A stretch of 59,182 nt of DNA from Candidatus Methylomirabilota bacterium (lineage in GTDB: Bacteria > Methylomirabilota > Methylomirabilia > Methylomirabilales > Methylomirabilaceae), in assembly GCA_028870115.1 (NCBI GenBank), contig JAGWQH010000078.1:1-59182 (forward strand), given 5' to 3'. The notes beneath the pieces were generated by a model. That model was not told the DNA's origin, did no database searches, and worked only from the letters and a program-made list of their open reading frames with translations. Of the stretch, positions 1 to 59,182 are shown piece by piece. The stretch's first letter is position 1. Every line of letters begins with the position of its first letter. Both the position numbers and the translations under genes were made by a program.

Positions 1-109
1 CAAACATCCCTCGGGCGGCGTTGGCGAACAGCTCCTCCAGGGTCTTACCCCACGCCAGGATCCCGACGTCTGCCGTCGTTTCGAACAGCTCGAACCCCGA
101 ATCGCTCAT
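1..109 (-). CDS. archease, N-terminal part (runs off the left edge)
   Basis: The first 36 codons are visible from an ATG at 109-107, encoding GFELFETTADVGILAWGKTL followed by EELFANAARGMF. This is the N-terminal signature of archease (SHS2-like fold; in other organisms a chaperone/activator of the RtcB RNA ligase), including the conserved TAD(V/I)GI and GKTLEELF...A..GMF pattern. The stop codon lies outside the window. It is the last visible gene of the minus-strand run that begins with the ECF sigma factor at 6877, 56 bp after the MacB-type permease, so it may be co-transcribed. Whether rtcB follows cannot be seen. The family call is firm; the function is by homology only. Confidence 0.8.
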   Translation of the reverse strand, partial: MSDSGFELFETTADVGILAWGKTLEELFANAARGMF

Positions 110-110
110 G

Positions 111-138
111 TTCAGCGTTCAGCCGTCAGCAGTTAACG
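111..138. repeat. heptanucleotide repeat tract between archease and permease
   Basis: Four consecutive 7-mers (TTCAGCG, TTCAGCC, GTCAGCA, GTTAACG) lie in the short gap between the permease stop and the archease start. The 7-bp period matches other tracts in this window (about 11.37-11.43, 21.4, 29.06 and 30.3 kb). Confidence 0.45.
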
Positions 139-165
139 TGAAGTTGAAAGCTGGTGGCTGCCCAT

Positions 166-1398
166 TCATTCGTATCGGAGCGCCTCAATCGGGTCGAGGA
201 AGGCGGCCTTGCGGGCCGGGTAGTAGCCGAAACAAATCCCCACCAACGCCGAGAAAGCAAAGGCCATGAGGACCGCGACGACGCTGACTTGTGTAGACCA
301 CCCGGCCAGGGACGAGATCAGGATCGAGACCGAGAGACCTAGCGCAATCCCGACCAGGCCACCGATCAGCGACAGCGTGACCGCCTCAACGAGGAACTGC
401 GTCAGGATGTCGCGCGCCTTGGCGCCGACCGCCTGACGCAACCCGATCTCCCGCGTTCGCTCCGTCACCGAGACCAGCATGATGTTCATGATGCCGATCC
501 CCCCAACGACCAGGGAGACCGAGGCGATGGCGCCCAGCAGAATCGACATCACCATGGCCGACTGCTCCTGAGCGGCAAAGACTTCCGTGAGGTTCCGCAC
601 GGTGAAGTCGTTGTCCTGCTCCGGCTGCAGACGATGTCGCTGCCGGAGGAGGGCCACAACCTGTTCTTCCGCCTCTTTCATCATCGTCGGGCCGCGAGCC
701 TGCACCAAGATCGCCCCCACGGACCGGGCATTGGCTTGGCTCACTCCAAGCACCTTCTTCTTAGCTGTAGAGATGGGAAGCATGATGATATCGTCCTGAT
801 CCTGGCCCGAGGCTGACTGACCCTTGGGAGCAAGGGTCCCGAGCACAGTAAACGGCACGTTCTTGATCCGGATGATCTGTCCGAGTGGGTCGGTCCCACC
901 GAACAGATTCTCCGCTACTGTCTGGCCGACGAGCGCTACCTTCGTCGCGCCGTCCACGTCCTGCCAGGTGAACGGGCTCCCGGACTGCACGGTGAAGTCC
1001 CGGATCTGGAGGTATTCCGGCGTCGTCCCTTGTACGACGGTGGACCAGTTGCTGTTGCCGAAGACAACCTGAGCGGTGCCGCGGCTGCTCGGGGCGACGA
1101 ACGCTACCGCCGGGCACTCGCCGGCAATCGCCTTGGCGTCATCTTCCGACAACGTCAGGACTGACCCGGCCCCGACGTGGATCCCGCCGCTGGTCATACT
1201 GCCCGATAATACGACAATAATGTTGCTGCCGATGCTTCGGATTTGCTCCTGGATTTGGGCGGTGGCCCCCGAACCCACGGCCACCATGGCGATCACGGCA
1301 GCCACCCCAATGATGATCCCGAGCATGGTGAGAGCCGATCGAAGTCGATTGACCCTGAGCGCCCTCAAGGCGATCCTGACATTGACCAGGAGATTCAT
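166..1398 (-). CDS. MacB-type ABC transporter permease (FtsX family)
   Basis: About 410 residues. One N-terminal membrane helix (LTMLGIIIGVAAVIAMVAVG), a periplasmic MacB_PCD-like domain of about 230 residues, then three C-terminal helices ending close to the usual PARKAA..DPIEALRYE tail. It acts in the inner membrane as the mechanotransmission half of a tripartite pump. The start is set at the ATG at 1398 (MNLLVNVRIALRAL) because an upstream Met at 1467 would overlap the ATPase gene by 60 bp and adds a non-homologous leader. The gap to the ATPase stop is 7 bp, so the genes are co-translated. The ATPase domain is a separate polypeptide, unlike fused E. coli MacB. Substrate unknown. Confidence 0.93.
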   Translation of the reverse strand: MNLLVNVRIALRALRVNRLRSALTMLGIIIGVAAVIAMVAVGSGATAQIQEQIRSIGSNIIVVLSGSMTSGGIHVGAGSVLTLSEDDAKAIAGECPAVAFVAPSSRGTAQVVFGNSNWSTVVQGTTPEYLQIRDFTVQSGSPFTWQDVDGATKVALVGQTVAENLFGGTDPLGQIIRIKNVPFTVLGTLAPKGQSASGQDQDDIIMLPISTAKKKVLGVSQANARSVGAILVQARGPTMMKEAEEQVVALLRQRHRLQPEQDNDFTVRNLTEVFAAQEQSAMVMSILLGAIASVSLVVGGIGIMNIMLVSVTERTREIGLRQAVGAKARDILTQFLVEAVTLSLIGGLVGIALGLSVSILISSLAGWSTQVSVVAVLMAFAFSALVGICFGYYPARKAAFLDPIEALRYE

Positions 1399-1405
1399 AG
1401 ACCGG

Positions 1406-2149
1406 CTACCCCGCTTCGTCTGCCGGATGTTGCCGCAACTCATCGAGCGCCGTTCTTGGCCGCTCAATCACCTCATCCCGCAGCAGCCGGCCGTCCTTAA
1501 AGTGGAGCACACGCCGGGCGTAAGTCGCGATGTCCGGCTCATGGGTGACCAGGATGATAGTGATTCCTGACTCCGTGTTGAGCCGTTGGAAGATTGCCAT
1601 AACCTCGACACTGGTCCTCGAATCGAGATTGCCGGTGGGCTCATCAGCCAGGATGATCTGCGGCTCGTTGATAAGGGCCCGCGCAATCGCCACTCGCTGC
1701 TGCTGACCGCCCGAAAGCTGGCTCGGGTGATGTTCTTCCCGGCCTGCGAGGCCGACCGCCTGAAGGGCCTTAAGCGCCCTGGCTCGGCGGTCGCGGACCG
1801 CGGTGCCATTATACAGAAGGGGAAGTTCCACGTTCGCTACGGCGCTGGTCCTGGCCAGGAGATTGAAGGTCTGAAAGACGAAGCCGATCTTCTTATTTCG
1901 GATTTCGGCAAGCTCATCCCGATTGAGATCGCCCACGCTGACGCCGTCAAGCCGGTAGCTTCCGGATGTCGGCTTGTCCAAGCATCCCAGGACATTCATC
2001 AAGGTGGACTTTCCGGACCCGGAAGCACCCATGATCGCCACAAACTCGCCTCGTTCAATTCTGAAGGAGACCCCTCTCAGCGCCTGAACGATCACATCGC
2101 CCAGCCGGTAGTTCTTCATCAGGCTGTCGATCTCGATGAGAGCTGCCAT
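1406..2149 (-). CDS. MacB/LolD-type ABC transporter ATP-binding protein
   Basis: 247 residues, the usual size for a stand-alone MacB/LolD/FtsE-type ATPase. Walker [10 protein letters not shown] (about residues 40-48), Q-loop in FVFQTFNLL, signature [15 protein letters not shown], Walker [13 protein letters not shown] and the H-loop THEPD are all intact. It should energise the permease encoded immediately downstream. It starts 9 bp after the MacA-like gene. The C-terminal 25 residues (after [10 protein letters not shown]) are longer than in the core family and probably unstructured. Confidence 0.95.
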
Positions 2150-2158
2150 GAGCCTATC

Positions 2159-3589
2159 TTAGAGCCTCGGCCCACGCTGGCCAAACGGCTGGGCCGGCCC
2201 GCCCGTGGTCTGGCCTTCCTTAGACACGATCCCGACGATCACTTCTTGTCCCATATTGAGATTACCTTCGGTGACCTCGTTGAAACTCCCATCGGTGATC
2301 CCCAGCTTCACCGTGACCGGTCGCGGCTTCCTATCCTCCCCCAGGACCCAGATGGTCTGGTCCCCTCCAGCTCTTCGGGTGCCGCGCACACCCGGCGTCC
2401 CCTGTGCAGTCCGGACGGATGCGTCTCCTCCTCGCTTTAGCTGGTCCTTCAAATCGGGAGGCCGAAACCGCAGGGCAGCATTGGGAATCTTGAGGACATT
2501 CTCCTGCCTATCCACCAGGATCTTGACATTTGCCGTCATCCCTGGGAAGAGTTTGAAATCAGGATTGGCAACCCCAATCACAGCATCATAGGTGATCACG
2601 TTCTGGACGTTCATAGGGGCCTGCCGGATCTGGACTACTTTTCCCTTGAAGATCTCACTCGGGAAGGCATCTACGGTGAAGGCGGCGGCCTGTCCCACTC
2701 GGACCCGCCCGATATCGGCCTCATCCACGTTCGTATCCACCTGCATCTTGGTCAGATCCTGTGCGATCAGAAAAAGGGTCGGAGCGGAGAGGCTCGCTGC
2801 GACCGTCTGTCCGACATCCACACTCCGTGAAACCACGGTTCCGTCCACCGGCGCCCGGATATAGGTATGATCGAGATCGATCTGCGCCTGCCTCAGGGCG
2901 GCCTCGCCCTGCTTCACCTGCGCTTCGGCTGAAGCGAGTTGGGCTACAGCGACTTCGTGCTGGGCCTGGGCGGCGCGAAGGGTATACCCCGCAGCCTGAT
3001 CCTGGGCCTTCGCGGCCTCGAGGGCCGCGACGTTGGAATCAAAGGTTGCCTGCGCCGAATCGCGCTCCTCTGCCGAGATGCCGCCTTCTTTGAAGAGGTT
3101 GATCCGGCTCTTGAGCTTGATCTGGGCGTCCAGAACGGCGACCTTGGCCTTGGCCGCGTTCGCCTTCGCGGCTTCGAGTGAAGCCTTGGCATTGGCGATG
3201 TCAGCCTCGGTTTTCTGGAGCATCGCCCGGGCATTGAGGACGGCAGCCCGGACATTTTCCAGGTTGCCCTTAGCCTGGTTCACCTTGGCTTCAAAGATCT
3301 CCGGATCGATCCTGGCCACGAGTTGCCCTTTCTTAACCTTGGTATTAAAGTCGGCATAGAGTTCCTTGATGTTCCCAGAGACTTGACTGCCGACCTGAAC
3401 GGTGACGACGGCGTTGGGGTTTCCGGTAGCCGAAATGGTGGCTTCGATGTCGCCCCGCTCCACCTTAGCCGTCCGGTACTCGACCCGGTTCTGCCCTCGC
3501 AGGTACGCCCAGCCACCCAAGGTAGAAAGTGCGATCAGGCCCATGATAACCAACAGCATCTTCGTTTTTGGCGTCTTCATGGGTCTCAT
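2159..3589 (-). CDS. MacA-like periplasmic adaptor (membrane fusion protein)
   Basis: 476 residues: N-terminal signal anchor (LLVIMGLIALSTLGGWAYL), a biotinyl-lipoyl half (IEATISATGNPN, VGSQVSG), a very long Ala/Gln-rich coiled coil (about residues 95-235), the second lipoyl half (DLDHTYIRAPVDGTVVSRSVDVGQTV) and beta-barrel/membrane-proximal domains. It would link the ABC permease to TolC across the periplasm. The start ATG overlaps the TolC stop (ATGA at 3586-3589); a second in-frame ATG three codons on is equally possible. The coiled coil is longer than in E. coli MacA as I recall it. Confidence 0.92.
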   Translation of the reverse strand: MRPMKTPKTKMLLVIMGLIALSTLGGWAYLRGQNRVEYRTAKVERGDIEATISATGNPNAVVTVQVGSQVSGNIKELYADFNTKVKKGQLVARIDPEIFEAKVNQAKGNLENVRAAVLNARAMLQKTEADIANAKASLEAAKANAAKAKVAVLDAQIKLKSRINLFKEGGISAEERDSAQATFDSNVAALEAAKAQDQAAGYTLRAAQAQHEVAVAQLASAEAQVKQGEAALRQAQIDLDHTYIRAPVDGTVVSRSVDVGQTVAASLSAPTLFLIAQDLTKMQVDTNVDEADIGRVRVGQAAAFTVDAFPSEIFKGKVVQIRQAPMNVQNVITYDAVIGVANPDFKLFPGMTANVKILVDRQENVLKIPNAALRFRPPDLKDQLKRGGDASVRTAQGTPGVRGTRRAGGDQTIWVLGEDRKPRPVTVKLGITDGSFNEVTEGNLNMGQEVIVGIVSKEGQTTGGPAQPFGQRGPRL

Positions 3590-5208
3590 AGTTCGAGGTG
3601 ATTGTTTTCCAGGATTGTGCCTTTCTGCAGCTCGAGATTGGCCAAGTCCTGATTATAGGTCGTAATCGCCTGGATCTCGCTGGCCTGGGCTGCGGCCAGG
3701 TCGCGCTGGAACGAGAGGACGTTGAAGGTCGTCGTGACACCGGCTTCGAGCCGTTTCTGCTCGACCCGGAGCTGCTCCTCTGCCAGCACCCGCGCCGCCC
3801 GGGTGGCCTCTACGCGGCGGACATCGGCCTCGATCCGACGGACCGCTTCCCGGACCTGAGAGATAATCTGACGCTTGAGATTCAGCAGGCTCACCCTTGC
3901 TTGATCGTCGGTGAGCTTCGCCTGAATGAATGCCGATCTGGCAGAGCGGTTGCCTAACGGATACGTCAGAACCAGAGCTGCCGACCATTGAGTAAAGTCG
4001 CCCGAGGTCAACCGATCCAGATCGCCGCCGGCGCTGCCGTTCAGGCCGTTGAGGCCGACATTACCCTGCAATTGGAGGCTGGGCAATAGCTGGTTCCTGG
4101 CAACCCTGAGGTTCAGGTCGCTGTTCTGAATGGTCAACTTTTGCGCAGCATACTCAGGCCGCTTCTCCAGAGCCTCCTGAATACTCGCTTCGGCATTCAC
4201 CGGCACCACCTCAAACGGTGGCTGGTTGGTCGGAAGAATGGTTCTGGCCCAGATGCGCTCGCCGTCGGGGAAGTTGATGATAAGCTTGAGCTGATCTTCG
4301 GCATCCTTGATGGCCTTCTCGGCCAGAATTACGTTCTGCACCTGGGCTGCAGCTTGGGCCTCCGCTTGTGTCACCTCGACCGGCGCCGCAACACCGGCCC
4401 GCACCCGGGCCTTGTTGAGATCCTCTAATTCCCTGGCCAGGCGCAGCGAGCGCTTCTGAACCTCAAGATTCTCGATGGCGAAGACCAGATTCCAGTAGGC
4501 GTTGTGCACATTGGTGATCACCTGATTGGCCTGCTGACGGAACTGCGTTACGGAAATCGCCTGATTATTCCTGGCGATCTTAATCGGCGCGGTATTCACA
4601 TCGACGCCGAAGTTCTTGAGGAGATTCTGGGTGATGCTGAGCGTGAGGAACGACTTGTAGGAGGGGTTGATCCCGTTAGGCGGCTGAGCAAAAAAGGAGT
4701 TGGTGTTAAATCGGTTATTGGTCATGCCCAACGTGTAGCTGGCGCCAAACGGCAACTGCTGGGTCAGCGAACTGTTCACATCTCGGTTTTCGATGGCGTT
4801 GACCTTAGCCCCCGCCAGTTGTGTCGCTGTAGGTGAGATGGTCCGATTCGCATCGAGTGTAAGGGAGAAGGTCGGGTCAAAGATCGCCTTCGCGATAATG
4901 ATGCCTTCCGCGGTGATCTTTGGGTTGTAGTCGGCAATGGCAATATCAAGGTTGTTCTTCAGAGCCAGCAGGACGGCCTCACGGAGGGAAAGGCGAAGTT
5001 CGTTTACCTCCGTCGGCTCGGTCTGGCCGAATTCCGCTTGAGGCATTGCCTGAACGACCAGGCGCCTCAAATCATCAGACAATTCTACGCGAATGGGCCT
5101 ACGAGGGGGGAAAAGACTGTCCGCCGCCCCCGCCGTCACAGCAGGCGGAACAGCCAGACACATCACCGACATCGTCCACAAACAGATCTTGCGCTGTAGC
5201 GCCGTCAT
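3586..5208 (-). CDS. TolC-family outer membrane efflux protein
   Basis: 540 residues with a Sec signal (MTALQRKICLWTMSVMCLAV...AGAADS) and two repeats of the outer-membrane efflux domain; typical patterns include LREAVLLALKNNLDIAIA, RPEYAAQK..IQNSDLNLRVARNQLLPSL and a C-terminal Ala/Arg/Glu-rich helical stretch (RVEATRAARVLAEEQLRVEQ). It forms the outer-membrane channel of the pump. The start is at 5208 rather than the longer frame from 5325 because a strong AAAGGAGG ribosome site sits just upstream and the extra 39 residues are Arg-rich and carry no signal peptide. It overlaps macA-like by 4 bp. Confidence 0.93.
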   Translation of the reverse strand: MTALQRKICLWTMSVMCLAVPPAVTAGAADSLFPPRRPIRVELSDDLRRLVVQAMPQAEFGQTEPTEVNELRLSLREAVLLALKNNLDIAIADYNPKITAEGIIIAKAIFDPTFSLTLDANRTISPTATQLAGAKVNAIENRDVNSSLTQQLPFGASYTLGMTNNRFNTNSFFAQPPNGINPSYKSFLTLSITQNLLKNFGVDVNTAPIKIARNNQAISVTQFRQQANQVITNVHNAYWNLVFAIENLEVQKRSLRLARELEDLNKARVRAGVAAPVEVTQAEAQAAAQVQNVILAEKAIKDAEDQLKLIINFPDGERIWARTILPTNQPPFEVVPVNAEASIQEALEKRPEYAAQKLTIQNSDLNLRVARNQLLPSLQLQGNVGLNGLNGSAGGDLDRLTSGDFTQWSAALVLTYPLGNRSARSAFIQAKLTDDQARVSLLNLKRQIISQVREAVRRIEADVRRVEATRAARVLAEEQLRVEQKRLEAGVTTTFNVLSFQRDLAAAQASEIQAITTYNQDLANLELQKGTILENNHLEL

Positions 5209-5236
5209 GCTACCTCCTTTTCCTCTGTACCCTGTC

Positions 5237-5665
5237 CTACGGCTTGCCCTCCGACGCCTTCGATTGAGAGGCGGCCGCTTCCTCCATCCGTCGCTCCTCG
5301 TCCCACCGTTTGACAAACGCCTCAAAGCGGGGGTGCTGATCGGGATTCAGGATCGAACGAATCCGCTGACGCGCCCGGTGTTTTATCTCTTCGAACTGCG
5401 GTTGAAGACGCCTGCGCAGAGCGAGAAACTCCTCGCGCGTCTCATCCAGCACCGCATTCAACGCGCCCATCTGTTCCGGTTGGAGTTGCACCGCCTCCGT
5501 CAGCTCTCTGACGTAGCGGTCCCGATTGAACTTCCCAGTCCACACAGCCTGGCGCGCCGGATCGACCCGGTGCAGGTAGGCCGATAAACTCAGGGCGCCG
5601 GCCGCTAACCCCAACAGAAAGACGATGAGAAAGGCGAGTCCAACCTTAGCGCGTGTCTCGATCAT
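5237..5665 (-). CDS. Spy/CpxP-like periplasmic sensor or chaperone
   Basis: About 142 residues: one N-terminal hydrophobic segment (VGLAFLIVFLLGLAAGALSL) followed by an all-helical periplasmic domain (LTEAVQLQPEQMGALNAVLDETREEF and a following Arg/Glu-rich helix), the layout of the Spy/CpxP/CnrX/ZraP superfamily that senses envelope stress or metals. It lies between an anti-sigma gene and tolC, so it may be a sensor for the ECF system, as CnrX is for CnrYH. The start is the ATG at 5665, which has AGGA eight bases upstream; an ATG at 5674 is the alternative. It overlaps the anti-sigma gene by 20 bp. Confidence 0.7.
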   Translation of the reverse strand: MIETRAKVGLAFLIVFLLGLAAGALSLSAYLHRVDPARQAVWTGKFNRDRYVRELTEAVQLQPEQMGALNAVLDETREEFLALRRRLQPQFEEIKHRARQRIRSILNPDQHPRFEAFVKRWDEERRMEEAAASQSKASEGKP

Positions 5666-6218
5666 ATGATTCATCCTGTACTTCGCCCTCACCCCTTCCC
5701 TCTCCCATCGGGAGGGGGAGCGAGGGTGACGGCCCTCGTACGTCATCCTGCCTCAACACGAACGCCAGCATCTGGTCCCGAGTGGGCTCCCCGACCACTC
5801 CCGGCAGGTTCACCTCCTCCAGGGAAAAGGCGTTCACGTCCGTTCCGCCCCGCACCTGAACCGGGAGCGACGAGCGCGACCCGCCTATGGGGAGCGTCAC
5901 CCCGGCGAGCAGTAGAACCCCCACGGCCAGCGCCGGGATCAATCGCTTCGCCAATCCCAAGGCATGGAGCAGGCCCATGTCTGGCCGGCTGAGCTCCGTA
6001 TCCGCCAATCGCGCTCGTAAGCGGGGGTAGAAGGTGGGACCGGGTCCGGTCTCTTCGCGCAAGGTCTGCAGCAAAGCTGAAGACAGCGCGACGACCTTCA
6101 GTGCTTCACTGCACCGGCGGCAACCCTTCAGGTGAAGCGCGAGGGCGCCATAGTCTGTGCAGGGAGCGCCTTCTCTTCCTTCCCGCTTTAGCAATTGCGT
6201 GACGTCCTGACAAGTCAT
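5646..6218 (-). CDS. zinc-finger anti-sigma factor
   Basis: 190 residues. The N-terminus carries a putative zinc-finger (C3 and HLKGCRRC around residues 29-36, giving the Hx3CxxC pattern of ZAS anti-sigma factors); one membrane helix follows (LIPALAVGVLLLAGVTLPI, about residues 92-110) and then a short periplasmic tail. It should hold the ECF sigma factor encoded just upstream (4-bp ATGA overlap). The last ~20 residues (PSPSLPLPMGEGRGEGEV) are encoded by a dispersed palindromic repeat (5687-5729), so the natural C-terminus has been replaced or extended by repeat DNA. Confidence 0.82.
   Translation of the reverse strand: MTCQDVTQLLKREGREGAPCTDYGALALHLKGCRRCSEALKVVALSSALLQTLREETGPGPTFYPRLRARLADTELSRPDMGLLHALGLAKRLIPALAVGVLLLAGVTLPIGGSRSSLPVQVRGGTDVNAFSLEEVNLPGVVGEPTRDQMLAFVLRQDDVRGPSPSLPLPMGEGRGEGEVQDESYDRDTR
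5687..5729. repeat. palindromic repeat inside the anti-sigma C-terminus
   Basis: A pyrimidine-rich arm (TCACCCCTTCCCTCTCCC) is followed after ATC by its near inverse (GGGAGGGGGAGCGAGGGTGA). It encodes SLPLPMGEGRGEGEV in the anti-sigma frame. This resembles a palindrome family widely scattered in other genomes; here it spans the 3' end of one gene, immediately before the next start. Confidence 0.7.
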
Positions 6219-6877
6219 CCGCCCCTCCCTCCACGATGCGCCGTCTCCTCTTCCTCACGGATCAAGCGCTGAAGCCCAGTCTGCATTGCCCGGCGTGCCC
6301 GCCATAGACGGACCTTCGCGGCCGCTCGAGAGCAGCCGATGGCGCTGGCAATCTCCGCGATCTCAAGCCCGTGAACTTCCCGCAATGTGATGACCAGTCG
6401 ATCCTTCGGCGCAAGGCCGGCCAGTATCCGCTCCGCGAGATCCCTGGCCGCAACCTGGTCCAACCTCTGGTTTCCAAGAGACGGATACCCTTTCTCGACC
6501 AGGATGTGCATAAAATCGCGCTCGGGCTCCCCGAGGTCGGTAAAGGTGACCTCGGGATGTCGTCGGATTTTCCGGAGGTGATCGTAACAGGTGTTGACGG
6601 TGATCCGGCGAAGCCATGGCGCAAACGGGGCCCCCGGTCGAAACCGCCGGATAGCCAGGTAAGCTTTTAGAAAGACGTCCTGAGCCAGGTCTTCCACGTC
6701 CTGCTTGCGCCTGAGAAAGCTGCCGATGATGGCACACACATGCCGATCGTGCAACCTGAGCAGGGCCTCGAAGGCTTCCTGGTCGCCTTCCTGCGCCCGC
6801 CGGATGAGATGGGCTTCTCGTTCTGAAGCCTCTCGCCATTTCTCAGCAGGCTCCTGATCTTTCCTCCTGTCGTTCAT
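6215..6877 (-). CDS. ECF RNA polymerase sigma factor
   Basis: 220 residues with region 2 (DQEAFEALLRLHDRHVCAIIGSFL..DVEDLAQDVFLKAYLAI) and region 4 (LAPKDRLVITLREVHGLEIAEIASAIGCSRAAAKVRLWRAR), the normal two-domain ECF layout. It heads the anti-sigma/Spy/TolC/MacAB operon and probably controls it. No clear Shine-Dalgarno precedes the ATG. Upstream on the minus strand GTAACC and CGTA are 16 bp apart, which resembles an ECF-type -35/-10 pair and would fit autoregulation, but the -10 would lie almost at the start codon; this is only suggestive. The 6878-7029 gap holds nothing else that I recognise. Confidence 0.93.
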   Translation of the reverse strand: MNDRRKDQEPAEKWREASEREAHLIRRAQEGDQEAFEALLRLHDRHVCAIIGSFLRRKQDVEDLAQDVFLKAYLAIRRFRPGAPFAPWLRRITVNTCYDHLRKIRRHPEVTFTDLGEPERDFMHILVEKGYPSLGNQRLDQVAARDLAERILAGLAPKDRLVITLREVHGLEIAEIASAIGCSRAAAKVRLWRARRAMQTGLQRLIREEEETAHRGGRGG

Positions 6878-7029
6878 AAGTACGTATGATGAGCCCGTCC
6901 GGTTACCTGCACACTCCTATCAACGGATGAGAAAGAGGGTCCGATGCGCGCCCTTCGCTACTCGAACAGATCGGCTGAAGCTGAACAAAAGGTCAGCAAG
7001 GAACAAGATTGGAGACAGCCGGAAGGAGG

Positions 7030-8505
7030 TCAGTAGCGCTGGGCGAGGCCCTCTCGTTCAATACGGTGTGGCCGATAGGTTGCATTGGTCTCACCACAGG
7101 ACCTGGTGGTGGGAAAGAGTTTACCCGGGTTACACCGTAAAGAGCTGTCGAAGGCCGCCCGGACCATCCGCATCGCCTCGAGGTCCTCGGGACTGTACAT
7201 GAGAGGGATGAAGTCGATCTTCTCCAGCCCGATCCCATGCTCCCCCGTAATGCTCCCGCCCACAGAAAGACAGAGCCTCATAATCTCCGCGCCGGCTGCA
7301 AGGGCCCGCTGCAACTCGCCCTCCCTGCGGGAGTCGAAGCAGATCAGGGGGTGGAGGTTCCCGTCACCTGCGTGGAAAACGTTCGCAATCACAAACGCGT
7401 TGCGCTCCGCGATCGTCTCGACCTCCCTGAGTACCTGGGGGAGTTTGGTTCGAGGGACCACGCCATCCTGCAAGTAAAATTCGTGGGTGATCCGGCCCAC
7501 GGCCGCGACCGCCCCCTTCCGTCCTCTCCAGAGCAGGGCCCGCTCCTGCTCATCCCTGGCAATCCGAAGATCCAGGGCACCGTACCGGACACAAATCTGC
7601 TCAATCCGTTTGGCCTGGGCCTCGATCTCTGCGGCCGGCCCATCCAGCTCAATCAGCAGCACCGCGCCGGCGCCTTCAGGGTAGCCGATATGTAACCACT
7701 CCTCGAGCGCCCTGATGATGTGTCGATCCATCATCTCCATGGCCGAGGGGATAATGCCTGTGGCGATGATCTCCGACACCACCTTGCTGGCCTCGTCGAT
7801 AGCGCGAAAGGAGGCCAGTAGCGTCTTTACGGCCTCAGGCTGGCGGAGGAGGCGAACGGCTACCTTCGTCACAATCCCCAAGGTCCCTTCAGAGCCGGTA
7901 AAGAGACCGGTGAGGTCATAGCCTGGCCAGTCCAGCGTCTTACCGCCAAGCTGGACAATCTCTCCCGATGCCAGGACCAGCTCGAGTCCGAGGACATGCA
8001 TCGTCGTGGTCCCGTACTTCAGGCAGTGGGGGCCGCCGGCGTTCTCCGCTACGTTGCCGCCGATGCTGGAGGCGGCCTGGCTTGCCGGATCCGGAGCAAA
8101 ATAGTGATCGCGATCCTGAACCGCCTGGGTCAGGGCAATATTCACCAAGCCCGGCTCTACCACGGCGCGCTGATTCGCAAGATCGATCTCCAGTATCCGA
8201 TTCATGCGATTCAGCCCGATGATCACCCCGCCGGCAACAGCAATGGCGCCACCCGACAGCCCGGTCCCCGCCCCACGCGGCACGAAGGGAAGCTGCTCTC
8301 TGTCGCAGAGCCTCACCACCTCGACGACCTGCTCTGTGCTATCCGGAAGGACCACGACATCCGGCATGGCCTTCTCCAGATAGGTCATCCCATCGCACTC
8401 GTACACGGTCAACTCGCCCGAGTCGGCGATCACCCAGTCGCGGCCTACGATGGCCGCCAACTCTCGGATGATTCGCCGTTTATCCATGTCCTTCCAGCTC
8501 GTCAC
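7030..8505 (-). CDS. glcD: glycolate oxidase subunit GlcD-like FAD-linked oxidase
   Basis: 491 residues. FAD_binding_4 domain with the PRGAGTGLSGGAIA loop (about residues 95-108) and SSIGGNVAENAGGPHCLKYG, followed by the FAD-oxidase C-terminal domain with NVFHAGDGNLHPLI and the GSITGEHGIGLEK end motif. These define the GlcD / D-lactate dehydrogenase family, which oxidises 2-hydroxy acids. GTG start at 8505, directly after the glcE stop, with GGAGG eight bases upstream. Oxidation of glycolate normally needs GlcE and the Fe-S subunit GlcF; GlcE is adjacent but no GlcF is present here. A lactate or other 2-hydroxyacid substrate is possible. Confidence 0.88.
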   Translation of the reverse strand: MTSWKDMDKRRIIRELAAIVGRDWVIADSGELTVYECDGMTYLEKAMPDVVVLPDSTEQVVEVVRLCDREQLPFVPRGAGTGLSGGAIAVAGGVIIGLNRMNRILEIDLANQRAVVEPGLVNIALTQAVQDRDHYFAPDPASQAASSIGGNVAENAGGPHCLKYGTTTMHVLGLELVLASGEIVQLGGKTLDWPGYDLTGLFTGSEGTLGIVTKVAVRLLRQPEAVKTLLASFRAIDEASKVVSEIIATGIIPSAMEMMDRHIIRALEEWLHIGYPEGAGAVLLIELDGPAAEIEAQAKRIEQICVRYGALDLRIARDEQERALLWRGRKGAVAAVGRITHEFYLQDGVVPRTKLPQVLREVETIAERNAFVIANVFHAGDGNLHPLICFDSRREGELQRALAAGAEIMRLCLSVGGSITGEHGIGLEKIDFIPLMYSPEDLEAMRMVRAAFDSSLRCNPGKLFPTTRSCGETNATYRPHRIEREGLAQRY

Positions 8506-8506
8506 G

Positions 8507-9868
8507 CTAAATGCCTCCCACGAAACGACCGGGATTGAGGAGGCCTTGAGCGTCGAACTGTTGCTTTAATTTCTGCATCAGGAACAGCGCATTCCCAACC
8601 GGACCCCATACATCGACGCCGGCCTTGATCGCCGGCGGAGCCGAAAGGATTACCAGGCTTCCACCCCGGCGCGCGATCCAGTTTCGAAGATCTTCGACCC
8701 CCGTCGCGATGGAGATCGGATCCGGCTCCGCCGAACCCGGTGTGTCCATCCAATATAGCCGCACGATCCCGCAGCCAGCCTCAGAGATGGCGACCGGCTC
8801 AAGGCCGAGATTCCGGGCAAGCGTTTCAGCGTGGTGGATCATGCCAACAACTTGTGTCGGCAGGACACTTGCCTTCAACATCACCCAGGTCCGACCATTG
8901 CCGCTCGCTGACGGAAAATCGCAGATGGCTTTCCAGAGGCCGTCTTGCGCGCTTCCCTCCACGAGGAATCCTGCCACGGCCCCCTCCCCGTGGCAGAGCT
9001 TCCTGATAGCTGTGATCTGACTATCCACCGCCTCAGGCACACTCCCCACTGACAAAGCCACCGCGACGGTCCCCGCCGGAACAACACAGCCGGATTGTCC
9101 GCCGACGGACTGTGCTGCAACGGACGAGAGAAACTCGACCCTGGTGCAGACGATGGTGGAGTGGAGGATCTGAGCCAGTGCGCAGGCAGCCGCTTCGCCC
9201 GTCAGGAACAATGCAATCCATGTTCGCTCCACGGTCGGCAGTGGATAGAGCCTCAAGGTAGCCTCGAAAATAATGCCGAGCGTCCCCAGCGAGCCGACGT
9301 AGAGTTTGTTCATGTCGTACCCGCTGACGCTCTTGACCACCTTCGCGCCGCCCTTCGTGAGAGTGCCATCGGCATGGACGACGCGAATCCCGATGACCAG
9401 GTCGCGAGCGCTCCCATACCGGTGCCGCCACGGGCCGCTCGAATTGGTGGCCAGAATCCCCCCGATCGTTGCCCGCTCGTAGCCGGGTGGATCGAAGGGA
9501 AGAAACTGGCCGCTAGTGTGGAGAGACGCCTGAACCTCACGAAGCAGCATCCCGGCCTGAAAGGTCGCCGTGAGATCGCCCGGTTCGTGGTCGATGATCC
9601 GTTTGAGCCGCGTGAGCCCGACAACCAGATCGACCCTCGCCGGGATACCTCCGAAGCCGATCTTCGTTCCGCTCCCCCACGGTACAACCGAAAGCCGCTC
9701 GGACGACGCAAGCTTCATGATCTCGGAGAGTTCCTGCGCGTCCCCGGGAAAGATGACCGCCTCTGGAACCCGATCATCTACAGCGTATGGGGCGCAGGAT
9801 TCCGCCGCCAAGACATGGTCTGCTCCGACGATCCCAGCCAGCCGCCCTTCCAATCGTTCAGAATTCAT
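8507..9868 (-). CDS. glcE: glycolate oxidase subunit GlcE-like FAD-binding protein
   Basis: About 453 residues; FAD_binding_4 motifs (VVPWGSGTKIGFGG; TIGGILATNSSGPWRHRYGSARDLVIG) and GlcE-like LTKGGAKVVKSVSGYDMNKLYVGSLGTLGII. It is longer than the ~350-residue E. coli GlcE and lacks the GDGNLHP motif of GlcD, so it is the second, GlcE-type subunit. Start at the ATG at 9868 (MNSERLEGRL); a longer frame to 9889 would begin within the palindrome at 9876-9924. That perfect hairpin lies just ahead of the start codon and could hinder initiation or attenuate read-through from the aminotransferase gene. Confidence 0.82.
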   Translation of the reverse strand: MNSERLEGRLAGIVGADHVLAAESCAPYAVDDRVPEAVIFPGDAQELSEIMKLASSERLSVVPWGSGTKIGFGGIPARVDLVVGLTRLKRIIDHEPGDLTATFQAGMLLREVQASLHTSGQFLPFDPPGYERATIGGILATNSSGPWRHRYGSARDLVIGIRVVHADGTLTKGGAKVVKSVSGYDMNKLYVGSLGTLGIIFEATLRLYPLPTVERTWIALFLTGEAAACALAQILHSTIVCTRVEFLSSVAAQSVGGQSGCVVPAGTVAVALSVGSVPEAVDSQITAIRKLCHGEGAVAGFLVEGSAQDGLWKAICDFPSASGNGRTWVMLKASVLPTQVVGMIHHAETLARNLGLEPVAISEAGCGIVRLYWMDTPGSAEPDPISIATGVEDLRNWIARRGGSLVILSAPPAIKAGVDVWGPVGNALFLMQKLKQQFDAQGLLNPGRFVGGI

Positions 9869-9875
9869 GGTCCAC

Positions 9876-9924
9876 AAATCCCCCCACAACTCCCCTTTGC
9901 TAAAGGGGAGTTGTGGGGGGATTT
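9876..9924. repeat. 23-bp perfect palindrome upstream of glcE
   Basis: Arms AAATCCCCCC plus ACAACTCCCCTTT and their exact inverse are separated by the 3-nt loop GCT. The outer AAATCCCCCC / GGGGGGATTT, the inner CCCTTT / AAAGGG and the right flank TTTCGGG are shared with the palindrome inside copA (23026-23071), so this is a dispersed element. It can form a very stable hairpin between two co-directional genes. Confidence 0.85.
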
Positions 9925-9960
9925 CGGGGAATGCGTAGGAATTTCGTGAACTATCAACCC

Positions 9961-11370
9961 TTATAGGGCGCCTTCGTCACACATCAGGCGGAGTGCGGCC
10001 TCGAACGCCCGGATCGTCTTCTGGATATCCTCATCAGTGTGGGCTGCCGAGACCCACCCGTGGAAGAGGGGAAAATCGACACCGTGCAGGATCAGTGCGC
10101 ACCGCAGCCGGTGATAGGCCTCTGTGTTCGGGTGATCCATGAGGAGGTGGTGGTCGAACTTGGAGTCGGATCGGTCGATGACAAGGCCATGACGATGAGG
10201 TCCAAGGAAGAGGTTGACAATTGAAGATTCACCGTAGACAGCGGCATCCACTCCGAGTATCGTGATAACCTCGATAAGCCCGTTGCGCAAGGTCTCTCCG
10301 GCACGATCGGCTCCGATCTGGACTTGACCGTCAGCCAGAATCGGGAGCGTCGCCAGGCCGGCCGCCGCTGAGAGCGGATTCGCGTTAAAGGTTCCGGCAT
10401 GACCCACCCGCTCTTCCCGGTTCCAGGCTTGATCCTCCCTAAAAGCCAGCTGGTCCATCAGGGGCGCGCTGCCCACTACGGCCCCACCCGGCAACCCCCC
10501 GGCCAGGATCTTGGCCAACGTCGTCAGATCTGCGTAAATCCCATACCGCTGCTGCGCGCCACCAGGGGCCAAACGGAATCCGCTAATCACCTCGTCAAAG
10601 ATAAGTACGATGCCTTGGGAACGAGTAAATTCTCTGAGTCGTTTCAGGAAGTCGTGGTCGGTCGGAATCGTGCCGCAACTGCCACCCGCCGGCTCCAGGA
10701 TCACACCGGCGATATCGTTCCTGCCCGAGGCCAGGGCCATGAACGCGTCCCAGTCGTTCGGTGGGCAAATAAGGATCTCGTCAAGGACGCCTTGCGGTAC
10801 GCCAGCGGAAACAGGCCGGCCAAAAGGCGGACGGACCGCGACCGCCGCATAGTCGTGCCATCCGTGAAAGTGGCCCTCGAACTTTATGATCTTGCCTCTG
10901 CCTGTCGCGGCTCGGGCGAGCCGGATTGCCAGAAGCGTCGCCTCAGTCCCCGAGCCGACGAAGCGGACTCGATCGGTCCAGGGGGTGAGCTTCAGCACCT
11001 GCTCGGCCCACCGAATCTCCAGTTCGTGGCAGGCGCCATAGTGAGTCCCGCGGTCAAGCTGCTCGGCGATGGCTTTTCGAACAGTCGGGTGCCCATGGCC
11101 AAGGATGAGCGCGCCGTGACCGACCCAGTAGTCAATTAACTCATGGCCATCGACGTCCCACTTTCTGGATCCTCGGGTCCGATCCACATAGATTGGGAAA
11201 GGATGGAGGTGCCGGATGTCGTGGGTCAGGCCGCCGGCAATACTCGCCTTGGCTTGACGGAACAGGCTCTCCGAACGAGGATGGGTTCGGCGAAACTGCT
11301 CGTAGATTGATGCCCCGCTCTTCTTCAATCCCTTACCCCCTTCATCACAACAGCAGCGGTTAGTGGCCAT
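9961..11370 (-). CDS. glutamate-1-semialdehyde aminomutase-like class III aminotransferase
   Basis: Up to 469 residues, PLP-dependent class III aminotransferase of the HemL group: FVGSGTEATLLAIRLAR, FEGHFHGWHD, VILEPAGGSCG, LIFDEVISGFR and TTLAKILAGGLPGGAVVG (PLP lysine in AKILAGG), HAGTFNANPLSAAAG. Divergence from housekeeping HemL (for example the C-terminal DVDFPLFHGWVSAAHTDEDI-type region) and the neighbouring glycolate-oxidase genes suggest a catabolic or specialised paralogue rather than heme synthesis. The ATG at 11370 has no Shine-Dalgarno and lies in repeat DNA; a TTG at 11328 behind GGGGGTAAGGG (KKSGASIYEQF...) may be the true start. Confidence 0.8.
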   Translation of the reverse strand: MATNRCCCDEGGKGLKKSGASIYEQFRRTHPRSESLFRQAKASIAGGLTHDIRHLHPFPIYVDRTRGSRKWDVDGHELIDYWVGHGALILGHGHPTVRKAIAEQLDRGTHYGACHELEIRWAEQVLKLTPWTDRVRFVGSGTEATLLAIRLARAATGRGKIIKFEGHFHGWHDYAAVAVRPPFGRPVSAGVPQGVLDEILICPPNDWDAFMALASGRNDIAGVILEPAGGSCGTIPTDHDFLKRLREFTRSQGIVLIFDEVISGFRLAPGGAQQRYGIYADLTTLAKILAGGLPGGAVVGSAPLMDQLAFREDQAWNREERVGHAGTFNANPLSAAAGLATLPILADGQVQIGADRAGETLRNGLIEVITILGVDAAVYGESSIVNLFLGPHRHGLVIDRSDSKFDHHLLMDHPNTEAYHRLRCALILHGVDFPLFHGWVSAAHTDEDIQKTIRAFEAALRLMCDEGAL

Positions 11371-11430
11371 GGGTCAGTGGCCAGTAGGTAGGAACCAGCC
11401 GCTATCCACTGACTACCGGCCACTGCATGG
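11371..11430. repeat. 7-bp periodic repeat tract
   Basis: Imperfect heptamers based on CCACTGA / CCAGTAG, with variants in both orientations, fill the space just upstream of the aminotransferase start. They look like the short tandem 7-mer tracts elsewhere in this window. Confidence 0.4.
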
Positions 11431-11529
11431 CACGTTACCATGCCCTCCGTTCACTGTCAATGCAGCCCGAGGTGCCCCGATAGCTCGCGCTGGACTGCCT
11501 GTGATTTTACGGGCCGACGGCTGCCGCAA

Positions 11530-11895
11530 GTAAAGGTAGCCAATGTAACTTATTGTAAATACGGTAATTATCAACGCCTAAATGATTATTTTCTCAAGCT
11601 CAAAAATGACTTGACAGTCGTGATGGGGTGGGCTAAAAGAGACATCTCTTCAGCAACTTAATGCCGATAATTGCTCATGCGATATGGTTTTCCACAGCTA
11701 CCCTTTCTTTCGAACCCGTCAAGCGTCGGGGATGAGCGTCCCCTTTGTAAGCCGGGACAGCCACTTACGCCTTATCCACACCTGTGGATAAATCTGTGGA
11801 TAATGGGAACCGCGTCCAGCAAGGATTCTCTGGGAATCGCAAAGGGTTTTCCTAATACATTCAACACGTTAGATAAGGAGGCCTCCTGTGGATAA
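11530..11895. other. chromosomal replication origin (oriC) region
   Basis: Three exact DnaA boxes cluster at 11772-11780 (TTATCCACA), 11783-11791 and 11795-11803 (both TGTGGATAA, inverse orientation); a one-mismatch box TTTTCCACA is at 11688-11696, and a fourth exact box, TGTGGATAA at 11887-11895, overlaps the dnaA start codon. An A+T-rich stretch at about 11535-11610 is the likely unwinding element. A cluster of boxes next to dnaA is the standard bacterial oriC arrangement. The 517-bp gene-free interval holds this and the dnaA promoter. Confidence 0.85.
11611..11639 (+). promoter_or_regulatory. dnaA promoter
   Basis: TTGACA (11611-11616), 17-bp spacer, TAAAAG (11634-11639). It faces dnaA and gives a leader of about 240 nt that carries the DnaA boxes, consistent with autoregulation. 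Confidence 0.6.
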
Positions 11896-13273
11896 CAACG
11901 GTCAAGGCGCGAAGGCGAATCCGACCAATTCTCCTACTAAGGCAGATGAGATCTGGAAAGAAGCCCTCGCAACCATCCAGGGTAAGGTCACACGCCAAAG
12001 CTTCGACAATTGGTTTCGCCCCTTGGCCCTGGAGTCACTGGAAGACTCATGCGTCACGGTTCGGCTCCCAAATCAATTCTTTAAGGAGTGGTTCGAAGAT
12101 CACTATCTTGGCGTTCTTAAATCGGTATTCACGGATCTGATGTTTACCAGCGTTGAAGTAATCCTCCGCGTCGCCGAGCCGGTGGGGCAGAGCGAGCCCG
12201 ATGTGAGGCCCGAGCCTGCTGCCAGGCGACCGGTCAAGCGATACCGGAACGAAGCCGCAATCCTTAATCCGAAGTACACATTCGAAAACTTCGTCGTTGG
12301 TAGCTCAAGCCAGTTCGCTCACGCCGGCTGTCTCGCCGTGGCAGAGCAACTTTCAAAAGCGTACAACCCACTCTTCATCTATGGAGGCGTCGGCTTGGGG
12401 AAGACCCATCTGCTCCACGCCATCGGCCACCTGGTCCTGAAGCGAAACGGCAGACTCAGGCTGTCCTATGTCTCATCCGAGAAGTTTACGAACGACCTGA
12501 TTAATGCCATCCGTTTCGATTCCACTGGTGAGTTCCGTAACCGCTACCGCAGCCTGGACCTGCTGCTCATCGACGACATCCAGTTTATCGCCGGTAAAGA
12601 GCGAACCCAGGAGGAGTTCTTCCATACCTTCAATGAGTTGTACGACTCATCGAAACAGATTGTGATCTCCTCCGACAGCCTCCCGCGCGAAATCCCCACG
12701 CTGGAGGAGCGGCTACGCTCCAGGTTCGAGTGGGGTCTGATCGCCGACATCCAGCCGCCAGACCTCGAGACCAAGGCCGCCATCCTTCGGAAAAAAGCGC
12801 AGGCGGAGGGCGTGCGACTCCCTGATGATGTCTCACTCTTTATCGCCAAGAACGCGCAGTCAAATATTCGGGAACTGGAAGGTTCGTTGGTCCGCCTCAT
12901 CGCCTACGCCTCAATGACGGGCCGCGACATCACCTTGGAACTGGCTCAGGAGACACTGAAGGAACTGAACGCCGAACGGGCCAAGGTCATCACACTTGCC
13001 GCCATTCAGCAGGCGGTGGCTGACTTCTATCGCGTCAAGATCGAGGACCTCAAATCCAAGGATAGAAACCAGGGTGTTGTCTTGCCGCGCCAGGTCGCTA
13101 TGTACCTCGGTCGAACGCTGACCGCCTCCTCGCTGCCGGTTATCGGCGAGGCGTTCGGCGGAAAGGACCATACGACGGTGATCCACTCCTGCGAAAAGAT
13201 CAAGCGGAGACTGACTGCTGATGAGGCGTTCCGACGGCAAATCGAATCCCTCTCCCAATCGATCACCGCCTAG
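11888..13273 (+). CDS. dnaA: chromosomal replication initiator DnaA
   Basis: 461 residues, normal length. Domain I (EIWKEALATIQGKVTRQSFDNWF), linker rich in Pro/Glu/Arg, AAA+ domain with Walker A GGVGLGKTHLL (about 166-176), Walker B LLLIDDIQF and sensor regions, and domain IV with the DnaA signature GGKDHTTVIHSCEKI. It starts at GTG 11888, preceded by AAGGAGG with six-base spacing. Codons 1-3 (GTG GAT AAC) lie inside an exact DnaA box, so DnaA bound there should block both RNA polymerase and ribosome access. It melts oriC and loads the helicase. Confidence 0.98.
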   Translation: MDNNGQGAKANPTNSPTKADEIWKEALATIQGKVTRQSFDNWFRPLALESLEDSCVTVRLPNQFFKEWFEDHYLGVLKSVFTDLMFTSVEVILRVAEPVGQSEPDVRPEPAARRPVKRYRNEAAILNPKYTFENFVVGSSSQFAHAGCLAVAEQLSKAYNPLFIYGGVGLGKTHLLHAIGHLVLKRNGRLRLSYVSSEKFTNDLINAIRFDSTGEFRNRYRSLDLLLIDDIQFIAGKERTQEEFFHTFNELYDSSKQIVISSDSLPREIPTLEERLRSRFEWGLIADIQPPDLETKAAILRKKAQAEGVRLPDDVSLFIAKNAQSNIRELEGSLVRLIAYASMTGRDITLELAQETLKELNAERAKVITLAAIQQAVADFYRVKIEDLKSKDRNQGVVLPRQVAMYLGRTLTASSLPVIGEAFGGKDHTTVIHSCEKIKRRLTADEAFRRQIESLSQSITA

Positions 13274-13372
13274 CGCCCTTAGAGCAGCCACAGGAAACTG
13301 CCCCTGCCTTACCTCGACGGGCGCAGCAAGCAACGCCCCTACACACCCCGGACATGTACGTCGCACCTCGAT

Positions 13373-13401
13373 GTAGGGGCGACCCGTCGGGTCGCCCCTA
13401 C
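13373..13401. repeat. REP-like palindrome between dnaA and hpnA
   Basis: GTAGGGGCGACCCG, a one-base loop T, then CGGGTCGCCCCTAC: a perfect 14-bp inverted repeat. A partial half (GCCCCTAC) precedes it at about 13335. It may serve as the dnaA transcription end; there is no U-tract. Confidence 0.75.
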
Positions 13402-13454
13402 CGCATGACATCTTCCTCGTTGCTTAAACGGGATCGTTTGCGTATCATCCAGCC

Positions 13455-14447
13455 ATGCTGACCCTTGTTACGGGCGGGACCGGCTTCGTCGGCACTGCTG
13501 TGGTCCGGTTGTTGCTTTCGGAAGGGTATGCCGTCCGAGCCTTGGTTCGGCGCGGAAGCGACATCCAAAACCTTAACGGCCTCGACGTTGAGCTGGCCTT
13601 TGGGGATCTCCTCAATAAGGAATCGCTACGACAAGCTTTTAAAGGGTGCCGGCGGCTCTACCATGTCGGGGCTCATTACTCGCTCTGGGAGCCCTCATCG
13701 GAGGTCTTTTACCGGGTCAACGTAGACGGCACCAAAAAGCTGTTGGAAGCCGCCATGGAGGAAGGGGTTGAGCGGGTCGTCTACACCAGCACCGTCGGTA
13801 CGCTCGGCTACCGGGAAGATGGCAGCCCAGCCGACGAGGAGACACCAGCCAGCCTTGAGCAGATGACCGGCCACTACAAGCGGTCAAAGTTTCTGGCCGA
13901 AGAAGAGGTGCGAGGAGCCGCGCTTCGTGGACTGCCCGTAGTGATTGTTAACCCGAGCACGCCGATCGGACCCCGCGACATTAAACCTACTCCAACTGGT
14001 CAGATCATCGTCGATTTCTTAAACCATCGAATGCCGGCCTATATCGATACCGGTCTGAATTTCATCGACGTAGCAGATGTAGCCAGAGGCCACCTGCTCG
14101 CCGCCGAACGTGGCCGCGTCGGAGAGCGGTACATCCTCGGCCGGAGCAACCTGACGCTGCACGAGTTCTTTGCCATCCTGGGACAGATCGCAAAGCTCCC
14201 GCCACCAAGGCTCCGCGTGCCATACCGACTGATTCTACCGCTAGCCTATGGGAACCACTGGCTGTCCTCCCTTATCACCAAGAAGCCGCCGAGAATCCCG
14301 TTAGAGGGGGTGAAGATGGCCAAACGGCGGATGTTCTTCGACGCCTCCAAGGCCGTACGAGAGTTGGGGCTGCCGCAATCGCCGATCGAACAGGCGCTTG
14401 AGGCGGCGGTCCGCTGGTTCACCGATAATGGGTATGTGACGAGATAA
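13455..14447 (+). CDS. hpnA: hopanoid-associated sugar epimerase HpnA
   Basis: 330 residues, extended short-chain dehydrogenase: NAD motif GGTGFVG (residues 7-13), catalytic YKRSK, and the HpnA-specific stretch NPSTPIGPRDIKPTPTGQII followed by VDFLNHRMPAYIDTGLNF. Known hpnA genes belong to hopanoid side-chain biosynthesis. No other hopanoid genes (shc, hpnB-H) are in the window. It is transcribed away from dnaA on the plus strand; the next gene (ccdA) converges on it. Confidence 0.88.
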   Translation: MLTLVTGGTGFVGTAVVRLLLSEGYAVRALVRRGSDIQNLNGLDVELAFGDLLNKESLRQAFKGCRRLYHVGAHYSLWEPSSEVFYRVNVDGTKKLLEAAMEEGVERVVYTSTVGTLGYREDGSPADEETPASLEQMTGHYKRSKFLAEEEVRGAALRGLPVVIVNPSTPIGPRDIKPTPTGQIIVDFLNHRMPAYIDTGLNFIDVADVARGHLLAAERGRVGERYILGRSNLTLHEFFAILGQIAKLPPPRLRVPYRLILPLAYGNHWLSSLITKKPPRIPLEGVKMAKRRMFFDASKAVRELGLPQSPIEQALEAAVRWFTDNGYVTR

Positions 14448-14470
14448 CCTACGAAGTATGATGTGCAGGG

Positions 14471-14487
14471 GCAGCCCTCGTGGCTGC
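14471..14487. repeat. short hairpin between convergent hpnA and ccdA
   Basis: GCAGCC-CTCGT-GGCTGC in the 54-bp gap between the two stop codons, preceded by AGGGG like the palindrome at 13373. It may be a decayed member of that family acting as a simple bidirectional terminator. Confidence 0.4.
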
Positions 14488-14501
14488 TCGATGTGCGAAG
14501 A

Positions 14502-15254
14502 TCAGAGCCTCTGCCACAGCCATTGCGGCGTCAGGCGAAGCGCGTACGCCGAGAGGAGCGTGAAATAGTTAGTGAGTAGCAGGCCACCGACAAATACCAG
14601 GAAGATCCCGCCGACAGCGCTCACAATCGGTATCAGCCGCTTGAACTGGTTTACGTAGTCGAGAAAGCGATTGAGAGCGAGGGCGCTCAAAAAGAACGGG
14701 ATAGCGAGGCCGAGCGAGTAGGCGCCGAGCATCAGGATCCCGGTGTTGGCAGTCTTGGCCGTACTCGCGTACAGCAGGATGGAGCCCAGGATCGGGCCGA
14801 CACACGGGGTCCAGCCGGCAGCAAAGGTCACCCCCACGATAAACGCACCCAGATATCCGGCCGGCCGATCCTGCAGTTCGAGTCGGAAGGTCCGCATGAG
14901 AAAAGGAAGCTTGAGCAAACCGGCAATGTACAGGCCGAACAGGATGACCAGCGCACCCCCGACCTTCCGGAGAATCTGCTGGTAGTCGAACAGGAGCTGG
15001 CCCAGCAGGCTGAAGGAAGCGCCTAACGACATGAAGACGACGGAAAAGCCGAGGATGAAGCAGATAGCGTTCAGGATGATCGCCCGGCGTGTTCTGACAT
15101 TATCCACCGAACCTGACAGTTCGCCGAACGAGAGGCCGGTCACGAAGGAAAGGTAGGACGGAAAGATCGGAAGTACGCAGGGTGAGAGGAAAGAGAAGAC
15201 GCCGGCCCCCAGGGCCATCCAGATGGTCAATGCTTCGCCAGTCCCCAACATCAA
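14502..15254 (-). CDS. ccdA: cytochrome c biogenesis protein CcdA
   Basis: 250 residues, six predicted membrane helices. The two redox Cys lie in FLSPCVLPIFPSYLSF and AAGWTPCVGPILGSIL, the CcdA/DsbD-beta hallmarks. It moves reducing power from cytoplasmic thioredoxin to periplasmic thiol proteins, classically for heme attachment to cytochrome c. It is the last gene of the run from 18051 and starts 12 bp after the M16 subunit gene. Confidence 0.93.
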   Translation of the reverse strand: MMLGTGEALTIWMALGAGVFSFLSPCVLPIFPSYLSFVTGLSFGELSGSVDNVRTRRAIILNAICFILGFSVVFMSLGASFSLLGQLLFDYQQILRKVGGALVILFGLYIAGLLKLPFLMRTFRLELQDRPAGYLGAFIVGVTFAAGWTPCVGPILGSILLYASTAKTANTGILMLGAYSLGLAIPFFLSALALNRFLDYVNQFKRLIPIVSAVGGIFLVFVGGLLLTNYFTLLSAYALRLTPQWLWQRL

Positions 15255-15266
15255 CTGCCTCTCGTC

Positions 15267-16613
15267 TTAGCGCTTATCCGACTCCGAGAACGCTGCCTTC
15301 ACCTGGTCGGCTACAACGACCAGAACGTAACCCTCCGGCCTGAGATAGATACGCGCAACCCGCAGGATGTCGTCTTTCCTGACGTTCTCGATCAGCGTCT
15401 GGTAGCGGTCCGCATAATCCAACCCTAGTTTATAATACTCCACCGCCGAAATCAATCCGGCGAGCTTGGCATTGGTATCGAGCCGAAGGGGAAAGCTTCC
15501 GGTGAGGTAGGCCTTCGCATCGACCAGTTCCTGATCGGTCACCCCTTGTTCCCGAATCCGCCGGAGCTCCCGCACCACCTCCTGTATCGCCGGGCCGGCG
15601 GTCTCATTCTTCGTCTGCAGCACCACCTGGAACGATCCCGGCTCCAGGCCGGGAGAGAATTGGGAGCTGACATCATAGGCCCAACCGTTCCGCTCGCGTA
15701 TGCGCTCCACCAGACGAGAGGAAAATCCGCCCCCGCCCAGGATGTAGTTCATGACCGTCAACGCGTAGAAATCCGGGTTATCTCGCCGGATGCCTTGATG
15801 CCCAAGGATGATATTCGCTTGCGTCACACGCCGATCTACCTTTTTAACAACGATCTTCTCCTGAAGCGGCGCAGGCTCCATCGCTCGCTTCACGCTGCCC
15901 TTGCCCTTCGGCCACGATCCGAGTACTGTGCGGATCCGGCTGACGATCTCGCGTTGATCGACGTCGCCCACAATCGTGATAAAGGTTCGTTCCGGGGTGT
16001 AGTGATCGCGATAGAACCCCACAATCTCGTTCCTGGTGATCGCAGTGAGGGAGGTCTCGTTTCCCTCCAGCGGACGGCCGTACGGATGAGTTCCAAAGAC
16101 CAGTTGGTTGAATACCTCTTCCGCGACCTCACCGGGGTCCTCCTGCCGCTTCCGTAGCGCCGCCTTCAGTTCTCGTACCTTCCTGGCGATCTCCCCTTGC
16201 TCAAAGATCGGGTGCAGCAGGACATCCGCCAGCAACTCCAGCCCTTTTGGTATGTCCTTCTTCAGCAGAGTCAGATCCACTTCACTAAAGTCCCGACCAG
16301 CGGATGACGAGAGGGAGGCGCCGATAAAATCCACCGACTCATCGATCTGAGCAGCCGTCCGAGTCGTCGTACCCCTTGTCAGCAGCAGGGCCGTCAGATC
16401 GGCCAGCCCCGCACGTTCCGCCGGCTCCCAAAGGGAGCCCGCCTGCACTGTCACCTTGATAGTTACAATCGGTAACGCCCGACTGCTCCTGACCAGCAGC
16501 GTGAGCCCGTTCTCCAGTATCTGCCGTTCGGCCAACGGGGCCGCAGCTACGACTACCGGCAGCAGCAGGAGCAGGCTGAGGCTGAACGATAAAGTCCATC
16601 CATATCGTCGCAT
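15267..16613 (-). CDS. M16 family peptidase, non-catalytic subunit
   Basis: 448 residues, signal peptide (LSFSLSLLLLLPVVVAAAPLA), both M16 half-domains (LENGLTLLVRSSRALPIVTIKV; YILGGGGFSSRLVERIRERNGWAYDV). The HxxEH zinc motif is absent: the equivalent stretch reads GLADLTALLLTRGT. Family knowledge: such proteins pair with a catalytic M16 subunit, as the alpha subunit of mitochondrial processing peptidase does. The catalytic partner is the next gene upstream (16687-18051), 73 bp away. Probably periplasmic. Confidence 0.87.
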   Translation of the reverse strand: MRRYGWTLSFSLSLLLLLPVVVAAAPLAERQILENGLTLLVRSSRALPIVTIKVTVQAGSLWEPAERAGLADLTALLLTRGTTTRTAAQIDESVDFIGASLSSSAGRDFSEVDLTLLKKDIPKGLELLADVLLHPIFEQGEIARKVRELKAALRKRQEDPGEVAEEVFNQLVFGTHPYGRPLEGNETSLTAITRNEIVGFYRDHYTPERTFITIVGDVDQREIVSRIRTVLGSWPKGKGSVKRAMEPAPLQEKIVVKKVDRRVTQANIILGHQGIRRDNPDFYALTVMNYILGGGGFSSRLVERIRERNGWAYDVSSQFSPGLEPGSFQVVLQTKNETAGPAIQEVVRELRRIREQGVTDQELVDAKAYLTGSFPLRLDTNAKLAGLISAVEYYKLGLDYADRYQTLIENVRKDDILRVARIYLRPEGYVLVVVADQVKAAFSESDKR

Positions 16614-16686
16614 CGTCCTACTTATCGCCTTTCGCCCATCGTACTGTCTTCATCGCACCTCAAGGCGCAGGTAAAAAGGTCCACCC

Positions 16687-18051
16687 CTACTTCTTCATTT
16701 TCTCCGGGATCAGCACCGCAACGGTCCGGTTATCCGGCGTCAGGTAGGTTTTTGCGACCCGTTGCAGATCCGCTGCTGTAACGGCACGGATACCGGGGAG
16801 GTAAGCCTCCCAGGTGCGCCAGTCAGCCACAATCTCATACTCAGCCAGTTGCCTGGCCAGATTGAACACCGAATCCTGTCCGAACAGAAAGCCGGCTTCA
16901 ATCTGATTCTTCGCCTTCTGCAGTTCCCGGTCCGAGATAAGTTCGTTCTTCACCCGCTCGATCTCTGCCGTCAGAGCCTGTTCAACCTCTTCAGCCGTTT
17001 TGCCTGGCATCACACTGGCGTAAAGGGGAAAGAGGTTCGGGTCAATGCTCTCCCGTTCGTACCCCCCGCCGGCGAATAGGGCAAGCTGTTTCTCGTAGAC
17101 CAGGCTCTTGTAAATTCTGCCGCTTTTGCCGCCAGACAGGATATAAGCCAGCACCTCAAGCGCAAAGTTATCGGGTTGTTTCAGATTCGGGACATGGTAC
17201 CCCATAAATACAAACGGCAGTTCCGCTTCCTTCTTCAGGAGAACTCGCCGCTCCCCCCGTTGCTCCGGCTCTACGGCGCGGACGGCGGGTGGGTCAGCGG
17301 CACGCGGAATCGAACCGAAGTAATGTCGAATCTTTGGAAGCAGCTCTTCACCCTTGAAATCACCGACCACGATCAGCACGGCGTTATTCGGCACGTAGTA
17401 CATGTTGTAGTAGCGTACCAGATCCCCCCGCCTCAGCCCCTCGATGTCGGTCATCCAGCCAATGACAGGCTGCCGGTACGGGTGCGATTCAAAAGCCACG
17501 GCCTCCATCGCCTCCCTCAAGGCAGACACGGGATCGTCGTCTGTCCGCAGACGACGCTCCTCCATGACCACTTTCTTCTCCGATTCCACCTCTTTCGGAT
17601 CGAGCAGCAGGCCCCGCATCCGATCAGCCTCGAGCTTCAGGGCCAGTTCGACCCGATCCGAGGCGAACGTCTCGAAATAGCCGGTGTAATCCTCGCTGGT
17701 GAAGGCGTTGTCGCGGCCGCCATTCTTTTTGATGATTCTGGAAAACTGTCCAGGCCCCACCATCGAGGTCCCCTTAAACATCATATGCTCCAACAGATGG
17801 GACAGACCGGTAATTCCCGGTTGCTCGTTGCGCGCGCCAACCCGATACCAGATGTGGACGGTTACCACAGGCGCCTTGTGTTCTTCAAGCAGCAGGACTT
17901 TCAATCCGTTCTCAAGCGTCGACTCCGCCACTCTGGCCGTGACCTGCGCGTCCGCAAGGTTCTGGACCATAAGGACGCAGAGAACCATCCAGATCGCCAC
18001 TGTACCCCGCCTTCGCAGGTACCGTATCCGCTGCCGCATCGCTGCTGTCAT
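16687..18051 (-). CDS. M16 family zinc peptidase, catalytic subunit
   Basis: 454 residues, N-terminal signal (VAIWMVLCVLMVQNLADAQ). Zinc/catalytic motif HLLEH in LSHLLEHMMFKGTSMVG with the downstream Glu in ESEKKVVMEERRLRTDD, as in pitrilysin/MPP-beta. C-terminal M16 half with ILSGGKSGRIYKSLVYEKQ. A periplasmic protease that likely forms a heterodimer with the inactive subunit encoded next. It follows the DUF192 gene after 6 bp, so it is probably in the same operon as htrA-DUF192. Confidence 0.92.
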   Translation of the reverse strand: MTAAMRQRIRYLRRRGTVAIWMVLCVLMVQNLADAQVTARVAESTLENGLKVLLLEEHKAPVVTVHIWYRVGARNEQPGITGLSHLLEHMMFKGTSMVGPGQFSRIIKKNGGRDNAFTSEDYTGYFETFASDRVELALKLEADRMRGLLLDPKEVESEKKVVMEERRLRTDDDPVSALREAMEAVAFESHPYRQPVIGWMTDIEGLRRGDLVRYYNMYYVPNNAVLIVVGDFKGEELLPKIRHYFGSIPRAADPPAVRAVEPEQRGERRVLLKKEAELPFVFMGYHVPNLKQPDNFALEVLAYILSGGKSGRIYKSLVYEKQLALFAGGGYERESIDPNLFPLYASVMPGKTAEEVEQALTAEIERVKNELISDRELQKAKNQIEAGFLFGQDSVFNLARQLAEYEIVADWRTWEAYLPGIRAVTAADLQRVAKTYLTPDNRTVAVLIPEKMKK

Positions 18052-18057
18052 GACGCG

Positions 18058-18528
18058 CTAACGACTCGATCCTTCATATTTGACACGAACTGTCTGACCG
18101 ACACTGATACCCATCTCTTGGGCGAAGCCTGCAGGAACCTCCAAGACAAGATCGGCCACACGACTGACAATGACAGGCGTCTCATGTGAGCGGGGCGGAG
18201 GAACATTGGCATCAATGGCCACGATCTTGCTCTCCCGGATCCAGAGCATATCGAGCGGGATCAGCATCCCCTTCATCCAGAATGTCCGGCGTTCTGCCGC
18301 GTCAAAGGGAAAGAGCATGCCTCCACCTTTTGGAAGCGATGATCGACCCCCGAGCCCCCTGGCCTGTTCCCGCGCGGTTCGCGCCACCTCAACGGCAATC
18401 GTCACCCGGCCGTCGATGACCACATCGCCCCTTTGCAGGGCCAAGACATCAGAGACCCGAAGCACGCAGAGCGTCAGGGGGAGGAGCAGCAAGAATCCTA
18501 ACACCGCACGAGTTCGAGCCACCCTCAT
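18058..18528 (-). CDS. exported DUF192 family protein
   Basis: 156 residues: hydrophobic signal (VLGFLLLLPLTLCVLRVSDVLA) then the DUF192 core: EQARGLGGRSSLPKGGGMLF, TFWMKGMLIPLDMLWI, IVAIDANVPPP, VLEVPAGFAQEMGISVGQ. The family has no established function. Start ATG overlaps the htrA stop by 4 bp (ATGA), indicating translational coupling with the protease. Confidence 0.88.
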   Translation of the reverse strand: MRVARTRAVLGFLLLLPLTLCVLRVSDVLALQRGDVVIDGRVTIAVEVARTAREQARGLGGRSSLPKGGGMLFPFDAAERRTFWMKGMLIPLDMLWIRESKIVAIDANVPPPRSHETPVIVSRVADLVLEVPAGFAQEMGISVGQTVRVKYEGSSR

Positions 18529-19643
18529 GCCTCAGGCAGCTCTCCCAGTCGAACCGTGACGGTAAGTGGCCGACCATTCCTGAGAAGTTCCATCTTGACT
18601 TGATCTCCAACCTTCCGCTCTCCATCCAGAAAGGCCGTCAGATCGTCTATCGATGCCACCTTTCGGCCATCGACCGCAACGATGATGTCCCCTCCTACGC
18701 CGACCAGCGTGTTGCCGACCCGCGCCTTTCTCGTACTTCCTCTGATACCTGCGCGGTCCACCGGGCCTTTGGGAGAGACTTGCATCACCACGATCCCTTC
18801 GCGAACCGGAAGCTTCAGGGCACCGGCTACCTCCGGTGTAATGTCCAGTCCGGCGATACCCAGCCAGGGATGACTGACCCGCCCCTTGGCGATTAACTGG
18901 GGAAGCAATCGCTTCGCCGTGTTCACCGGGATGGCAAAACCGATCCCGACCGACCCGCCGCTCGGTGTGTAGATAGCGCTGTTGATTCCGATCACCTCGC
19001 CCCGGGAGTTCAGCAGCGGGCCGCCTGAATTGCCGGGATTGATCGGTGCATCGGTCTGGATGATGCCTCGAATCTGGCGTCCGCTCTCGGAGCGGAGCGT
19101 TCGACCCATCGAGCTGACGACGCCGCGCGTGACCGTTCGATCCAAACCGAACGGATTACCGATGGCAATGGCCATCTGCCCCACCTGCAAGGCATCGCTG
19201 TTGCCCATCTTCAAAGGGAACAGTTTCTCCTTTGAAACAGAGATCTTTATCACTGCCAGATCGTTGCTGGGATCGCGGCCGATCAACTTTGCCGGCACCT
19301 TGCTTTTGTCAGGCAGCGTGACCTCCAGACTGTCGGCCTCTTCCACCACATGGTTATTGGTTAAGATATACCCCCGGTCGTCCACCACCAAACCCGATCC
19401 CGCCCCTTTCTGGGGTACCGGATTGAAGAACACATCGTACGCCAGGGCGGTGCTGGTGATATGTACAACACCTGGGCTGGCATGTTTATAGACTGATATG
19501 ACGATCTGTTCCTCAGGGCTGAGACCAAGGCCTTCTGCTCGAGTTTTTTGTGCCTGGGCGTCGGTCCGGACCGTGAGACACCCAGCGGCCAGGAGCGCAG
19601 CCAACACTGCGAGCCGAACCCGAATGGAAAAGTGAGCAGGCAA
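18525..19643 (-). CDS. HtrA/DegP-family serine protease with one PDZ domain
   Basis: 372 residues from the proposed TTG start. Trypsin-like domain with catalytic His in ILTNNHVVEEA, Asp in DPSNDLAVIKI and Ser in PGNSGGPLLNS, followed by one PDZ domain (GIVVMQVSPKGPVDRAGI...IIVAVDGRKV). N-terminal hydrophobic segment RLAVLAALLAAGC is a signal or weak lipobox. The open frame reaches a GTG at 19724, but a good promoter covers that codon (19710-19738), so transcription should begin around 19700; the next in-frame start is TTG 19643 with GGAG upstream. Acts in periplasmic protein quality control. Confidence 0.88.
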   Translation of the reverse strand: MPAHFSIRVRLAVLAALLAAGCLTVRTDAQAQKTRAEGLGLSPEEQIVISVYKHASPGVVHITSTALAYDVFFNPVPQKGAGSGLVVDDRGYILTNNHVVEEADSLEVTLPDKSKVPAKLIGRDPSNDLAVIKISVSKEKLFPLKMGNSDALQVGQMAIAIGNPFGLDRTVTRGVVSSMGRTLRSESGRQIRGIIQTDAPINPGNSGGPLLNSRGEVIGINSAIYTPSGGSVGIGFAIPVNTAKRLLPQLIAKGRVSHPWLGIAGLDITPEVAGALKLPVREGIVVMQVSPKGPVDRAGIRGSTRKARVGNTLVGVGGDIIVAVDGRKVASIDDLTAFLDGERKVGDQVKMELLRNGRPLTVTVRLGELPEA

Positions 19644-19709
19644 TTGTCTCGCTCCGTCGATTACGTCAGCAACTAGAAAGGAAAAGTATATCCTCCGTCC
19701 ACTTCGGCC

Positions 19710-19738
19710 ACTGTAGAACACCACCGTCGGCTTGTCAA
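19710..19738 (-). promoter_or_regulatory. htrA operon promoter
   Basis: On the minus strand TTGACA (19738-19733), 17-bp spacer, TACAGT (19715-19710). It would drive htrA-DUF192-M16-M16-ccdA and decides the htrA start, because it overlaps the upstream GTG candidate. Confidence 0.6.
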
Positions 19739-19824
19739 CGTCCGAGGCAGTAAATCAACTTTGTATGAGGATCAGAGTCTACAGCGCGGGGACTATAGCA
19801 CTTCCCGTCTCGGACCTCTCACTC

Positions 19825-19971
19825 CTATTTCGAAATGTATTTCTCCGGCGACTGCTCGAAGGCCCGCTTGCAGCCCACGGCGCAGAAGTAGTATGTCACT
19901 CCTTGATAGACGGCTGTGGCCGCCGCCTGCTTCTCATCCACCATCATTTTGCATACGGGATCTTTGGCCAT
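19825..19971 (-). CDS. small YHS-domain protein (48 aa)
   Basis: A 48-residue frame, MAKDPVCKMMVDEKQ... to ...FEQSPEKYISK, behind a GGGGGAG ribosome site. It is a complete YHS motif: DPVCKM near the start and YYFCAVGCKRAF, with paired Cys suited to bind Cu or another soft metal. It is close to the N-terminal YHS domain of the CopA encoded in the same operon ([18 protein letters not shown]), so it could be a metallochaperone or a detached domain copy. It is the last gene of the csoR-ggr-copA operon, 11 bp after the stop of the PCYCGC protein. Confidence 0.82.
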   Translation of the reverse strand: MAKDPVCKMMVDEKQAAATAVYQGVTYYFCAVGCKRAFEQSPEKYISK

Positions 19972-19982
19972 CGCTCCCCCTC

Positions 19983-20429
19983 TCATCTTGCATATTTTCG
20001 GTCAATTGCCGCCTTAATCTCTGGAATTTTCTTCCCTTGCTTGTACATGGCATACGCATCCAGCGTAATGTCTTGGCACATCCTTCACGTATCCGCATGC
20101 CGATCTGTGTAACAATCCAGGTTGTTCTGATGGCCGGCCATTCTACCGCAACCGCAATAGCACGGCATCTGCTCGATCAGTTCCGGCACTTCCTTGGCGA
20201 TCCGATAGGTTTCTGCCAGCTTCCCGGTGAACAATGCCGGCGAGGGTGTAGCCGGCCGCGGACGTCTCGGGGCCGCCGAAGCCGCACTATCGCCTCCTGC
20301 TGCCCAACCGGCAACAGGCTTAACAAGGAGACCGAACAGGCCTCCGGCCAAGATCCTGAGAACCGATCGCCTGTCTGCGTGCATCGTACAGGTAGATCGG
20401 TCAGGCTGCTTCACTTCATCCTGTTTCAT
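19983..20429 (-). CDS. putative selenoprotein: PCYCGC-motif exported protein with in-frame TGA (Sec115)
   Basis: 148 codons if the TGA at 20087-20085 is read as selenocysteine; 114 if it is a stop. Strong ribosome site (GGGGGTG) before the ATG. Tat-type signal RRSVLRILAGGLFGLLV (about residues 20-36), core MPCYCGCGRMAGHQNNLDCY (Cys 90, 92, 94, 106), then DRHADT-TGA-RMCQDITLDAYAMYKQGK and KIPEIKAAIDRKYAR. As I recall it, family members read DxHxxxCxxC(L/Q)xI at this point followed by the same helical C-terminus, so TGA falls on the first Cys of CxxC. A SECIS-like hairpin follows. Known homologues have no firm function; the exported Cys cluster and copA context suggest metal or thiol redox chemistry. 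Alternative: a recent nonsense mutation or sequencing error. Confidence 0.72.
20045..20071 (-). promoter_or_regulatory. candidate bacterial SECIS hairpin downstream of the in-frame TGA
   Basis: Reading the minus strand after TGA: 13 nt, then ACAT, TACGC, a 5-nt loop TGGAT, GCGTA, a 4-nt bulge TGCC, ATGT. The lower 4 bp and upper 5 bp are fully paired, and the apical loop starts 22 nt after TGA with G in its first two bases. That fits the published general model of bacterial SECIS elements as I remember it (loop 16-37 nt after UGA, a G among the first two loop bases). Small hairpins also arise by chance, so this is support, not proof. Confidence 0.5.
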
Positions 20430-20494
20430 ATGTCTTCACCCCCTTCCTTGCATATGAACCGCAATCCGCATTTCAGTTGACGGTAGCCATCGGA

Positions 20495-23236
20495 CTACGA
20501 GGACGCTGTCACGGCCATAGGCCGGAATCGTCGCAATCGGAGAGCGTTGCTGACCACGGTGACCGAAGAAAGCGCCATGGCTGCGCCGGCTAGGACCGGA
20601 CTCAGTAGTACCCCAAACAATGGGTACAGGACACCGGCGGCTACCGGGATCAGAACCACATTATAGGCAAACGCCCAAAACAGGTTCTGCTGGATGTTCC
20701 GCATCGTCAGTCGACTTAACTGCAGCGCTGTCACGACGCTTCGCAGGTCGCCCCCGATCAGCGTGATATCGGCCGCTTCCATCGCCACATCGGTCCCTGT
20801 CCCGATGGCGATCCCCACATCGGCCTGGGCCAGGGCGGGGGCGTCATTGATTCCATCGCCCACCATCGCCACCAGCTTCCCCTGCTCCTGAAGTCGTCGA
20901 ACCTCCAGCGCCTTATGCTCCGGCAGGACCTCGGCCAAAACCCGATCGATCCCGACCTGTCTGGCAATCGCCTCGGCCGTCCGACGAGTATCGCCGCTGA
21001 TCATCACTACCTCGATACCCAAGTGATGTAAGGCAGATACGGCCGACCGTGAATGCGGCTTCACGACGTCGGCCACTGCCACGAGGCCAAGAAGCCGACC
21101 ATCAGCGGCAACAAACATCGCCGTCTTGCCCTCCCCAGAAAGCATCAGGGCCTGCGAACCCATCTCGCCAAGCTCGATTCCACGCTCCTGCATCAGGGCT
21201 GCGTTCCCGAGGAGGACCTCCTGCCCCTCCACGACGGTCCCGATCCCATATCCCGGGATCGCCTTGAACTCCTGCGGCTCGGCGAGGGCAAGACCCTTCG
21301 CCTTGGCATGATCAATGATCGCCTGTCCAAGCGGATGCTCGGAGCCTTGTTCTGCTGAGGCAGCCAGCCAAAGTAGGGGGTTGGGGGTTGGGAGTTGGGA
21401 GTTGGGTTCCAAACTCGGAACTTGGAAGTCCGAACTCGGAACTATGTCCGTAACCGATGGTTGGCCGACGGTAAGCGTGCCGGTTTTATCGAAGATGATC
21501 ACGTTTACCTGATAGGCTCGTTCAAGGCTCTCGGCGTTCTTGATCAGGACACCGTGCTCCGCTCCCTTCCCGATTCCGACCATAATCGATGTAGGCGTTG
21601 CGAGGCCCAGGGCGCAGGGGCAGGCGATTACCAGCACCGCCACGAAGTTCGAGAGGGCCACGAGAAACGCCTGCTCTCCCCCAAACAGCAGCCAAACGAC
21701 GAAGGTTGCAGCCGCGATAACCAGGACGATCGGCACAAAGACCCCGGCGATCTTATCGACCAGCCGCTGGATGGGCGCCTTCGATCCCTGGGCCTGCTCA
21801 ACCAATCGGACGATCTGGGCGAGGACGGTCTCCCGTCCAACCCTGGTCGCCTCGAACTTGAAGCTACCCATCTTATTGACCGTGGCGCCGATCACCTGAT
21901 CGCCCGGCCCCTTCTCGACAGGCAGGCTCTCCCCGGTCAGCATCGACTCATCAAGCGCCGACCGGCCTTCACGGATGATCCCGTCTACCGGCACCTTCTC
22001 CCCAGGCCTGACCAACACCAGATCGCCAACCCTGACCTCCTCCACCGGGATGTCTTGCGTAAGGTCGTCACGGATCACCCGAGCGGTCTTGGCCCGAAGT
22101 CCTATAAGCTTCTTGATCGCCTCGGAGGTCCGACCCTTCGCCTTGGCCTCCAGCCACCTCCCCATGATGATCAGGGTCATCAGGATGGCGGCAGTGTCGT
22201 AGTAGGTCATCGCCTCCATCCCCGCTGGCGCGATGGCCGCAGGGAAGAAGGTAAGCGCCGCGCTGTACAGGTAGGCCGCATTCGTCCCGATCGAGACCAA
22301 GGTGTTCATGTCGGCGGTTCGATGCGTCAGGCTCATCCAGAACCCTCGATGGAACTGCCAACCGACCCAGAACTGTACCGGCGTGGTGAGGGCGAAGAGC
22401 ACGTAAGGGTTGGACAGCGGCGCCGGGGCCCATGCAAACCAATCCGGAAAGCTCCCAACTAAAACCGGGATACTCAGGGTCGCCCCGACCAGAAACCTGG
22501 TCCGAAGCAGGCGGATCTCTGTATCTCTCGACGATTTCTCCAGATCCGGCGTTGGAGCAGCGGCCATGTCCAGAACAGCATACCCGGCCGCTTCGATCGA
22601 ACTGCGCAGATCAGCGAGTCCAGTAAGCGAAGCGAGGTAGGTCACGGTTGCCCGCTCCGTGGCAAAGTTGACGGAGGCGGAGACTACCCCTGGAACTGCC
22701 TGCAATGCTTGCTCAATATGCGCTACGCATGACGCGCAGGACATCCCCCGGATCGGCAGGATGACCTCTGCTACGGCCGCCTCGTAACCGAGTCCCTGAA
22801 CCTCCTGAATAATCCGATCAATAGTCACCCGTTCGGGATCATACGAGATCGTCGCCTGTTGCGTCGCAAAGTTGACGCTGATTGCCTCAACGCCACTGAG
22901 TTTTGATAGGGTGCCTTCGATTCTGGCCACGCATGACGCGCACGTCATTCCTCTGATCGGGATCTCGACCACCCTCGTGTGCGCACTTCGTACCCCCGCT
23001 GTTGCGGAGGCAGACCCCGTACTGAAAATCCCCCCGTACCCCCCTTTAGTAAAGGGGGGGTGGGGGGATTTCGGGCTCTGCACCTCGCGCTGTTCAGTCA
23101 CATACTGCTCCGGCGATTTGTCAAACGCCTCCTTACAGGCCGCCGCGCAGAAATAGTAGTCTACCCCTTGATAGCGGCTCGTACCTGCGGCCTCCTCGGG
23201 AAGCACGTCCATGCCACAAATCGGATCTCTTGCCAT
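20495..23236 (-). CDS. copA: copper-type P1B ATPase CopA with N-terminal YHS domain and two HMA domains
   Basis: About 913 residues. Order: YHS domain (DPICGMDV...[12 protein letters not shown]), HMA1 ([12 protein letters not shown]), HMA2 ([12 protein letters not shown]), membrane helices, CPC metal site in [18 protein letters not shown], phosphorylation [31 protein letters not shown]. These mark a Cu(I)-exporting ATPase. ATG 23236 is preferred over GTG 23260 because it matches the start of the stand-alone YHS protein. Two segments look inserted: a palindrome-encoded stretch between YHS and HMA1 ([16 protein letters not shown]) and a heptamer-repeat-encoded loop after the DKTGTLT region ([20 protein letters not shown]). 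Both keep frame and sit in linkers. Confidence 0.95.
21376..21445. repeat. ten heptanucleotide units inside copA, G-rich
   Basis: Reading the plus strand in steps of seven: GGGGGTT twice, GGGAGTT twice, GGGTTCC, AAACTCG, GAACTTG, GAAGTCC, GAACTCG, GAACTAT. They encode the inserted loop of CopA in the opposite strand. The five G-runs could form a quadruplex on the non-mRNA strand. Confidence 0.85.
23026..23071. repeat. palindromic repeat in frame inside copA
   Basis: Outer arms AAATCCCCCC / GGGGGGATTT and inner CCCCCCTTTA / TAAAGGGGGG, same ends as the palindrome at 9876-9924, with the same TTTCGGG right flank. On the minus strand it encodes part of [16 protein letters not shown], a linker between the YHS and first HMA domain. 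Confidence 0.85.
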
Positions 23237-23275
23237 TGCTAATTTCTCGAACTTTGTCACTCGGTAGTGACCGGG

Positions 23276-24454
23276 TTACCCCGCCACTACAGATCCTCGA
23301 TTAGCCCAGATACCAAACAGCATGGCCACGGGGCGGGGTGTCCCTGCCCACACCCGTTCCTCGAACCATCGGTAATTCGCTTCGCCCATCAAAACTTTCC
23401 TGTAGAGATCGATCACTACGCGACGCCGCTTGAGCACTTGGAACCACAGCCAGGGAGCCCGATGGGCCGCACGGCTCAGCCGACCGGCCGCCTCAAGCTC
23501 CGGTGCAATCTCCGTCGAGATGGCCGTCTGATACCAATGGAGATCACCGCCGTGGCTCCCAGCCCTGACAATGGCCCTGGCTGCCAGTTGTCCGCTCTGG
23601 ATGGCGTAGTAGATCCCTTCGCCTAAAAAGGGGTCGACCAGACATGCCGCATCACCTGTGAGAAGTGCGCGTCCGCGATGAAGCGGCCCGGTCCCGTCAT
23701 GATAGACCGGGATCAGCGCCCCGGTGGTCCGTACCGCTCTACGGTCGCTGAATCTGCTGGAGGTGAGAAAATCCGTGAGACACGGCAGGGCCCGTTTCGC
23801 CGCCCTGCGGTCAATCGACACGCCGACAGAGGCTACCCCACCTTTTGGAAAGGCCCAGCAGTACCCCCCTGGAACTCGACCTACATCGAGAATGACCCGG
23901 CCCTTCAACGCAGCCTCGCCCTCGCTGGTCAAGGGAAGCTCTGCATCAAGTCCCACGACGCTCGGCTGCGTGCGGTCAGGAAACAGATCCCGGGCTACAA
24001 CACCGCTAGCCCCATCAGCTCCAACCAGGAAATCCGCCGTCGCCGTCCTCCCGTCGAAATCAACCTCGATATGATTCGCCGATGCTCTGACGGCTCGCAC
24101 CGCCTGTCCATCCAGAAGTTCGGTTCCGGCGTCAACCGCACGATTGCACAAGGCCTGATCGAATTTATCGCGCCAGACCATAAAGGCCATCGGCTCCGAA
24201 TCTGAAAAGGTCGCATCGACCGGATCGCGACCACGCCATGTAAAGGTAAGGTTAGTGATCGACTCCTCGATCAGCTTACCCAAATCGATAGGGAGCAGCC
24301 GTTCTACCCGTTGCGACAGACAGCCGCCGCACGCCTTATAGCGCGGCAATCTCCGCCGCTCTATCAGAAGTACCCTGACGCCGGCCTTCGCCAGCGTAAG
24401 TGCTGCCGTCGCCCCTGCAGGCCCGCCACCAACTACGATCGCGTCGTATCGCAC
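23276..24454 (-). CDS. geranylgeranyl-reductase-family FAD-dependent oxidoreductase
   Basis: About 392 residues. FAD dinucleotide motif VRYDAIVVGGGPAGATAALTL at the N-terminus, RRRLPRYKACGGCLSQRV, FLVGADGASGVVARDL and the second FAD motif GRALLTGDAACLVDPFLGEGI, all typical of the geranylgeranyl reductase family, which reduces isoprenoid chains or acts as a flavin monooxygenase-like enzyme. GTG start at 24454 chosen: it begins directly before the FAD motif, has GGGAGAG upstream and lies 17 bp after the regulator stop; the longer frame to 24565 overlaps that gene. Why it sits in a metal operon is unclear. Substrate unknown. Confidence 0.85.
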   Translation of the reverse strand: MRYDAIVVGGGPAGATAALTLAKAGVRVLLIERRRLPRYKACGGCLSQRVERLLPIDLGKLIEESITNLTFTWRGRDPVDATFSDSEPMAFMVWRDKFDQALCNRAVDAGTELLDGQAVRAVRASANHIEVDFDGRTATADFLVGADGASGVVARDLFPDRTQPSVVGLDAELPLTSEGEAALKGRVILDVGRVPGGYCWAFPKGGVASVGVSIDRRAAKRALPCLTDFLTSSRFSDRRAVRTTGALIPVYHDGTGPLHRGRALLTGDAACLVDPFLGEGIYYAIQSGQLAARAIVRAGSHGGDLHWYQTAISTEIAPELEAAGRLSRAAHRAPWLWFQVLKRRRVVIDLYRKVLMGEANYRWFEERVWAGTPRPVAMLFGIWANRGSVVAG

Positions 24455-24471
24455 CGAATCTCTCCCACGCA

Positions 24472-24750
24472 CTACCGGCCGTAGCGCGAGAAGACCTCCA
24501 GAAGCTCTTCGATCTTCTTCTGGCGATCCTCCGCCCGCCCGGAGGCCATCGCCTCTGCGACACACGATTCGATGTAACGGCCGAGGAGGATCTTGCGAAC
24601 CTGTTCCAACGCACCTTCGATGGCAGACAGTTGGAGCAGAATATCGACGCAGTACTTCCCCTCCTCCACCATCCGCTGCACACCCTGCACCTGGCCCTCG
24701 ATCCGGCTCAGACGCGCCAGCGCCTTGTGCTTCATCTCCTCGTCGATCAT
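24472..24750 (-). CDS. CsoR/RcnR/CstR-family transcriptional repressor
   Basis: About 92 residues, all-helical DUF156 fold: LARLSRIEGQVQGVQRMVEEG, YCVDILLQLSAIEGAL, LLGRYIESCV. Numbering from ATG 24750, Cys34 and Cys63 are present, but the position four before Cys63, a metal-binding His in Cu-sensing CsoR and FrmR/RcnR types, is Tyr59. The Cys pair without His resembles the persulfide sensor CstR rather than a copper sensor. It is the first gene of the operon leading to copA, with a promoter and inverted-repeat operator just upstream. GTG 24759 is an alternative start. Confidence 0.9.
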   Translation of the reverse strand: MIDEEMKHKALARLSRIEGQVQGVQRMVEEGKYCVDILLQLSAIEGALEQVRKILLGRYIESCVAEAMASGRAEDRQKKIEELLEVFSRYGR

Positions 24751-24781
24751 CTCCCCCACCTCGATCCAGTCTAAGCGATAG

Positions 24782-24827
24782 CTACCCTACTCCGGTAGAG
24801 TATACGCCCACATGACGTTCCAAACAA
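24782..24827 (-). promoter_or_regulatory. csoR-operon promoter with overlapping inverted-repeat operator
   Basis: Minus strand: TTGTTT (24827-24822), 17-bp spacer, TATACT (24804-24799). CTACC-N7-GGTAG at 24782-24798 abuts the -10 box and covers the expected start site, as operators of this repressor family commonly do. The rest of the 24751-24920 divergent gap shows no further feature. Confidence 0.6.
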
Positions 24828-24920
24828 TATCAACCCGAGTCTCAAGTATCCCGCGCCTCGCTTGGCCTGTCCCTCAGCAGATTGATTGACATCCATATCC
24901 TGCACCCTTACAATCAATCT

Positions 24921-25715
24921 ATGCCAAAGGTTCGGGTCGGCCAAATGGAGCTCTTTTACCAGGAAGACGGCCACTGTGAGCCGGTCGTCTGGATCCACGG
25001 ACTCGGCATCGATCACCGAGTCTGGGCGCTGCAGATACCGGTGTTCAGCCAGCACTTCCGCTGCATAACCTTCGACAACCGCGACGCCGGCCAAAGCGAC
25101 CGCTCATCGAGTTCCTACACTATCAAGACCATGGCCGATGATGTCATCCGCCTGATGGACGCGCTCGCTATCGATAAGGCCCACATCGTGGGCCTTTCCA
25201 TGGGCGGGGCGATCGCCCAGGAGGTGGCGATCGCCTATCCTGCCAGGGTCAGACGATTAATCCTGGTCTCGACCTACACCTCAGCCGATCGGCGCGGCGC
25301 TGACGTACTGAACTCGTTCGCGATGATGCGGGCCCACTTCAGCCGGGAAGAGTACGCGCGGGCCACCAGTCCATGGATATTCACGTACCGGGACTATCTT
25401 ATCCCCGGATTTATAGAGTCGACCATCACCCGATTCCTGGAGGACCCATACTTTCTCCCCGCCGACGTCTACGCCCGCCAGGTCGAGGCCGCACTCGGTC
25501 ACTTCACCGAAGATCGCTTGAGCGAGATTACGGTACCAACCCTGATTGTGACTGGTAACGAAGATCTCATGACCCCTATGCGTTTCGCCAGGACGCTCCA
25601 CCAGGGAATTCCCGGCGCCAAATTGGCCGTGATCCCGGGCGGCGGCCACGCCTTGGCCCTCACCCACGCTGACGAGTTTAACCACATCGCCCTGTCATTT
25701 CTCAAGGAACCCTGA
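24921..25715 (+). CDS. alpha/beta hydrolase
   Basis: 264 residues from the ATG at 24921 (MPKVRVGQMELFYQEDG). Alpha/beta-hydrolase fold: oxyanion motif WIHGLGIDHRVW, nucleophile Ser in VGLSMGGAIAQEVA, acid Asp in VTGNEDLMTP, His in PGGGHALALTH. Resembles 3-oxoadipate enol-lactonase/BioH-type esterases, but the substrate cannot be deduced. Single gene, divergent from csoR; no strong ribosome site. An upstream ATG at 24882 is possible but adds residues absent from the family. Confidence 0.87.
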   Translation: MPKVRVGQMELFYQEDGHCEPVVWIHGLGIDHRVWALQIPVFSQHFRCITFDNRDAGQSDRSSSSYTIKTMADDVIRLMDALAIDKAHIVGLSMGGAIAQEVAIAYPARVRRLILVSTYTSADRRGADVLNSFAMMRAHFSREEYARATSPWIFTYRDYLIPGFIESTITRFLEDPYFLPADVYARQVEAALGHFTEDRLSEITVPTLIVTGNEDLMTPMRFARTLHQGIPGAKLAVIPGGGHALALTHADEFNHIALSFLKEP

Positions 25716-25764
25716 ACCTTACTCCCCCCTTTTTTAGCAGGCTGCTCAAGCCACAGGCAAGCGC

Positions 25765-26397
25765 CTACGGTGTAGCCTGGGCGCACAACTGTTCCCACAC
25801 CGCCTGCACCTGACGCGCTGTCTCTTCAAGCGGACCTTCATTCTCAATGACATAATGAGCGTGGCACCGCTTCTCCTGCTGTGGCATCTGCGACCTGACG
25901 CGCTGCATCGCTTCATCTTGACTGAGGTCTCTTGACCTGACCAGACGGTCGAGCCGCACGGCTTCGCTCGCCTCAACAAGGATCACCGCGTCACAGCGAG
26001 CGTGCCAACCGCTCTCAATCAGCAGCGCAGCATCGACAAGGCAAACGACCGCTCCCAAGACCCCTGCTCGCTGGATACGCCGTTCACACTCCCGGATAAT
26101 AGCCGGATGAAGTAGCGCCTCTAATTGTCTGCGGGCCTTGAGATCGGCGAACACTATGGCGCCCAATCGCCTTCGGTCTATGCGACCACCCGCTCCGACG
26201 ACCTCGCGACCGAACGTCGAGACGACCGCCTCGAAGAGGGGCCGGTCCGGCTCCACCAACTCGTGAGCAACTCGATCGGCGTCGATGACCGTCGCGCCCA
26301 AGCCCTTGAACATCGCTGCGACCGTACTCTTGCCCGAACAAATGCCCCCTGTCAGGCCCACAACGACCATTCGCCGTGCGTCCTGCTCACTAGGCAT
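25765..26397 (-). CDS. coaE: dephospho-CoA kinase
   Basis: 210 residues. P-loop GLTGGICSGKSTV near the N-terminus, DADRVAHELVEPD, LLHPAIIRECERR, and VCLVDAALLIESGWHARCDAVILV, typical of CoaE, which makes the last step of coenzyme A synthesis. Start ATG 26397 overlaps the polA stop by 8 bp; an ATG at 26370 (MVVVGLTGG) is also plausible. Confidence 0.93.
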   Translation of the reverse strand: MPSEQDARRMVVVGLTGGICSGKSTVAAMFKGLGATVIDADRVAHELVEPDRPLFEAVVSTFGREVVGAGGRIDRRRLGAIVFADLKARRQLEALLHPAIIRECERRIQRAGVLGAVVCLVDAALLIESGWHARCDAVILVEASEAVRLDRLVRSRDLSQDEAMQRVRSQMPQQEKRCHAHYVIENEGPLEETARQVQAVWEQLCAQATP

Positions 26398-29011
26398 GGG
26401 CCTCAGCCCAGTTCACTCCAACCCCGAGGTCAACCTTCAGGGGAATACAGAGAGCAGCCGCACGCTCCATCTCTTCAATAGCCACCTGCTTAGCGACTTC
26501 CAGCTCGGCTTCGGGTACCTCGAACAGCAGCTCATCGTGGATCTGAAGAATCATCCTGGTTCCCAACCGTTCCGACCTTAGGCGTCTGAAGATAGCGATC
26601 ATCGCAACCTTGATCAGGTCTGCAGCCGATCCCTGAATCGGCGTATTCACTGCCAACCGCTCCCCAAGTTGCCGAACCGTCTGGTCGGAACTTCTCAGTT
26701 CCGGGATCGCTCGCCGGCGTCCCCAGAGCGTACTCACGAAGCCGAGTTCCCCGGCCTCGCGGATCGTCTGGTCGATAAATAACTTGACCCCGTGATAGAT
26801 CTGAAAATAGCGATCGATGTACAGGGCGGCCTCCTCCTGTGGTATATCGAGTTCTGAGGCCAGGCCAAAGGGACTCATCCCATAGACGATGCCGAAGTTG
26901 ATCACCTTGGCCCGTCGCCGCATCTCCGCCGTCACCTCCTCCGGCTGCACCCCGAAGATCTCGGCTGCAGTACTCCGGTGCACATCAGCCCCCGCCGTGA
27001 AAGCGGCAATTAACGCCTGGTCCTGGGAGAGGTGCGCCAAAATCCGCAGCTCGATCTGGGAATAGTCGGCCGACAGGAGCCGATGACCCTTCGAGACAAT
27101 GAACGCCTGTCGAATCCGCCGCCCGACCTCGGTGCGAACCGGGATATTCTGGAGGTTCGGCTCACTGGAACTCAAGCGTCCGGTGGCAGTCACCGTCTGA
27201 TTGAACGATGTATGAATTCGGCCGCCCGCGCGATCAGCAAGCCTGAGCAGCACATCAACATAGGTCGATTTGAGTTTCGCGAGACTCCGGTAATTCAGGA
27301 CCTCTGCGGGCAATTCGTGCGTCATGGCCAATCGCTGAAGCACCTCCACATTGGTGGAATAGCCGGTCTTGGTCCGCTTCAGCGGCTGAAGCTTCAGTCG
27401 CTGAAATAACACATCCGCCAACTGCTTCGGCGAATTGATGTTAAAGTGCTCACCCGCCAGAGCGAAGATTCGCGATTCGATCTGGCTGAGTTGGCTCTCC
27501 AGTTCCTTGCCCAACTCGCCAAGCTGGTCGGCATCTACGCTGAACCCGACTTCCTCCATCGAGGCCAAGACCTCGATCAGCGGCATCTCGATCGTTTTAA
27601 ACAACGACAGCAGCCCTGACTGCTCAAGTTTCGGCAGCAACGCCTCTTTGAGTTGCCATACAAGGTGCGCCTCTTCGGCTGCCCGCCTCATGGCCATCTC
27701 TCGTCCGTCATTTCCACCCTTAGCTTCCGACCCCTGCTCGCACTTCACGCCCAACAGCTCAAACACCAAAGTCGCGAGAGAGTGATCCGATCTGTTAGGG
27801 TTCAGGAGATAGGACGCTACCATGGCATCAAAGGACAGTCCTCTCAGCGCAACGCCCTTCTTCCCGATAGCGGTCATGATCCGTTTGAGGTCGTGGCCGA
27901 TCTTCATCGGCTTCTCTCCAGCCAGGACAGGGCGCAGACGCTCAAGATACGAGTCGGTCATCGCTTCAGGAAAGCAACAGAGGGCGACATCGGGCTCTTT
28001 ACAGAAGGCAAGGCCATAAAGCGTACCGTCACCTGAGCCGCTACCGTTACGCGCAACAGCGATAGCCACGCTGTCGGAATCCAGGAGTTCTTTGACGGTC
28101 TCTCCGATCTCGTCCTCGCGATCAATAACGACCATGCGGAGCGAGCCGCGCGAGGTCACGGGGGTAAATGCCCGCTGGAGCCCTGTGAAACCTAACTCCC
28201 GAAAGAGGGCCTGGAGAGCGGCGTTATCAGGCTCACGTAGCGCAACCTGTCCCAGATCCACACTCACCTGGAGATCCGTCCTGAGGCGGGCCAGATCCCG
28301 GCTGAGACGAGCTTGCTCGACCTGGCTTCTCAGAATCTCCCGAACCTTCACGGACTTGATCTCATGCAGGCGAGTGATCATCTCTTCGATGCTCCCGAAC
28401 TGCTGGATAAGGCTCCTGGCGGTCTTCTCCCCGATCCCGCGCACGCCAGGGATGTTGTCGATCGGATCACCCATCAACCCCATCACCTCCACCACCTGAC
28501 CGGGGGGCACGCCGAAGCGCTCCAGAACCTCCGGTTCGCCGTAGACCTTCTCCTTCATCGAATCATAGACCCGGATCTCAGGTCCAATGAGTTGGAGCAT
28601 GTCTTTATCGCCCGTGACAATGGTCACGTGAAAGTCCTGCGCCTCGGCCTGCCTTGCCAGCGAGCCGATCAGATCGTCCGCCTCTTGCCCCTGTTGCATC
28701 AGGAGCGGGATGCGCATCGCCTCCACTATCCGATGGATGTACGGAAGCTGGCGGCTCAGATCGTCCGGCATCTGGCCGCGATTCGCCTTGTAGTCAGCGT
28801 ATCGCGTATGTCGTTCGGTCGGTCCTGCGGAATCGAAGACCACAACCATGGCCTCCGGATGCTCGTCCCGGATGATCTTCAGAAGCATATTGGTGAAACC
28901 GTATATGGCTCCGGTTGGAACCCCCTCGCTGTTCGTAAGGGGTGGAAGCGCATGGTAGGCCCGAAAGAGGTAGGAACTCCCGTCGATAAGATAGAGCGAT
29001 CTGGCCGTCAT
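26390..29011 (-). CDS. polA: DNA polymerase I, proofreading site degenerate
   Basis: 873 residues. 5'-3' exonuclease domain (LIDGSSYLFRAYHALPPL, FDSAGPTERHTRY, GQEADDLIG, MGLMGDPIDNIPGVRGIGEKTA), a central 3'-5' exonuclease-like domain and an intact polymerase domain (RLSSSEPNLQNIPVRT, ADYSQIELRILAHLS, RRAKVINFGIVYG, ILQIHDELLFEV). The central domain lacks the DxE motif: the expected position reads VAIAVARNGSG, and the usual YxxxD is not seen, as in Taq polymerase. It therefore probably lacks proofreading. Functions in Okazaki fragment maturation and repair. Overlaps coaE. Confidence 0.96.
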   Translation of the reverse strand: MTARSLYLIDGSSYLFRAYHALPPLTNSEGVPTGAIYGFTNMLLKIIRDEHPEAMVVVFDSAGPTERHTRYADYKANRGQMPDDLSRQLPYIHRIVEAMRIPLLMQQGQEADDLIGSLARQAEAQDFHVTIVTGDKDMLQLIGPEIRVYDSMKEKVYGEPEVLERFGVPPGQVVEVMGLMGDPIDNIPGVRGIGEKTARSLIQQFGSIEEMITRLHEIKSVKVREILRSQVEQARLSRDLARLRTDLQVSVDLGQVALREPDNAALQALFRELGFTGLQRAFTPVTSRGSLRMVVIDREDEIGETVKELLDSDSVAIAVARNGSGSGDGTLYGLAFCKEPDVALCCFPEAMTDSYLERLRPVLAGEKPMKIGHDLKRIMTAIGKKGVALRGLSFDAMVASYLLNPNRSDHSLATLVFELLGVKCEQGSEAKGGNDGREMAMRRAAEEAHLVWQLKEALLPKLEQSGLLSLFKTIEMPLIEVLASMEEVGFSVDADQLGELGKELESQLSQIESRIFALAGEHFNINSPKQLADVLFQRLKLQPLKRTKTGYSTNVEVLQRLAMTHELPAEVLNYRSLAKLKSTYVDVLLRLADRAGGRIHTSFNQTVTATGRLSSSEPNLQNIPVRTEVGRRIRQAFIVSKGHRLLSADYSQIELRILAHLSQDQALIAAFTAGADVHRSTAAEIFGVQPEEVTAEMRRRAKVINFGIVYGMSPFGLASELDIPQEEAALYIDRYFQIYHGVKLFIDQTIREAGELGFVSTLWGRRRAIPELRSSDQTVRQLGERLAVNTPIQGSAADLIKVAMIAIFRRLRSERLGTRMILQIHDELLFEVPEAELEVAKQVAIEEMERAAALCIPLKVDLGVGVNWAEAHA

Positions 29012-29063
29012 CGGTCAGTGTCCTCGGAAAATAGCGATCAACGGTCAGCGCTAAAAGCAGGTG

Positions 29064-29084
29064 TTCAGGCTGAAGGCTGAAGCA
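29064..29084. repeat. heptamer repeat between polA and dnaJ
   Basis: TTCAGGC, TGAAGGC, TGAAGCA in register, with degenerate 7-mers before it (ATCAACGGTCAGCG). Part of the same 7-bp periodic repeat class in the 129-bp gap between polA and dnaJ. Confidence 0.5.
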
Positions 29085-29140
29085 TCCTCAAAACCTTCGG
29101 TCTATCTACCTTCAGCCTCTCTCGCATGCGGCAGGGCAGA

Positions 29141-30232
29141 TCAGCCGAACAGGCTCTTGACCTTGTCAAAGAAGCTCTCGACTAACGGGCTTCCGTCGCC
29201 GTTTTCCAGAGCAGCGTACGCTTCGAGCAACTCGCGCTGCTTCGTGGTCAGCCGCTTAGGCACCTCGACCACAACCCTGACCACGAGGTCTCCTTGACCA
29301 TGGCCACGCAAGCGCGGCACACCCTTGCCATGAACGCGAAACTCAGCGCCGGGTTGGGTCCCGGGGGGGATCTTGAGCTTCGTCATCCCGAAAAAGCTCG
29401 GGATCTCCAACTCGGCCCCCAAGGCCGCTTGAACAAACCTGACAGGAACCTCACAATACAAGTCGTCGCCGTGCCGTGAGAAGAGCGGATGCTCCTTCAC
29501 GGTGATGACAACATACAGATCGCCCCGATCTCCCCAATGGGGACCGGCCTCGCCCTCGCCTGCCAGCTTCAAGCGTATCCCCGTTTCCACACCGGCAGGA
29601 ATCTTCACCGTAAGAGACCGATCGGACCGCGACCGCCCCGTACCTCGACAGTCGCGGCATCGATGTTCAATAACACGCCCCTCGCCTCGACAGGCCGAAC
29701 AGGTCTGGCTGATCGTGAGAAAGCCTTGCGAGTACCGAACCTGGCCGCTGCCGCGGCAGGAACCACAGGCGGTTGGAGATGTCCCGGGCTTCGCGCCACT
29801 CCCCTTGCAGGCGCCGCAGGGCTCCAGCCGGGGGATCGTAATCTCTTTCTCTACTCCGAGGATCGCTTCCTCAAGGCTGATCTCGAGGTTGTAGCGTAAA
29901 TCTGCGCCCCGGGAAGCAGCCCGCCGGGCAGATCCTCCAAAGAACCCCTCGAAAAGATCCTCGAACACCGACCCAAATCCGGCCTCACCGAATCCCCCGA
30001 AGCCGGCCCTCTCTCCGGTAACTCCGAACCGGTCGTAGGCCGCCCGCTTCTCGGGATTGTTCAGGATCTCATACGCCTCGGTCGCCTCCTTGAACTGCTC
30101 TTCCGACGTCTTATCGCCAGGGTTCTTGTCCGGGTGATACTTATGAGCCAGCCGACGGTAGGCTCGTTTGATCTCATCGGGAGCGGCGTCCCGATCCACC
30201 CCAAGCACCTGGTAGTAGTCGCGCCTGTTCAT
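29141..30232 (-). CDS. dnaJ: chaperone DnaJ
   Basis: 363 residues, class A DnaJ: J-domain with HPD in KYHPDKNPGDK, Gly/Phe region (FGGFGEAGFGSVFEDLF), zinc region with four CxxCxGxG-type repeats (CGACKGSG, CGSCRGSG, CSACRGEG, CRDCRGTG), C-terminal substrate-binding domains. Co-chaperone of DnaK. Start ATG overlaps the grpE stop (ATGA). No dnaK lies between grpE and dnaJ or elsewhere in the window. Confidence 0.96.
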   Translation of the reverse strand: MNRRDYYQVLGVDRDAAPDEIKRAYRRLAHKYHPDKNPGDKTSEEQFKEATEAYEILNNPEKRAAYDRFGVTGERAGFGGFGEAGFGSVFEDLFEGFFGGSARRAASRGADLRYNLEISLEEAILGVEKEITIPRLEPCGACKGSGAKPGTSPTACGSCRGSGQVRYSQGFLTISQTCSACRGEGRVIEHRCRDCRGTGRSRSDRSLTVKIPAGVETGIRLKLAGEGEAGPHWGDRGDLYVVITVKEHPLFSRHGDDLYCEVPVRFVQAALGAELEIPSFFGMTKLKIPPGTQPGAEFRVHGKGVPRLRGHGQGDLVVRVVVEVPKRLTTKQRELLEAYAALENGDGSPLVESFFDKVKSLFG

Positions 30233-30870
30233 GACTGAGACAGGCCGGATCCCGAACTCCGGGTTTCACATCGATCTTCTTCTGAACCTTGAACCTCGAA
30301 CTCAGAACTCAGAACCTTCGCTTTCGATACCTTCACCATCGCCGGCCGCAGCAAACGTCCCTCCAGGAGGTACCCTTTTCGAACCTCCTCGACCGCAATA
30401 TTGTCCCGACCATCAGTCGCCTCTATCTGAGCCACAGCCTGATGGAAGTTCGGATCGAACTCATGCCCCAACGCCTCGATGGACTTCACCCCTGCCTTTT
30501 CCAGGGTCGTCTGAAACAGTCGAAGAATGATGTCAACACCCTCCGCAACGCCCTGGACCTCTCCTCCAAAGCGGGCCGTAGCGACCGCATGCTCCAGACT
30601 ATCCACAATAGGCAGCAGTTCCAGGATCAGCCCTTCGTTCGCGAACCTCACGAACTCGCTCCGCTCGCGGGATACTCGCTTCTTGTAGTTCTCAAACTCC
30701 GCGTGGAGACGAAGGAGGCGGTCATTGAGGGCGTCTATCTCAGCAGTCCGTCCCTTGAGGTCGGCCTGCAGCTTGTTGATCATCGACTCCAACTCGATCG
30801 TGGGGACAACAGGGCTCTCTTGGGCGTTATCGCTTGTCGATGCTTTGGTTTCTTCACTTTCTTGATTCAT
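30229..30870 (-). CDS. grpE: nucleotide exchange factor GrpE
   Basis: 213 residues: acidic N-terminus, long coiled coil (INKLQADLKGRTAEIDALNDRLLRLHAEFENYKKR), conserved VDSLEHAV, GV.IIL.LF..TLEKAGV, GHEFDPNFHQAV and VRKGYLLEGRLLRPAMVKVSK. The tail after VSKAKV (LSSEFEVQGSEEDRC...) is encoded by heptamer repeat DNA at 30284-30318 and is not part of the family. It follows hrcA and is translationally coupled to dnaJ. Releases ADP from DnaK. Confidence 0.95.
   Translation of the reverse strand: MNQESEETKASTSDNAQESPVVPTIELESMINKLQADLKGRTAEIDALNDRLLRLHAEFENYKKRVSRERSEFVRFANEGLILELLPIVDSLEHAVATARFGGEVQGVAEGVDIILRLFQTTLEKAGVKSIEALGHEFDPNFHQAVAQIEATDGRDNIAVEEVRKGYLLEGRLLRPAMVKVSKAKVLSSEFEVQGSEEDRCETRSSGSGLSQS
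30284..30318. repeat. heptamer repeat inside the grpE 3' end
   Basis: GAACCTT, GAACCTC, GAACTCA, GAACTCA, GAACCTT in exact register (plus strand). The unit GAACTCN is shared with the tract in copA (21411-21445). It encodes the extra C-terminal tail of GrpE. Confidence 0.8.
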
Positions 30871-30959
30871 TATCCGATCGGCTCCCTTTCGTTCATCGGC
30901 TGACCCGACAGATCCGTCCGTCAGGCTCCATCGCGCATCATCGCTTCTGAAAGCAAGCT

Positions 30960-32000
30960 CTACACATCAGCCTCTGTCAGGAGCTTGCTGACGAGTCTGG
31001 CCGTACAATCGACGAGGGCCACCATGCGGTCGTAGGCAATCCGCTTCGGGCCCACGATTCCGAGTACACCAACGACATGATCTCCACTCTTATACGACGA
31101 AGCAATCAGACTGAGCTCGCGCATCTCTCTGATCTCACTCTCGCGGCCGATGATAACCCGTAACCCCTCATGGGCCAGACATCGATCGAGAATCTTCACC
31201 AGCTTTGACTTTTCCTCGAAGGCCGCGAAGATATTCTGCATCTTATTGATATCGGCGAACTCCGGCTGATGAGTGATATTGGCCGCCCCTCCGATGTAGA
31301 CGTATCCCTCCTCACCCTCCAGCGTCTTGTTGCTGAGTTCCAGGGCGCGCTGCATCAGGCGGTTGAACTCATCGCGCTCCTCGGCCATCTGTGCAATGAT
31401 CGTGTTCCTCACCTCGTGAAGGGTCACCCCGCCCAACACACTGTTCAGATAGTTAGAGATTCGATCCAACTCCGGCTGCTCGATCAACTCATCGATAGCG
31501 ATGACCTTCTGCTGTACGAGCCCGGAATCGGCCATAAGAACCACCAGGGTCCGCTCCCGATTGAGGTGGACAAAGTTAATACGTCGCCACGTGTTCTGTG
31601 CAAACTTTGGCGCCAGAACCACCGAAGCATATCGTGAGAGATCGGAGAGGATTCGGCTGACCCCCTGCACCAATTCCTCGGCCTGACCCCGGCTGGGACG
31701 GATCCCTTGCTCGATTCGGCTTTCCTCGACCTTCGACAATTTAGGACGCTGCATAAGGCTGTCAACGTAGAAGCGGTACCCGGAATCGGTTGGGATCCTG
31801 CCGGCTGACGCATGCGGTTGAGAGAGATAGCCTACCTCCTCCAGATCCGCCATCACATTGCGGATGGTGGCAGGGCTGAGGTAGCCAAGGTGGCGCCTGG
31901 CGATACTTCGGGACCCTACAGGCTCTCCGGAGGTGATATAGTCATGGATAATTACCTTCAGGATCTGGCGCTCCCGTGAAGTTAGTTCATGCGCCGACAT
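30960..32000 (-). CDS. hrcA: heat-inducible transcriptional repressor HrcA
   Basis: 346 residues. N-terminal winged helix (LTSRERQILKVIIHDYITSGEPVGSR, LSPATIRNVMADLEEVGYLSQPHASAGRIPTDSGYRFYVD), then the GAF-like dimer domain and conserved GPKRIAYDRMVALVD end. It represses heat-shock operons by binding CIRCE. It is the first gene of hrcA-grpE-dnaJ, with a promoter and CIRCE-like site upstream, so autoregulation is expected. Confidence 0.95.
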   Translation of the reverse strand: MSAHELTSRERQILKVIIHDYITSGEPVGSRSIARRHLGYLSPATIRNVMADLEEVGYLSQPHASAGRIPTDSGYRFYVDSLMQRPKLSKVEESRIEQGIRPSRGQAEELVQGVSRILSDLSRYASVVLAPKFAQNTWRRINFVHLNRERTLVVLMADSGLVQQKVIAIDELIEQPELDRISNYLNSVLGGVTLHEVRNTIIAQMAEERDEFNRLMQRALELSNKTLEGEEGYVYIGGAANITHQPEFADINKMQNIFAAFEEKSKLVKILDRCLAHEGLRVIIGRESEIREMRELSLIASSYKSGDHVVGVLGIVGPKRIAYDRMVALVDCTARLVSKLLTEADV

Positions 32001-32039
32001 CGGTCCATCGACCCCCTTCCCTTACCCTTCTTTCAACAC

Positions 32040-32066
32040 TTGGCACTCCCTGGAGAAACGTGCCAC
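32040..32066 (-). promoter_or_regulatory. degenerate CIRCE-like operator upstream of hrcA
   Basis: Minus strand: GTGGCACGT, nine bases, GAGTGCCAA. The right half matches the CIRCE half-site GAGTGCTAA at 8 of 9 bases; the left half matches TTAGCACTC at 5 of 9. Spacing is exactly the canonical 9 and the site follows the promoter directly. Confidence 0.55.
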
Positions 32067-32077
32067 GGTTCTAAAAA

Positions 32078-32106
32078 ATGCTAAGAAAAATAGCCGCTAT
32101 TGTCAA
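32078..32106 (-). promoter_or_regulatory. hrcA-grpE-dnaJ promoter
   Basis: Minus strand TTGACA (32106-32101), 17-bp spacer, TAGCAT (32083-32078); the expected start lies just ahead of the CIRCE-like site. It is in the 149-bp gap between hemW and hrcA. Confidence 0.65.
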
Positions 32107-32149
32107 GCGGATTTGCCGCCGTCTGCGCGCTATAGAACAGGCCGGAGAA

Positions 32150-33289
32150 TCAGAGGAGTTGGACAATCAGTTCGTTGGCTACGAGAAGCCCCCGCTCTGT
32201 AATCTGTACCCGCCCCTCATTCAGGCGAAGGAACCCATCATCCAATAGGCGGGTGACCCGATCGGACGCAGAGAGATCTTCAACGCCAAGTGCATCCTTC
32301 AATACATCCACGTCCAGTCCGGTCCGGAGTCGAAGCCCCAACATCAAACGCTCGGCTCGTAACATCTCGGCGGATAGCTCTTCGCCGCAGGCTACGGCTA
32401 TCCCACGCTCAGCAATGGCGGATACGTAGCGTGCAGGCAGCAACTCATTATAAAACCGGCGCCCGGTAAGGAATGAGTGAGCCCCCGCCCCAATGCCGAC
32501 GTACTCCTGATGTTGCCAGTAGACCAGATTGTGGCGGCAACGGAAGCCTGGACGCGCAAAGTTTGAAATTTCGTAATGCTCGAAGCCGGCGTCATGCAGC
32601 CGGCCTACAGCCATTTGATACATGACTGTCTCTGTCTCTTCGTCGGGTAGCCCAATCTCGCCTTTGCGATGTTCCTGGTGGAGAAGCGTCCCCTCTTCCA
32701 GGATCAGCCCATAGGCAGAGAGATGTTCAGGGCCTGCACCGATGGCCCAGTCGAGGGTCGCCGACCAGTCGTCCGTACTCTGACCGGGCAGGCCGAACAT
32801 CAGGTCCAGATTGATATTACTGAAGCCGGCCTCACGCATTAACCAAAAGGCCTGTTCAGTTTCGTAGGCAGCATGGGCGCGACCAAGCCGCTGGAGGAGT
32901 CGGTCCTGAACTGCTTGCACCCCCATACTCAGACGGGTTACCCCGCCTTCCCGAAGCGCGCGAAGCTTCGGAAGGCCTACCGTTCCCGGGTTGGCTTCAA
33001 GGCTGACCTCTGCGTCGGCCTCGAAGGTAAAGGCGGCCCGGCAGCGGTCGAGGATACCGATGAGTTGTGACGCCTGGAGTATTGAGGGTGTCCCGCCGCC
33101 GAAGAAGACAGAGCAGACCCGCCGATGTCGGATCGCGTCTGAGGAGGCGCGACGCGTAATCTCTTGCGCCAACGCCTCCAGATACTGCTCAACTTGAACA
33201 GAATCGAAGCGATAGCTGTTGAAGTCGCAGTAATGACAGCGTGACAGGCAAAAGGGAATATGGATGTACAGACCCAGCCCACTTCTCAT
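32150..33289 (-). CDS. hemW: HemW-like radical SAM heme chaperone (formerly HemN-like)
   Basis: 379 residues. Radical SAM cluster motif C14-x3-C18-x2-C21 in IPFCLSRCHYCDF, SAM-binding FFGGGTPS, EANPGTV, FGLPGQSTDDW, and HemN C-terminal domain. It lacks the extra N-terminal residues of true coproporphyrinogen dehydrogenase HemN, so HemW (heme insertion factor) is the better call. Starts inside the lepB stop (ATGA overlap). Confidence 0.9.
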   Translation of the reverse strand: MRSGLGLYIHIPFCLSRCHYCDFNSYRFDSVQVEQYLEALAQEITRRASSDAIRHRRVCSVFFGGGTPSILQASQLIGILDRCRAAFTFEADAEVSLEANPGTVGLPKLRALREGGVTRLSMGVQAVQDRLLQRLGRAHAAYETEQAFWLMREAGFSNINLDLMFGLPGQSTDDWSATLDWAIGAGPEHLSAYGLILEEGTLLHQEHRKGEIGLPDEETETVMYQMAVGRLHDAGFEHYEISNFARPGFRCRHNLVYWQHQEYVGIGAGAHSFLTGRRFYNELLPARYVSAIAERGIAVACGEELSAEMLRAERLMLGLRLRTGLDVDVLKDALGVEDLSASDRVTRLLDDGFLRLNEGRVQITERGLLVANELIVQLL

Positions 33290-33924
33290 CGGACCAACAT
33301 CCCGATTCGCTCCCAGCGAGGTCTGAAGTGCTCGCTATCCCACGACCAGTAGATCATGAAGGCTTTCCCCCTGATCTTCTTCATATCAAGAAAACCCCAG
33401 AACCGGCTATCCATGCTGTAGTCCCGGTTATCACCCATCATGAAGAGATGACCCGGCGCAACAACGACGGGACCGAAACTGTCCCGAGGCGAGCCCGGAT
33501 TCTCGATGGTGGCAGGATCCAGGTGAATCGCATACGGCTCAGTCAGCGGCTTGTCGTTGATATAGACCTGTTTTGCCCGAATCTCCACCTTCTCACCTGG
33601 CAGGGCGATCACTCGCTTAATGAAGTCCCTCTCCTCATCCTGGGGATACTTGAACACGATAATGTCACCGTGCTGCGGCTCGGTAAACCAGAACAGGAAC
33701 TTATTGACCAGGATATGATCGCCGACTTGCAGCGTCTGGAGCATCGATCCGGAAGGGATTTTGAAGGCCTGGACCACAAAGGTTCTGACCACCAGCGCCA
33801 AGATAATGGCAATGATGACGGCCTCGGCATACTGGCGAAAAACCGACTTCTCCGGCTTTGCGCCTGGCCGCGAAGCCCGCTCCTGACCCTCTTTTATCGT
33901 CTCATCCATCATCTGTCGCGTCAT
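33286..33924 (-). CDS. lepB: signal peptidase I
   Basis: 212 residues from the ATG at 33924 ([13 protein letters not shown]), which overlaps the lepA stop (ATGA); the longer frame to 34059 lies inside lepA. Single N-terminal membrane helix ([20 protein letters not shown]), catalytic Ser60 in [10 protein letters not shown], general-base Lys in [17 protein letters not shown] and the box [16 protein letters not shown]. Cleaves Sec signal peptides at the periplasmic face of the inner membrane. Coupled to lepA upstream and hemW downstream. Confidence 0.95.
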
Positions 33925-35729
33925 GGGGTATTCACCTTCAGCACCGCCATGAAGGCTTCCTGTGGGATTTCGACTCTGCCTACCTGCTTCATCCTGCGCT
34001 TTCCCTCCTTCTGACGCTCGAGCAACTTTCGCTTGCGGGTGATGTCCCCGCCATAGCATTTGGCCGTCACATTTTTGCGCAGAGGGCGCACACTGTCCCG
34101 CGCGATGACCTTGCCCCCAAGCGCGGCCTGAATCACCACCTCGAAAAGCTGTCTGGGAATCAGCTCTCGCATCCGTTCCACCAGCATCCGGCCCCTCAGA
34201 TACGCCTGCTCCTTCGGGATGATGCAGGACAGCGCATCAACCGGTTCATTGTTCACAAGGATATCCAGCTTTACCAGGTGACCCTCCCGATAATCGACAA
34301 ATTCATAGTCCAGGGAGGCGTAGCCACGGGTTGCCGACTTCAGCCGGTCGTAGAAATCCATGACGATCTCGTTAAGCGGGAGGTCGTAGGTAATGACGAC
34401 GCGACCGCCTTCCATGTACTCTACGCCGCGCTGAATCCCGCGCTTCTCCTGACACAGCGCGAAGATCGGGCCGACGTACTCACCCGGCGCCATGATGGAG
34501 GCCTTGATGTACGGCTCCTCGATTCGTTCGATGGCCTGCGGGGAAGGAAGATCGCTGGGGTTGTCCACGTCAACTACGGTTCCATCCCGCTTAGCCACTC
34601 GGTAGACCACGGTCGGAGCGGTGGTAATCAGCGTCAGGCCAAACTCGCGCTCCAGCCGCTCCTGGATGATCTCCATGTGGAGCAAGCCGAGGAAACCGCA
34701 CCGGAAGCCGAAGCCCAGGGCAGCCGAGGTCTCCGGCTCGAAGCTAAAGGAAAAATCGTTCAGACGGAGCTTCTCCAGCGCCTCCTTCAACTCCAGGTAC
34801 GCTTCGCTCTCGGTCGGGTACAGACCGGCAAACACCATGGGTCGGACCTCCTTGAAGCCAGGCAGGGGCATGGTCGTCGGTCTGTCTTCGGCAGTAATGG
34901 TATCCCCTACCCTGGTCTGACGCACGTCCCTGATCCCGGCAATGACATACCCGACCTCTCCGGCCGACAGGAGATCTGCGGGGCGCATCTGAGGGGTGAA
35001 GACGCCGAGCTGTAACACCTCGAACGTCGCACCGGTGGACATCAGGAGTATCCGCATCCCGGGACGCACCTGTCCCTCGTACAGCCGGACATACACGATT
35101 ACGCCCTGGTACGGATCGAATGCAGAGTCAAAGATCAACGCTTTCAGGGGAGCGTCCGAGGATCCTGTGGGAGGCGGTATCCGCTTGATGACCGCCTCGA
35201 TCACCTCTTCAGTTCCGATCCCCTGTTTAGCGCTGCACAGGATCGCCTCAGAGGCATCGATGGCCAGGGTCTCCTCTATCTGGGCCTTCACCCGTGCGAT
35301 GTCGGCATTCGGCAGGTCGATCTTATTGATGACCGGGATGATGGCCAGGTCGTGCTCCATAGCGAGATGAACATTGGCGAGCGTCTGCGCCTCCACTCCC
35401 TGGACGGCATCGATCACGAGCAACGCGCCCTCGCACGCGGAGAGGCTCCGCGAGACCTCGTAGCTGAAATCCACATGGCCGGGGGTGTCGATCAGGTTCA
35501 GAATGTGCTCTTGCCCGCCTTGCCGCTTATAGTGGAGGCGAACCGCCTTTGCCTTAATGGTAATGCCCCGTTCCCGTTCAAGGTCCATGCGGTCCAGAAC
35601 CTGGGCCTCCATCTCACGGGGCGCAAGCGCCCCGGTGGCCTCCAGAATCCGATCAGCCAGGGTCGACTTGCCATGATCGATGTGCGCAATAATGGAAAAG
35701 TTCCGGATCCGTTGCAGATTGATCGTCAT
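33921..35729 (-). CDS. lepA: elongation factor 4 (LepA)
   Basis: 602 residues. GTPase motifs [32 protein letters not shown]; the switch region [16 protein letters not shown]4-specific C-terminal domain with [17 protein letters not shown]. Translation factor thought to back-translocate or remodel stalled ribosomes. Followed by lepB with overlapping stop and start, the common lepA-lepB arrangement. Confidence 0.97.
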
Positions 35730-35759
35730 GACATTACGGGTGGGGAGGGAGGCCAGTTA

Positions 35760-36737
35760 TCACCAGTCTCGATCTCCGACAAAATCGACCATCAGGACGA
35801 GCGAGCGCTTGGCAGCCGAATCTGGAAAGATACTGAGTGATGCCTTGGCTTTCTGGAGGTAGGTGCGAACGAGCTCCATCGTAGCCGGAACGGCGCCGTA
35901 CCGTTCTACTATCGCCTTCACTTCTGCCAGGTCGGACTCCCTGATAGTCTCCTGCGCGGCCAACTCTCTGATCCTGCCCTGATCGGCCTCCGAGCCTGCC
36001 CGCATCACATGGAGCACCGGAAAGGTCACCTTCCCCTCCTTGAAATCGTTCCCCACAGGCTTGCCCAGCCGGAACTCCTCGGCGACAAAGTCCAACGCGT
36101 CATCGACCAACTGAAACCCGATTCCCACATTCAAGCCGAACTCAGTTAATGCAGCCACTTCGTCCGCTCGCCTGCCGGCGATCAGGGCGCCGGTCCTGCA
36201 GGCGACTGAGATCAGGGCAGCGGTCTTTGATGTAATGATATCCAGATATTCGTCATACGTGAGGTCGAGGTTTCCGGCCATCTGGACCTCGCGCACCTGG
36301 CCCTCGATCATCCGAACTGTCGCGTCAGAAAAGGCCCGCATGACAGCCAGGTCGCCATCGATCACCAGCATCTGAAGCGATCTGGCATACAGGAAATCGC
36401 CCGCCAGCACGGAGATCTGAGAACCCCAGGTGCTGTTCGCCGACGGCAGTCCGCGACGCTTATCGGCACGATCGATGATATCATCATGGATCAGTGTGGC
36501 AGCGTGCATATACTCGGCCACCACCGCCAGATCGATATTACGGGAACCGTCTTCATAGCCGCAAAGCTTTGCCGAGAGCAGCAGCAGCGCAGGCCGGACC
36601 CGTTTTCCGCCGCTCTTGAGCACATACCGGATGATTTCGGAGATCAACTCCACATCGCCGCTGATGTCTTGGAGCAGTCGCTCTTCGACCAGGGCGAGTT
36701 CAAGAGTCACAGGGGAGAGAATCGTTTTGGCAATCAT
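35760..36737 (-). CDS. long-chain polyprenyl diphosphate synthase (IspB-like)
   Basis: 325 residues, trans-prenyltransferase: GGKRVRPALLLLSAKLCGY, first Asp-rich motif LIHDDIIDRADKRRG, GDFLYARSLQML, and second motif FQLVDDALDFVAEE with KPVGNDFKEGKVTFPVLH. It builds the octa/nonaprenyl tail of quinones. The two residues before the first DDxxD are small/aliphatic (A-T-L-I-H), in line with a long-chain product, but chain length cannot be fixed from this. Lies 31 bp downstream of the glycosyltransferase gene. Confidence 0.9.
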   Translation of the reverse strand: MIAKTILSPVTLELALVEERLLQDISGDVELISEIIRYVLKSGGKRVRPALLLLSAKLCGYEDGSRNIDLAVVAEYMHAATLIHDDIIDRADKRRGLPSANSTWGSQISVLAGDFLYARSLQMLVIDGDLAVMRAFSDATVRMIEGQVREVQMAGNLDLTYDEYLDIITSKTAALISVACRTGALIAGRRADEVAALTEFGLNVGIGFQLVDDALDFVAEEFRLGKPVGNDFKEGKVTFPVLHVMRAGSEADQGRIRELAAQETIRESDLAEVKAIVERYGAVPATMELVRTYLQKAKASLSIFPDSAAKRSLVLMVDFVGDRDW

Positions 36738-36767
36738 GCGCGCGCCTCTACCTTCATCAGACCTATC

Positions 36768-38468
36768 CTACGGACTGCAATGGTTAGAGTATAGGACATA
36801 CCCCCCTCGCCTGTCCAAGGGGAAAATATCCGGGATCATTCGTAAGCGAGTCTCCGCGGCGGCCTTGGCGACGATGAAAAGCCGCCCATAAGGAGCGGCA
36901 AGACGCTGAAATCCGGATTCCTCGCCCCTCCTGATGATCGCAACGTGTCGTTCCGAGTAAAACACAAGACTGGGCGCGTTGAGGTCATAGGCTACCAAGA
37001 GGTCGGCGGGTCGAAGCTCTTGTCTGGCGACAAGCGCGAAGTCGCGGAGGGATTTCTGCAGACTCTCCTGGACGGCCGGGGCAACCCGATGCACGGCCAG
37101 TATAATACTCAGGACCATTGTGGCCGCCATCGCGGCCGCCGCCATATTCCCCTGCCCTCTTCGCCTGGCTGCTATCGCGAAAGTAACTCCAACCAGCAGG
37201 AGGACGGCCAGCACGTAAGGCGCCAGCCCGAAGTCAAATGGGGGGATATCCGGCGCCTCGCGGAGGCGGATGCGATCGGCAATCGATGGCAGCAAGACGA
37301 GGATCACGGCAAGCGAACAGGCCATCCCACCTACGATCCAGTCAGATGTCCTCGCCCATCTCCCCCCTTGCTGTCGTTCGTCGAGGACGGCTTCTCCCGC
37401 ATTCCCTGCCAGCAGGGCAAGCGCAGGAACAGCGGGAAAGATGTAGGAGGGGAGTTTCGTGCGGGAGAACGAGAAAAAGAGCACGACAACGCCACACCAG
37501 ACCCACAAAAAGAGCAATAACTCCTGTCGTTCGGTCAGCTCAGCGCGTAGGCGGCGTCGGATAGCCCAGAGCCGGCCAAAGGCATTGGGCAGCGTCCCGC
37601 TCCACGGGAAAAAGCCGAGGACGATTACCGGTAAGAAATATAGGGGACCTCCGACATGGCTCGACACCACGCCCAGGTAGCGGTTCAGGTGATGGTGCAC
37701 AAAGAATCCTTGAACGAACGCCCATCCGTTCTCACGCAGCACTAAGATATACCAGGGTAGCGCGATCACAGCAAACAGGCCAATACCTGGGAGCAGGCGG
37801 AGCCTGGATAGGGTCGCACGGGCCTTTCTGCGAATGGCCAGAAACAGGCCGACAGTCAACCCGGGGAGCAGAAGGCCGATCGGGCCTTTCGTGAGAACGG
37901 CAAGCGCCATGGCAAGATACCCAACAAGGAGGAGACGCTCGCGCCTCTTATCTGAGGCCCGATAGACGTCGAAAAAACAGAAAAGCGCCCAGGTCATACA
38001 AAAGGTAAGCGTCATATCGGTGACCGCCGCTCGCGCCAAGGCAACGGTCCCGACGTTCGCGGCAAAGGCCAGAGCGGCAATACACGCGGCCCGTTGACCC
38101 AACAGTTGCCGTCCGAACAGGTAGATCGACAGCGTGAGACCGGTCGCGAAGGCGGCGGACCAGAAGCGAGCCGCATACTCGCCGACCCCGAACCCTTGGT
38201 AAGCCAGCGCAATCAGCCAGTAAAACAAGATCGGTTTATCGAAGCGGGGCTGGGAATTGAAGTGGGGTGTGATCCAGTCGCCTGAGATCAGCATCTCCCT
38301 CGCCGCCTCCGCGTAGGCCGGCTCATCTGCGTCAAACAGGGAGAGCGAATCCAAGCGATAAAAAAAGAGGAGAAATCCCACACCAAGCAGGAGGATCGTC
38401 ACCGCGACTTCTCGAACCCATCGGGGGGCGCTGGTGACGGCAGGTACCGCCTTCTCAGGTACGCCCAT
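36768..38468 (-). CDS. ArnT-like GT39/GT83 family membrane glycosyltransferase
   Basis: About 566 residues, many membrane helices. Catalytic-loop signature LFDADEPAYAEAAREMLISGDWITPHFN, then RFDKPILFYWL, ending in a soluble periplasmic part (LVAYDLNAPSLVFYSERHVAII). Such enzymes transfer sugars from undecaprenyl-phosphate carriers to lipid A or proteins. Start at ATG 38468 (MGVPEKAVPAV), which overlaps the PAP2 gene by 14 bp; the longer frame has no family similarity. The acceptor is unknown. Confidence 0.85.
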   Translation of the reverse strand: MGVPEKAVPAVTSAPRWVREVAVTILLLGVGFLLFFYRLDSLSLFDADEPAYAEAAREMLISGDWITPHFNSQPRFDKPILFYWLIALAYQGFGVGEYAARFWSAAFATGLTLSIYLFGRQLLGQRAACIAALAFAANVGTVALARAAVTDMTLTFCMTWALFCFFDVYRASDKRRERLLLVGYLAMALAVLTKGPIGLLLPGLTVGLFLAIRRKARATLSRLRLLPGIGLFAVIALPWYILVLRENGWAFVQGFFVHHHLNRYLGVVSSHVGGPLYFLPVIVLGFFPWSGTLPNAFGRLWAIRRRLRAELTERQELLLFLWVWCGVVVLFFSFSRTKLPSYIFPAVPALALLAGNAGEAVLDERQQGGRWARTSDWIVGGMACSLAVILVLLPSIADRIRLREAPDIPPFDFGLAPYVLAVLLLVGVTFAIAARRRGQGNMAAAAMAATMVLSIILAVHRVAPAVQESLQKSLRDFALVARQELRPADLLVAYDLNAPSLVFYSERHVAIIRRGEESGFQRLAAPYGRLFIVAKAAAETRLRMIPDIFPLDRRGGYVLYSNHCSP

Positions 38469-39120
38469 GCACAGGAGAAAAAATCGAAAACCGACAGGTG
38501 ATCCAACCTGCCAGAAGCCCGATAGCGGCCCCGGCCACAACATCAGAAGGAAAATGCCTGGCGAGATAGACCCTGGAGAGGGCGACCAGGACGGCCAGTC
38601 CGTAGAAGAGCAATGCATATCTGGGATAGGCGCGGGAGAGCACAAATGCCAGGGCAAAGGCGGTCACAGAATGACCTGACGGAAAGGAGATGAATCCGGC
38701 ACCCTTGCCCAGACACGGAAATTCGACGAAAAATTGGCCCGACTTTTCAGCCAGGGGACGGGACCGACAAAACAGGTTTTTTAAGATCTGGACAGAAAGG
38801 CTCCCGACGATCACCGCAAGCAATCCGAGTCTACCCACGACAGCCTCCCGAGGCCTTCCGGCCTTCAGGCCGACAACCAAGAGGACGCCCGCAATAGCGG
38901 CGTCCGTCAGGCCGGATCCCATGAGTGTAATCGCGTTCGCCACCTTGAGTCCCCATTCGCTCTGCACCGACGGGATGAAGGTCGTTACCAACCCGTCGAT
39001 ATACAACACAAGGAAAGGCACTACAACAAATAACGCGGTGGCATAGCCTAACACCCTACTGTCGAACAATCGAGCGAGAGACTCGGAGGGTCTCGAGCGA
39101 TCTTGCAACCTTGACTGCAT
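38455..39120 (-). CDS. PAP2-family membrane phosphatase
   Basis: 221 residues from ATG 39120, just behind AGGATAGG. Acid-phosphatase motifs KNLFCRSRP, ISFPSGHSVTAFALAF and SRVYLARHFPSDVVAG in order, with about six membrane helices. It could recycle undecaprenyl pyrophosphate or act on lipid phosphates, which fits its coupling with an undecaprenyl-phosphate-sugar-using glycosyltransferase. The long frame to 39192 would overlap the SHOCT gene. Confidence 0.88.
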   Translation of the reverse strand: MQSRLQDRSRPSESLARLFDSRVLGYATALFVVVPFLVLYIDGLVTTFIPSVQSEWGLKVANAITLMGSGLTDAAIAGVLLVVGLKAGRPREAVVGRLGLLAVIVGSLSVQILKNLFCRSRPLAEKSGQFFVEFPCLGKGAGFISFPSGHSVTAFALAFVLSRAYPRYALLFYGLAVLVALSRVYLARHFPSDVVAGAAIGLLAGWITCRFSIFSPVHGRT

Positions 39121-39133
39121 CCTATCTATCCTT

Positions 39134-39418
39134 TCACAGCAAATCGCGCTTCTTAGCCTCGAATTCTTCCTTCCCAATCTCGCCCCGGGCATACCGTTTC
39201 TTCAGGATCTCCAGGGCCGACTCCTCCGGCCGCTGGACGGATCGAACCCCGGAGCCGGCCTGCCAGAGCCAGCGAACCGCCAGCACCAGCACCAGCAGGA
39301 TGAGGAACCAGAAGGCCGTTATCATGACCATCCAGAGGATCCCCCATCCCAAGAACCAGGAGTCATGCGCCATCTCCTCCCACTGCATCATCATGACCAT
39401 CGCTCCGCTTTCGCACAC
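39134..39418 (-). CDS. small membrane protein with SHOCT domain
   Basis: 94 residues: Met/Trp-rich N-terminus, one membrane helix (MVMITAFWFLILLVLVLAVRWLW) and a C-terminal SHOCT motif (ALEILKKRYARGEIGKEEFEAKKRDLL). SHOCT proteins are small and of unsettled function. It lies between the channel gene and the PAP2 gene, 13-14 bp from each. Confidence 0.8.
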   Translation of the reverse strand: MCESGAMVMMMQWEEMAHDSWFLGWGILWMVMITAFWFLILLVLVLAVRWLWQAGSGVRSVQRPEESALEILKKRYARGEIGKEEFEAKKRDLL

Positions 39419-39432
39419 AGTTGCGAACGCAT

Positions 39433-40434
39433 CTATCGTGAAGAGGACGACTCTACTCGCCGCTCCAATCCCCTCAGGCGAACAACCTCTCCCAGAGCGA
39501 CAAGGCGATCCCCGACCTCAATCCTTTCACCTGTGGAGGGATTAAAGATCATACCACCCGCCGCCCGCTTGATCGCCACCACAATCACCCCTGGCTCCTG
39601 GTTCAGCCCGGAGTCGCGTAATGTGAGCCCCTCGCAGGGCGACCCCGGTGGCACCACAATCTCCGCTAGTTGCAGCTCCAGGCTTTGATAGTGCGTGGCC
39701 AGCTCGATGATATCCACTACGGCGGGGCGGAGGGCCGCCTGAGCCATGCGGTGTCCCCCCATTGCGTACGGCGAGATGACCTTGTCGGCCCCAGCGTGGG
39801 CAAGCGTCCTTTCGCTCCGCTCCGTCTCGGCCCTGGCCACCACAAAGATGGAGGGGTTGAGCTCCTTGGCTGTGAGGGTCACAAAGACATTATCCGCATC
39901 GACCGGCAGGGTGGCAAAGAGACCTTTGGCCTTCATCGCCCCGGCAGCCAGGAGGACCTTCTCATCGGTGGCATCCCCCTTGAGCAGAAGGTAGCCCGCC
40001 TCTTCCACCTTGCGGATCCGCTCTTCCTCCTGCTCAATGACCACAAACGGAACCGGCTTTGACGCCAACTCGCGGCAGATCACCTCCCCGATGCGACCAC
40101 AGCCGCACACCAGATAGTGGTCTGTCAGGGCGCCGATTCGCTTCTCCATTCTCTTTCTCCCGAAGAACTGCTGGAACTCCCCCTCCACGATTTTTGCGGT
40201 CACGGTTCCTGCTGTGTAGAGAACTACTCCCAGGCCGGCGAACAGGAGCCCGATCGTGAAGATCATCCCGGCCGGGCTCAAGGGTCTCACCTCGCGAAAC
40301 CCCACCGTTGAGATGGTGATGATCGTCATATAGAGGGCTTCGAGCCACGTATACCCCTCAAGGAAATGATACCCTACGGACCCTATGATCACCACCGCCG
40401 CAAGGAACAGCCCGGCGATCCCTAGCCTTGCCAA
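39433..40434 (-). CDS. two-helix potassium channel with RCK (TrkA-N/TrkA-C) domain
   Basis: 333 residues: TM1 (IAGLFLAAVVIIGSVGYHFL), pore loop with TISTVGFREV, TM2 (GMIFTIGLLFAGLGVVLYTAG), TrkA-N Rossmann domain (YLVCGCGRIGEVICREL) and TrkA-C (ELQLAEIVVPPGSPCEGLTLRDSGL). The MthK/Kch layout. The filter is TVGFRE instead of the usual TVGYGD, seen in some prokaryotic RCK channels. Gating by ligand or nucleotide is likely; the ligand is unknown. Confidence 0.88.
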   Translation of the reverse strand: MARLGIAGLFLAAVVIIGSVGYHFLEGYTWLEALYMTIITISTVGFREVRPLSPAGMIFTIGLLFAGLGVVLYTAGTVTAKIVEGEFQQFFGRKRMEKRIGALTDHYLVCGCGRIGEVICRELASKPVPFVVIEQEEERIRKVEEAGYLLLKGDATDEKVLLAAGAMKAKGLFATLPVDADNVFVTLTAKELNPSIFVVARAETERSERTLAHAGADKVISPYAMGGHRMAQAALRPAVVDIIELATHYQSLELQLAEIVVPPGSPCEGLTLRDSGLNQEPGVIVVAIKRAAGGMIFNPSTGERIEVGDRLVALGEVVRLRGLERRVESSSSR

Positions 40435-40471
40435 AGGCGATATCCCTCTGTCGCAAGATGTAAGATGATAG

Positions 40472-41059
40472 TTAGGGCTCGACCCTGGAGCCTAACACCT
40501 CCAGGAACTTGCGGATCCATTCAGGATGGCCTGGCCAGGCTGCCGCTGTGACGAGGTTGCCGTCTACATGCGCATTGGAGAAGGTGGCGTTCACGTCTTC
40601 CCACTTGGCGCCGGCTCGGATCAGCTCAGGCCGCACGGCAGGATAGGAGGTGCAGCGTTTGCCCTCCACGACCCCGGCCGCCGTCAACAGTTGCTGTCCA
40701 TGACAAATGGAGGCGATAGGCTTGTTTTCCTTCGCAAAGTGGCGGACCAGATCAAGTACCTTCTCGTCCAGGCGAAGGTATTCCGGGGAGCGTCCGCCTG
40801 GAATCACCAGGGCGTCATAATTTTTGGGTCTGATCTTGGCGAAGGTGGCGTTGAGAGCGAAGTTGTGACCCCGCTTCTCGCTGTAGGTCTGGTCTCCCTC
40901 GAAGTCGTGGACGGCTGTCCGGACCGTTTCGCCGGCCTTCTTGCCGGGGCAGACCGTGTGAACCGTATGCCCCACCATGGTTAGCATCTGAAAGGGAACC
41001 ATCGCCTCGTAGTCCTCGACAAAATCCCCCACAAGCATCAGAATCTTCTTTGCCGCCAT
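40472..41059 (-). CDS. DJ-1/PfpI family protein
   Basis: 195 residues. Nucleophile-elbow Cys in [15 protein letters not shown], with [15 protein letters not shown] before it, typical of DJ-1/PfpI (class I glutamine amidotransferase-like) proteins. Members act as glyoxalases, deglycases or proteases; function here is unassigned. The second ATG (41059) is chosen: AGGAGG is six bases upstream, while the first ATG is only three bases from it. Confidence 0.88.
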
Positions 41060-41104
41060 CATGCACCTCCTTGTATACACGAGGACCTACGTCTCAGACA
41101 GTTT

Positions 41105-41160
41105 GTCATTCCTGGCTTAACCCGGAATCCATCCCCGCAAAAGCGGGACCCAGGGTTAGG
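41105..41160. repeat. dispersed hairpin repeat at the 3' end of the HigA-like gene
   Basis: GTCATTCCTGGCTTAACCCGG then AATCCAT, hairpin CCCCGC-AAAA-GCGGG, ACCCAGGGTTAGG. It has the look of the common 'GTCATTC...GGAATCCAT' intergenic repeats of other genomes. It overlaps the last bases and stop codon of the antitoxin gene and may end its transcript. Confidence 0.5.
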
Positions 41161-41473
41161 CGGGATGATTCACATGAGCCCGTATCCTAACCCATGGTGT
41201 GATCTTCGCCAGCGTCTTTGCAAGCGCTTCTTTCGCTACTTCCGTATCATAGGCCGCCTGCGCCCGCAGCCAATAGCCGTTAGACAGGCCGAAGAACCGG
41301 CACAGGCGCAAATCGGTGTCCGCCGTGATAGCGCGCTTCCCTGCTACGATGTCACCGATCCGCTGGGCGGGTACACCGATTTCCTTGGCGAGGCGGTATT
41401 GCGTGAGACCCATCGGGATCAGGAACTCTTCACGCAGCAACTCCCCGGGCGTCACAGGCTTAAGCTTACGCAT
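41156..41473 (-). CDS. higA: HigA-family antitoxin (XRE)
   Basis: 105 residues with the HigA N-terminal motif KPVTPGELLREEFLIPMGLTQYRLAKEIGVPAQRI and helix-turn-helix, then DTDLRLCRFFGLSNGYWLRAQAAYD. Neutralises the toxin and represses the operon. It follows the toxin gene by 12 bp with its own ribosome site (AAGGGAG). Module 1 of three toxin-first modules in the island. Confidence 0.92.
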   Translation of the reverse strand: MRKLKPVTPGELLREEFLIPMGLTQYRLAKEIGVPAQRIGDIVAGKRAITADTDLRLCRFFGLSNGYWLRAQAAYDTEVAKEALAKTLAKITPWVRIRAHVNHPA

Positions 41474-41485
41474 GGTATTTCTCCC

Positions 41486-41764
41486 TTAATGACAGTCCAC
41501 GATCTCAACGTCCTCCGCGCCCGCAGCCGTCCAGCGGAAGCATACGCGGAACTGATCGTTTACGCGGATACTGTGTTGCCCGGCGCGGTTACCCTTAAGC
41601 GCTTCCAGTTGGTTGCCCGGCGGCACACGCAGGTCTGCCAACCGGCCCGCGATCTGCAACTGCCGCAGCTTGCGACGTGCCACCGACTCGATGTTTACGA
41701 ACCGCGTGACCCGCCGGCCTTTCGACAGAGCCTCCGTGTCGGAGCACTTGAACGTCGTGATCAC
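41486..41764 (-). CDS. higB: HigB-type RelE-superfamily toxin
   Basis: 92 residues from GTG 41764, the normal HigB length. Conserved ALSKGRRVTRFVNIESVARRKLRQL, LADLRVPPGNQLEALKGNR and GQHSIRVNDQFRVCFRW.AGAEDVEIVDCH. A ribosome-dependent mRNA endonuclease by family. The longer frame (ATG 41815) reads through the promoter, so the GTG is preferred; it has no ribosome site and lies 6 bp after the -10 box. Confidence 0.9.
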   Translation of the reverse strand: MITTFKCSDTEALSKGRRVTRFVNIESVARRKLRQLQIAGRLADLRVPPGNQLEALKGNRAGQHSIRVNDQFRVCFRWTAAGAEDVEIVDCH

Positions 41765-41770
41765 AGTCGT

Positions 41771-41799
41771 ATAGTAACGTGTCGTGTGACTAACGTCAA
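41771..41799 (-). promoter_or_regulatory. higBA promoter abutting the start codon
   Basis: Minus strand TTGACG (41799-41794), 17-bp spacer, TACTAT (41776-41771), then six bases and the GTG at 41764. Transcription would begin at or next to the start codon, giving a leaderless mRNA. Confidence 0.6.
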
Positions 41800-41814
41800 G
41801 CGTGATTATTCGCA

Positions 41815-42366
41815 CTAGGGCTGTAGGATGGCCTCGGCATCGATCGTCACCACCACGTCGTCGCCGACAATCACACCGCCGCGATCGAGCGCGCCGTTCC
41901 AGCTCACGCCAAACTCGTGACGGTTGATCCGTGCGGTGGCCAGAAACCCGGCACGAGTCTTTGGTCCCTTATCCACACCCTCCTCCCACCACGGCGTCTG
42001 CCACTGCCCGAGGTAGTGGACGTGAAGTTCGATGGGGCGCGTCACTCCGCGAAGCGTGAGGTCCCCGAGCACGACGGCCTCGGTGGCCCCGCAGAGGCGG
42101 ACATGGCTTCCGCGAAAGGCGATCTCGGGAAAGCGCTCGACATCCAGGAAGTCAGGATCCTTGAGATGGGCATCGCGATCACGCTCACCGCTCCAGAGCC
42201 CCCGTGCATCGATGACCGCCTCGACGCGAGACAACGCGGGAAACTCCGGATCGAACTCGAGCGTGCCGTGCGCGTTCTTGAAGTGACCTCGGACGTTCGT
42301 GACCATCATGTGTCGTACGCAGAACTCGGCTGCGGTATGTCCAGGTTCGAACGTCCAGCGCTTCAT
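41815..42366 (-). CDS. YceI-family protein (intact copy)
   Basis: 183 residues: MKRWTFEPGHTAAEFCVRHM...VRGHFKNAHGTLEFDP, ARINRHEFGVSWNGALDRGGVIVGDDVVVTID. A lipocalin-like isoprenoid-binding fold by family; this one has no signal peptide, so it is probably cytoplasmic. Ribosome site AAAGGAGG. It is the only complete one of three yceI copies in the island (others at 43251-43495 and 44355-44497). The gene directly precedes higB. Confidence 0.9.
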   Translation of the reverse strand: MKRWTFEPGHTAAEFCVRHMMVTNVRGHFKNAHGTLEFDPEFPALSRVEAVIDARGLWSGERDRDAHLKDPDFLDVERFPEIAFRGSHVRLCGATEAVVLGDLTLRGVTRPIELHVHYLGQWQTPWWEEGVDKGPKTRAGFLATARINRHEFGVSWNGALDRGGVIVGDDVVVTIDAEAILQP

Positions 42367-42480
42367 CGAGCGTCCTCCTTTCCCAGATCTTCCCGTCTCT
42401 CAGGCCCTACGCCATACTCCGATACCCGCTGGATGGAACTGCAGTTCAGCGGTGGGCGGACACACGAGCGTACTCTCGTA
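42367..42480. repeat. upstream part of the yceI repeat unit, copy A
   Basis: About 110 bp before the intact yceI start is repeated before the two decayed copies (43496-43590 and 44498-44610). Copies A and C are nearly identical for the first ~50 bp (CGAGCGTCCTCCTT...CAGATCTTCCCGTCTCTCAG). With the yceI 5' end this makes a direct repeat of about 230 bp or more. The rest of the 42481-42587 gap shows nothing I recognise. Confidence 0.75.
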
Positions 42481-42587
42481 GATGACTTGCTGCTGTAGTC
42501 CGATGACTTAAGGCCACGCGCCAGCGCCATCGTTCCAGTTAAACCGCTTGTTTGACCACTATTCTTCTGTGGGACAGCCTATGTGCA

Positions 42588-42902
42588 TCAGGCCGCCACT
42601 TCAAGCAGCACCTCAGGATGTCGCTCGGCGATCTTCAACAGCGTCTGTGCCGCGCCGGATGGCTCGCGCCGACCCTGTTCCCACTGTTCCAGGGTGCGCT
42701 TCGAAACGCCAAGGGCTGCAGCAAATTGTGCTTGAGAGAGCCCGCTTTTTAGTCGCACGCGAACGACCCGTGACTGCGGCTCCACGTTCGTGCGTTTGCC
42801 TCCCCCCGCTTTGATCTCTCGAACGCCGTCGAGAACTTCCTGCCACACGTCACGCTGGGTCTCGAATGTCGCCAACGCCTTTTCAGTCAGCTTCTTACTC
42901 AT
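42588..42902 (-). CDS. XRE-family antitoxin of a RelE-type module
   Basis: 104 residues, MSKKLTEKALATFETQRDVW...; C-terminal helix-turn-helix LSQAQFAAALGVSKRTLEQWEQGRREPSGAAQTLL, as in HigA/MqsA-like antitoxins. Overlaps the toxin stop by 8 bp, so it is translationally coupled. Module 2. Confidence 0.88.
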   Translation of the reverse strand: MSKKLTEKALATFETQRDVWQEVLDGVREIKAGGGKRTNVEPQSRVVRVRLKSGLSQAQFAAALGVSKRTLEQWEQGRREPSGAAQTLLKIAERHPEVLLEVAA

Positions 42903-43209
42903 TTCGGAATACCTCCAACAACTCCTTCAGAATATGCGCGGGGATATTGTCGCGCTTGGCCTTAGCGTAGAGTGTCAGCATCCAGAATTCATCCGGTGCA
43001 TAACGAACGAAATAGATGACTCGTAGCCCGCCACTTTTGCCCATTCCCGGCCGCATCCACCGTAGTTTCCGAACCCCGCCCGAGCCGGAAACGATCGGTC
43101 CGGCCTCGGGGTTCTGCATCATGAACTGCTGAAGTTCAGCGTACTCATCGTCATCCAGGTAGGCGGGACGAGCCCGTTCGAATGCGGACGATTCGATGAA
43201 TGTGAACAT
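42895..43209 (-). CDS. RelE/HigB-like toxin
   Basis: 104 residues; LDDDEYAELQQFMMQNPEAGPIVSGSGGVRKLRW and GKSGGLRVIYFVRYAPDEFWMLTLYAKAKRDN, the pattern of RelE-like HigB toxins paired with XRE antitoxins. No ribosome site precedes the ATG; the -10 box ends 8 bases upstream and a 19-bp palindrome covers the promoter. Ribosome-dependent RNase by family. Confidence 0.88.
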   Translation of the reverse strand: MFTFIESSAFERARPAYLDDDEYAELQQFMMQNPEAGPIVSGSGGVRKLRWMRPGMGKSGGLRVIYFVRYAPDEFWMLTLYAKAKRDNIPAHILKELLEVFRNE

Positions 43210-43217
43210 TAAGTATG

Positions 43218-43246
43218 ACTATACGCCTTTGGCGTATAAGAAGCAA
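43218..43246 (-). promoter_or_regulatory. promoter and palindromic operator of module 2
   Basis: Minus strand TTGCTT (43246-43241), 17-bp spacer, TATAGT (43223-43218), eight bases to the ATG. The spacer and -10 contain TATACGCC-AAA-GGCGTATA (43220-43238), a perfect 8-bp inverted repeat that should be the antitoxin operator. Confidence 0.7.
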
Positions 43247-43250
43247 GATC

Positions 43251-43495
43251 GTCGCCGACAATAACCCCATTAAGGAAGTCAGGACCCTTGAGATGGACAT
43301 CGCGATCACGCTCACCGCTCCAGAGACCCCACGCATCGATGATCGCCTCGACGCGCGAGACAACGCGGGCAACTTCGGATCGAACTCGAGCGTGCCGTGC
43401 ACGTTCTTGAAGTGCCCCCGGACGTTCGTGACCATCATGTGTCTGACGCAGAACTCGGCTGCGGTATGTCCAGATTCGAACGTCCAGCGCTTCAT
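43251..43495 (-). pseudogene. decayed yceI copy B (frameshift, internal deletion)
   Basis: The first ~45 codons match the intact copy almost exactly (MKRWTFESGHTAAEFCVRHM...LEFDPKLPALSR), then the frame slips in the sequence matching 'EAVIDARGLWSGERD', and DNA matching codons up to about 70 is followed abruptly by a piece matching GVIVGDD from the 3' part (43251-43265). So it descends from a full gene by frameshift and deletion. Module 2 lies immediately downstream. Confidence 0.85.
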
Positions 43496-43590
43496 CGAGC
43501 GCCTCCCTTTTTCAGATCTTACCGTCTGTGAGGCATAATGCCATGCGTCGATGCCCGGCGAACGTATCGTTCAGCGGTGGACGGCGCGCG
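43496..43590. repeat. upstream part of the yceI repeat unit, copy B
   Basis: Homologous to 42367-42480 and 44498-44610 but more diverged (CAGATCTTACCGTCTGTGAGGC...TCAGCGGTGGACGG). Nothing recognisable in the remaining gap to 43665. Confidence 0.65.
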
Positions 43591-43665
43591 CCAAGAAGTT
43601 TCGGCGTATTCCGATGCGTGTGCGCTGGCCGGCCGCTGCCATGAATGGTGCAGCTGCCTCCGCCA

Positions 43666-44082
43666 TCAAGTCTCGCTCTCTACCAGGACCAGGTCCCGGT
43701 GCGGCATGACCGCTGCGAAAAGCTCCGACAGTTTCTGGATGGTCGGGACTGATCGACCCTGCTCATAACGGGCGTAGGCGTTGATGGAGGTGGCGCCAAG
43801 ACGCTCCGCGACTTGGGCCAGACTCAAACCCGCGCGCTGTCTGACGCGGCGAAGAAGAAAGGCGCTGAGCGTGGGTTGATCCTCTGAAGTGACCTCAAAG
43901 TGTTCCCCGGTTCCGGGAAACACTTTGAGCGTAAATCCCGGGCGATTGACTAAGGACTCGACCGCATCGGCGATCATTTTCAGGGCTTCCTTTTTGGTCC
44001 GTCCCTGGCTAACGACATCAAGAATGGGTACTTCCACAGCCCAGTGCCTTCCAACTCGGAAGACGCGCCCCTCGAATCGCAT
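43666..44082 (-). CDS. hicB: HicB-type antitoxin with C-terminal XRE domain
   Basis: 138 residues: N-terminal partial RNase-H-like HicB domain (RVFRVGRHWAVEVPILDVVSQGRTKKEALKMIADAVESL) and C-terminal helix-turn-helix (RQRAGLSLAQVAERLGATSINAYARYEQGRSVP). Start ATG overlaps the hicA stop (TGATG). Binds HicA and represses the operon. Module 3. Confidence 0.9.
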   Translation of the reverse strand: MRFEGRVFRVGRHWAVEVPILDVVSQGRTKKEALKMIADAVESLVNRPGFTLKVFPGTGEHFEVTSEDQPTLSAFLLRRVRQRAGLSLAQVAERLGATSINAYARYEQGRSVPTIQKLSELFAAVMPHRDLVLVESET

Positions 44083-44258
44083 CAGTAACCTCCATGGGCA
44101 TCACGTAGGATGGCCTTCGCGGTATACTCATTGATCTCAACGTGCCGTGGGACAACGAGTTCCCGCTCACCTCGAGCCCACACATCGTGCCTGGCGCCGT
44201 GGCGAGCCCGCTGCCAACCGAGATCGCGGAGCTTCTTCTCAAGGTCACGACGCTTCAT
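44082..44258 (-). CDS. hicA: HicA toxin (58 aa)
   Basis: 58 residues, MKRRDLEKKLRDLGWQRARH then GARHDVWARGERELVVPRHV and EINEYTAKAILRDAHGGY. The double-stranded-RNA-binding-like HicA fold with the catalytic His in RHGARHDVW. Family function: mRNA interferase. No ribosome site; the -10 box ends six bases before the ATG. Too short for most ORF cut-offs and easy to miss. Confidence 0.92.
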   Translation of the reverse strand: MKRRDLEKKLRDLGWQRARHGARHDVWARGERELVVPRHVEINEYTAKAILRDAHGGY

Positions 44259-44264
44259 TTGGGT

Positions 44265-44292
44265 ATCTTACACCAATCTGTGTAGATGTCAA
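44265..44292 (-). promoter_or_regulatory. hicAB promoter abutting the start codon, with inverted repeat
   Basis: Minus strand TTGACA (44292-44287), 16-bp spacer, TAAGAT (44270-44265), six bases to the ATG. TACAC-N6-GTGTA (44269-44284) in the spacer is a likely HicB operator. Confidence 0.65.
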
Positions 44293-44354
44293 CTGCGCAC
44301 GCGAGAACCAGACTGGACAGCCGAGCGGTTACGTTGACCGGCCGCGGCGAGCGA

Positions 44355-44497
44355 ACGCGAGATAAGGCGGGAAACTCTGGATCGAACTCGAGCGTGCCGT
44401 GCACGTTCTTAAAGTGACCCCGGACGTCCGTGACCATCATGTGTCTGACGCAGAACTCGGCTGCAGTATGTCCAGGTTCGAACATCCAGCGCTTCAT
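44355..44497 (-). pseudogene. decayed yceI copy C (5' fragment)
   Basis: MKRWMFEPGHTAAEFCVRHM...VRGHFKNVHGTLEFDPEFPALSR matches the first ~45 codons of the intact copy, then homology ends near 44355. The open frame continues into unrelated sequence that holds the hicA promoter. It is the third yceI 5' end placed directly before a toxin gene. Confidence 0.85.
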
Positions 44498-44610
44498 CGA
44501 GCGTCCTCCTTGTCCAGATCTTCCCGTCTCTCAGGCCCTACGCCATCCTTGGATACCCGCCGAACGGCGTTGCAGATTAGCGGTGGGCAGACGTACGGGC
44601 ACGCTCGCGC
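44498..44610. repeat. upstream part of the yceI repeat unit, copy C
   Basis: Near-identical to the segment upstream of the intact yceI (copy A) for about 50 bp and recognisable to about 110 bp, including the AGGAGG ribosome site. Confidence 0.75.
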
Positions 44611-44613
44611 GAC

Positions 44614-44772
44614 ATGCGCATCGCCGCACTTCTCGACGACCGGAAGATGATCGAGCGTATCCAGCGTCACCTCGATCTTTGCGAAGAGGACGTCCGCGTC
44701 CAGGGCGGCCGCTACACCGGTCTGTTTCCCACCCGGACTCCCACAGGCACACCCGCTGCCCGTACCGTCTGA
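44614..44772 (+). pseudogene. possible transposase C-terminal fragment
   Basis: Plus-strand frame MRIAALLDDRKMIERIQRHL followed by DLCEEDVRVQGGRYTG ends in TGA. The start of it resembles the (M)RI-A-x-x-(D)-x-x-x-I-x-R-I-x-x-HL tail of some IS-encoded transposases. It is short and the rest is missing, so it is at best a remnant. The remaining 44773-44829 holds nothing I recognise. Confidence 0.3.
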
Positions 44773-44829
44773 AAGCGATTTCTTATCAATCGCACAAATT
44801 CGCGCACAGAGCCGGCGCCGGTGGCAGGA

Positions 44830-45326
44830 CTAGCGGCCGACGGACTCGAACATCAGCCGGCTCGCCTCGGCGTTCAGCGTCCAGTCGCTATTGAAGGACA
44901 AGGTGCCGAAGACGGGGGCGCCGCCCTGGATGGCGGGGCAGGCCCCGGCCGACACAAGTTGAACGCGGCGCTGATGGGAATCTCCGGGAGGCCCGGGCTA
45001 ACCTCTGTCCCGAACGCGCCGACGGCGAGATAGGTCATTCCCGTCGTGGCGCCGGTCCCCATGACGTCGGCAAGGTTGATGTGGATCATGATGCTGTCTG
45101 CTGCCACGTCCACCTTAGTGGCGACGTGTGCCATACCGCTCAGCGCGACCGCCTCTCCCACCCCGTCGGGCATGCAGGGATTGGGGGGATGACTGACTAC
45201 CCCTCCTATAGTCAGCCACGCGATGCTCAGAATGGGATCGCCGGCTGTGGCCGCGCCGGGCGTGACAAGTAGGGCTGAGACCAGCAGGCAGGCACAGGCG
45301 GCGAGGGCCTTCGATCGATGGCTCAT
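44830..45326 (-). pseudogene. secreted protein of unknown function, frameshifted near the 3' end
   Basis: Starts at ATG 45326 behind AGGAGG with a clear signal peptide (ALAACACLLVSALLVTPGAATAGD), then a ~100-residue domain (ILSIAWLTIGGVVSHPPNPC...DVMGTGATTGMTYLAVGAFG). In frame it ends as the low-complexity RPGPAPPSRAAPPSSAPCPS to a stop at 44874. A one-base shift near 44960 opens LVSAGACPAIQGGAPVFGTL and SFNSDWTLNAEASRLMFESVGR to a stop at 44830, which is clearly better protein sequence. So it is a recent frameshift or a sequencing error. No family recognised. Confidence 0.6.
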
Positions 45327-45390
45327 GGATGTCCTCCTCCTCGGCATAAATGGCCGTCGATAGCGATGATTGTGGTGGGGATGTGGGCTT

Positions 45391-45477
45391 GGCGTCAAAA
45401 TGGATGGCTTTTCCAAGCCGTTCAAGAAAGACAAGGTCCTGCTCACCATTCACCAAGCCCTCGATCAGCGACGTTGA
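45391..45477 (+). pseudogene. possible response-regulator receiver C-terminal fragment
   Basis: GVKMDGFSKPFKKDKVLLTI then HQALDQRR and a stop. The KPF (conserved Lys of receiver domains) followed by D..LL..I..AL matches the end of a REC domain. There is a stop 24 bases upstream in the same frame, so only a remnant remains. Confidence 0.35.
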
Positions 45478-45572
45478 AGAAGCCTACCTATGGAGTATAG
45501 GGTTTCCAGATACAACCTCGTATCTGCTTTGGTCGGCATAAGGCGCCTCCGCAGGTCTCCTGAAAACAGAAC

Positions 45573-45605
45573 GGCCCTTCGGGGCTTGAATTGCCCTGAA
45601 GGGCC
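45573..45605 (-). terminator. hairpin terminator
   Basis: GGCCCTTCGGGGC, seven-base loop, GCCCTGAAGGGCC (one mismatch), followed on the minus strand by GTTCTGTTTTC. Its stem resembles the terminator at 58969-59003. From 45478 to 46027 I see only this hairpin and the repeat at 45783. Confidence 0.55.
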
Positions 45606-45782
45606 ACCATACCTAGAGCTCCATCCAGACGTGCGAGTCTGACTTTTCACAGCCATCTCCTCGCCGACTGCCAATGTCTTATGCCTTCATTTCACGGCGG
45701 AGGGGAGCCGTCGAAGTAGCCGAATGGTAATACCCCCTGAGGAGCAGCGTCAAGTGGAAAAACGAAAACGCTGCATTAGAGT

Positions 45783-45903
45783 CTGTCCTGTAAACCCACG
45801 TTCACCCTTCGACAAGCTCAGGGTGAACGTGGGTATTGAAAACATAGACGTGTTTCCGTTCGTGGTGAGCCCGTCGAACCACAACAAGAGGTTTGCAGGA
45901 CAG
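45783..45903. mobile_element. MITE-like element, 121 bp
   Basis: Terminal inverted repeats CTGTCCTGTAAACC (45783-45796) and GGTTTGCAGGACAG (45890-45903) match at 13 of 14 positions. Inside are the palindromes ACCCACGTTCACCCT..AGGGTGAACGTGGGT and GTGGT-GAGCCCGTCGA-ACCAC. No coding capacity and no clear target duplication. The inner palindrome (CACCCTTCGACAAGCTCAGG) is of a type common in other genomes. Confidence 0.65.
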
Positions 45904-46027
45904 GCTCATTGACTCGGGCTTGCACTTTTTGGTAGTCTGCGGACGGTGCTGCCTTTTCAATGGAACTGTGGTCGCGCCAAACCCTCCAGTGAATCGAAGG
46001 TGAACACTCTTCGCCGCGAATAGCTCG

Positions 46028-46300
46028 TTAGTTGACCTCAGGACGCCCTTTTCTGTAGACATCTTCGCGGTGACCGATCCGGAGCACGAGGAATCCTTTC
46101 TCCGTTCGGGCGTAGATGACGCGATAATCTCCTATGCGGAGTTTGTACAGTCCCGCGAATTCTCCGGAGAGGGCTTCCCCCTGGTGGCCCGCTGAGGCCA
46201 GCATCCGCTCGACTTTCAGCAGAACTCGCACCGCTGCGGCGTGACCGAGCTTCCGCAGATCCCGCGCGACAGAAGCCTTGTACTCAATTTTTGCGGCCAA
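46028..46300 (-). CDS. RelE/ParE-family toxin
   Basis: 90 residues: IEYKASVARDLRKLGHAAAVRVLLKVERML, LSGEFAGLYKLRIGDYRVIYARTEKGFLVLRIGHREDVYR, the classic RelE core. Overlaps its antitoxin gene by 17 bp. Module 4, antitoxin-first, unlike the three modules at 41-44 kb. Confidence 0.93.
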   Translation of the reverse strand: MAAKIEYKASVARDLRKLGHAAAVRVLLKVERMLASAGHQGEALSGEFAGLYKLRIGDYRVIYARTEKGFLVLRIGHREDVYRKGRPEVN

Positions 46301-46508
46301 GACGCTTCCGTAGCTCAGCCGAGGAGATGACAGGGTCGTCCTTGTCCCTCAATCGATCCAACGCCACCTGGTAGTCAGCGTACTCCGCCATGTAGGCTTC
46401 CAGCGCCTTCCGAATCAGGTAGGTCCTCGACCGCTCGGTAGCGCTCGCCAACTCGTCGAGCGCCTTCGCCGTGGCGTCAGGAAGTCGTAGTGAGATAGAC
46501 ACCGGCAT
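46284..46508 (-). CDS. ribbon-helix-helix antitoxin (RelB/StbD-like)
   Basis: 74 residues; VSISLRLPDATAKALDELASATERSRTYLIRKALEAYMAEY is a ribbon-helix-helix DNA-binding domain, then a toxin-binding tail. It has a proper leader with GAGGAGG seven bases before the ATG. Confidence 0.92.
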   Translation of the reverse strand: MPVSISLRLPDATAKALDELASATERSRTYLIRKALEAYMAEYADYQVALDRLRDKDDPVISSAELRKRLGRKN

Positions 46509-46542
46509 CGCTTACCTCCTCATGTGTAATACATGCAAGACA

Positions 46543-46571
46543 AGTATACGGATGGCGGGCACAAAGATCAA
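46543..46571 (-). promoter_or_regulatory. promoter of the RHH/RelE module
   Basis: Minus strand TTGATC (46571-46566), 17-bp spacer, TATACT (46548-46543), leader of roughly 25-30 nt containing TGTATTACA and the ribosome site. In 46572-46758 I see no gene: a plus-strand frame there (LAADDELVIVIPEQSLAG...) is unrecognised and lacks a ribosome site. Confidence 0.55.
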
Positions 46572-46758
46572 GTCTCAAACAGAATGAAAATGCTGCGTTG
46601 ACTTGCGCTGCAGGATTTGGCGGCAGACGACGAGCTCGTGATCGTCATACCCGAGCAATCACTCGCAGGGGAGATACAGCAGTGGGCTCCTTATATACAG
46701 TTAATGGCCCCCTCCTCATTCAGGACGACGATGGAGCGGCTGGACCGCTTCGCGGCAT

Positions 46759-47004
46759 CTATTCCACTTTCACTCTCTGGGTCTTCCGGCGTGAGCCTGG
46801 CTTTGCCACGGAAACCGCCGCCCAAAGCCCTCTGTCAAACAAGGCCTGGACCGCGAGGAGCAGTTCATGCCCTGCCTGATTGACATGCTCACTCACTTCT
46901 GGGGGTATGCACTGCTTGACTCCCCGCTGAACTCCCTCCTGCGCCTCGTAGAGGGCGCACAACGGACAGCGATGCGGGCAGTTCTGCTTTTCCTTCTTAG
47001 CCAT
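46759..47004 (-). CDS. small Cys-rich protein coupled to the ArsA-type ATPase
   Basis: 81 residues from ATG 47004, inside the 3' end of the ATPase gene (8-bp overlap). N-terminus MAKKEKQNCPHRCPLCALYE carries C-x3-C-x2-C, possibly a metal or Fe-S site; the middle (GVQRGVKQCIPPEVSEHVNQ AGHELLLAVQALFD) looks helical; the tail is basic. No family recognised. Tight coupling suggests it works with the ATPase. Confidence 0.7.
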   Translation of the reverse strand: MAKKEKQNCPHRCPLCALYEAQEGVQRGVKQCIPPEVSEHVNQAGHELLLAVQALFDRGLWAAVSVAKPGSRRKTQRVKVE

Positions 47005-48193
47005 CTTTTTTCTCCTCCTTGGGGCTCCCGTCCTGCCCAAAGCGTACGACGAGATAACCTTCTTCAAGTCTCGCTCTTTTCACCGTGAGGTCGGCCAGCG
47101 CTCTGGGCAGCACGAGGTCTCTCCGAAAGTTTCCGATCGACACCACCAGTTCGTCGCCCCGCTTCAAGAGCGACACCTCCTCCTTCTGAAGAAATGGGAG
47201 CTTCAGCCGGAGGAAGTAGTGCGCCCCTTTCTTGCGGACCGTCTGGATCGGGCCAGGCATCCAGACGTTCAGCGGATCCCGTTCGGCAAAGAGGCTCAGG
47301 CCCATTCGCTCAAGCATCGGGAGGCCAACAACCTCGCGGTCGAAGAGCGGGACCTCCCAGATCGGAATCGGCGAAAAGCCCCGCTGGATCATCTCCCGAT
47401 ACCGCCCCTGGATATGGCTCCATTCGGCAAAGTAGCCATGCTGGAGCTGGCGCGGAAAGACCCGGTTGCTGATCACTGCGTCGGCGACGTAGCCGTACAG
47501 GTTCAAATAGGTCAGCGCCCGCTGCGCCTCTTTGATGACCATCTTCTCCGGGTTCAGGACCAGCCTGATGCTGGACCGTTTGGGGTCACACAGCATCTCT
47601 TTCATCCCGTCGATGCGATTAAACAGGGCCTCGATGGCGGCGTAGACGTTATCCTTGGGTAGGGGGACCGGCACGAAGGGCTGGACAATGGGGCCCATCG
47701 CGGTCACGATCCGACGCTCCCACGGAAAGAGCTTCTCCATGTACCAGCGGGCCACATCGGGAAAGCTCAACAGGCGCATCGTCTCTCCGGTCGGCGCGCA
47801 ATCGACGATGAGACAATCGAAGCGTCCGGCCTCGCCCTGCAGCCGGATCTGCAGGAGGCTGCAGAGCTCCTCCAGCCCGGGAAAGACCGCCATCTCCTCG
47901 GCGATCACCTCGTCCACGCCGCGCGTCGCGAAGAGGACCGTGAGATAGTCCTTGACCTCGCCCCAGTGGGTCCGGATCTCCTCCAGGACATTGATCTCCT
48001 GACCCCAGAGATGATCGGTGATCGGTGTCGGCTCCGGCCCGAGAGGCTGATCAAAGGCATCGGCCAGGCTGTGAGCCGGATCGGTACTGATTACCAGGGT
48101 GCGGTGGCCTCGCTCGGCCGCCATTAACGCCGTGGCGGCTGAGACCGTCGTTTTACCTACCCCGCCCTTGCCGGTATACAGAATGATACGCAT
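46997..48193 (-). CDS. ArsA/GET3-type anion-transporting ATPase with C-terminal HSP20-like domain
   Basis: 398 residues from ATG 48193. Deviant Walker A YTGKGGVGKTTVSAATA at the N-terminus, VISTDPAHSLADAFDQPLG, DCLIVDCAPTGETMRLLSFPD, then a C-terminal ~80-residue beta domain (YFLRLKLPFLQKEEVSLLKRGDELVVSIGNFRRD) like the HSP20-like domain of bacterial ArsA-type proteins. The longer frame upstream lies in glnE and is discarded. No arsenic genes or tail-anchored targets are nearby, so the client is unknown. Follows glnE by 13 bp. Confidence 0.87.
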   Translation of the reverse strand: MRIILYTGKGGVGKTTVSAATALMAAERGHRTLVISTDPAHSLADAFDQPLGPEPTPITDHLWGQEINVLEEIRTHWGEVKDYLTVLFATRGVDEVIAEEMAVFPGLEELCSLLQIRLQGEAGRFDCLIVDCAPTGETMRLLSFPDVARWYMEKLFPWERRIVTAMGPIVQPFVPVPLPKDNVYAAIEALFNRIDGMKEMLCDPKRSSIRLVLNPEKMVIKEAQRALTYLNLYGYVADAVISNRVFPRQLQHGYFAEWSHIQGRYREMIQRGFSPIPIWEVPLFDREVVGLPMLERMGLSLFAERDPLNVWMPGPIQTVRKKGAHYFLRLKLPFLQKEEVSLLKRGDELVVSIGNFRRDLVLPRALADLTVKRARLEEGYLVVRFGQDGSPKEEKKDG

Positions 48194-48206
48194 TACCGCC
48201 CTCGCG

Positions 48207-51200
48207 TCAGCTCCCGGATTCACTGCGATTATAACGACTGAAGGTCGCCTCGTAAATCCCCCGTACCCGCTCCGTGTGACGCTGGTAGTCGGCCAGCAAC
48301 CGTTCCCCCGGACCTCCACCGTCACCCGTATTGTACCCAAGACGTCGCGCGAGCCGATCGAGTGCGCTTGGATCCCGTGGCAACGCGGAGATCTCACGAT
48401 CGGCCACGACTCGAAGACGATTCTGCACCGTACGCAGGAATCTGTAGGAATCGCAGAGGTAAGCGACATCCAGGTCGGCCAGCAGGCCAGCGCCACGTGC
48501 GGCCTCCAAGGCCTTCAGTGTATTATTCACCCGAAGAGTGGAGAGCGTCGATCCATGCGCGAGCTGGAGGAACTGGGCGATGAATTCGATGTCAACGATT
48601 CCGCCGCTTCCCAACTTCACGTGGCGCTCACCGGTTTTCTCTTTAGTCAGCTCCAGTTCCATTCGGCGCCGCATCGCCGTGATATTCGTCGCCAGGCTCT
48701 CTACTGATGTTGGTCGATAGATCAGCTCGGATAATGAAGCCATAAACGGCTCCGCGATGTCGAGATCGCCCGCGATGGGACGTACCCGGAGATACGCCTG
48801 GCGCTCCCACAGCTCTGCTGTATGGGTGAAGTGAGCCTCAAATGCCGCGAAGGACTGCGCCACCCTACCCGCCGATCCGCCCGGTCGTAGCCGGATATCA
48901 ACCCGGTAGGCCGTGCCTTCCTTGGTGATGGTTGTCAGAATCTTACAGATCCTGTCGGCCAGGCGCCCGAAATAGTCGGCATGACTCACGCTCTGAGATC
49001 CGCCTGTCGTCACGCCTTCTTGCGCGTAGGCAAAGGCAAGGTCAAGGTCTGACCCATACCCCATCTCCTCGGCCCCACATTTGCCCAGGCCCAGCACAAC
49101 GAACCCGCCTGAGGAGGGCAGACCATACTGCGTCCTCAGGTCTTCCCGACCCAGCCAATAGGCCGTCTGGACGCAGGCCTCCGAGAGGCGCGTCAGGGCG
49201 CTGCTCATGTCGACAAGGTCGGCCTTGCCAACCAGGTCCAGGATACCGATTCGGAACTCCTCAGCCTGTTTGAACCGCCGCAACGCATCCAGCTTGGGGC
49301 TCCCAGGCGGGGCCGTGGCTACGGCGCTCACACATGCCTCAATCAGCTCGCCGGGCTGACCAAGTTCAGCCTGGTCGGGCAGGACCAGTAAATCCACAAG
49401 CTCGGGGTGCCGGATTAAGATCTGCGAAAGAAATTCGCTTGAGCCGAAGAGTCGCATCAGGTGGACCAGGGCGAGCGGCGCCTGCTTAAAGAGATCGTAC
49501 AGACCAGCGCTGGAACCGACCCCCTCGATAAACCGCTCACACTGGAGGAGAGCCAGATCCGGATCCGGCGCCTGTGTCAAGCCCTCCATAAGCGTAGGGG
49601 CCAGGGTAGCGAGGATCCGTCGAGTGCCGGCCGTATTGTGTCTGAAGGGAGGACCGTCGCGCAACATAAGTAACGCACGGACAGCGCGATCAAGATCCGA
49701 GATGCCCGCCGCTGCCAACGGCTCACGCACCACCCGTTCATCTGCCCTCCCACACAGAAAGTCGGCGAGCGGGTGAGACGGAATCTCCTCCTCCCCTGGA
49801 GGCGGCTCCCTCAGCAGGTGGTCGTATGCCTGTCGGACCGCCCGGATGTGCCGCTGATAGTCTTCCTGTAAGGCCAGCGCCGGGTCAGGCGATCGATTGG
49901 GAGAGTAGCCGAGACGCCGAGCCAACTGGGCAAGGCCGTCCTGGTCCGTCGGCAATATATGGGTTTGCAAGTGATGGAGGATCTGGATGCGATGTTCGAC
50001 CGTGCGGAGGAAGGTATAGGCCGCGGCCAGTGTCGCGTGTTCATCGGCGGTCACGTGCCCACGATCAGCCAACCGCTGCAGCGCGCGGAGCGTATTCGAC
50101 TCGCGGATCCACGGGTCGCTCGCTCCATACAGGAGCTGGAACGTCTGAACGATAAATTCCACCTCGCGGATCCCTCCATACCCCAGCTTGACGTGGCGGA
50201 AGGTCTCCTGGTCCAGCCTGACCTTGGTATCGATACGGTCCTTCATCGCTCGGATCTCTCCGATAGCACTGTAGTCAAGTGACCGGCGATAGGTAAACGG
50301 CGCAACCAGCTTCAGAAATGCCTCTCCCAGCGCCGGATCACCGGCTACCGCTCTCGCCTTGATCAGGGCCATGCGCTCCCACGTCTGCCCCCATGATTCG
50401 TAATAGAGCTCATACCCCCTGAGCGAATAGACCAGCGGGCCTACCCGCCCCTCCGGTCGAAGCCGCATGTCGACTCTGAAGACGCGCCCCTCCGCAGTCA
50501 GCTCGCCGATCGCTTTGATTACACCCTCGCCCAGGCGGGCGAAGAACTCGTGATTGCTCACTCTGCCGATGAGGGCGCCAGACGGGCCGGCAAGCCCTGC
50601 CGTCTCCCCGTCCCCCTCGTAGATGAACAGCAGATCGATATCCGAACTGAAATTCAGCTCCTCGCCGCCGAGCTTCCCCATCCCCACAATCGCAAACCCG
50701 CACACCTTGTCGCCGGAGGGTCCCGCACATTGAGGTTCGCCGTGCCGATGCGCCAGTTCAGCGCGACAGACCTCATACGCCCGTTGCAGCGCGACATCAG
50801 CCATCAGAGAAAGTTGCTGCGTCACACCGGTCAAATTCAGGTTGCCGAGGAGATCCTGAAGCCCGATCCGTAAGGTCTCCCGCATCTTGAATCGACGCAG
50901 CGCCGACCACACCCGCTCCTGACTTCTCGCCCTGGAGAGCAACCCATCCAACTCTCCGACCAGTTCCTCTTTGGACCTCGCCCGCCTGAGCAGGCCGGGC
51001 TCCAGCAGCCAGTGCAGGTCCCGGGGGTAGCGGATCAGGACGTCGGAGAGATGCTGCGAGCTCCCAAAGAGGGTGAGTAGAAGATCAAGCGACTTGGGAC
51101 TGTCTCGGAACAGTGAGAAGAGAAATCCCCGATCAATCACAACCTCGACATACCGTTCGAGATTATTCAGCGCCATGTCCGGATCGGCGAGATTGGCCAG

Positions 51201-51347
51201 ACGATCCAGGAGCGCCGGCAGAATTGATTGGAGCAAGTTCAGATGCGAGGATCCGGCCAGGCGTTCCAGGTTTTGCCGGGCCTGTTCAGGATATCGACAG
51301 CCGGCAGCAGCCATCGCTTCAACGCTGGGTAGAGACGATGCATTCAT
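48207..51347 (-). CDS. glnE: bifunctional glutamine synthetase adenylyltransferase/adenylyl-removing enzyme
   Basis: 1046 residues with two nucleotidyltransferase halves: ELNFSSDIDLLFIYEGDG and EEMGYGSDLDLAFAYAQEG, each followed by its helical regulatory part (RHVKLGYGGIREVEFIVQ and RHVKLGSGGIVDIEFIAQ). It adenylylates and deadenylylates GlnA in response to PII and glutamine. Its target glnA and the PII gene glnB lie 0.7-2.6 kb upstream on the same strand. Probably its own transcription unit, since a terminator sits at 51384-51414. Confidence 0.97.
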   Translation of the reverse strand: MNASSLPSVEAMAAAGCRYPEQARQNLERLAGSSHLNLLQSILPALLDRLANLADPDMALNNLERYVEVVIDRGFLFSLFRDSPKSLDLLLTLFGSSQHLSDVLIRYPRDLHWLLEPGLLRRARSKEELVGELDGLLSRARSQERVWSALRRFKMRETLRIGLQDLLGNLNLTGVTQQLSLMADVALQRAYEVCRAELAHRHGEPQCAGPSGDKVCGFAIVGMGKLGGEELNFSSDIDLLFIYEGDGETAGLAGPSGALIGRVSNHEFFARLGEGVIKAIGELTAEGRVFRVDMRLRPEGRVGPLVYSLRGYELYYESWGQTWERMALIKARAVAGDPALGEAFLKLVAPFTYRRSLDYSAIGEIRAMKDRIDTKVRLDQETFRHVKLGYGGIREVEFIVQTFQLLYGASDPWIRESNTLRALQRLADRGHVTADEHATLAAAYTFLRTVEHRIQILHHLQTHILPTDQDGLAQLARRLGYSPNRSPDPALALQEDYQRHIRAVRQAYDHLLREPPPGEEEIPSHPLADFLCGRADERVVREPLAAAGISDLDRAVRALLMLRDGPPFRHNTAGTRRILATLAPTLMEGLTQAPDPDLALLQCERFIEGVGSSAGLYDLFKQAPLALVHLMRLFGSSEFLSQILIRHPELVDLLVLPDQAELGQPGELIEACVSAVATAPPGSPKLDALRRFKQAEEFRIGILDLVGKADLVDMSSALTRLSEACVQTAYWLGREDLRTQYGLPSSGGFVVLGLGKCGAEEMGYGSDLDLAFAYAQEGVTTGGSQSVSHADYFGRLADRICKILTTITKEGTAYRVDIRLRPGGSAGRVAQSFAAFEAHFTHTAELWERQAYLRVRPIAGDLDIAEPFMASLSELIYRPTSVESLATNITAMRRRMELELTKEKTGERHVKLGSGGIVDIEFIAQFLQLAHGSTLSTLRVNNTLKALEAARGAGLLADLDVAYLCDSYRFLRTVQNRLRVVADREISALPRDPSALDRLARRLGYNTGDGGGPGERLLADYQRHTERVRGIYEATFSRYNRSESGS

Positions 51348-51372
51348 CGGATGGCCCTCACGACTTGATCAC

Positions 51373-51414
51373 CGGAAAAACAACGAGCGGAAACGGCGCC
51401 GCCGTTTCCGCTCG
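51373..51414 (-). terminator. terminator after the glycine-zipper lipoprotein gene
   Basis: CGAGCGGAAACGGC / GCCGTTTCCGCTCG with a 3-nt loop, followed on the minus strand by GTTGTTTTTCC. It separates the lipoprotein gene from glnE. Confidence 0.75.
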
Positions 51415-51476
51415 CATGCAATCGAAGGCCGCGGGAGCGTACGACAACACGCCTCCCACTTTACGGGTATTACGGA

Positions 51477-51902
51477 CTACCTCACCACGTACCCACGTCC
51501 GGTCATACAAGCGGCGTAGGCTCTGTCGTAACCATCCTTATTTCGCGCGTATGCACCGCCCCCGCCAATGACGGCGCCGCCGACCCCTCCGGTTGCCGCG
51601 CCGATGGCCGCGCCTCTGCCGGCGCTTCCGGTTGCCGCTCCAATGACTGCGCCAGCGGCCGCGCCCCCGACCGCGCCGAGTATCGCACCAACCCCTGCGC
51701 CCTTGGCGGTCTCCGCACCTGACGGATCAAACCCGCTCTGCTGCTTCGCCCATTCCTTACACTCGTACTGATCGCGACTGACCTGCTCCGCGGTCTGTCC
51801 ACGCTGCGGATAGGCGTAGTAATCGGGCTGCTGCGTTGTCGCACAGCCTGTGACCGCTACCCCGAACGCAATCAGAACTAACCAAATTCCCGCGCGCTTC
51901 AT
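51477..51902 (-). CDS. glycine-zipper lipoprotein
   Basis: 141 residues from ATG 51902 (GAGGAGGGAAGGG upstream). Lipobox in LIAFGVAVTGCATTQ, then a Cys/Tyr region and a long Gly/Ala zipper (GAGVGAILGAVGGAAAGAVI GAATGS...) typical of Rickettsia 17-kDa-like/Gly-zipper outer-membrane lipoproteins. Probably anchored to the outer membrane. Monocistronic. Confidence 0.82.
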   Translation of the reverse strand: MKRAGIWLVLIAFGVAVTGCATTQQPDYYAYPQRGQTAEQVSRDQYECKEWAKQQSGFDPSGAETAKGAGVGAILGAVGGAAAGAVIGAATGSAGRGAAIGAATGGVGGAVIGGGGAYARNKDGYDRAYAACMTGRGYVVR

Positions 51903-52021
51903 CCCTTCCCTCCTCTGGACTCGGTCTAGGGTTGCCATGCACTACACTGGAAACAATGAGATAGTAGCATGCAGCTCTTACGCATGCAACCTGCATTGGG
52001 TTCAGCCGGTTCCTGAGACCG

Positions 52022-52060
52022 GAAAAAAAGAACGGCCCCGGAAGTTCAGCCGGGGCCGTT
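52022..52060 (-). terminator. glnA terminator
   Basis: AACGGCCCCGG / CCGGGGCCGTT around an 8-nt loop (52031-52060), followed on the minus strand by CTTTTTTT. It lies 31 bp past the glnA stop. Confidence 0.88.
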
Positions 52061-52090
52061 TATAGAACAAAGAACCGCAACTACTTATTA

Positions 52091-53518
52091 TCAGATGTCG
52101 AAGTAAAGAGCAAACTCCCAGGGGTGGGGGCGAAGACGGATCGGATCGACCTCGTTCTTCCGTTTGTAGTCGATCCAGGTATCGATCAGATCCGGGGTGA
52201 AGACATCGCCCTTCAGGAGAAACTCATGGTCGGCTTCCAGAGCGTCCAGGACCTCTCCAAGGCTGCCCGGCAACTGCCTGATCTCCCTCGCCTCCTCCGG
52301 CTCGAGCTCATACAGATCTTTGTCGATCGGCTGTCCAGGGTCGAGCTTCTTCTGGATGCCGTCAATACCGGCCATGAGCATCGCACTGAAGGCCAGATAG
52401 GCGTTGCAACTTGGATCGGGCGTTCGAAACTCGATTCGCTTTGCCCTCTCGCTCTTTGAATAGAGGGGGATTCTGGCGGCGGCCGATCGGTTGCGTTGGC
52501 TGTATACCAGGTTGATCGGCGCCTCATAGCCGGGAACCAAACGTCGATACGAATTGGTGGTCGGCGCGATAAACGCACACAGCGCCGGCGCATGATGCAG
52601 CAGTCCACCGATGTAGTAGCGGGCTGTCGCGGACAGATCACCATACCCTCCAAGCTCCCAGAAGGTATTCTTGCCGCCCTTCCAGAGACTCTGATGGACG
52701 TGCATGCCGGAGCCGTTGTCCTGGAAGATCGGCTTGGGCATAAAGGTGGCCGTCTTGCCGTGCTTGCGAGCCGTGTTCTTCACGCAGTACTTGTACCACA
52801 ACACCCTGTCCGCCATCTTGGTGAGCGTGTCGAACTTCATGTCGATCTCGCACTGACCGGCCGTCGCAACCTCATGGTGGTGGACCTCAATCGGAACTCC
52901 AACAGACTCCAGCGACAACACCATCTCCGAGCGGAGGTCCTGGAGTTTGTCCATCGGCGGCACCGGAAAATAGCCCTGTTTGTAGCGAGGCTTGTAGGCC
53001 AGGTTCGGCTTTTCTTCTTTCCCGGCGTTCCAAAATCCCTCCTCCGAGTCAACGAAGTAATAGCCATGCTGGTAGCTCTGATCGAACCGAACATCGTCAA
53101 AAATAAAGAACTCCAGCTCAGGGCCGAAGTAGGAGGTATCTGCAAGTGCTGTTGACGTGAGGTACGCTTCGGCCTTTTGCGCAATATACCGCGGGTCTCG
53201 ACTGTAGAGCTGTCTTGTCACCGGATCCATGATATTGCAGATCAAGACCAGGGTAGGAACGGCCGTGAAGGGATCCATGATCGCGGTCTCCGGATCGGGA
53301 ATCAGGAGCATATCCGATTCATGGATCGCCTGGAAGCCTCGAATGGAGGATCCATCGAACCCGATCCCGTCCGTGAACAGCTCTTCCGTCAATTCTCGCC
53401 TGGAAATGGAAAAATGCTGCCATAAACCAGGCAGGTCGATGAATCTGAGGTCAACGATCTTCGCACCTCGCTCGTTTGCCAGCTTGATAACGTCCTTCCC
53501 TTTCACCTGCGGTGTCAT
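52091..53518 (-). CDS. glnA: glutamine synthetase, type I
   Basis: 475 residues from ATG 53518. [70 protein letters not shown] all fit GlnA type I; adenylylation Tyr in [13 protein letters not shown], matched by glnE nearby. Condenses glutamate and ammonia with ATP. Preceded by glnB by 84 bp; the pair probably shares the sigma-54 promoter. Confidence 0.97.
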
Positions 53519-53602
53519 AGGACTACCCTTCCTCCTTCTCGGGTCGAACAATCGTCGTTGAACAGTTCATAAAGCGGTGGAATTTCTTTTCACCGCGTAC
53601 CC

Positions 53603-54130
<528 letters not shown>

Positions 54131-54211
54131 TTATTTTTCCCGCTCGTTAAGCCACCGGCTCTGCTGAAGCCTTACGCATTCCTCTACCTATCCTGACCTC
54201 TAATTAGGCAG

Positions 54212-55210
54212 CTATAACCGCCCCTCTCGAAGATACTTCGCCGCATCCTCCGGCAAAACAGGATTGATGTAAAATCCGGTCCCCCACTCGAAGCCTGCCA
54301 CCTTGACGAGGGTCGGCATAATCTCAATATGCCAGTGATAATGCTTTACCTCGGTCTCCTGGAGCGGCAAACTGTGAATCAGGTAATTGTAGGGGGGGTT
54401 CATGAGCACCTGATCCATTTTGGCGAGGACCTCCTTCAGTATTCTGGAGCAGCTCACCATGTCGTGCTTCTGCGTGTCCTGGAAAAACGGTTCATGTCTC
54501 CTGGGAAGGATCCAGGTTTCGAACGGAAAGCGCGATGCAAAGGGCGCGATCGCGACAAACTCATCATTCCGCGCGATGACCCTGAGATCCTGCTGTAGTT
54601 CCTGGCGGATCATGTCGCAGAAGATGCACCGATCCTTGTAATCGAAGTAGGCCTTGGCCCCATCCACCTCTTCTCTAGCCTGCTTCGGAACGATAGGGGT
54701 AGCAATGAGCTGAGAATGCGGATGTTCCAAGGAGGCGCCTGCTGCCTCACCGTAGTTCTTGAAGATCAGGATGTACTGGAATCGGTCGTCTTTCTTGAGA
54801 TCGAGTATCCGGTCTCGGTAGGCCCACAGGACATCCTCTACCCGTTCCTCTGGCATGGCGGAGAGTACGTCATTGTGGTTGGGGGACTCGATGATCACCT
54901 CGTGAGCCCCTAACCCGTGCATCTTGTCGTAGATCCCTTCACCCGCCCGATCCAGGTCTCCCTCGATCTGGAGCGCAGGAAACTTGTTCGCTACAACACG
55001 AAGGCTCCATCCGTTACGATCCGGCAGGTTACCATTCTTCCGATAGGCTATAATCTCAGGAGGCGTTTTGTCCTCATTCCCTGGACAGAACGGGCAAAAC
55101 CCCAATTGCCTCGGCGGCGGAACAGCGGGAAAGTCCAAGGGGCGCTTCCCCCGCTCTGTCGAAATAATGACCCATCGCGAAGTGATCAGATCCTTGCGGA
55201 GTTGCGGCAT
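54212..55210 (-). CDS. galT: galactose-1-phosphate uridylyltransferase
   Basis: 332 residues. MPQLRKDLITSRWVIISTER, FCPFCPGNEDKTPPEI, catalytic HPH in ASLEHPHSQLIATP, FCDMIRQE, YHWHIEIMPTL. HIT-like GalT type 1 fold. The Leloir step Gal-1-P + UDP-Glc; the other gal genes are absent, so it may act in nucleotide-sugar supply or as a related nucleotidyltransferase. The 55211-55349 gap shows no feature. Confidence 0.9.
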   Translation of the reverse strand: MPQLRKDLITSRWVIISTERGKRPLDFPAVPPPRQLGFCPFCPGNEDKTPPEIIAYRKNGNLPDRNGWSLRVVANKFPALQIEGDLDRAGEGIYDKMHGLGAHEVIIESPNHNDVLSAMPEERVEDVLWAYRDRILDLKKDDRFQYILIFKNYGEAAGASLEHPHSQLIATPIVPKQAREEVDGAKAYFDYKDRCIFCDMIRQELQQDLRVIARNDEFVAIAPFASRFPFETWILPRRHEPFFQDTQKHDMVSCSRILKEVLAKMDQVLMNPPYNYLIHSLPLQETEVKHYHWHIEIMPTLVKVAGFEWGTGFYINPVLPEDAAKYLREGRL

Positions 55211-55349
55211 CCGGTTGTTTTCCTCCTAATATCCCGAGATCCCCTCGCTTAAAAACCTCATAACAGTAAATCACGAGTCAAGGAATGTCAATGGGTAGAC
55301 GCTGAAAACGGGGTGTCACGCCTGCGCCATCCTGGAAACCCGATGCTCA

Positions 55350-55769
55350 TCAGCGGCTGACCGCAACACGTGCTCGCAATGCGTTGCTCGTGTGATTCTG
55401 TTCATCCACCACAAAGACCTCGACAATTTTAATCCCCTCGCTCTCCCATTTAAGGCTTGTTTCAACCTGTCCGATGGCCTGGCCGTACTTATCAGTTTTC
55501 AGGTTCACGACCTTCGGCGCAAAGGCTGGTCTGTAGATCCATTCCCGAACCTCAGAAGGAAAGATGCGAACCTCCACAATGTCAGCGTCGGTGTCCTGAA
55601 AATCAAAGGTGACTCTCACCGCTTCCCCGACCCTCACCTTCACAGGTTCGATCCGGAGATTAGAGATGATCGGCACACCCGGTCCTGCTGCGGTCGGCTT
55701 TATTCGCCAGCTCGCACAGGCTGAAAGTGCGAAGGCCAGAACGCTCACCAGCATTACCCGCTTCACCAT
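55350..55769 (-). CDS. putative lipoprotein of unknown function
   Basis: About 139 residues from ATG 55769: signal with lipobox LVSVLAFALSACASWRI, then a beta-rich domain (GVPIISNLRIEPVKVRVGEAVRVTFDFQDTDADIVEVRIF ... VFVVDEQNHTSNALRARVAV) resembling an Ig-like fold. No known family recognised. A longer start at 55805 would overlap pxpC. Confidence 0.65.
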   Translation of the reverse strand: MVKRVMLVSVLAFALSACASWRIKPTAAGPGVPIISNLRIEPVKVRVGEAVRVTFDFQDTDADIVEVRIFPSEVREWIYRPAFAPKVVNLKTDKYGQAIGQVETSLKWESEGIKIVEVFVVDEQNHTSNALRARVAVSR

Positions 55770-55791
55770 CCTCCACCCCGAAGGTCTGTCA

Positions 55792-56877
55792 TTACTCTTC
55801 AGCATCCTCGGATTTCCTCTCCACCCCCTCAAGACTCACCCGGTAGGTTCCCCTCCCTCCTTCCACACCGACGCAATACGATCCGGTCCCAAGGCGTAAT
55901 CGGTAACTATCCCGCTTGTCCGGTAGACTCTGCCATGTTCGCCGCAATGCGTCAAATCTTCGCTCATGGGCGCGCAGGGCAGCGTATGCCTCCGGCGCGG
56001 AGATCTGACAAAATCGGATAACCTGCCCTGGCGTGGCCTGGCCCAATCGAAAGATGTCTTCTTGTATGACAACCGCAATCTTTGTGTAGCCGCCCGTCGT
56101 CTGGCGGTCAGCCAATAAGATCATCGGCTGGCCGTCAGCCGCCACCTGCACCGCCCCCAGCGGAGTCGAGTCGGAGATGATATCCGCGCCCGATCGGTGG
56201 GCGATCGGCGCTCCCTGGAGCCTGGCGCCCATCCGATCCATCTGTTGTGTAAGACGGTACGATCCGCTCAAGAACGCGCGAATTCCTTCGGGGGTAAAGT
56301 GGTCCGCTTGCAACCCAAGGACCACACGCACCGTAAGGACATCACCTATCGGCTCCAACCATCCCGGTGGCAGTCGGCGTCCCCTGAGCGCCATGGGCTG
56401 TCGCCAGACCCGGCCGATCGGCAGACGATCGCCCTCACGCAAGGCCCGGCCTTGAAAACCGCCAAATGCGGCAGGGAGACAGGTGGAGCGGCTCCCGAGC
56501 ATGATCGGCACATCGATCCCTCCGGCAACAGCCAGGTAGGCGCGCAGCCCTCGTCGGGCGCGCTGGAGTTCAAGGATCTGACCGCCCCGGATGTCGATGG
56601 CTGTCCCGCATTCAACCGGCTTCCCGTCGACGAGCGGTTGCATATCCGCCCCAACGACCGCTACGACCAAGTCGAGGAGTGCACGGAGCGTCGGCCCCGC
56701 CGCCGTCGCCTCTAACCCCGCAAATCCTTCCTCGTTATCAAGCAGGAGGTTGGCGGCCCGCAGCGCGGTCCGATCCATGGCGCCGGAAGTCGGCACGCTG
56801 TATTTCTGATACCCGATCCGTCCGAGGTCTTGAACGGTGGTCAGCAACCCTGGCCTGATAATCTCAAAGGTGTCCAC
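55792..56877 (-). CDS. pxpC: 5-oxoprolinase subunit C (biotin-dependent carboxyltransferase-like)
   Basis: 361 residues from GTG 56877 (VDTFEIIRPGLLTTVQDLGR), overlapping pxpB by 14 bp. AHS2 domain motifs: GLLTTVQDLGRIGYQKYSVPTSGAMD, YLAVAGGIDVPIMLGSRST, LPPG..., QVAADGQPMILLADRQTTGGY. With PxpA/B it forms the ATP-dependent prokaryotic 5-oxoprolinase that returns pyroglutamate to glutamate. The frame from 56955 has no family support. Confidence 0.88.
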   Translation of the reverse strand: MDTFEIIRPGLLTTVQDLGRIGYQKYSVPTSGAMDRTALRAANLLLDNEEGFAGLEATAAGPTLRALLDLVVAVVGADMQPLVDGKPVECGTAIDIRGGQILELQRARRGLRAYLAVAGGIDVPIMLGSRSTCLPAAFGGFQGRALREGDRLPIGRVWRQPMALRGRRLPPGWLEPIGDVLTVRVVLGLQADHFTPEGIRAFLSGSYRLTQQMDRMGARLQGAPIAHRSGADIISDSTPLGAVQVAADGQPMILLADRQTTGGYTKIAVVIQEDIFRLGQATPGQVIRFCQISAPEAYAALRAHERRFDALRRTWQSLPDKRDSYRLRLGTGSYCVGVEGGRGTYRVSLEGVERKSEDAEE

Positions 56878-57550
56878 ACCGTTCGCTTTCGTACTCCTGC
56901 GGCTCAATTCGTACGAATCGGACCTTATCACCCGGTAGAAGTAGTGTCGGTACATCGGCGGACGGGTCGAAGAGACGCACCGGTGTCCGGCCTATGATTC
57001 GCCAGCCCCCCGGGCTCTCAACGGGATAGACACCCGTCTGCCTCCCACCGATCCCGACGGAGCCGGCCCGCACCTTGAGGCGAGGCGTGGACAGCCGGGG
57101 GACCGCGAGCCGTTCCGAGAGGTCACCAAGGTAGGGGAACCCCGCCATAAAACCCAGCATGTAGACATGATAGAGCGACTCCGAATGAAAACGAATCACC
57201 TCGTCCTGTGAAAGACTACTGTGGCGAGCGACGAACTCGAGGTCGGGGCCGTATTCACCACCATAGACGGTCGGGACTTCTATCATCTTTGACGGCTGAT
57301 CAACGTGGTCTCCTAATGAACCGTACAGCAGGCCGACCTGCCGCTTTAAGGCGTCACGGCTGACTACGAGCGGGTCGTAGTAGATCGCGAGCGATCGATA
57401 GGTGGGCACAGCTTCCAGCACGCCTTTCACCCGCGCCTGTTCCAAAGTCAGGCCCAACGCCCGGACTTGCCGGTTCACGGCGAGATCGATCTCGTTGCCC
57501 AACTCTACTACCAGACAGCTCTCTCCGCCGTCAAGAAACCTGACCGACAA
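56864..57550 (-). CDS. pxpB: 5-oxoprolinase subunit B (KipI-like)
   Basis: 228 residues from TTG 57550: GGAGGAG precedes it and MSVRFLDGGESCLVVELGNE begins the AHS1 domain; the longer frame is Arg-rich junk inside pxpA. Motifs LDGGESCLVVELG, SLAIYYDP, MLGFMAGFPYLGDL, VGIGGRQTGVYPVESPGGWRIIGRTP. Overlaps pxpA by 20 bp and pxpC by 14 bp, strong translational coupling. Confidence 0.88.
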   Translation of the reverse strand: MSVRFLDGGESCLVVELGNEIDLAVNRQVRALGLTLEQARVKGVLEAVPTYRSLAIYYDPLVVSRDALKRQVGLLYGSLGDHVDQPSKMIEVPTVYGGEYGPDLEFVARHSSLSQDEVIRFHSESLYHVYMLGFMAGFPYLGDLSERLAVPRLSTPRLKVRAGSVGIGGRQTGVYPVESPGGWRIIGRTPVRLFDPSADVPTLLLPGDKVRFVRIEPQEYESERCGHL

Positions 57551-58316
57551 GGATCTCCTCCAGCGGCATGGTCTTGACCCCCGCCAGCGCCAGTCGCTCT
57601 CGAAGCCGCTTCGCAATGGCCGGCGCGCCGGGGGTATCGCCATGCAGGCAGACGGTATCCACCGAACAGGAGATCATCCGACCGGTGACGGCCCGTACCT
57701 TTCCTTCCACCATCAACAGTACCTGATCGGCCACCGCATCGGAATCGGTGAGGAGTGCGCCGGGCGCCGAGCGGGAAACCAGGCTTCCGTCTTCGTTGTA
57801 GGCGCGATCGCCGAACCCCTCCACCGCCACCCTCAGGCCCGCCTCCCGCCCGGCCCCCACAAGCTCAGATCCGGGCGGCCCCACCAGAATCAGGTTGGGG
57901 TCAACGTCGGTGATCGCCCCTGTAACTGCCTTGGACAGCAGCCGATCATTGGCGGCCATATGATAGAGTGCCCCATGGGGTTTGACATGTTGAAGTCGCA
58001 TCCCTTCAGCCTTTGCAAAGGCGTAAAGCGCCCCGATCTGGTAGAGGAGATAGTCCCTCGCTTCCTTCGGCGAAAGCTGCATCGGCCGGCGACCGAAGCC
58101 CAATAAATCCGGGTAGCCCGGGTGCGCTCCCACCCTGACACCGTGCGTCCTCGCCAGCTTGACGGTTCGTCGCATCACTTGTGGATCCCCGCCATGCCAT
58201 CCGCAGGCAATGCTCGCCGAGGTGAGATACGGCATCAGCGCCTCGTCGCTCCCTATCGTCCAAGCGCCGAAGCTCTCCCCGACATCACTGTTCAGATCAA
58301 TCCGCTTCGCGGTCAT
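57531..58316 (-). CDS. pxpA: 5-oxoprolinase subunit A (LamB/YcsF family)
   Basis: 261 residues: RIDLNSDVGESFGAWTIGSD, ASIACGWHGGDPQVM, GVRVGAHPGYPDLLGFGRR, VKPHGALYHMAA, CLHGDTPGA. LamB/YcsF fold, the catalytic carbon-hydrolase part of PxpABC. The usual ACGFHAGD is ACGWHGGD here. First gene of the pxpABC operon. No transporter or kinase gene is nearby. Confidence 0.92.
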   Translation of the reverse strand: MTAKRIDLNSDVGESFGAWTIGSDEALMPYLTSASIACGWHGGDPQVMRRTVKLARTHGVRVGAHPGYPDLLGFGRRPMQLSPKEARDYLLYQIGALYAFAKAEGMRLQHVKPHGALYHMAANDRLLSKAVTGAITDVDPNLILVGPPGSELVGAGREAGLRVAVEGFGDRAYNEDGSLVSRSAPGALLTDSDAVADQVLLMVEGKVRAVTGRMISCSVDTVCLHGDTPGAPAIAKRLRERLALAGVKTMPLEEILVGQVS

Positions 58317-58383
58317 CGCAGGTTTAGCTCCGGGAGGTCATAAGCAACTTCTCCTGCGCGCGCCTCTTCTGTCGTCGGAGAAG

Positions 58384-58412
58384 TTGACATATGGTGAATT
58401 TTACAATATTGT
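58384..58412 (+). promoter_or_regulatory. promoter of the ACT-domain gene
   Basis: TTGACA (58384-58389), 17-bp spacer, TATTGT (58407-58412) in the 208-bp divergent gap between pxpA and the ACT gene; leader of about 105 nt. Confidence 0.5.
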
Positions 58413-58524
58413 GGCAACCAATGAAAGGTCTTTGCCGCATAAGTTTTTCGACAGGTTAGAGCGCTGGTGGTTCGGGTGGTAAACTGGTGCTGTTCAACGC
58501 AATACACACCGCAAGGAGGCGACC

Positions 58525-58938
58525 ATGGCTGAGACGATCAAGCGTGTGGATTACTTCTATCTTGAAACCCCCAACAAGCCAGGAGAAGCGGCGCGCGTGC
58601 TGAACGCGATCAAGGAGGCCGGGCACAACCTGCTGGCCTTCTCCGGGTTTCCCAAAGGCCGGCGCGCCCAGTTGGATTTTATCCCGGACGATTCGGCAGC
58701 CTTTGCGAAATGCGCCAAGAAAGCCGGGTGCACGCTCAGCAAAAAGAAGAGCGGCTTTCTCATCCAGGGCGAGGACCGCATCGGCGCCGTCGCCGACGTC
58801 ATGAGTAAGCTGGCGGATGCAAAGATCAACGTTACCGCTTGCACTGCCGTCTGTGCCGGCGGAAATCGGTACGGCGCCATCCTCTGGGTCAAGGCGCCGG
58901 ACCTCAGGCGGGCCGCGAAAGTACTCGGTGCCGCCTAA
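58525..58938 (+). CDS. ACT-domain protein
   Basis: 137 residues: an N-terminal ACT-like half (VDYFYLETPNKPGEAARVLNAIKEAGHNLLAFSGFP) and a second (GFLIQGEDRIGAVADVMSKLADAKINVTACTAVCAGGNRYGAILWV). Two ACT domains with no catalytic partner suggest a small-molecule sensor or regulator. Strong ribosome site (AAGGAGG) before the ATG. Ligand unknown. Confidence 0.75.
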   Translation: MAETIKRVDYFYLETPNKPGEAARVLNAIKEAGHNLLAFSGFPKGRRAQLDFIPDDSAAFAKCAKKAGCTLSKKKSGFLIQGEDRIGAVADVMSKLADAKINVTACTAVCAGGNRYGAILWVKAPDLRRAAKVLGAA

Positions 58939-58968
58939 CGCATTTCAGTATAAAGGCGCATATGTGCC

Positions 58969-59003
58969 CGGCCCTTTGGGGCAGATTCAGCCCCGAAGGG
59001 CCG
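58969..59003 (+). terminator. terminator after the ACT-domain gene
   Basis: CGGCCCTTTGGGGC, seven-base loop, GCCCCGAAGGGCCG, then TTGCCTTTTCC. Stem closely resembles the hairpin at 45573. Confidence 0.75.
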
Positions 59004-59061
59004 TTGCCTTTTCCACGGTCCCCCATCGGTTCTGTAGTCGTGATAGCAACTGTCTTGGTTG

Positions 59062-59181
59062 TCAAGAGCTACGCGCAATATTTATGGTCCACGGGGTCTG
59101 ATGTTTGAGCATCGCATTCAGAATGGTCAGCAGCTTCCGCATACAGGCGGTCAAGGCGACCTTCTTCGCTTTCCCGGCTGC
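59062..59181 (-). mobile_element. IS110-family transposase, C-terminal end (runs off the right edge)
   Basis: Minus-strand frame AAGKAKKVALTACMRKLLTI then LNAMLKHQTPWTINIARSS and TGA at 59062-59064. KVAL.ACMRKLLTILNAML is the typical C-terminus of IS110/IS1111-family (DEDD) transposases. Only 39 residues are visible. IS110 elements have long non-coding ends, so the region just left of 59062 may include the element end. Confidence 0.8.
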
Positions 59182-59182
59182 A

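Follow-up and report, generated by a model that had tools for sequence, protein, structure and literature searches.

Proteins of the OS_HP4 or CYCXC type (PF13798), which are hypothetical proteins with a UxxC motif, appear in the selenoprotein lists of two reviews (PMC9312934 and PMC13188914). Both reviews cite a 2007 study for it (Zhang and Gladyshev), and PMC13188914 points to the Olavius symbiont study of 2007. PMC13188914 also reports a MAG from the Methylomirabilota with 63 predicted selenoproteins, and it sets limits for a bacterial SECIS (bSECIS) element: a loop of 3-9 nt, a G in the first two loop positions, a spacing of 16-37 nt, at least 4 pairs and an energy of -7.5 kcal/mol or lower. 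Among the sequence families, NCBIfam NF041379 carries the name 'CYCXC family (seleno)protein' (OS_HP4). Our literature search on PCYCGC did not find a functional study.

The window, which is the whole 59,182-nucleotide stretch of Methylomirabilota DNA that was analyzed, contains a minus-strand ORF with an ATG at 20429, 114 codons, a TGA at 20087-20085, 33 additional codons and a second TGA at 19985-19983, which is the terminal stop of a 148-aa frame. The earlier note had given this arrangement, and its coordinates are exact. Plain gene calling produces a 114-aa product that ends at the first TGA. The read-through protein is MKQ...PCYCGCGRMAGHQNNLDCYTDRHADT-U-RMCQDITLDAYAMYKQGKKIPEIKAAIDRKYAR, and its Sec motif is U115-R-M-C118. 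From the sequence, we are highly confident that the gene encodes a selenocysteine-containing OS_HP4/CYCXC (PCYCGC) member of a Methylomirabilis-type bacterium. The host very likely belongs to the genus Candidatus Methylomirabilis because the closest named relatives are Candidatus Methylomirabilis genomes. The features of the locus are collected in Table 1. The other ORFs of the window, with extension past TGA judged by eye, included no convincing second selenoprotein.

Table 1. Features of the selenoprotein locus (window coordinates).
Feature	Position	Strand	Basis and remarks
OS_HP4 / CYCXC (PCYCGC) selenoprotein gene	19983..20429	-	148 aa, Sec115; translation with TGA = U, family profiles
Sec115 codon, in-frame TGA of the UxxC motif (U-R-M-C)	20085..20087	-	all Sec-clade relatives read have TGA; L019, L020, L023, L066 and L067 have Cys
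Putative N-terminal export signal, twin-arginine-like motif (ADRRSVLRILAGGLFGLLV)	20310..20429	-	sequence inspection
SECIS-like hairpin	20051..20070	-	5-bp core, loop UGGAU, 2 pairs across a bulged U; covariation, bSECIS model
copA-like P-type metal ATPase (YHS + 2 HMA + E1-E2 ATPase)	20495..23260	-	Pfam; ends 65 nt upstream of the selenoprotein gene
48-aa YHS-domain protein	19825..19971	-	Pfam PF04945; starts 11 nt downstream of the selenoprotein gene

The match to the known family is nearly complete. In the protein scan, NF041379 scored 122.9 bits against a curated cut-off of 90 bits (119.4 bits in the genome search), with residues 59-146 aligned to positions 2-89 of the 90-position profile (88 of 90) and with the TGA inside the alignment. 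Pfam PF13798 (PCYCGC) scored 61.4 bits, above its gathering cut-off of 25 bits, and the protein has both the PCYCGC motif and the UxxC motif listed for OS_HP4. The window protein thus resembles OS_HP4/CYCXC in its near-full profile match and in its Sec motif, and there is no essential difference; the window copy is flanked by copA and the YHS gene and carries a Tat-like signal. The earlier note had proposed a new or little-known selenoprotein family. That claim is not supported, because NF041379 is already named as a (seleno)protein and the OS_HP4 UxxC is in both lists; the gene adds a well-supported member to a known Sec family and does not found a new one. The PCYCGC lipoproteins of the Bacillales (PF13798), which include those from Priestia (L067) and Domibacillus (L023), have in common with the window protein the CYCGC, additional Cys/His ligands and the C-x-x-C site. 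However, they differ from it in having Cys for Sec, a longer insert and a lipoprotein-type N terminus.

The alignment has eight invariant positions, which are, in order, C, C, C, H, C, H, U/C and C. An AlphaFold model of the protein is all-helical and confident (pLDDT 91.6), and it places Sec115 immediately ahead of a long helix. Redox CxxC motifs are often located at such positions. Solved structures included no related protein by sequence (best E 0.54) and none by fold at E <= 0.001. The likeliest role is that of an exported protein that binds soft metals or carries out thiol/selenol redox reactions, because of the neighboring genes, the invariant Cys, His and Sec residues and the position of Sec115 in the model. 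A metal role by itself has about an even chance.

The copper-transport neighbor described in the earlier note is a copA-like ATPase by Pfam and is on the same strand, and the same copA order is common to the Methylomirabilis loci L009-L012, L055 and L060-L065. A motif test of the more distant loci did not detect copA/YHS neighbors outside the genus, which weakens the copper link at the level of the whole family. This absence would favor another explanation, namely, that the selenoprotein serves in general thiol redox or as an assembly factor rather than in copper handling; the neighbors with an AhpC/TSA-type thioredoxin fold in L014 and L020 and the location of the UxxC, where a helix is predicted to begin, point the same way. 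Set against it are the CopA and YHS neighbors in Methylomirabilis, the MerF, CopZ-type zinc-binding and HMA proteins that are neighbors in L014/L015, and the location of the Cys relatives in copper or heavy-metal islands. The Burkholderia gene (L066), for example, is accompanied by an RND permease, a copper-binding protein and DsbD, and the Priestia gene (L067) by a heavy-metal P-type ATPase, ArsR regulators and a cation diffusion facilitator. We give the general redox explanation somewhat less than an even chance of being correct.

The TGA itself is conserved in the relatives. The family was matched in 70 of the 95 genomes of the phylum, and among the matches listed, all but one short fragment have an in-frame TGA. 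Codons read directly at the UxxC position were TGA in 40 of 43 loci in a first set, the other three being TGC in a Nitrospinaceae (L019), TGT in a Nitrospirae (L020) and TGC in Domibacillus (L023). In a second set, all 40 genome stretches had TGA; some loci are duplicated between the two collections, and the distinct sequences total about 70. Two plasmid relatives also have Cys at the Sec site: Burkholderia L066 has TGT, and the annotated Priestia L067 protein reads DDHGTKCGVC (the L067 entry among the second-set codon readings came from a spurious frame and was disregarded). Two points of the earlier note, that homologs would have Cys at the TGA position and that family-like protein continues past the TGA, agree with what was found. 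NF041379 aligns across the TGA and the frame is kept in about 70 distinct genomes, and conservation across so many genomes excludes chance for the read-through frame. As a separate observation, the Priestia plasmid has two PCYCGC genes (4773-5297 and 7031-7519), and some of the conserved Cys residues are missing from the second one (PCYCGSG, KSRIC).

The genome from which the window comes (2.8 Mb in 122 contigs, completeness rating 99.99%) encodes all four of the Sec genes that the earlier note had proposed to look for. The tRNA-Sec gene (selC) scored 65.9 bits and is also called tRNA-SeC by ARAGORN; selB, selA and selD scored 385.8, 596 and 396 bits, respectively. The selD gene (L033, G000:C66:1534-2460, minus strand) has one in-frame TGA inside the profile match, and so SelD is probably a selenoprotein itself. 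Across the phylum, tRNA-Sec was above the cut-off in 79 of the 95 genomes. Both selC and selB were above the cut-off in the genomes of L014 and L018, and neither was in the genomes of L019, L020 and L023, which have the Cys versions. There are a few exceptions. The gene is present with its TGA on a Tectomicrobia contig (L017) whose 2.3-Mb genome has no selB or selC above the cut-off, which may reflect an incomplete assembly or a misplaced contig. Likewise, the TGA gene occurs without selC above the cut-off in a few genomes of the Methylomirabilota that have completeness ratings of 95-100% (e.g., G052, G055 and G087); these may also be incomplete assemblies or may result from the stricter filters that were used in the phylum-wide selC search.

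A hairpin follows the TGA, as the earlier note had indicated, and it does have a GG-containing 5-nt loop (UGGAU). Its '9 paired bases' are not quite accurate; the supported structure has 5 uninterrupted pairs, which in Methylomirabilis are separated by a bulged U from 2 additional pairs. With the T of the TGA as position 1, the core pairs are positions 21-25 with 31-35, and the spacing from the TGA to the apical loop is 22 nt. Pairs C25-G31, G24-C32 and C23-G33 around the loop UGGAN are present in all 32 distinct Sec-clade sequences. Below them, pair 22-34 is G-U, A-U, G-C or U-A, pair 21-35 is G-C, U-A or C-G, and pair 20-36 is A-U or U-A, except in the Methylomirabilis-like set, which has a U.U mismatch or a bulge there. 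Three hairpin pairs have double-sided changes. In the Sec clade, 94.3% of the cells are paired compared with 82.8% after shuffling, and the covariation score is 0.329 compared with 0.133 after shuffling, with 0 of 500 shuffles reaching the observed score (the shuffles disregard the relatedness of the sequences, and so this count is no probability). Sliding the partner strand lowers both the pairing and the covariation score.

Several of the changes that keep the pairs alter the residues encoded by both arms of the stem (Ile-Thr...Tyr, Glu-Ala...Ser, Ile-Ser...Arg and Ile-Ala...Gln), a pattern that selection on the protein alone would have difficulty explaining. Synonymous positions hardly vary either. 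Within the hairpin, Leu is CTG in 34 of 34 cases and Ile is ATT in 15 of 16, compared with 76 of 191 and 26 of 155 elsewhere in the same genes. The folding energy of single sequences is ordinary (z = 0.12 and -0.32), and for this reason covariation was used as the evidence for the hairpin. The predicted energy of the 41-nt stretch is -8.1 kcal/mol, to which a second small hairpin contributes. The element lies within all of the bSECIS limits of PMC13188914, with a 5-nt NGGNN loop, a 22-nt spacing, at least 5 pairs and an energy below -7.5 kcal/mol; nothing falls outside that model, and its peculiarities are a U bulge in Methylomirabilis and, in a second clade described below, a shift in register. 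An Rfam search of the window gave no match.

These results bear on two other ways of reading the TGA. A general code change or a suppressor could cause the UGA to be decoded as Cys or Trp, with no SECIS-directed insertion of Sec, and the Cys at this site in relatives would fit such decoding. However, TGA terminates many ORFs of the window, including this gene, the genome has the complete Sec machinery, and the hairpin is kept in the TGA versions while its core is missing from the three Cys versions compared; we therefore regard it as very improbable. Alternatively, the TGA could be a normal stop codon or result from a sequencing error, and the 33 codons that follow could be a fossil tail. This idea agrees with the 114-aa annotation that the gene would otherwise receive, but it is hardly credible given a downstream frame kept at the protein level in about 70 distinct genomes, with TGA at the same codon and a covarying hairpin.

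We conclude that the TGA most probably encodes selenocysteine, as the earlier note had proposed, given the approximately 70 relatives with TGA at the same codon, the Cys versions, the sel genes and the covarying hairpin. Presumably, SelB with Sec-tRNA(Sec) would bind the hairpin just past the UGA, selenocysteine would be inserted at residue 115, and the ribosome would then continue to the second UGA and stop there. The 148-aa product, which is probably exported by way of its Tat-like signal, is predicted to fold into a small all-helical domain, in which the conserved ligands are the three CYCGC cysteines, the LDCY cysteine, two His and the Sec115-x-x-Cys118 pair. Its probable function, alongside the CopA pump and the YHS protein, is the binding of a soft metal (for example, copper) or thiol/selenol redox chemistry. 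The locus thus provides strong covariation evidence for a selenoprotein whose gene is cut short at the UGA by plain gene calling, and in one genus it ties this selenoprotein to a copper pump.

A more distant group of relatives also has the TGA. Thirty-five distinct sequences, many from more distant families of the Methylomirabilota, have it in HAAT-U-xxC-x-D-[IV]-T-R-D-V (loci L068-L087 and L093-L107, except L067, with 100-base flanks around the matches). Five of these proteins that were scanned scored 60-67 bits with NF041379, below its cut-off, and the two that were scanned with the PCYCGC Pfam profile well exceeded its cut-off. Being below the curated family threshold, such TGA relatives may be wrongly annotated as truncated genes. 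The register of their hairpin is shifted, with positions 18-24 paired with 30-36 and a loop of CGUGA or CGGGA. A 14-sequence subset has 96.9% of its cells paired; because the subset was picked for variety, its pair counts are illustrative only. Our literature search, limited to open-licence papers and so weak evidence, did not find Sec in this clade, which may be new in detail. Tentatively, and at somewhat below even odds, we suggest that the Methylomirabilota have a second Sec-PCYCGC subfamily with this motif, below the OS_HP4 cut-off and with a shifted SECIS helix and a CG[U/G]GA loop, and that both forms are exported Sec/Cys metal-binding proteins for copper handling. In one second-clade sequence, ACG/GAC is replaced by ACC/GAG, so that a G-C pair becomes C-G. 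Another member, L086, has a further in-frame TGA and a broken stem, and this gene may be decaying.
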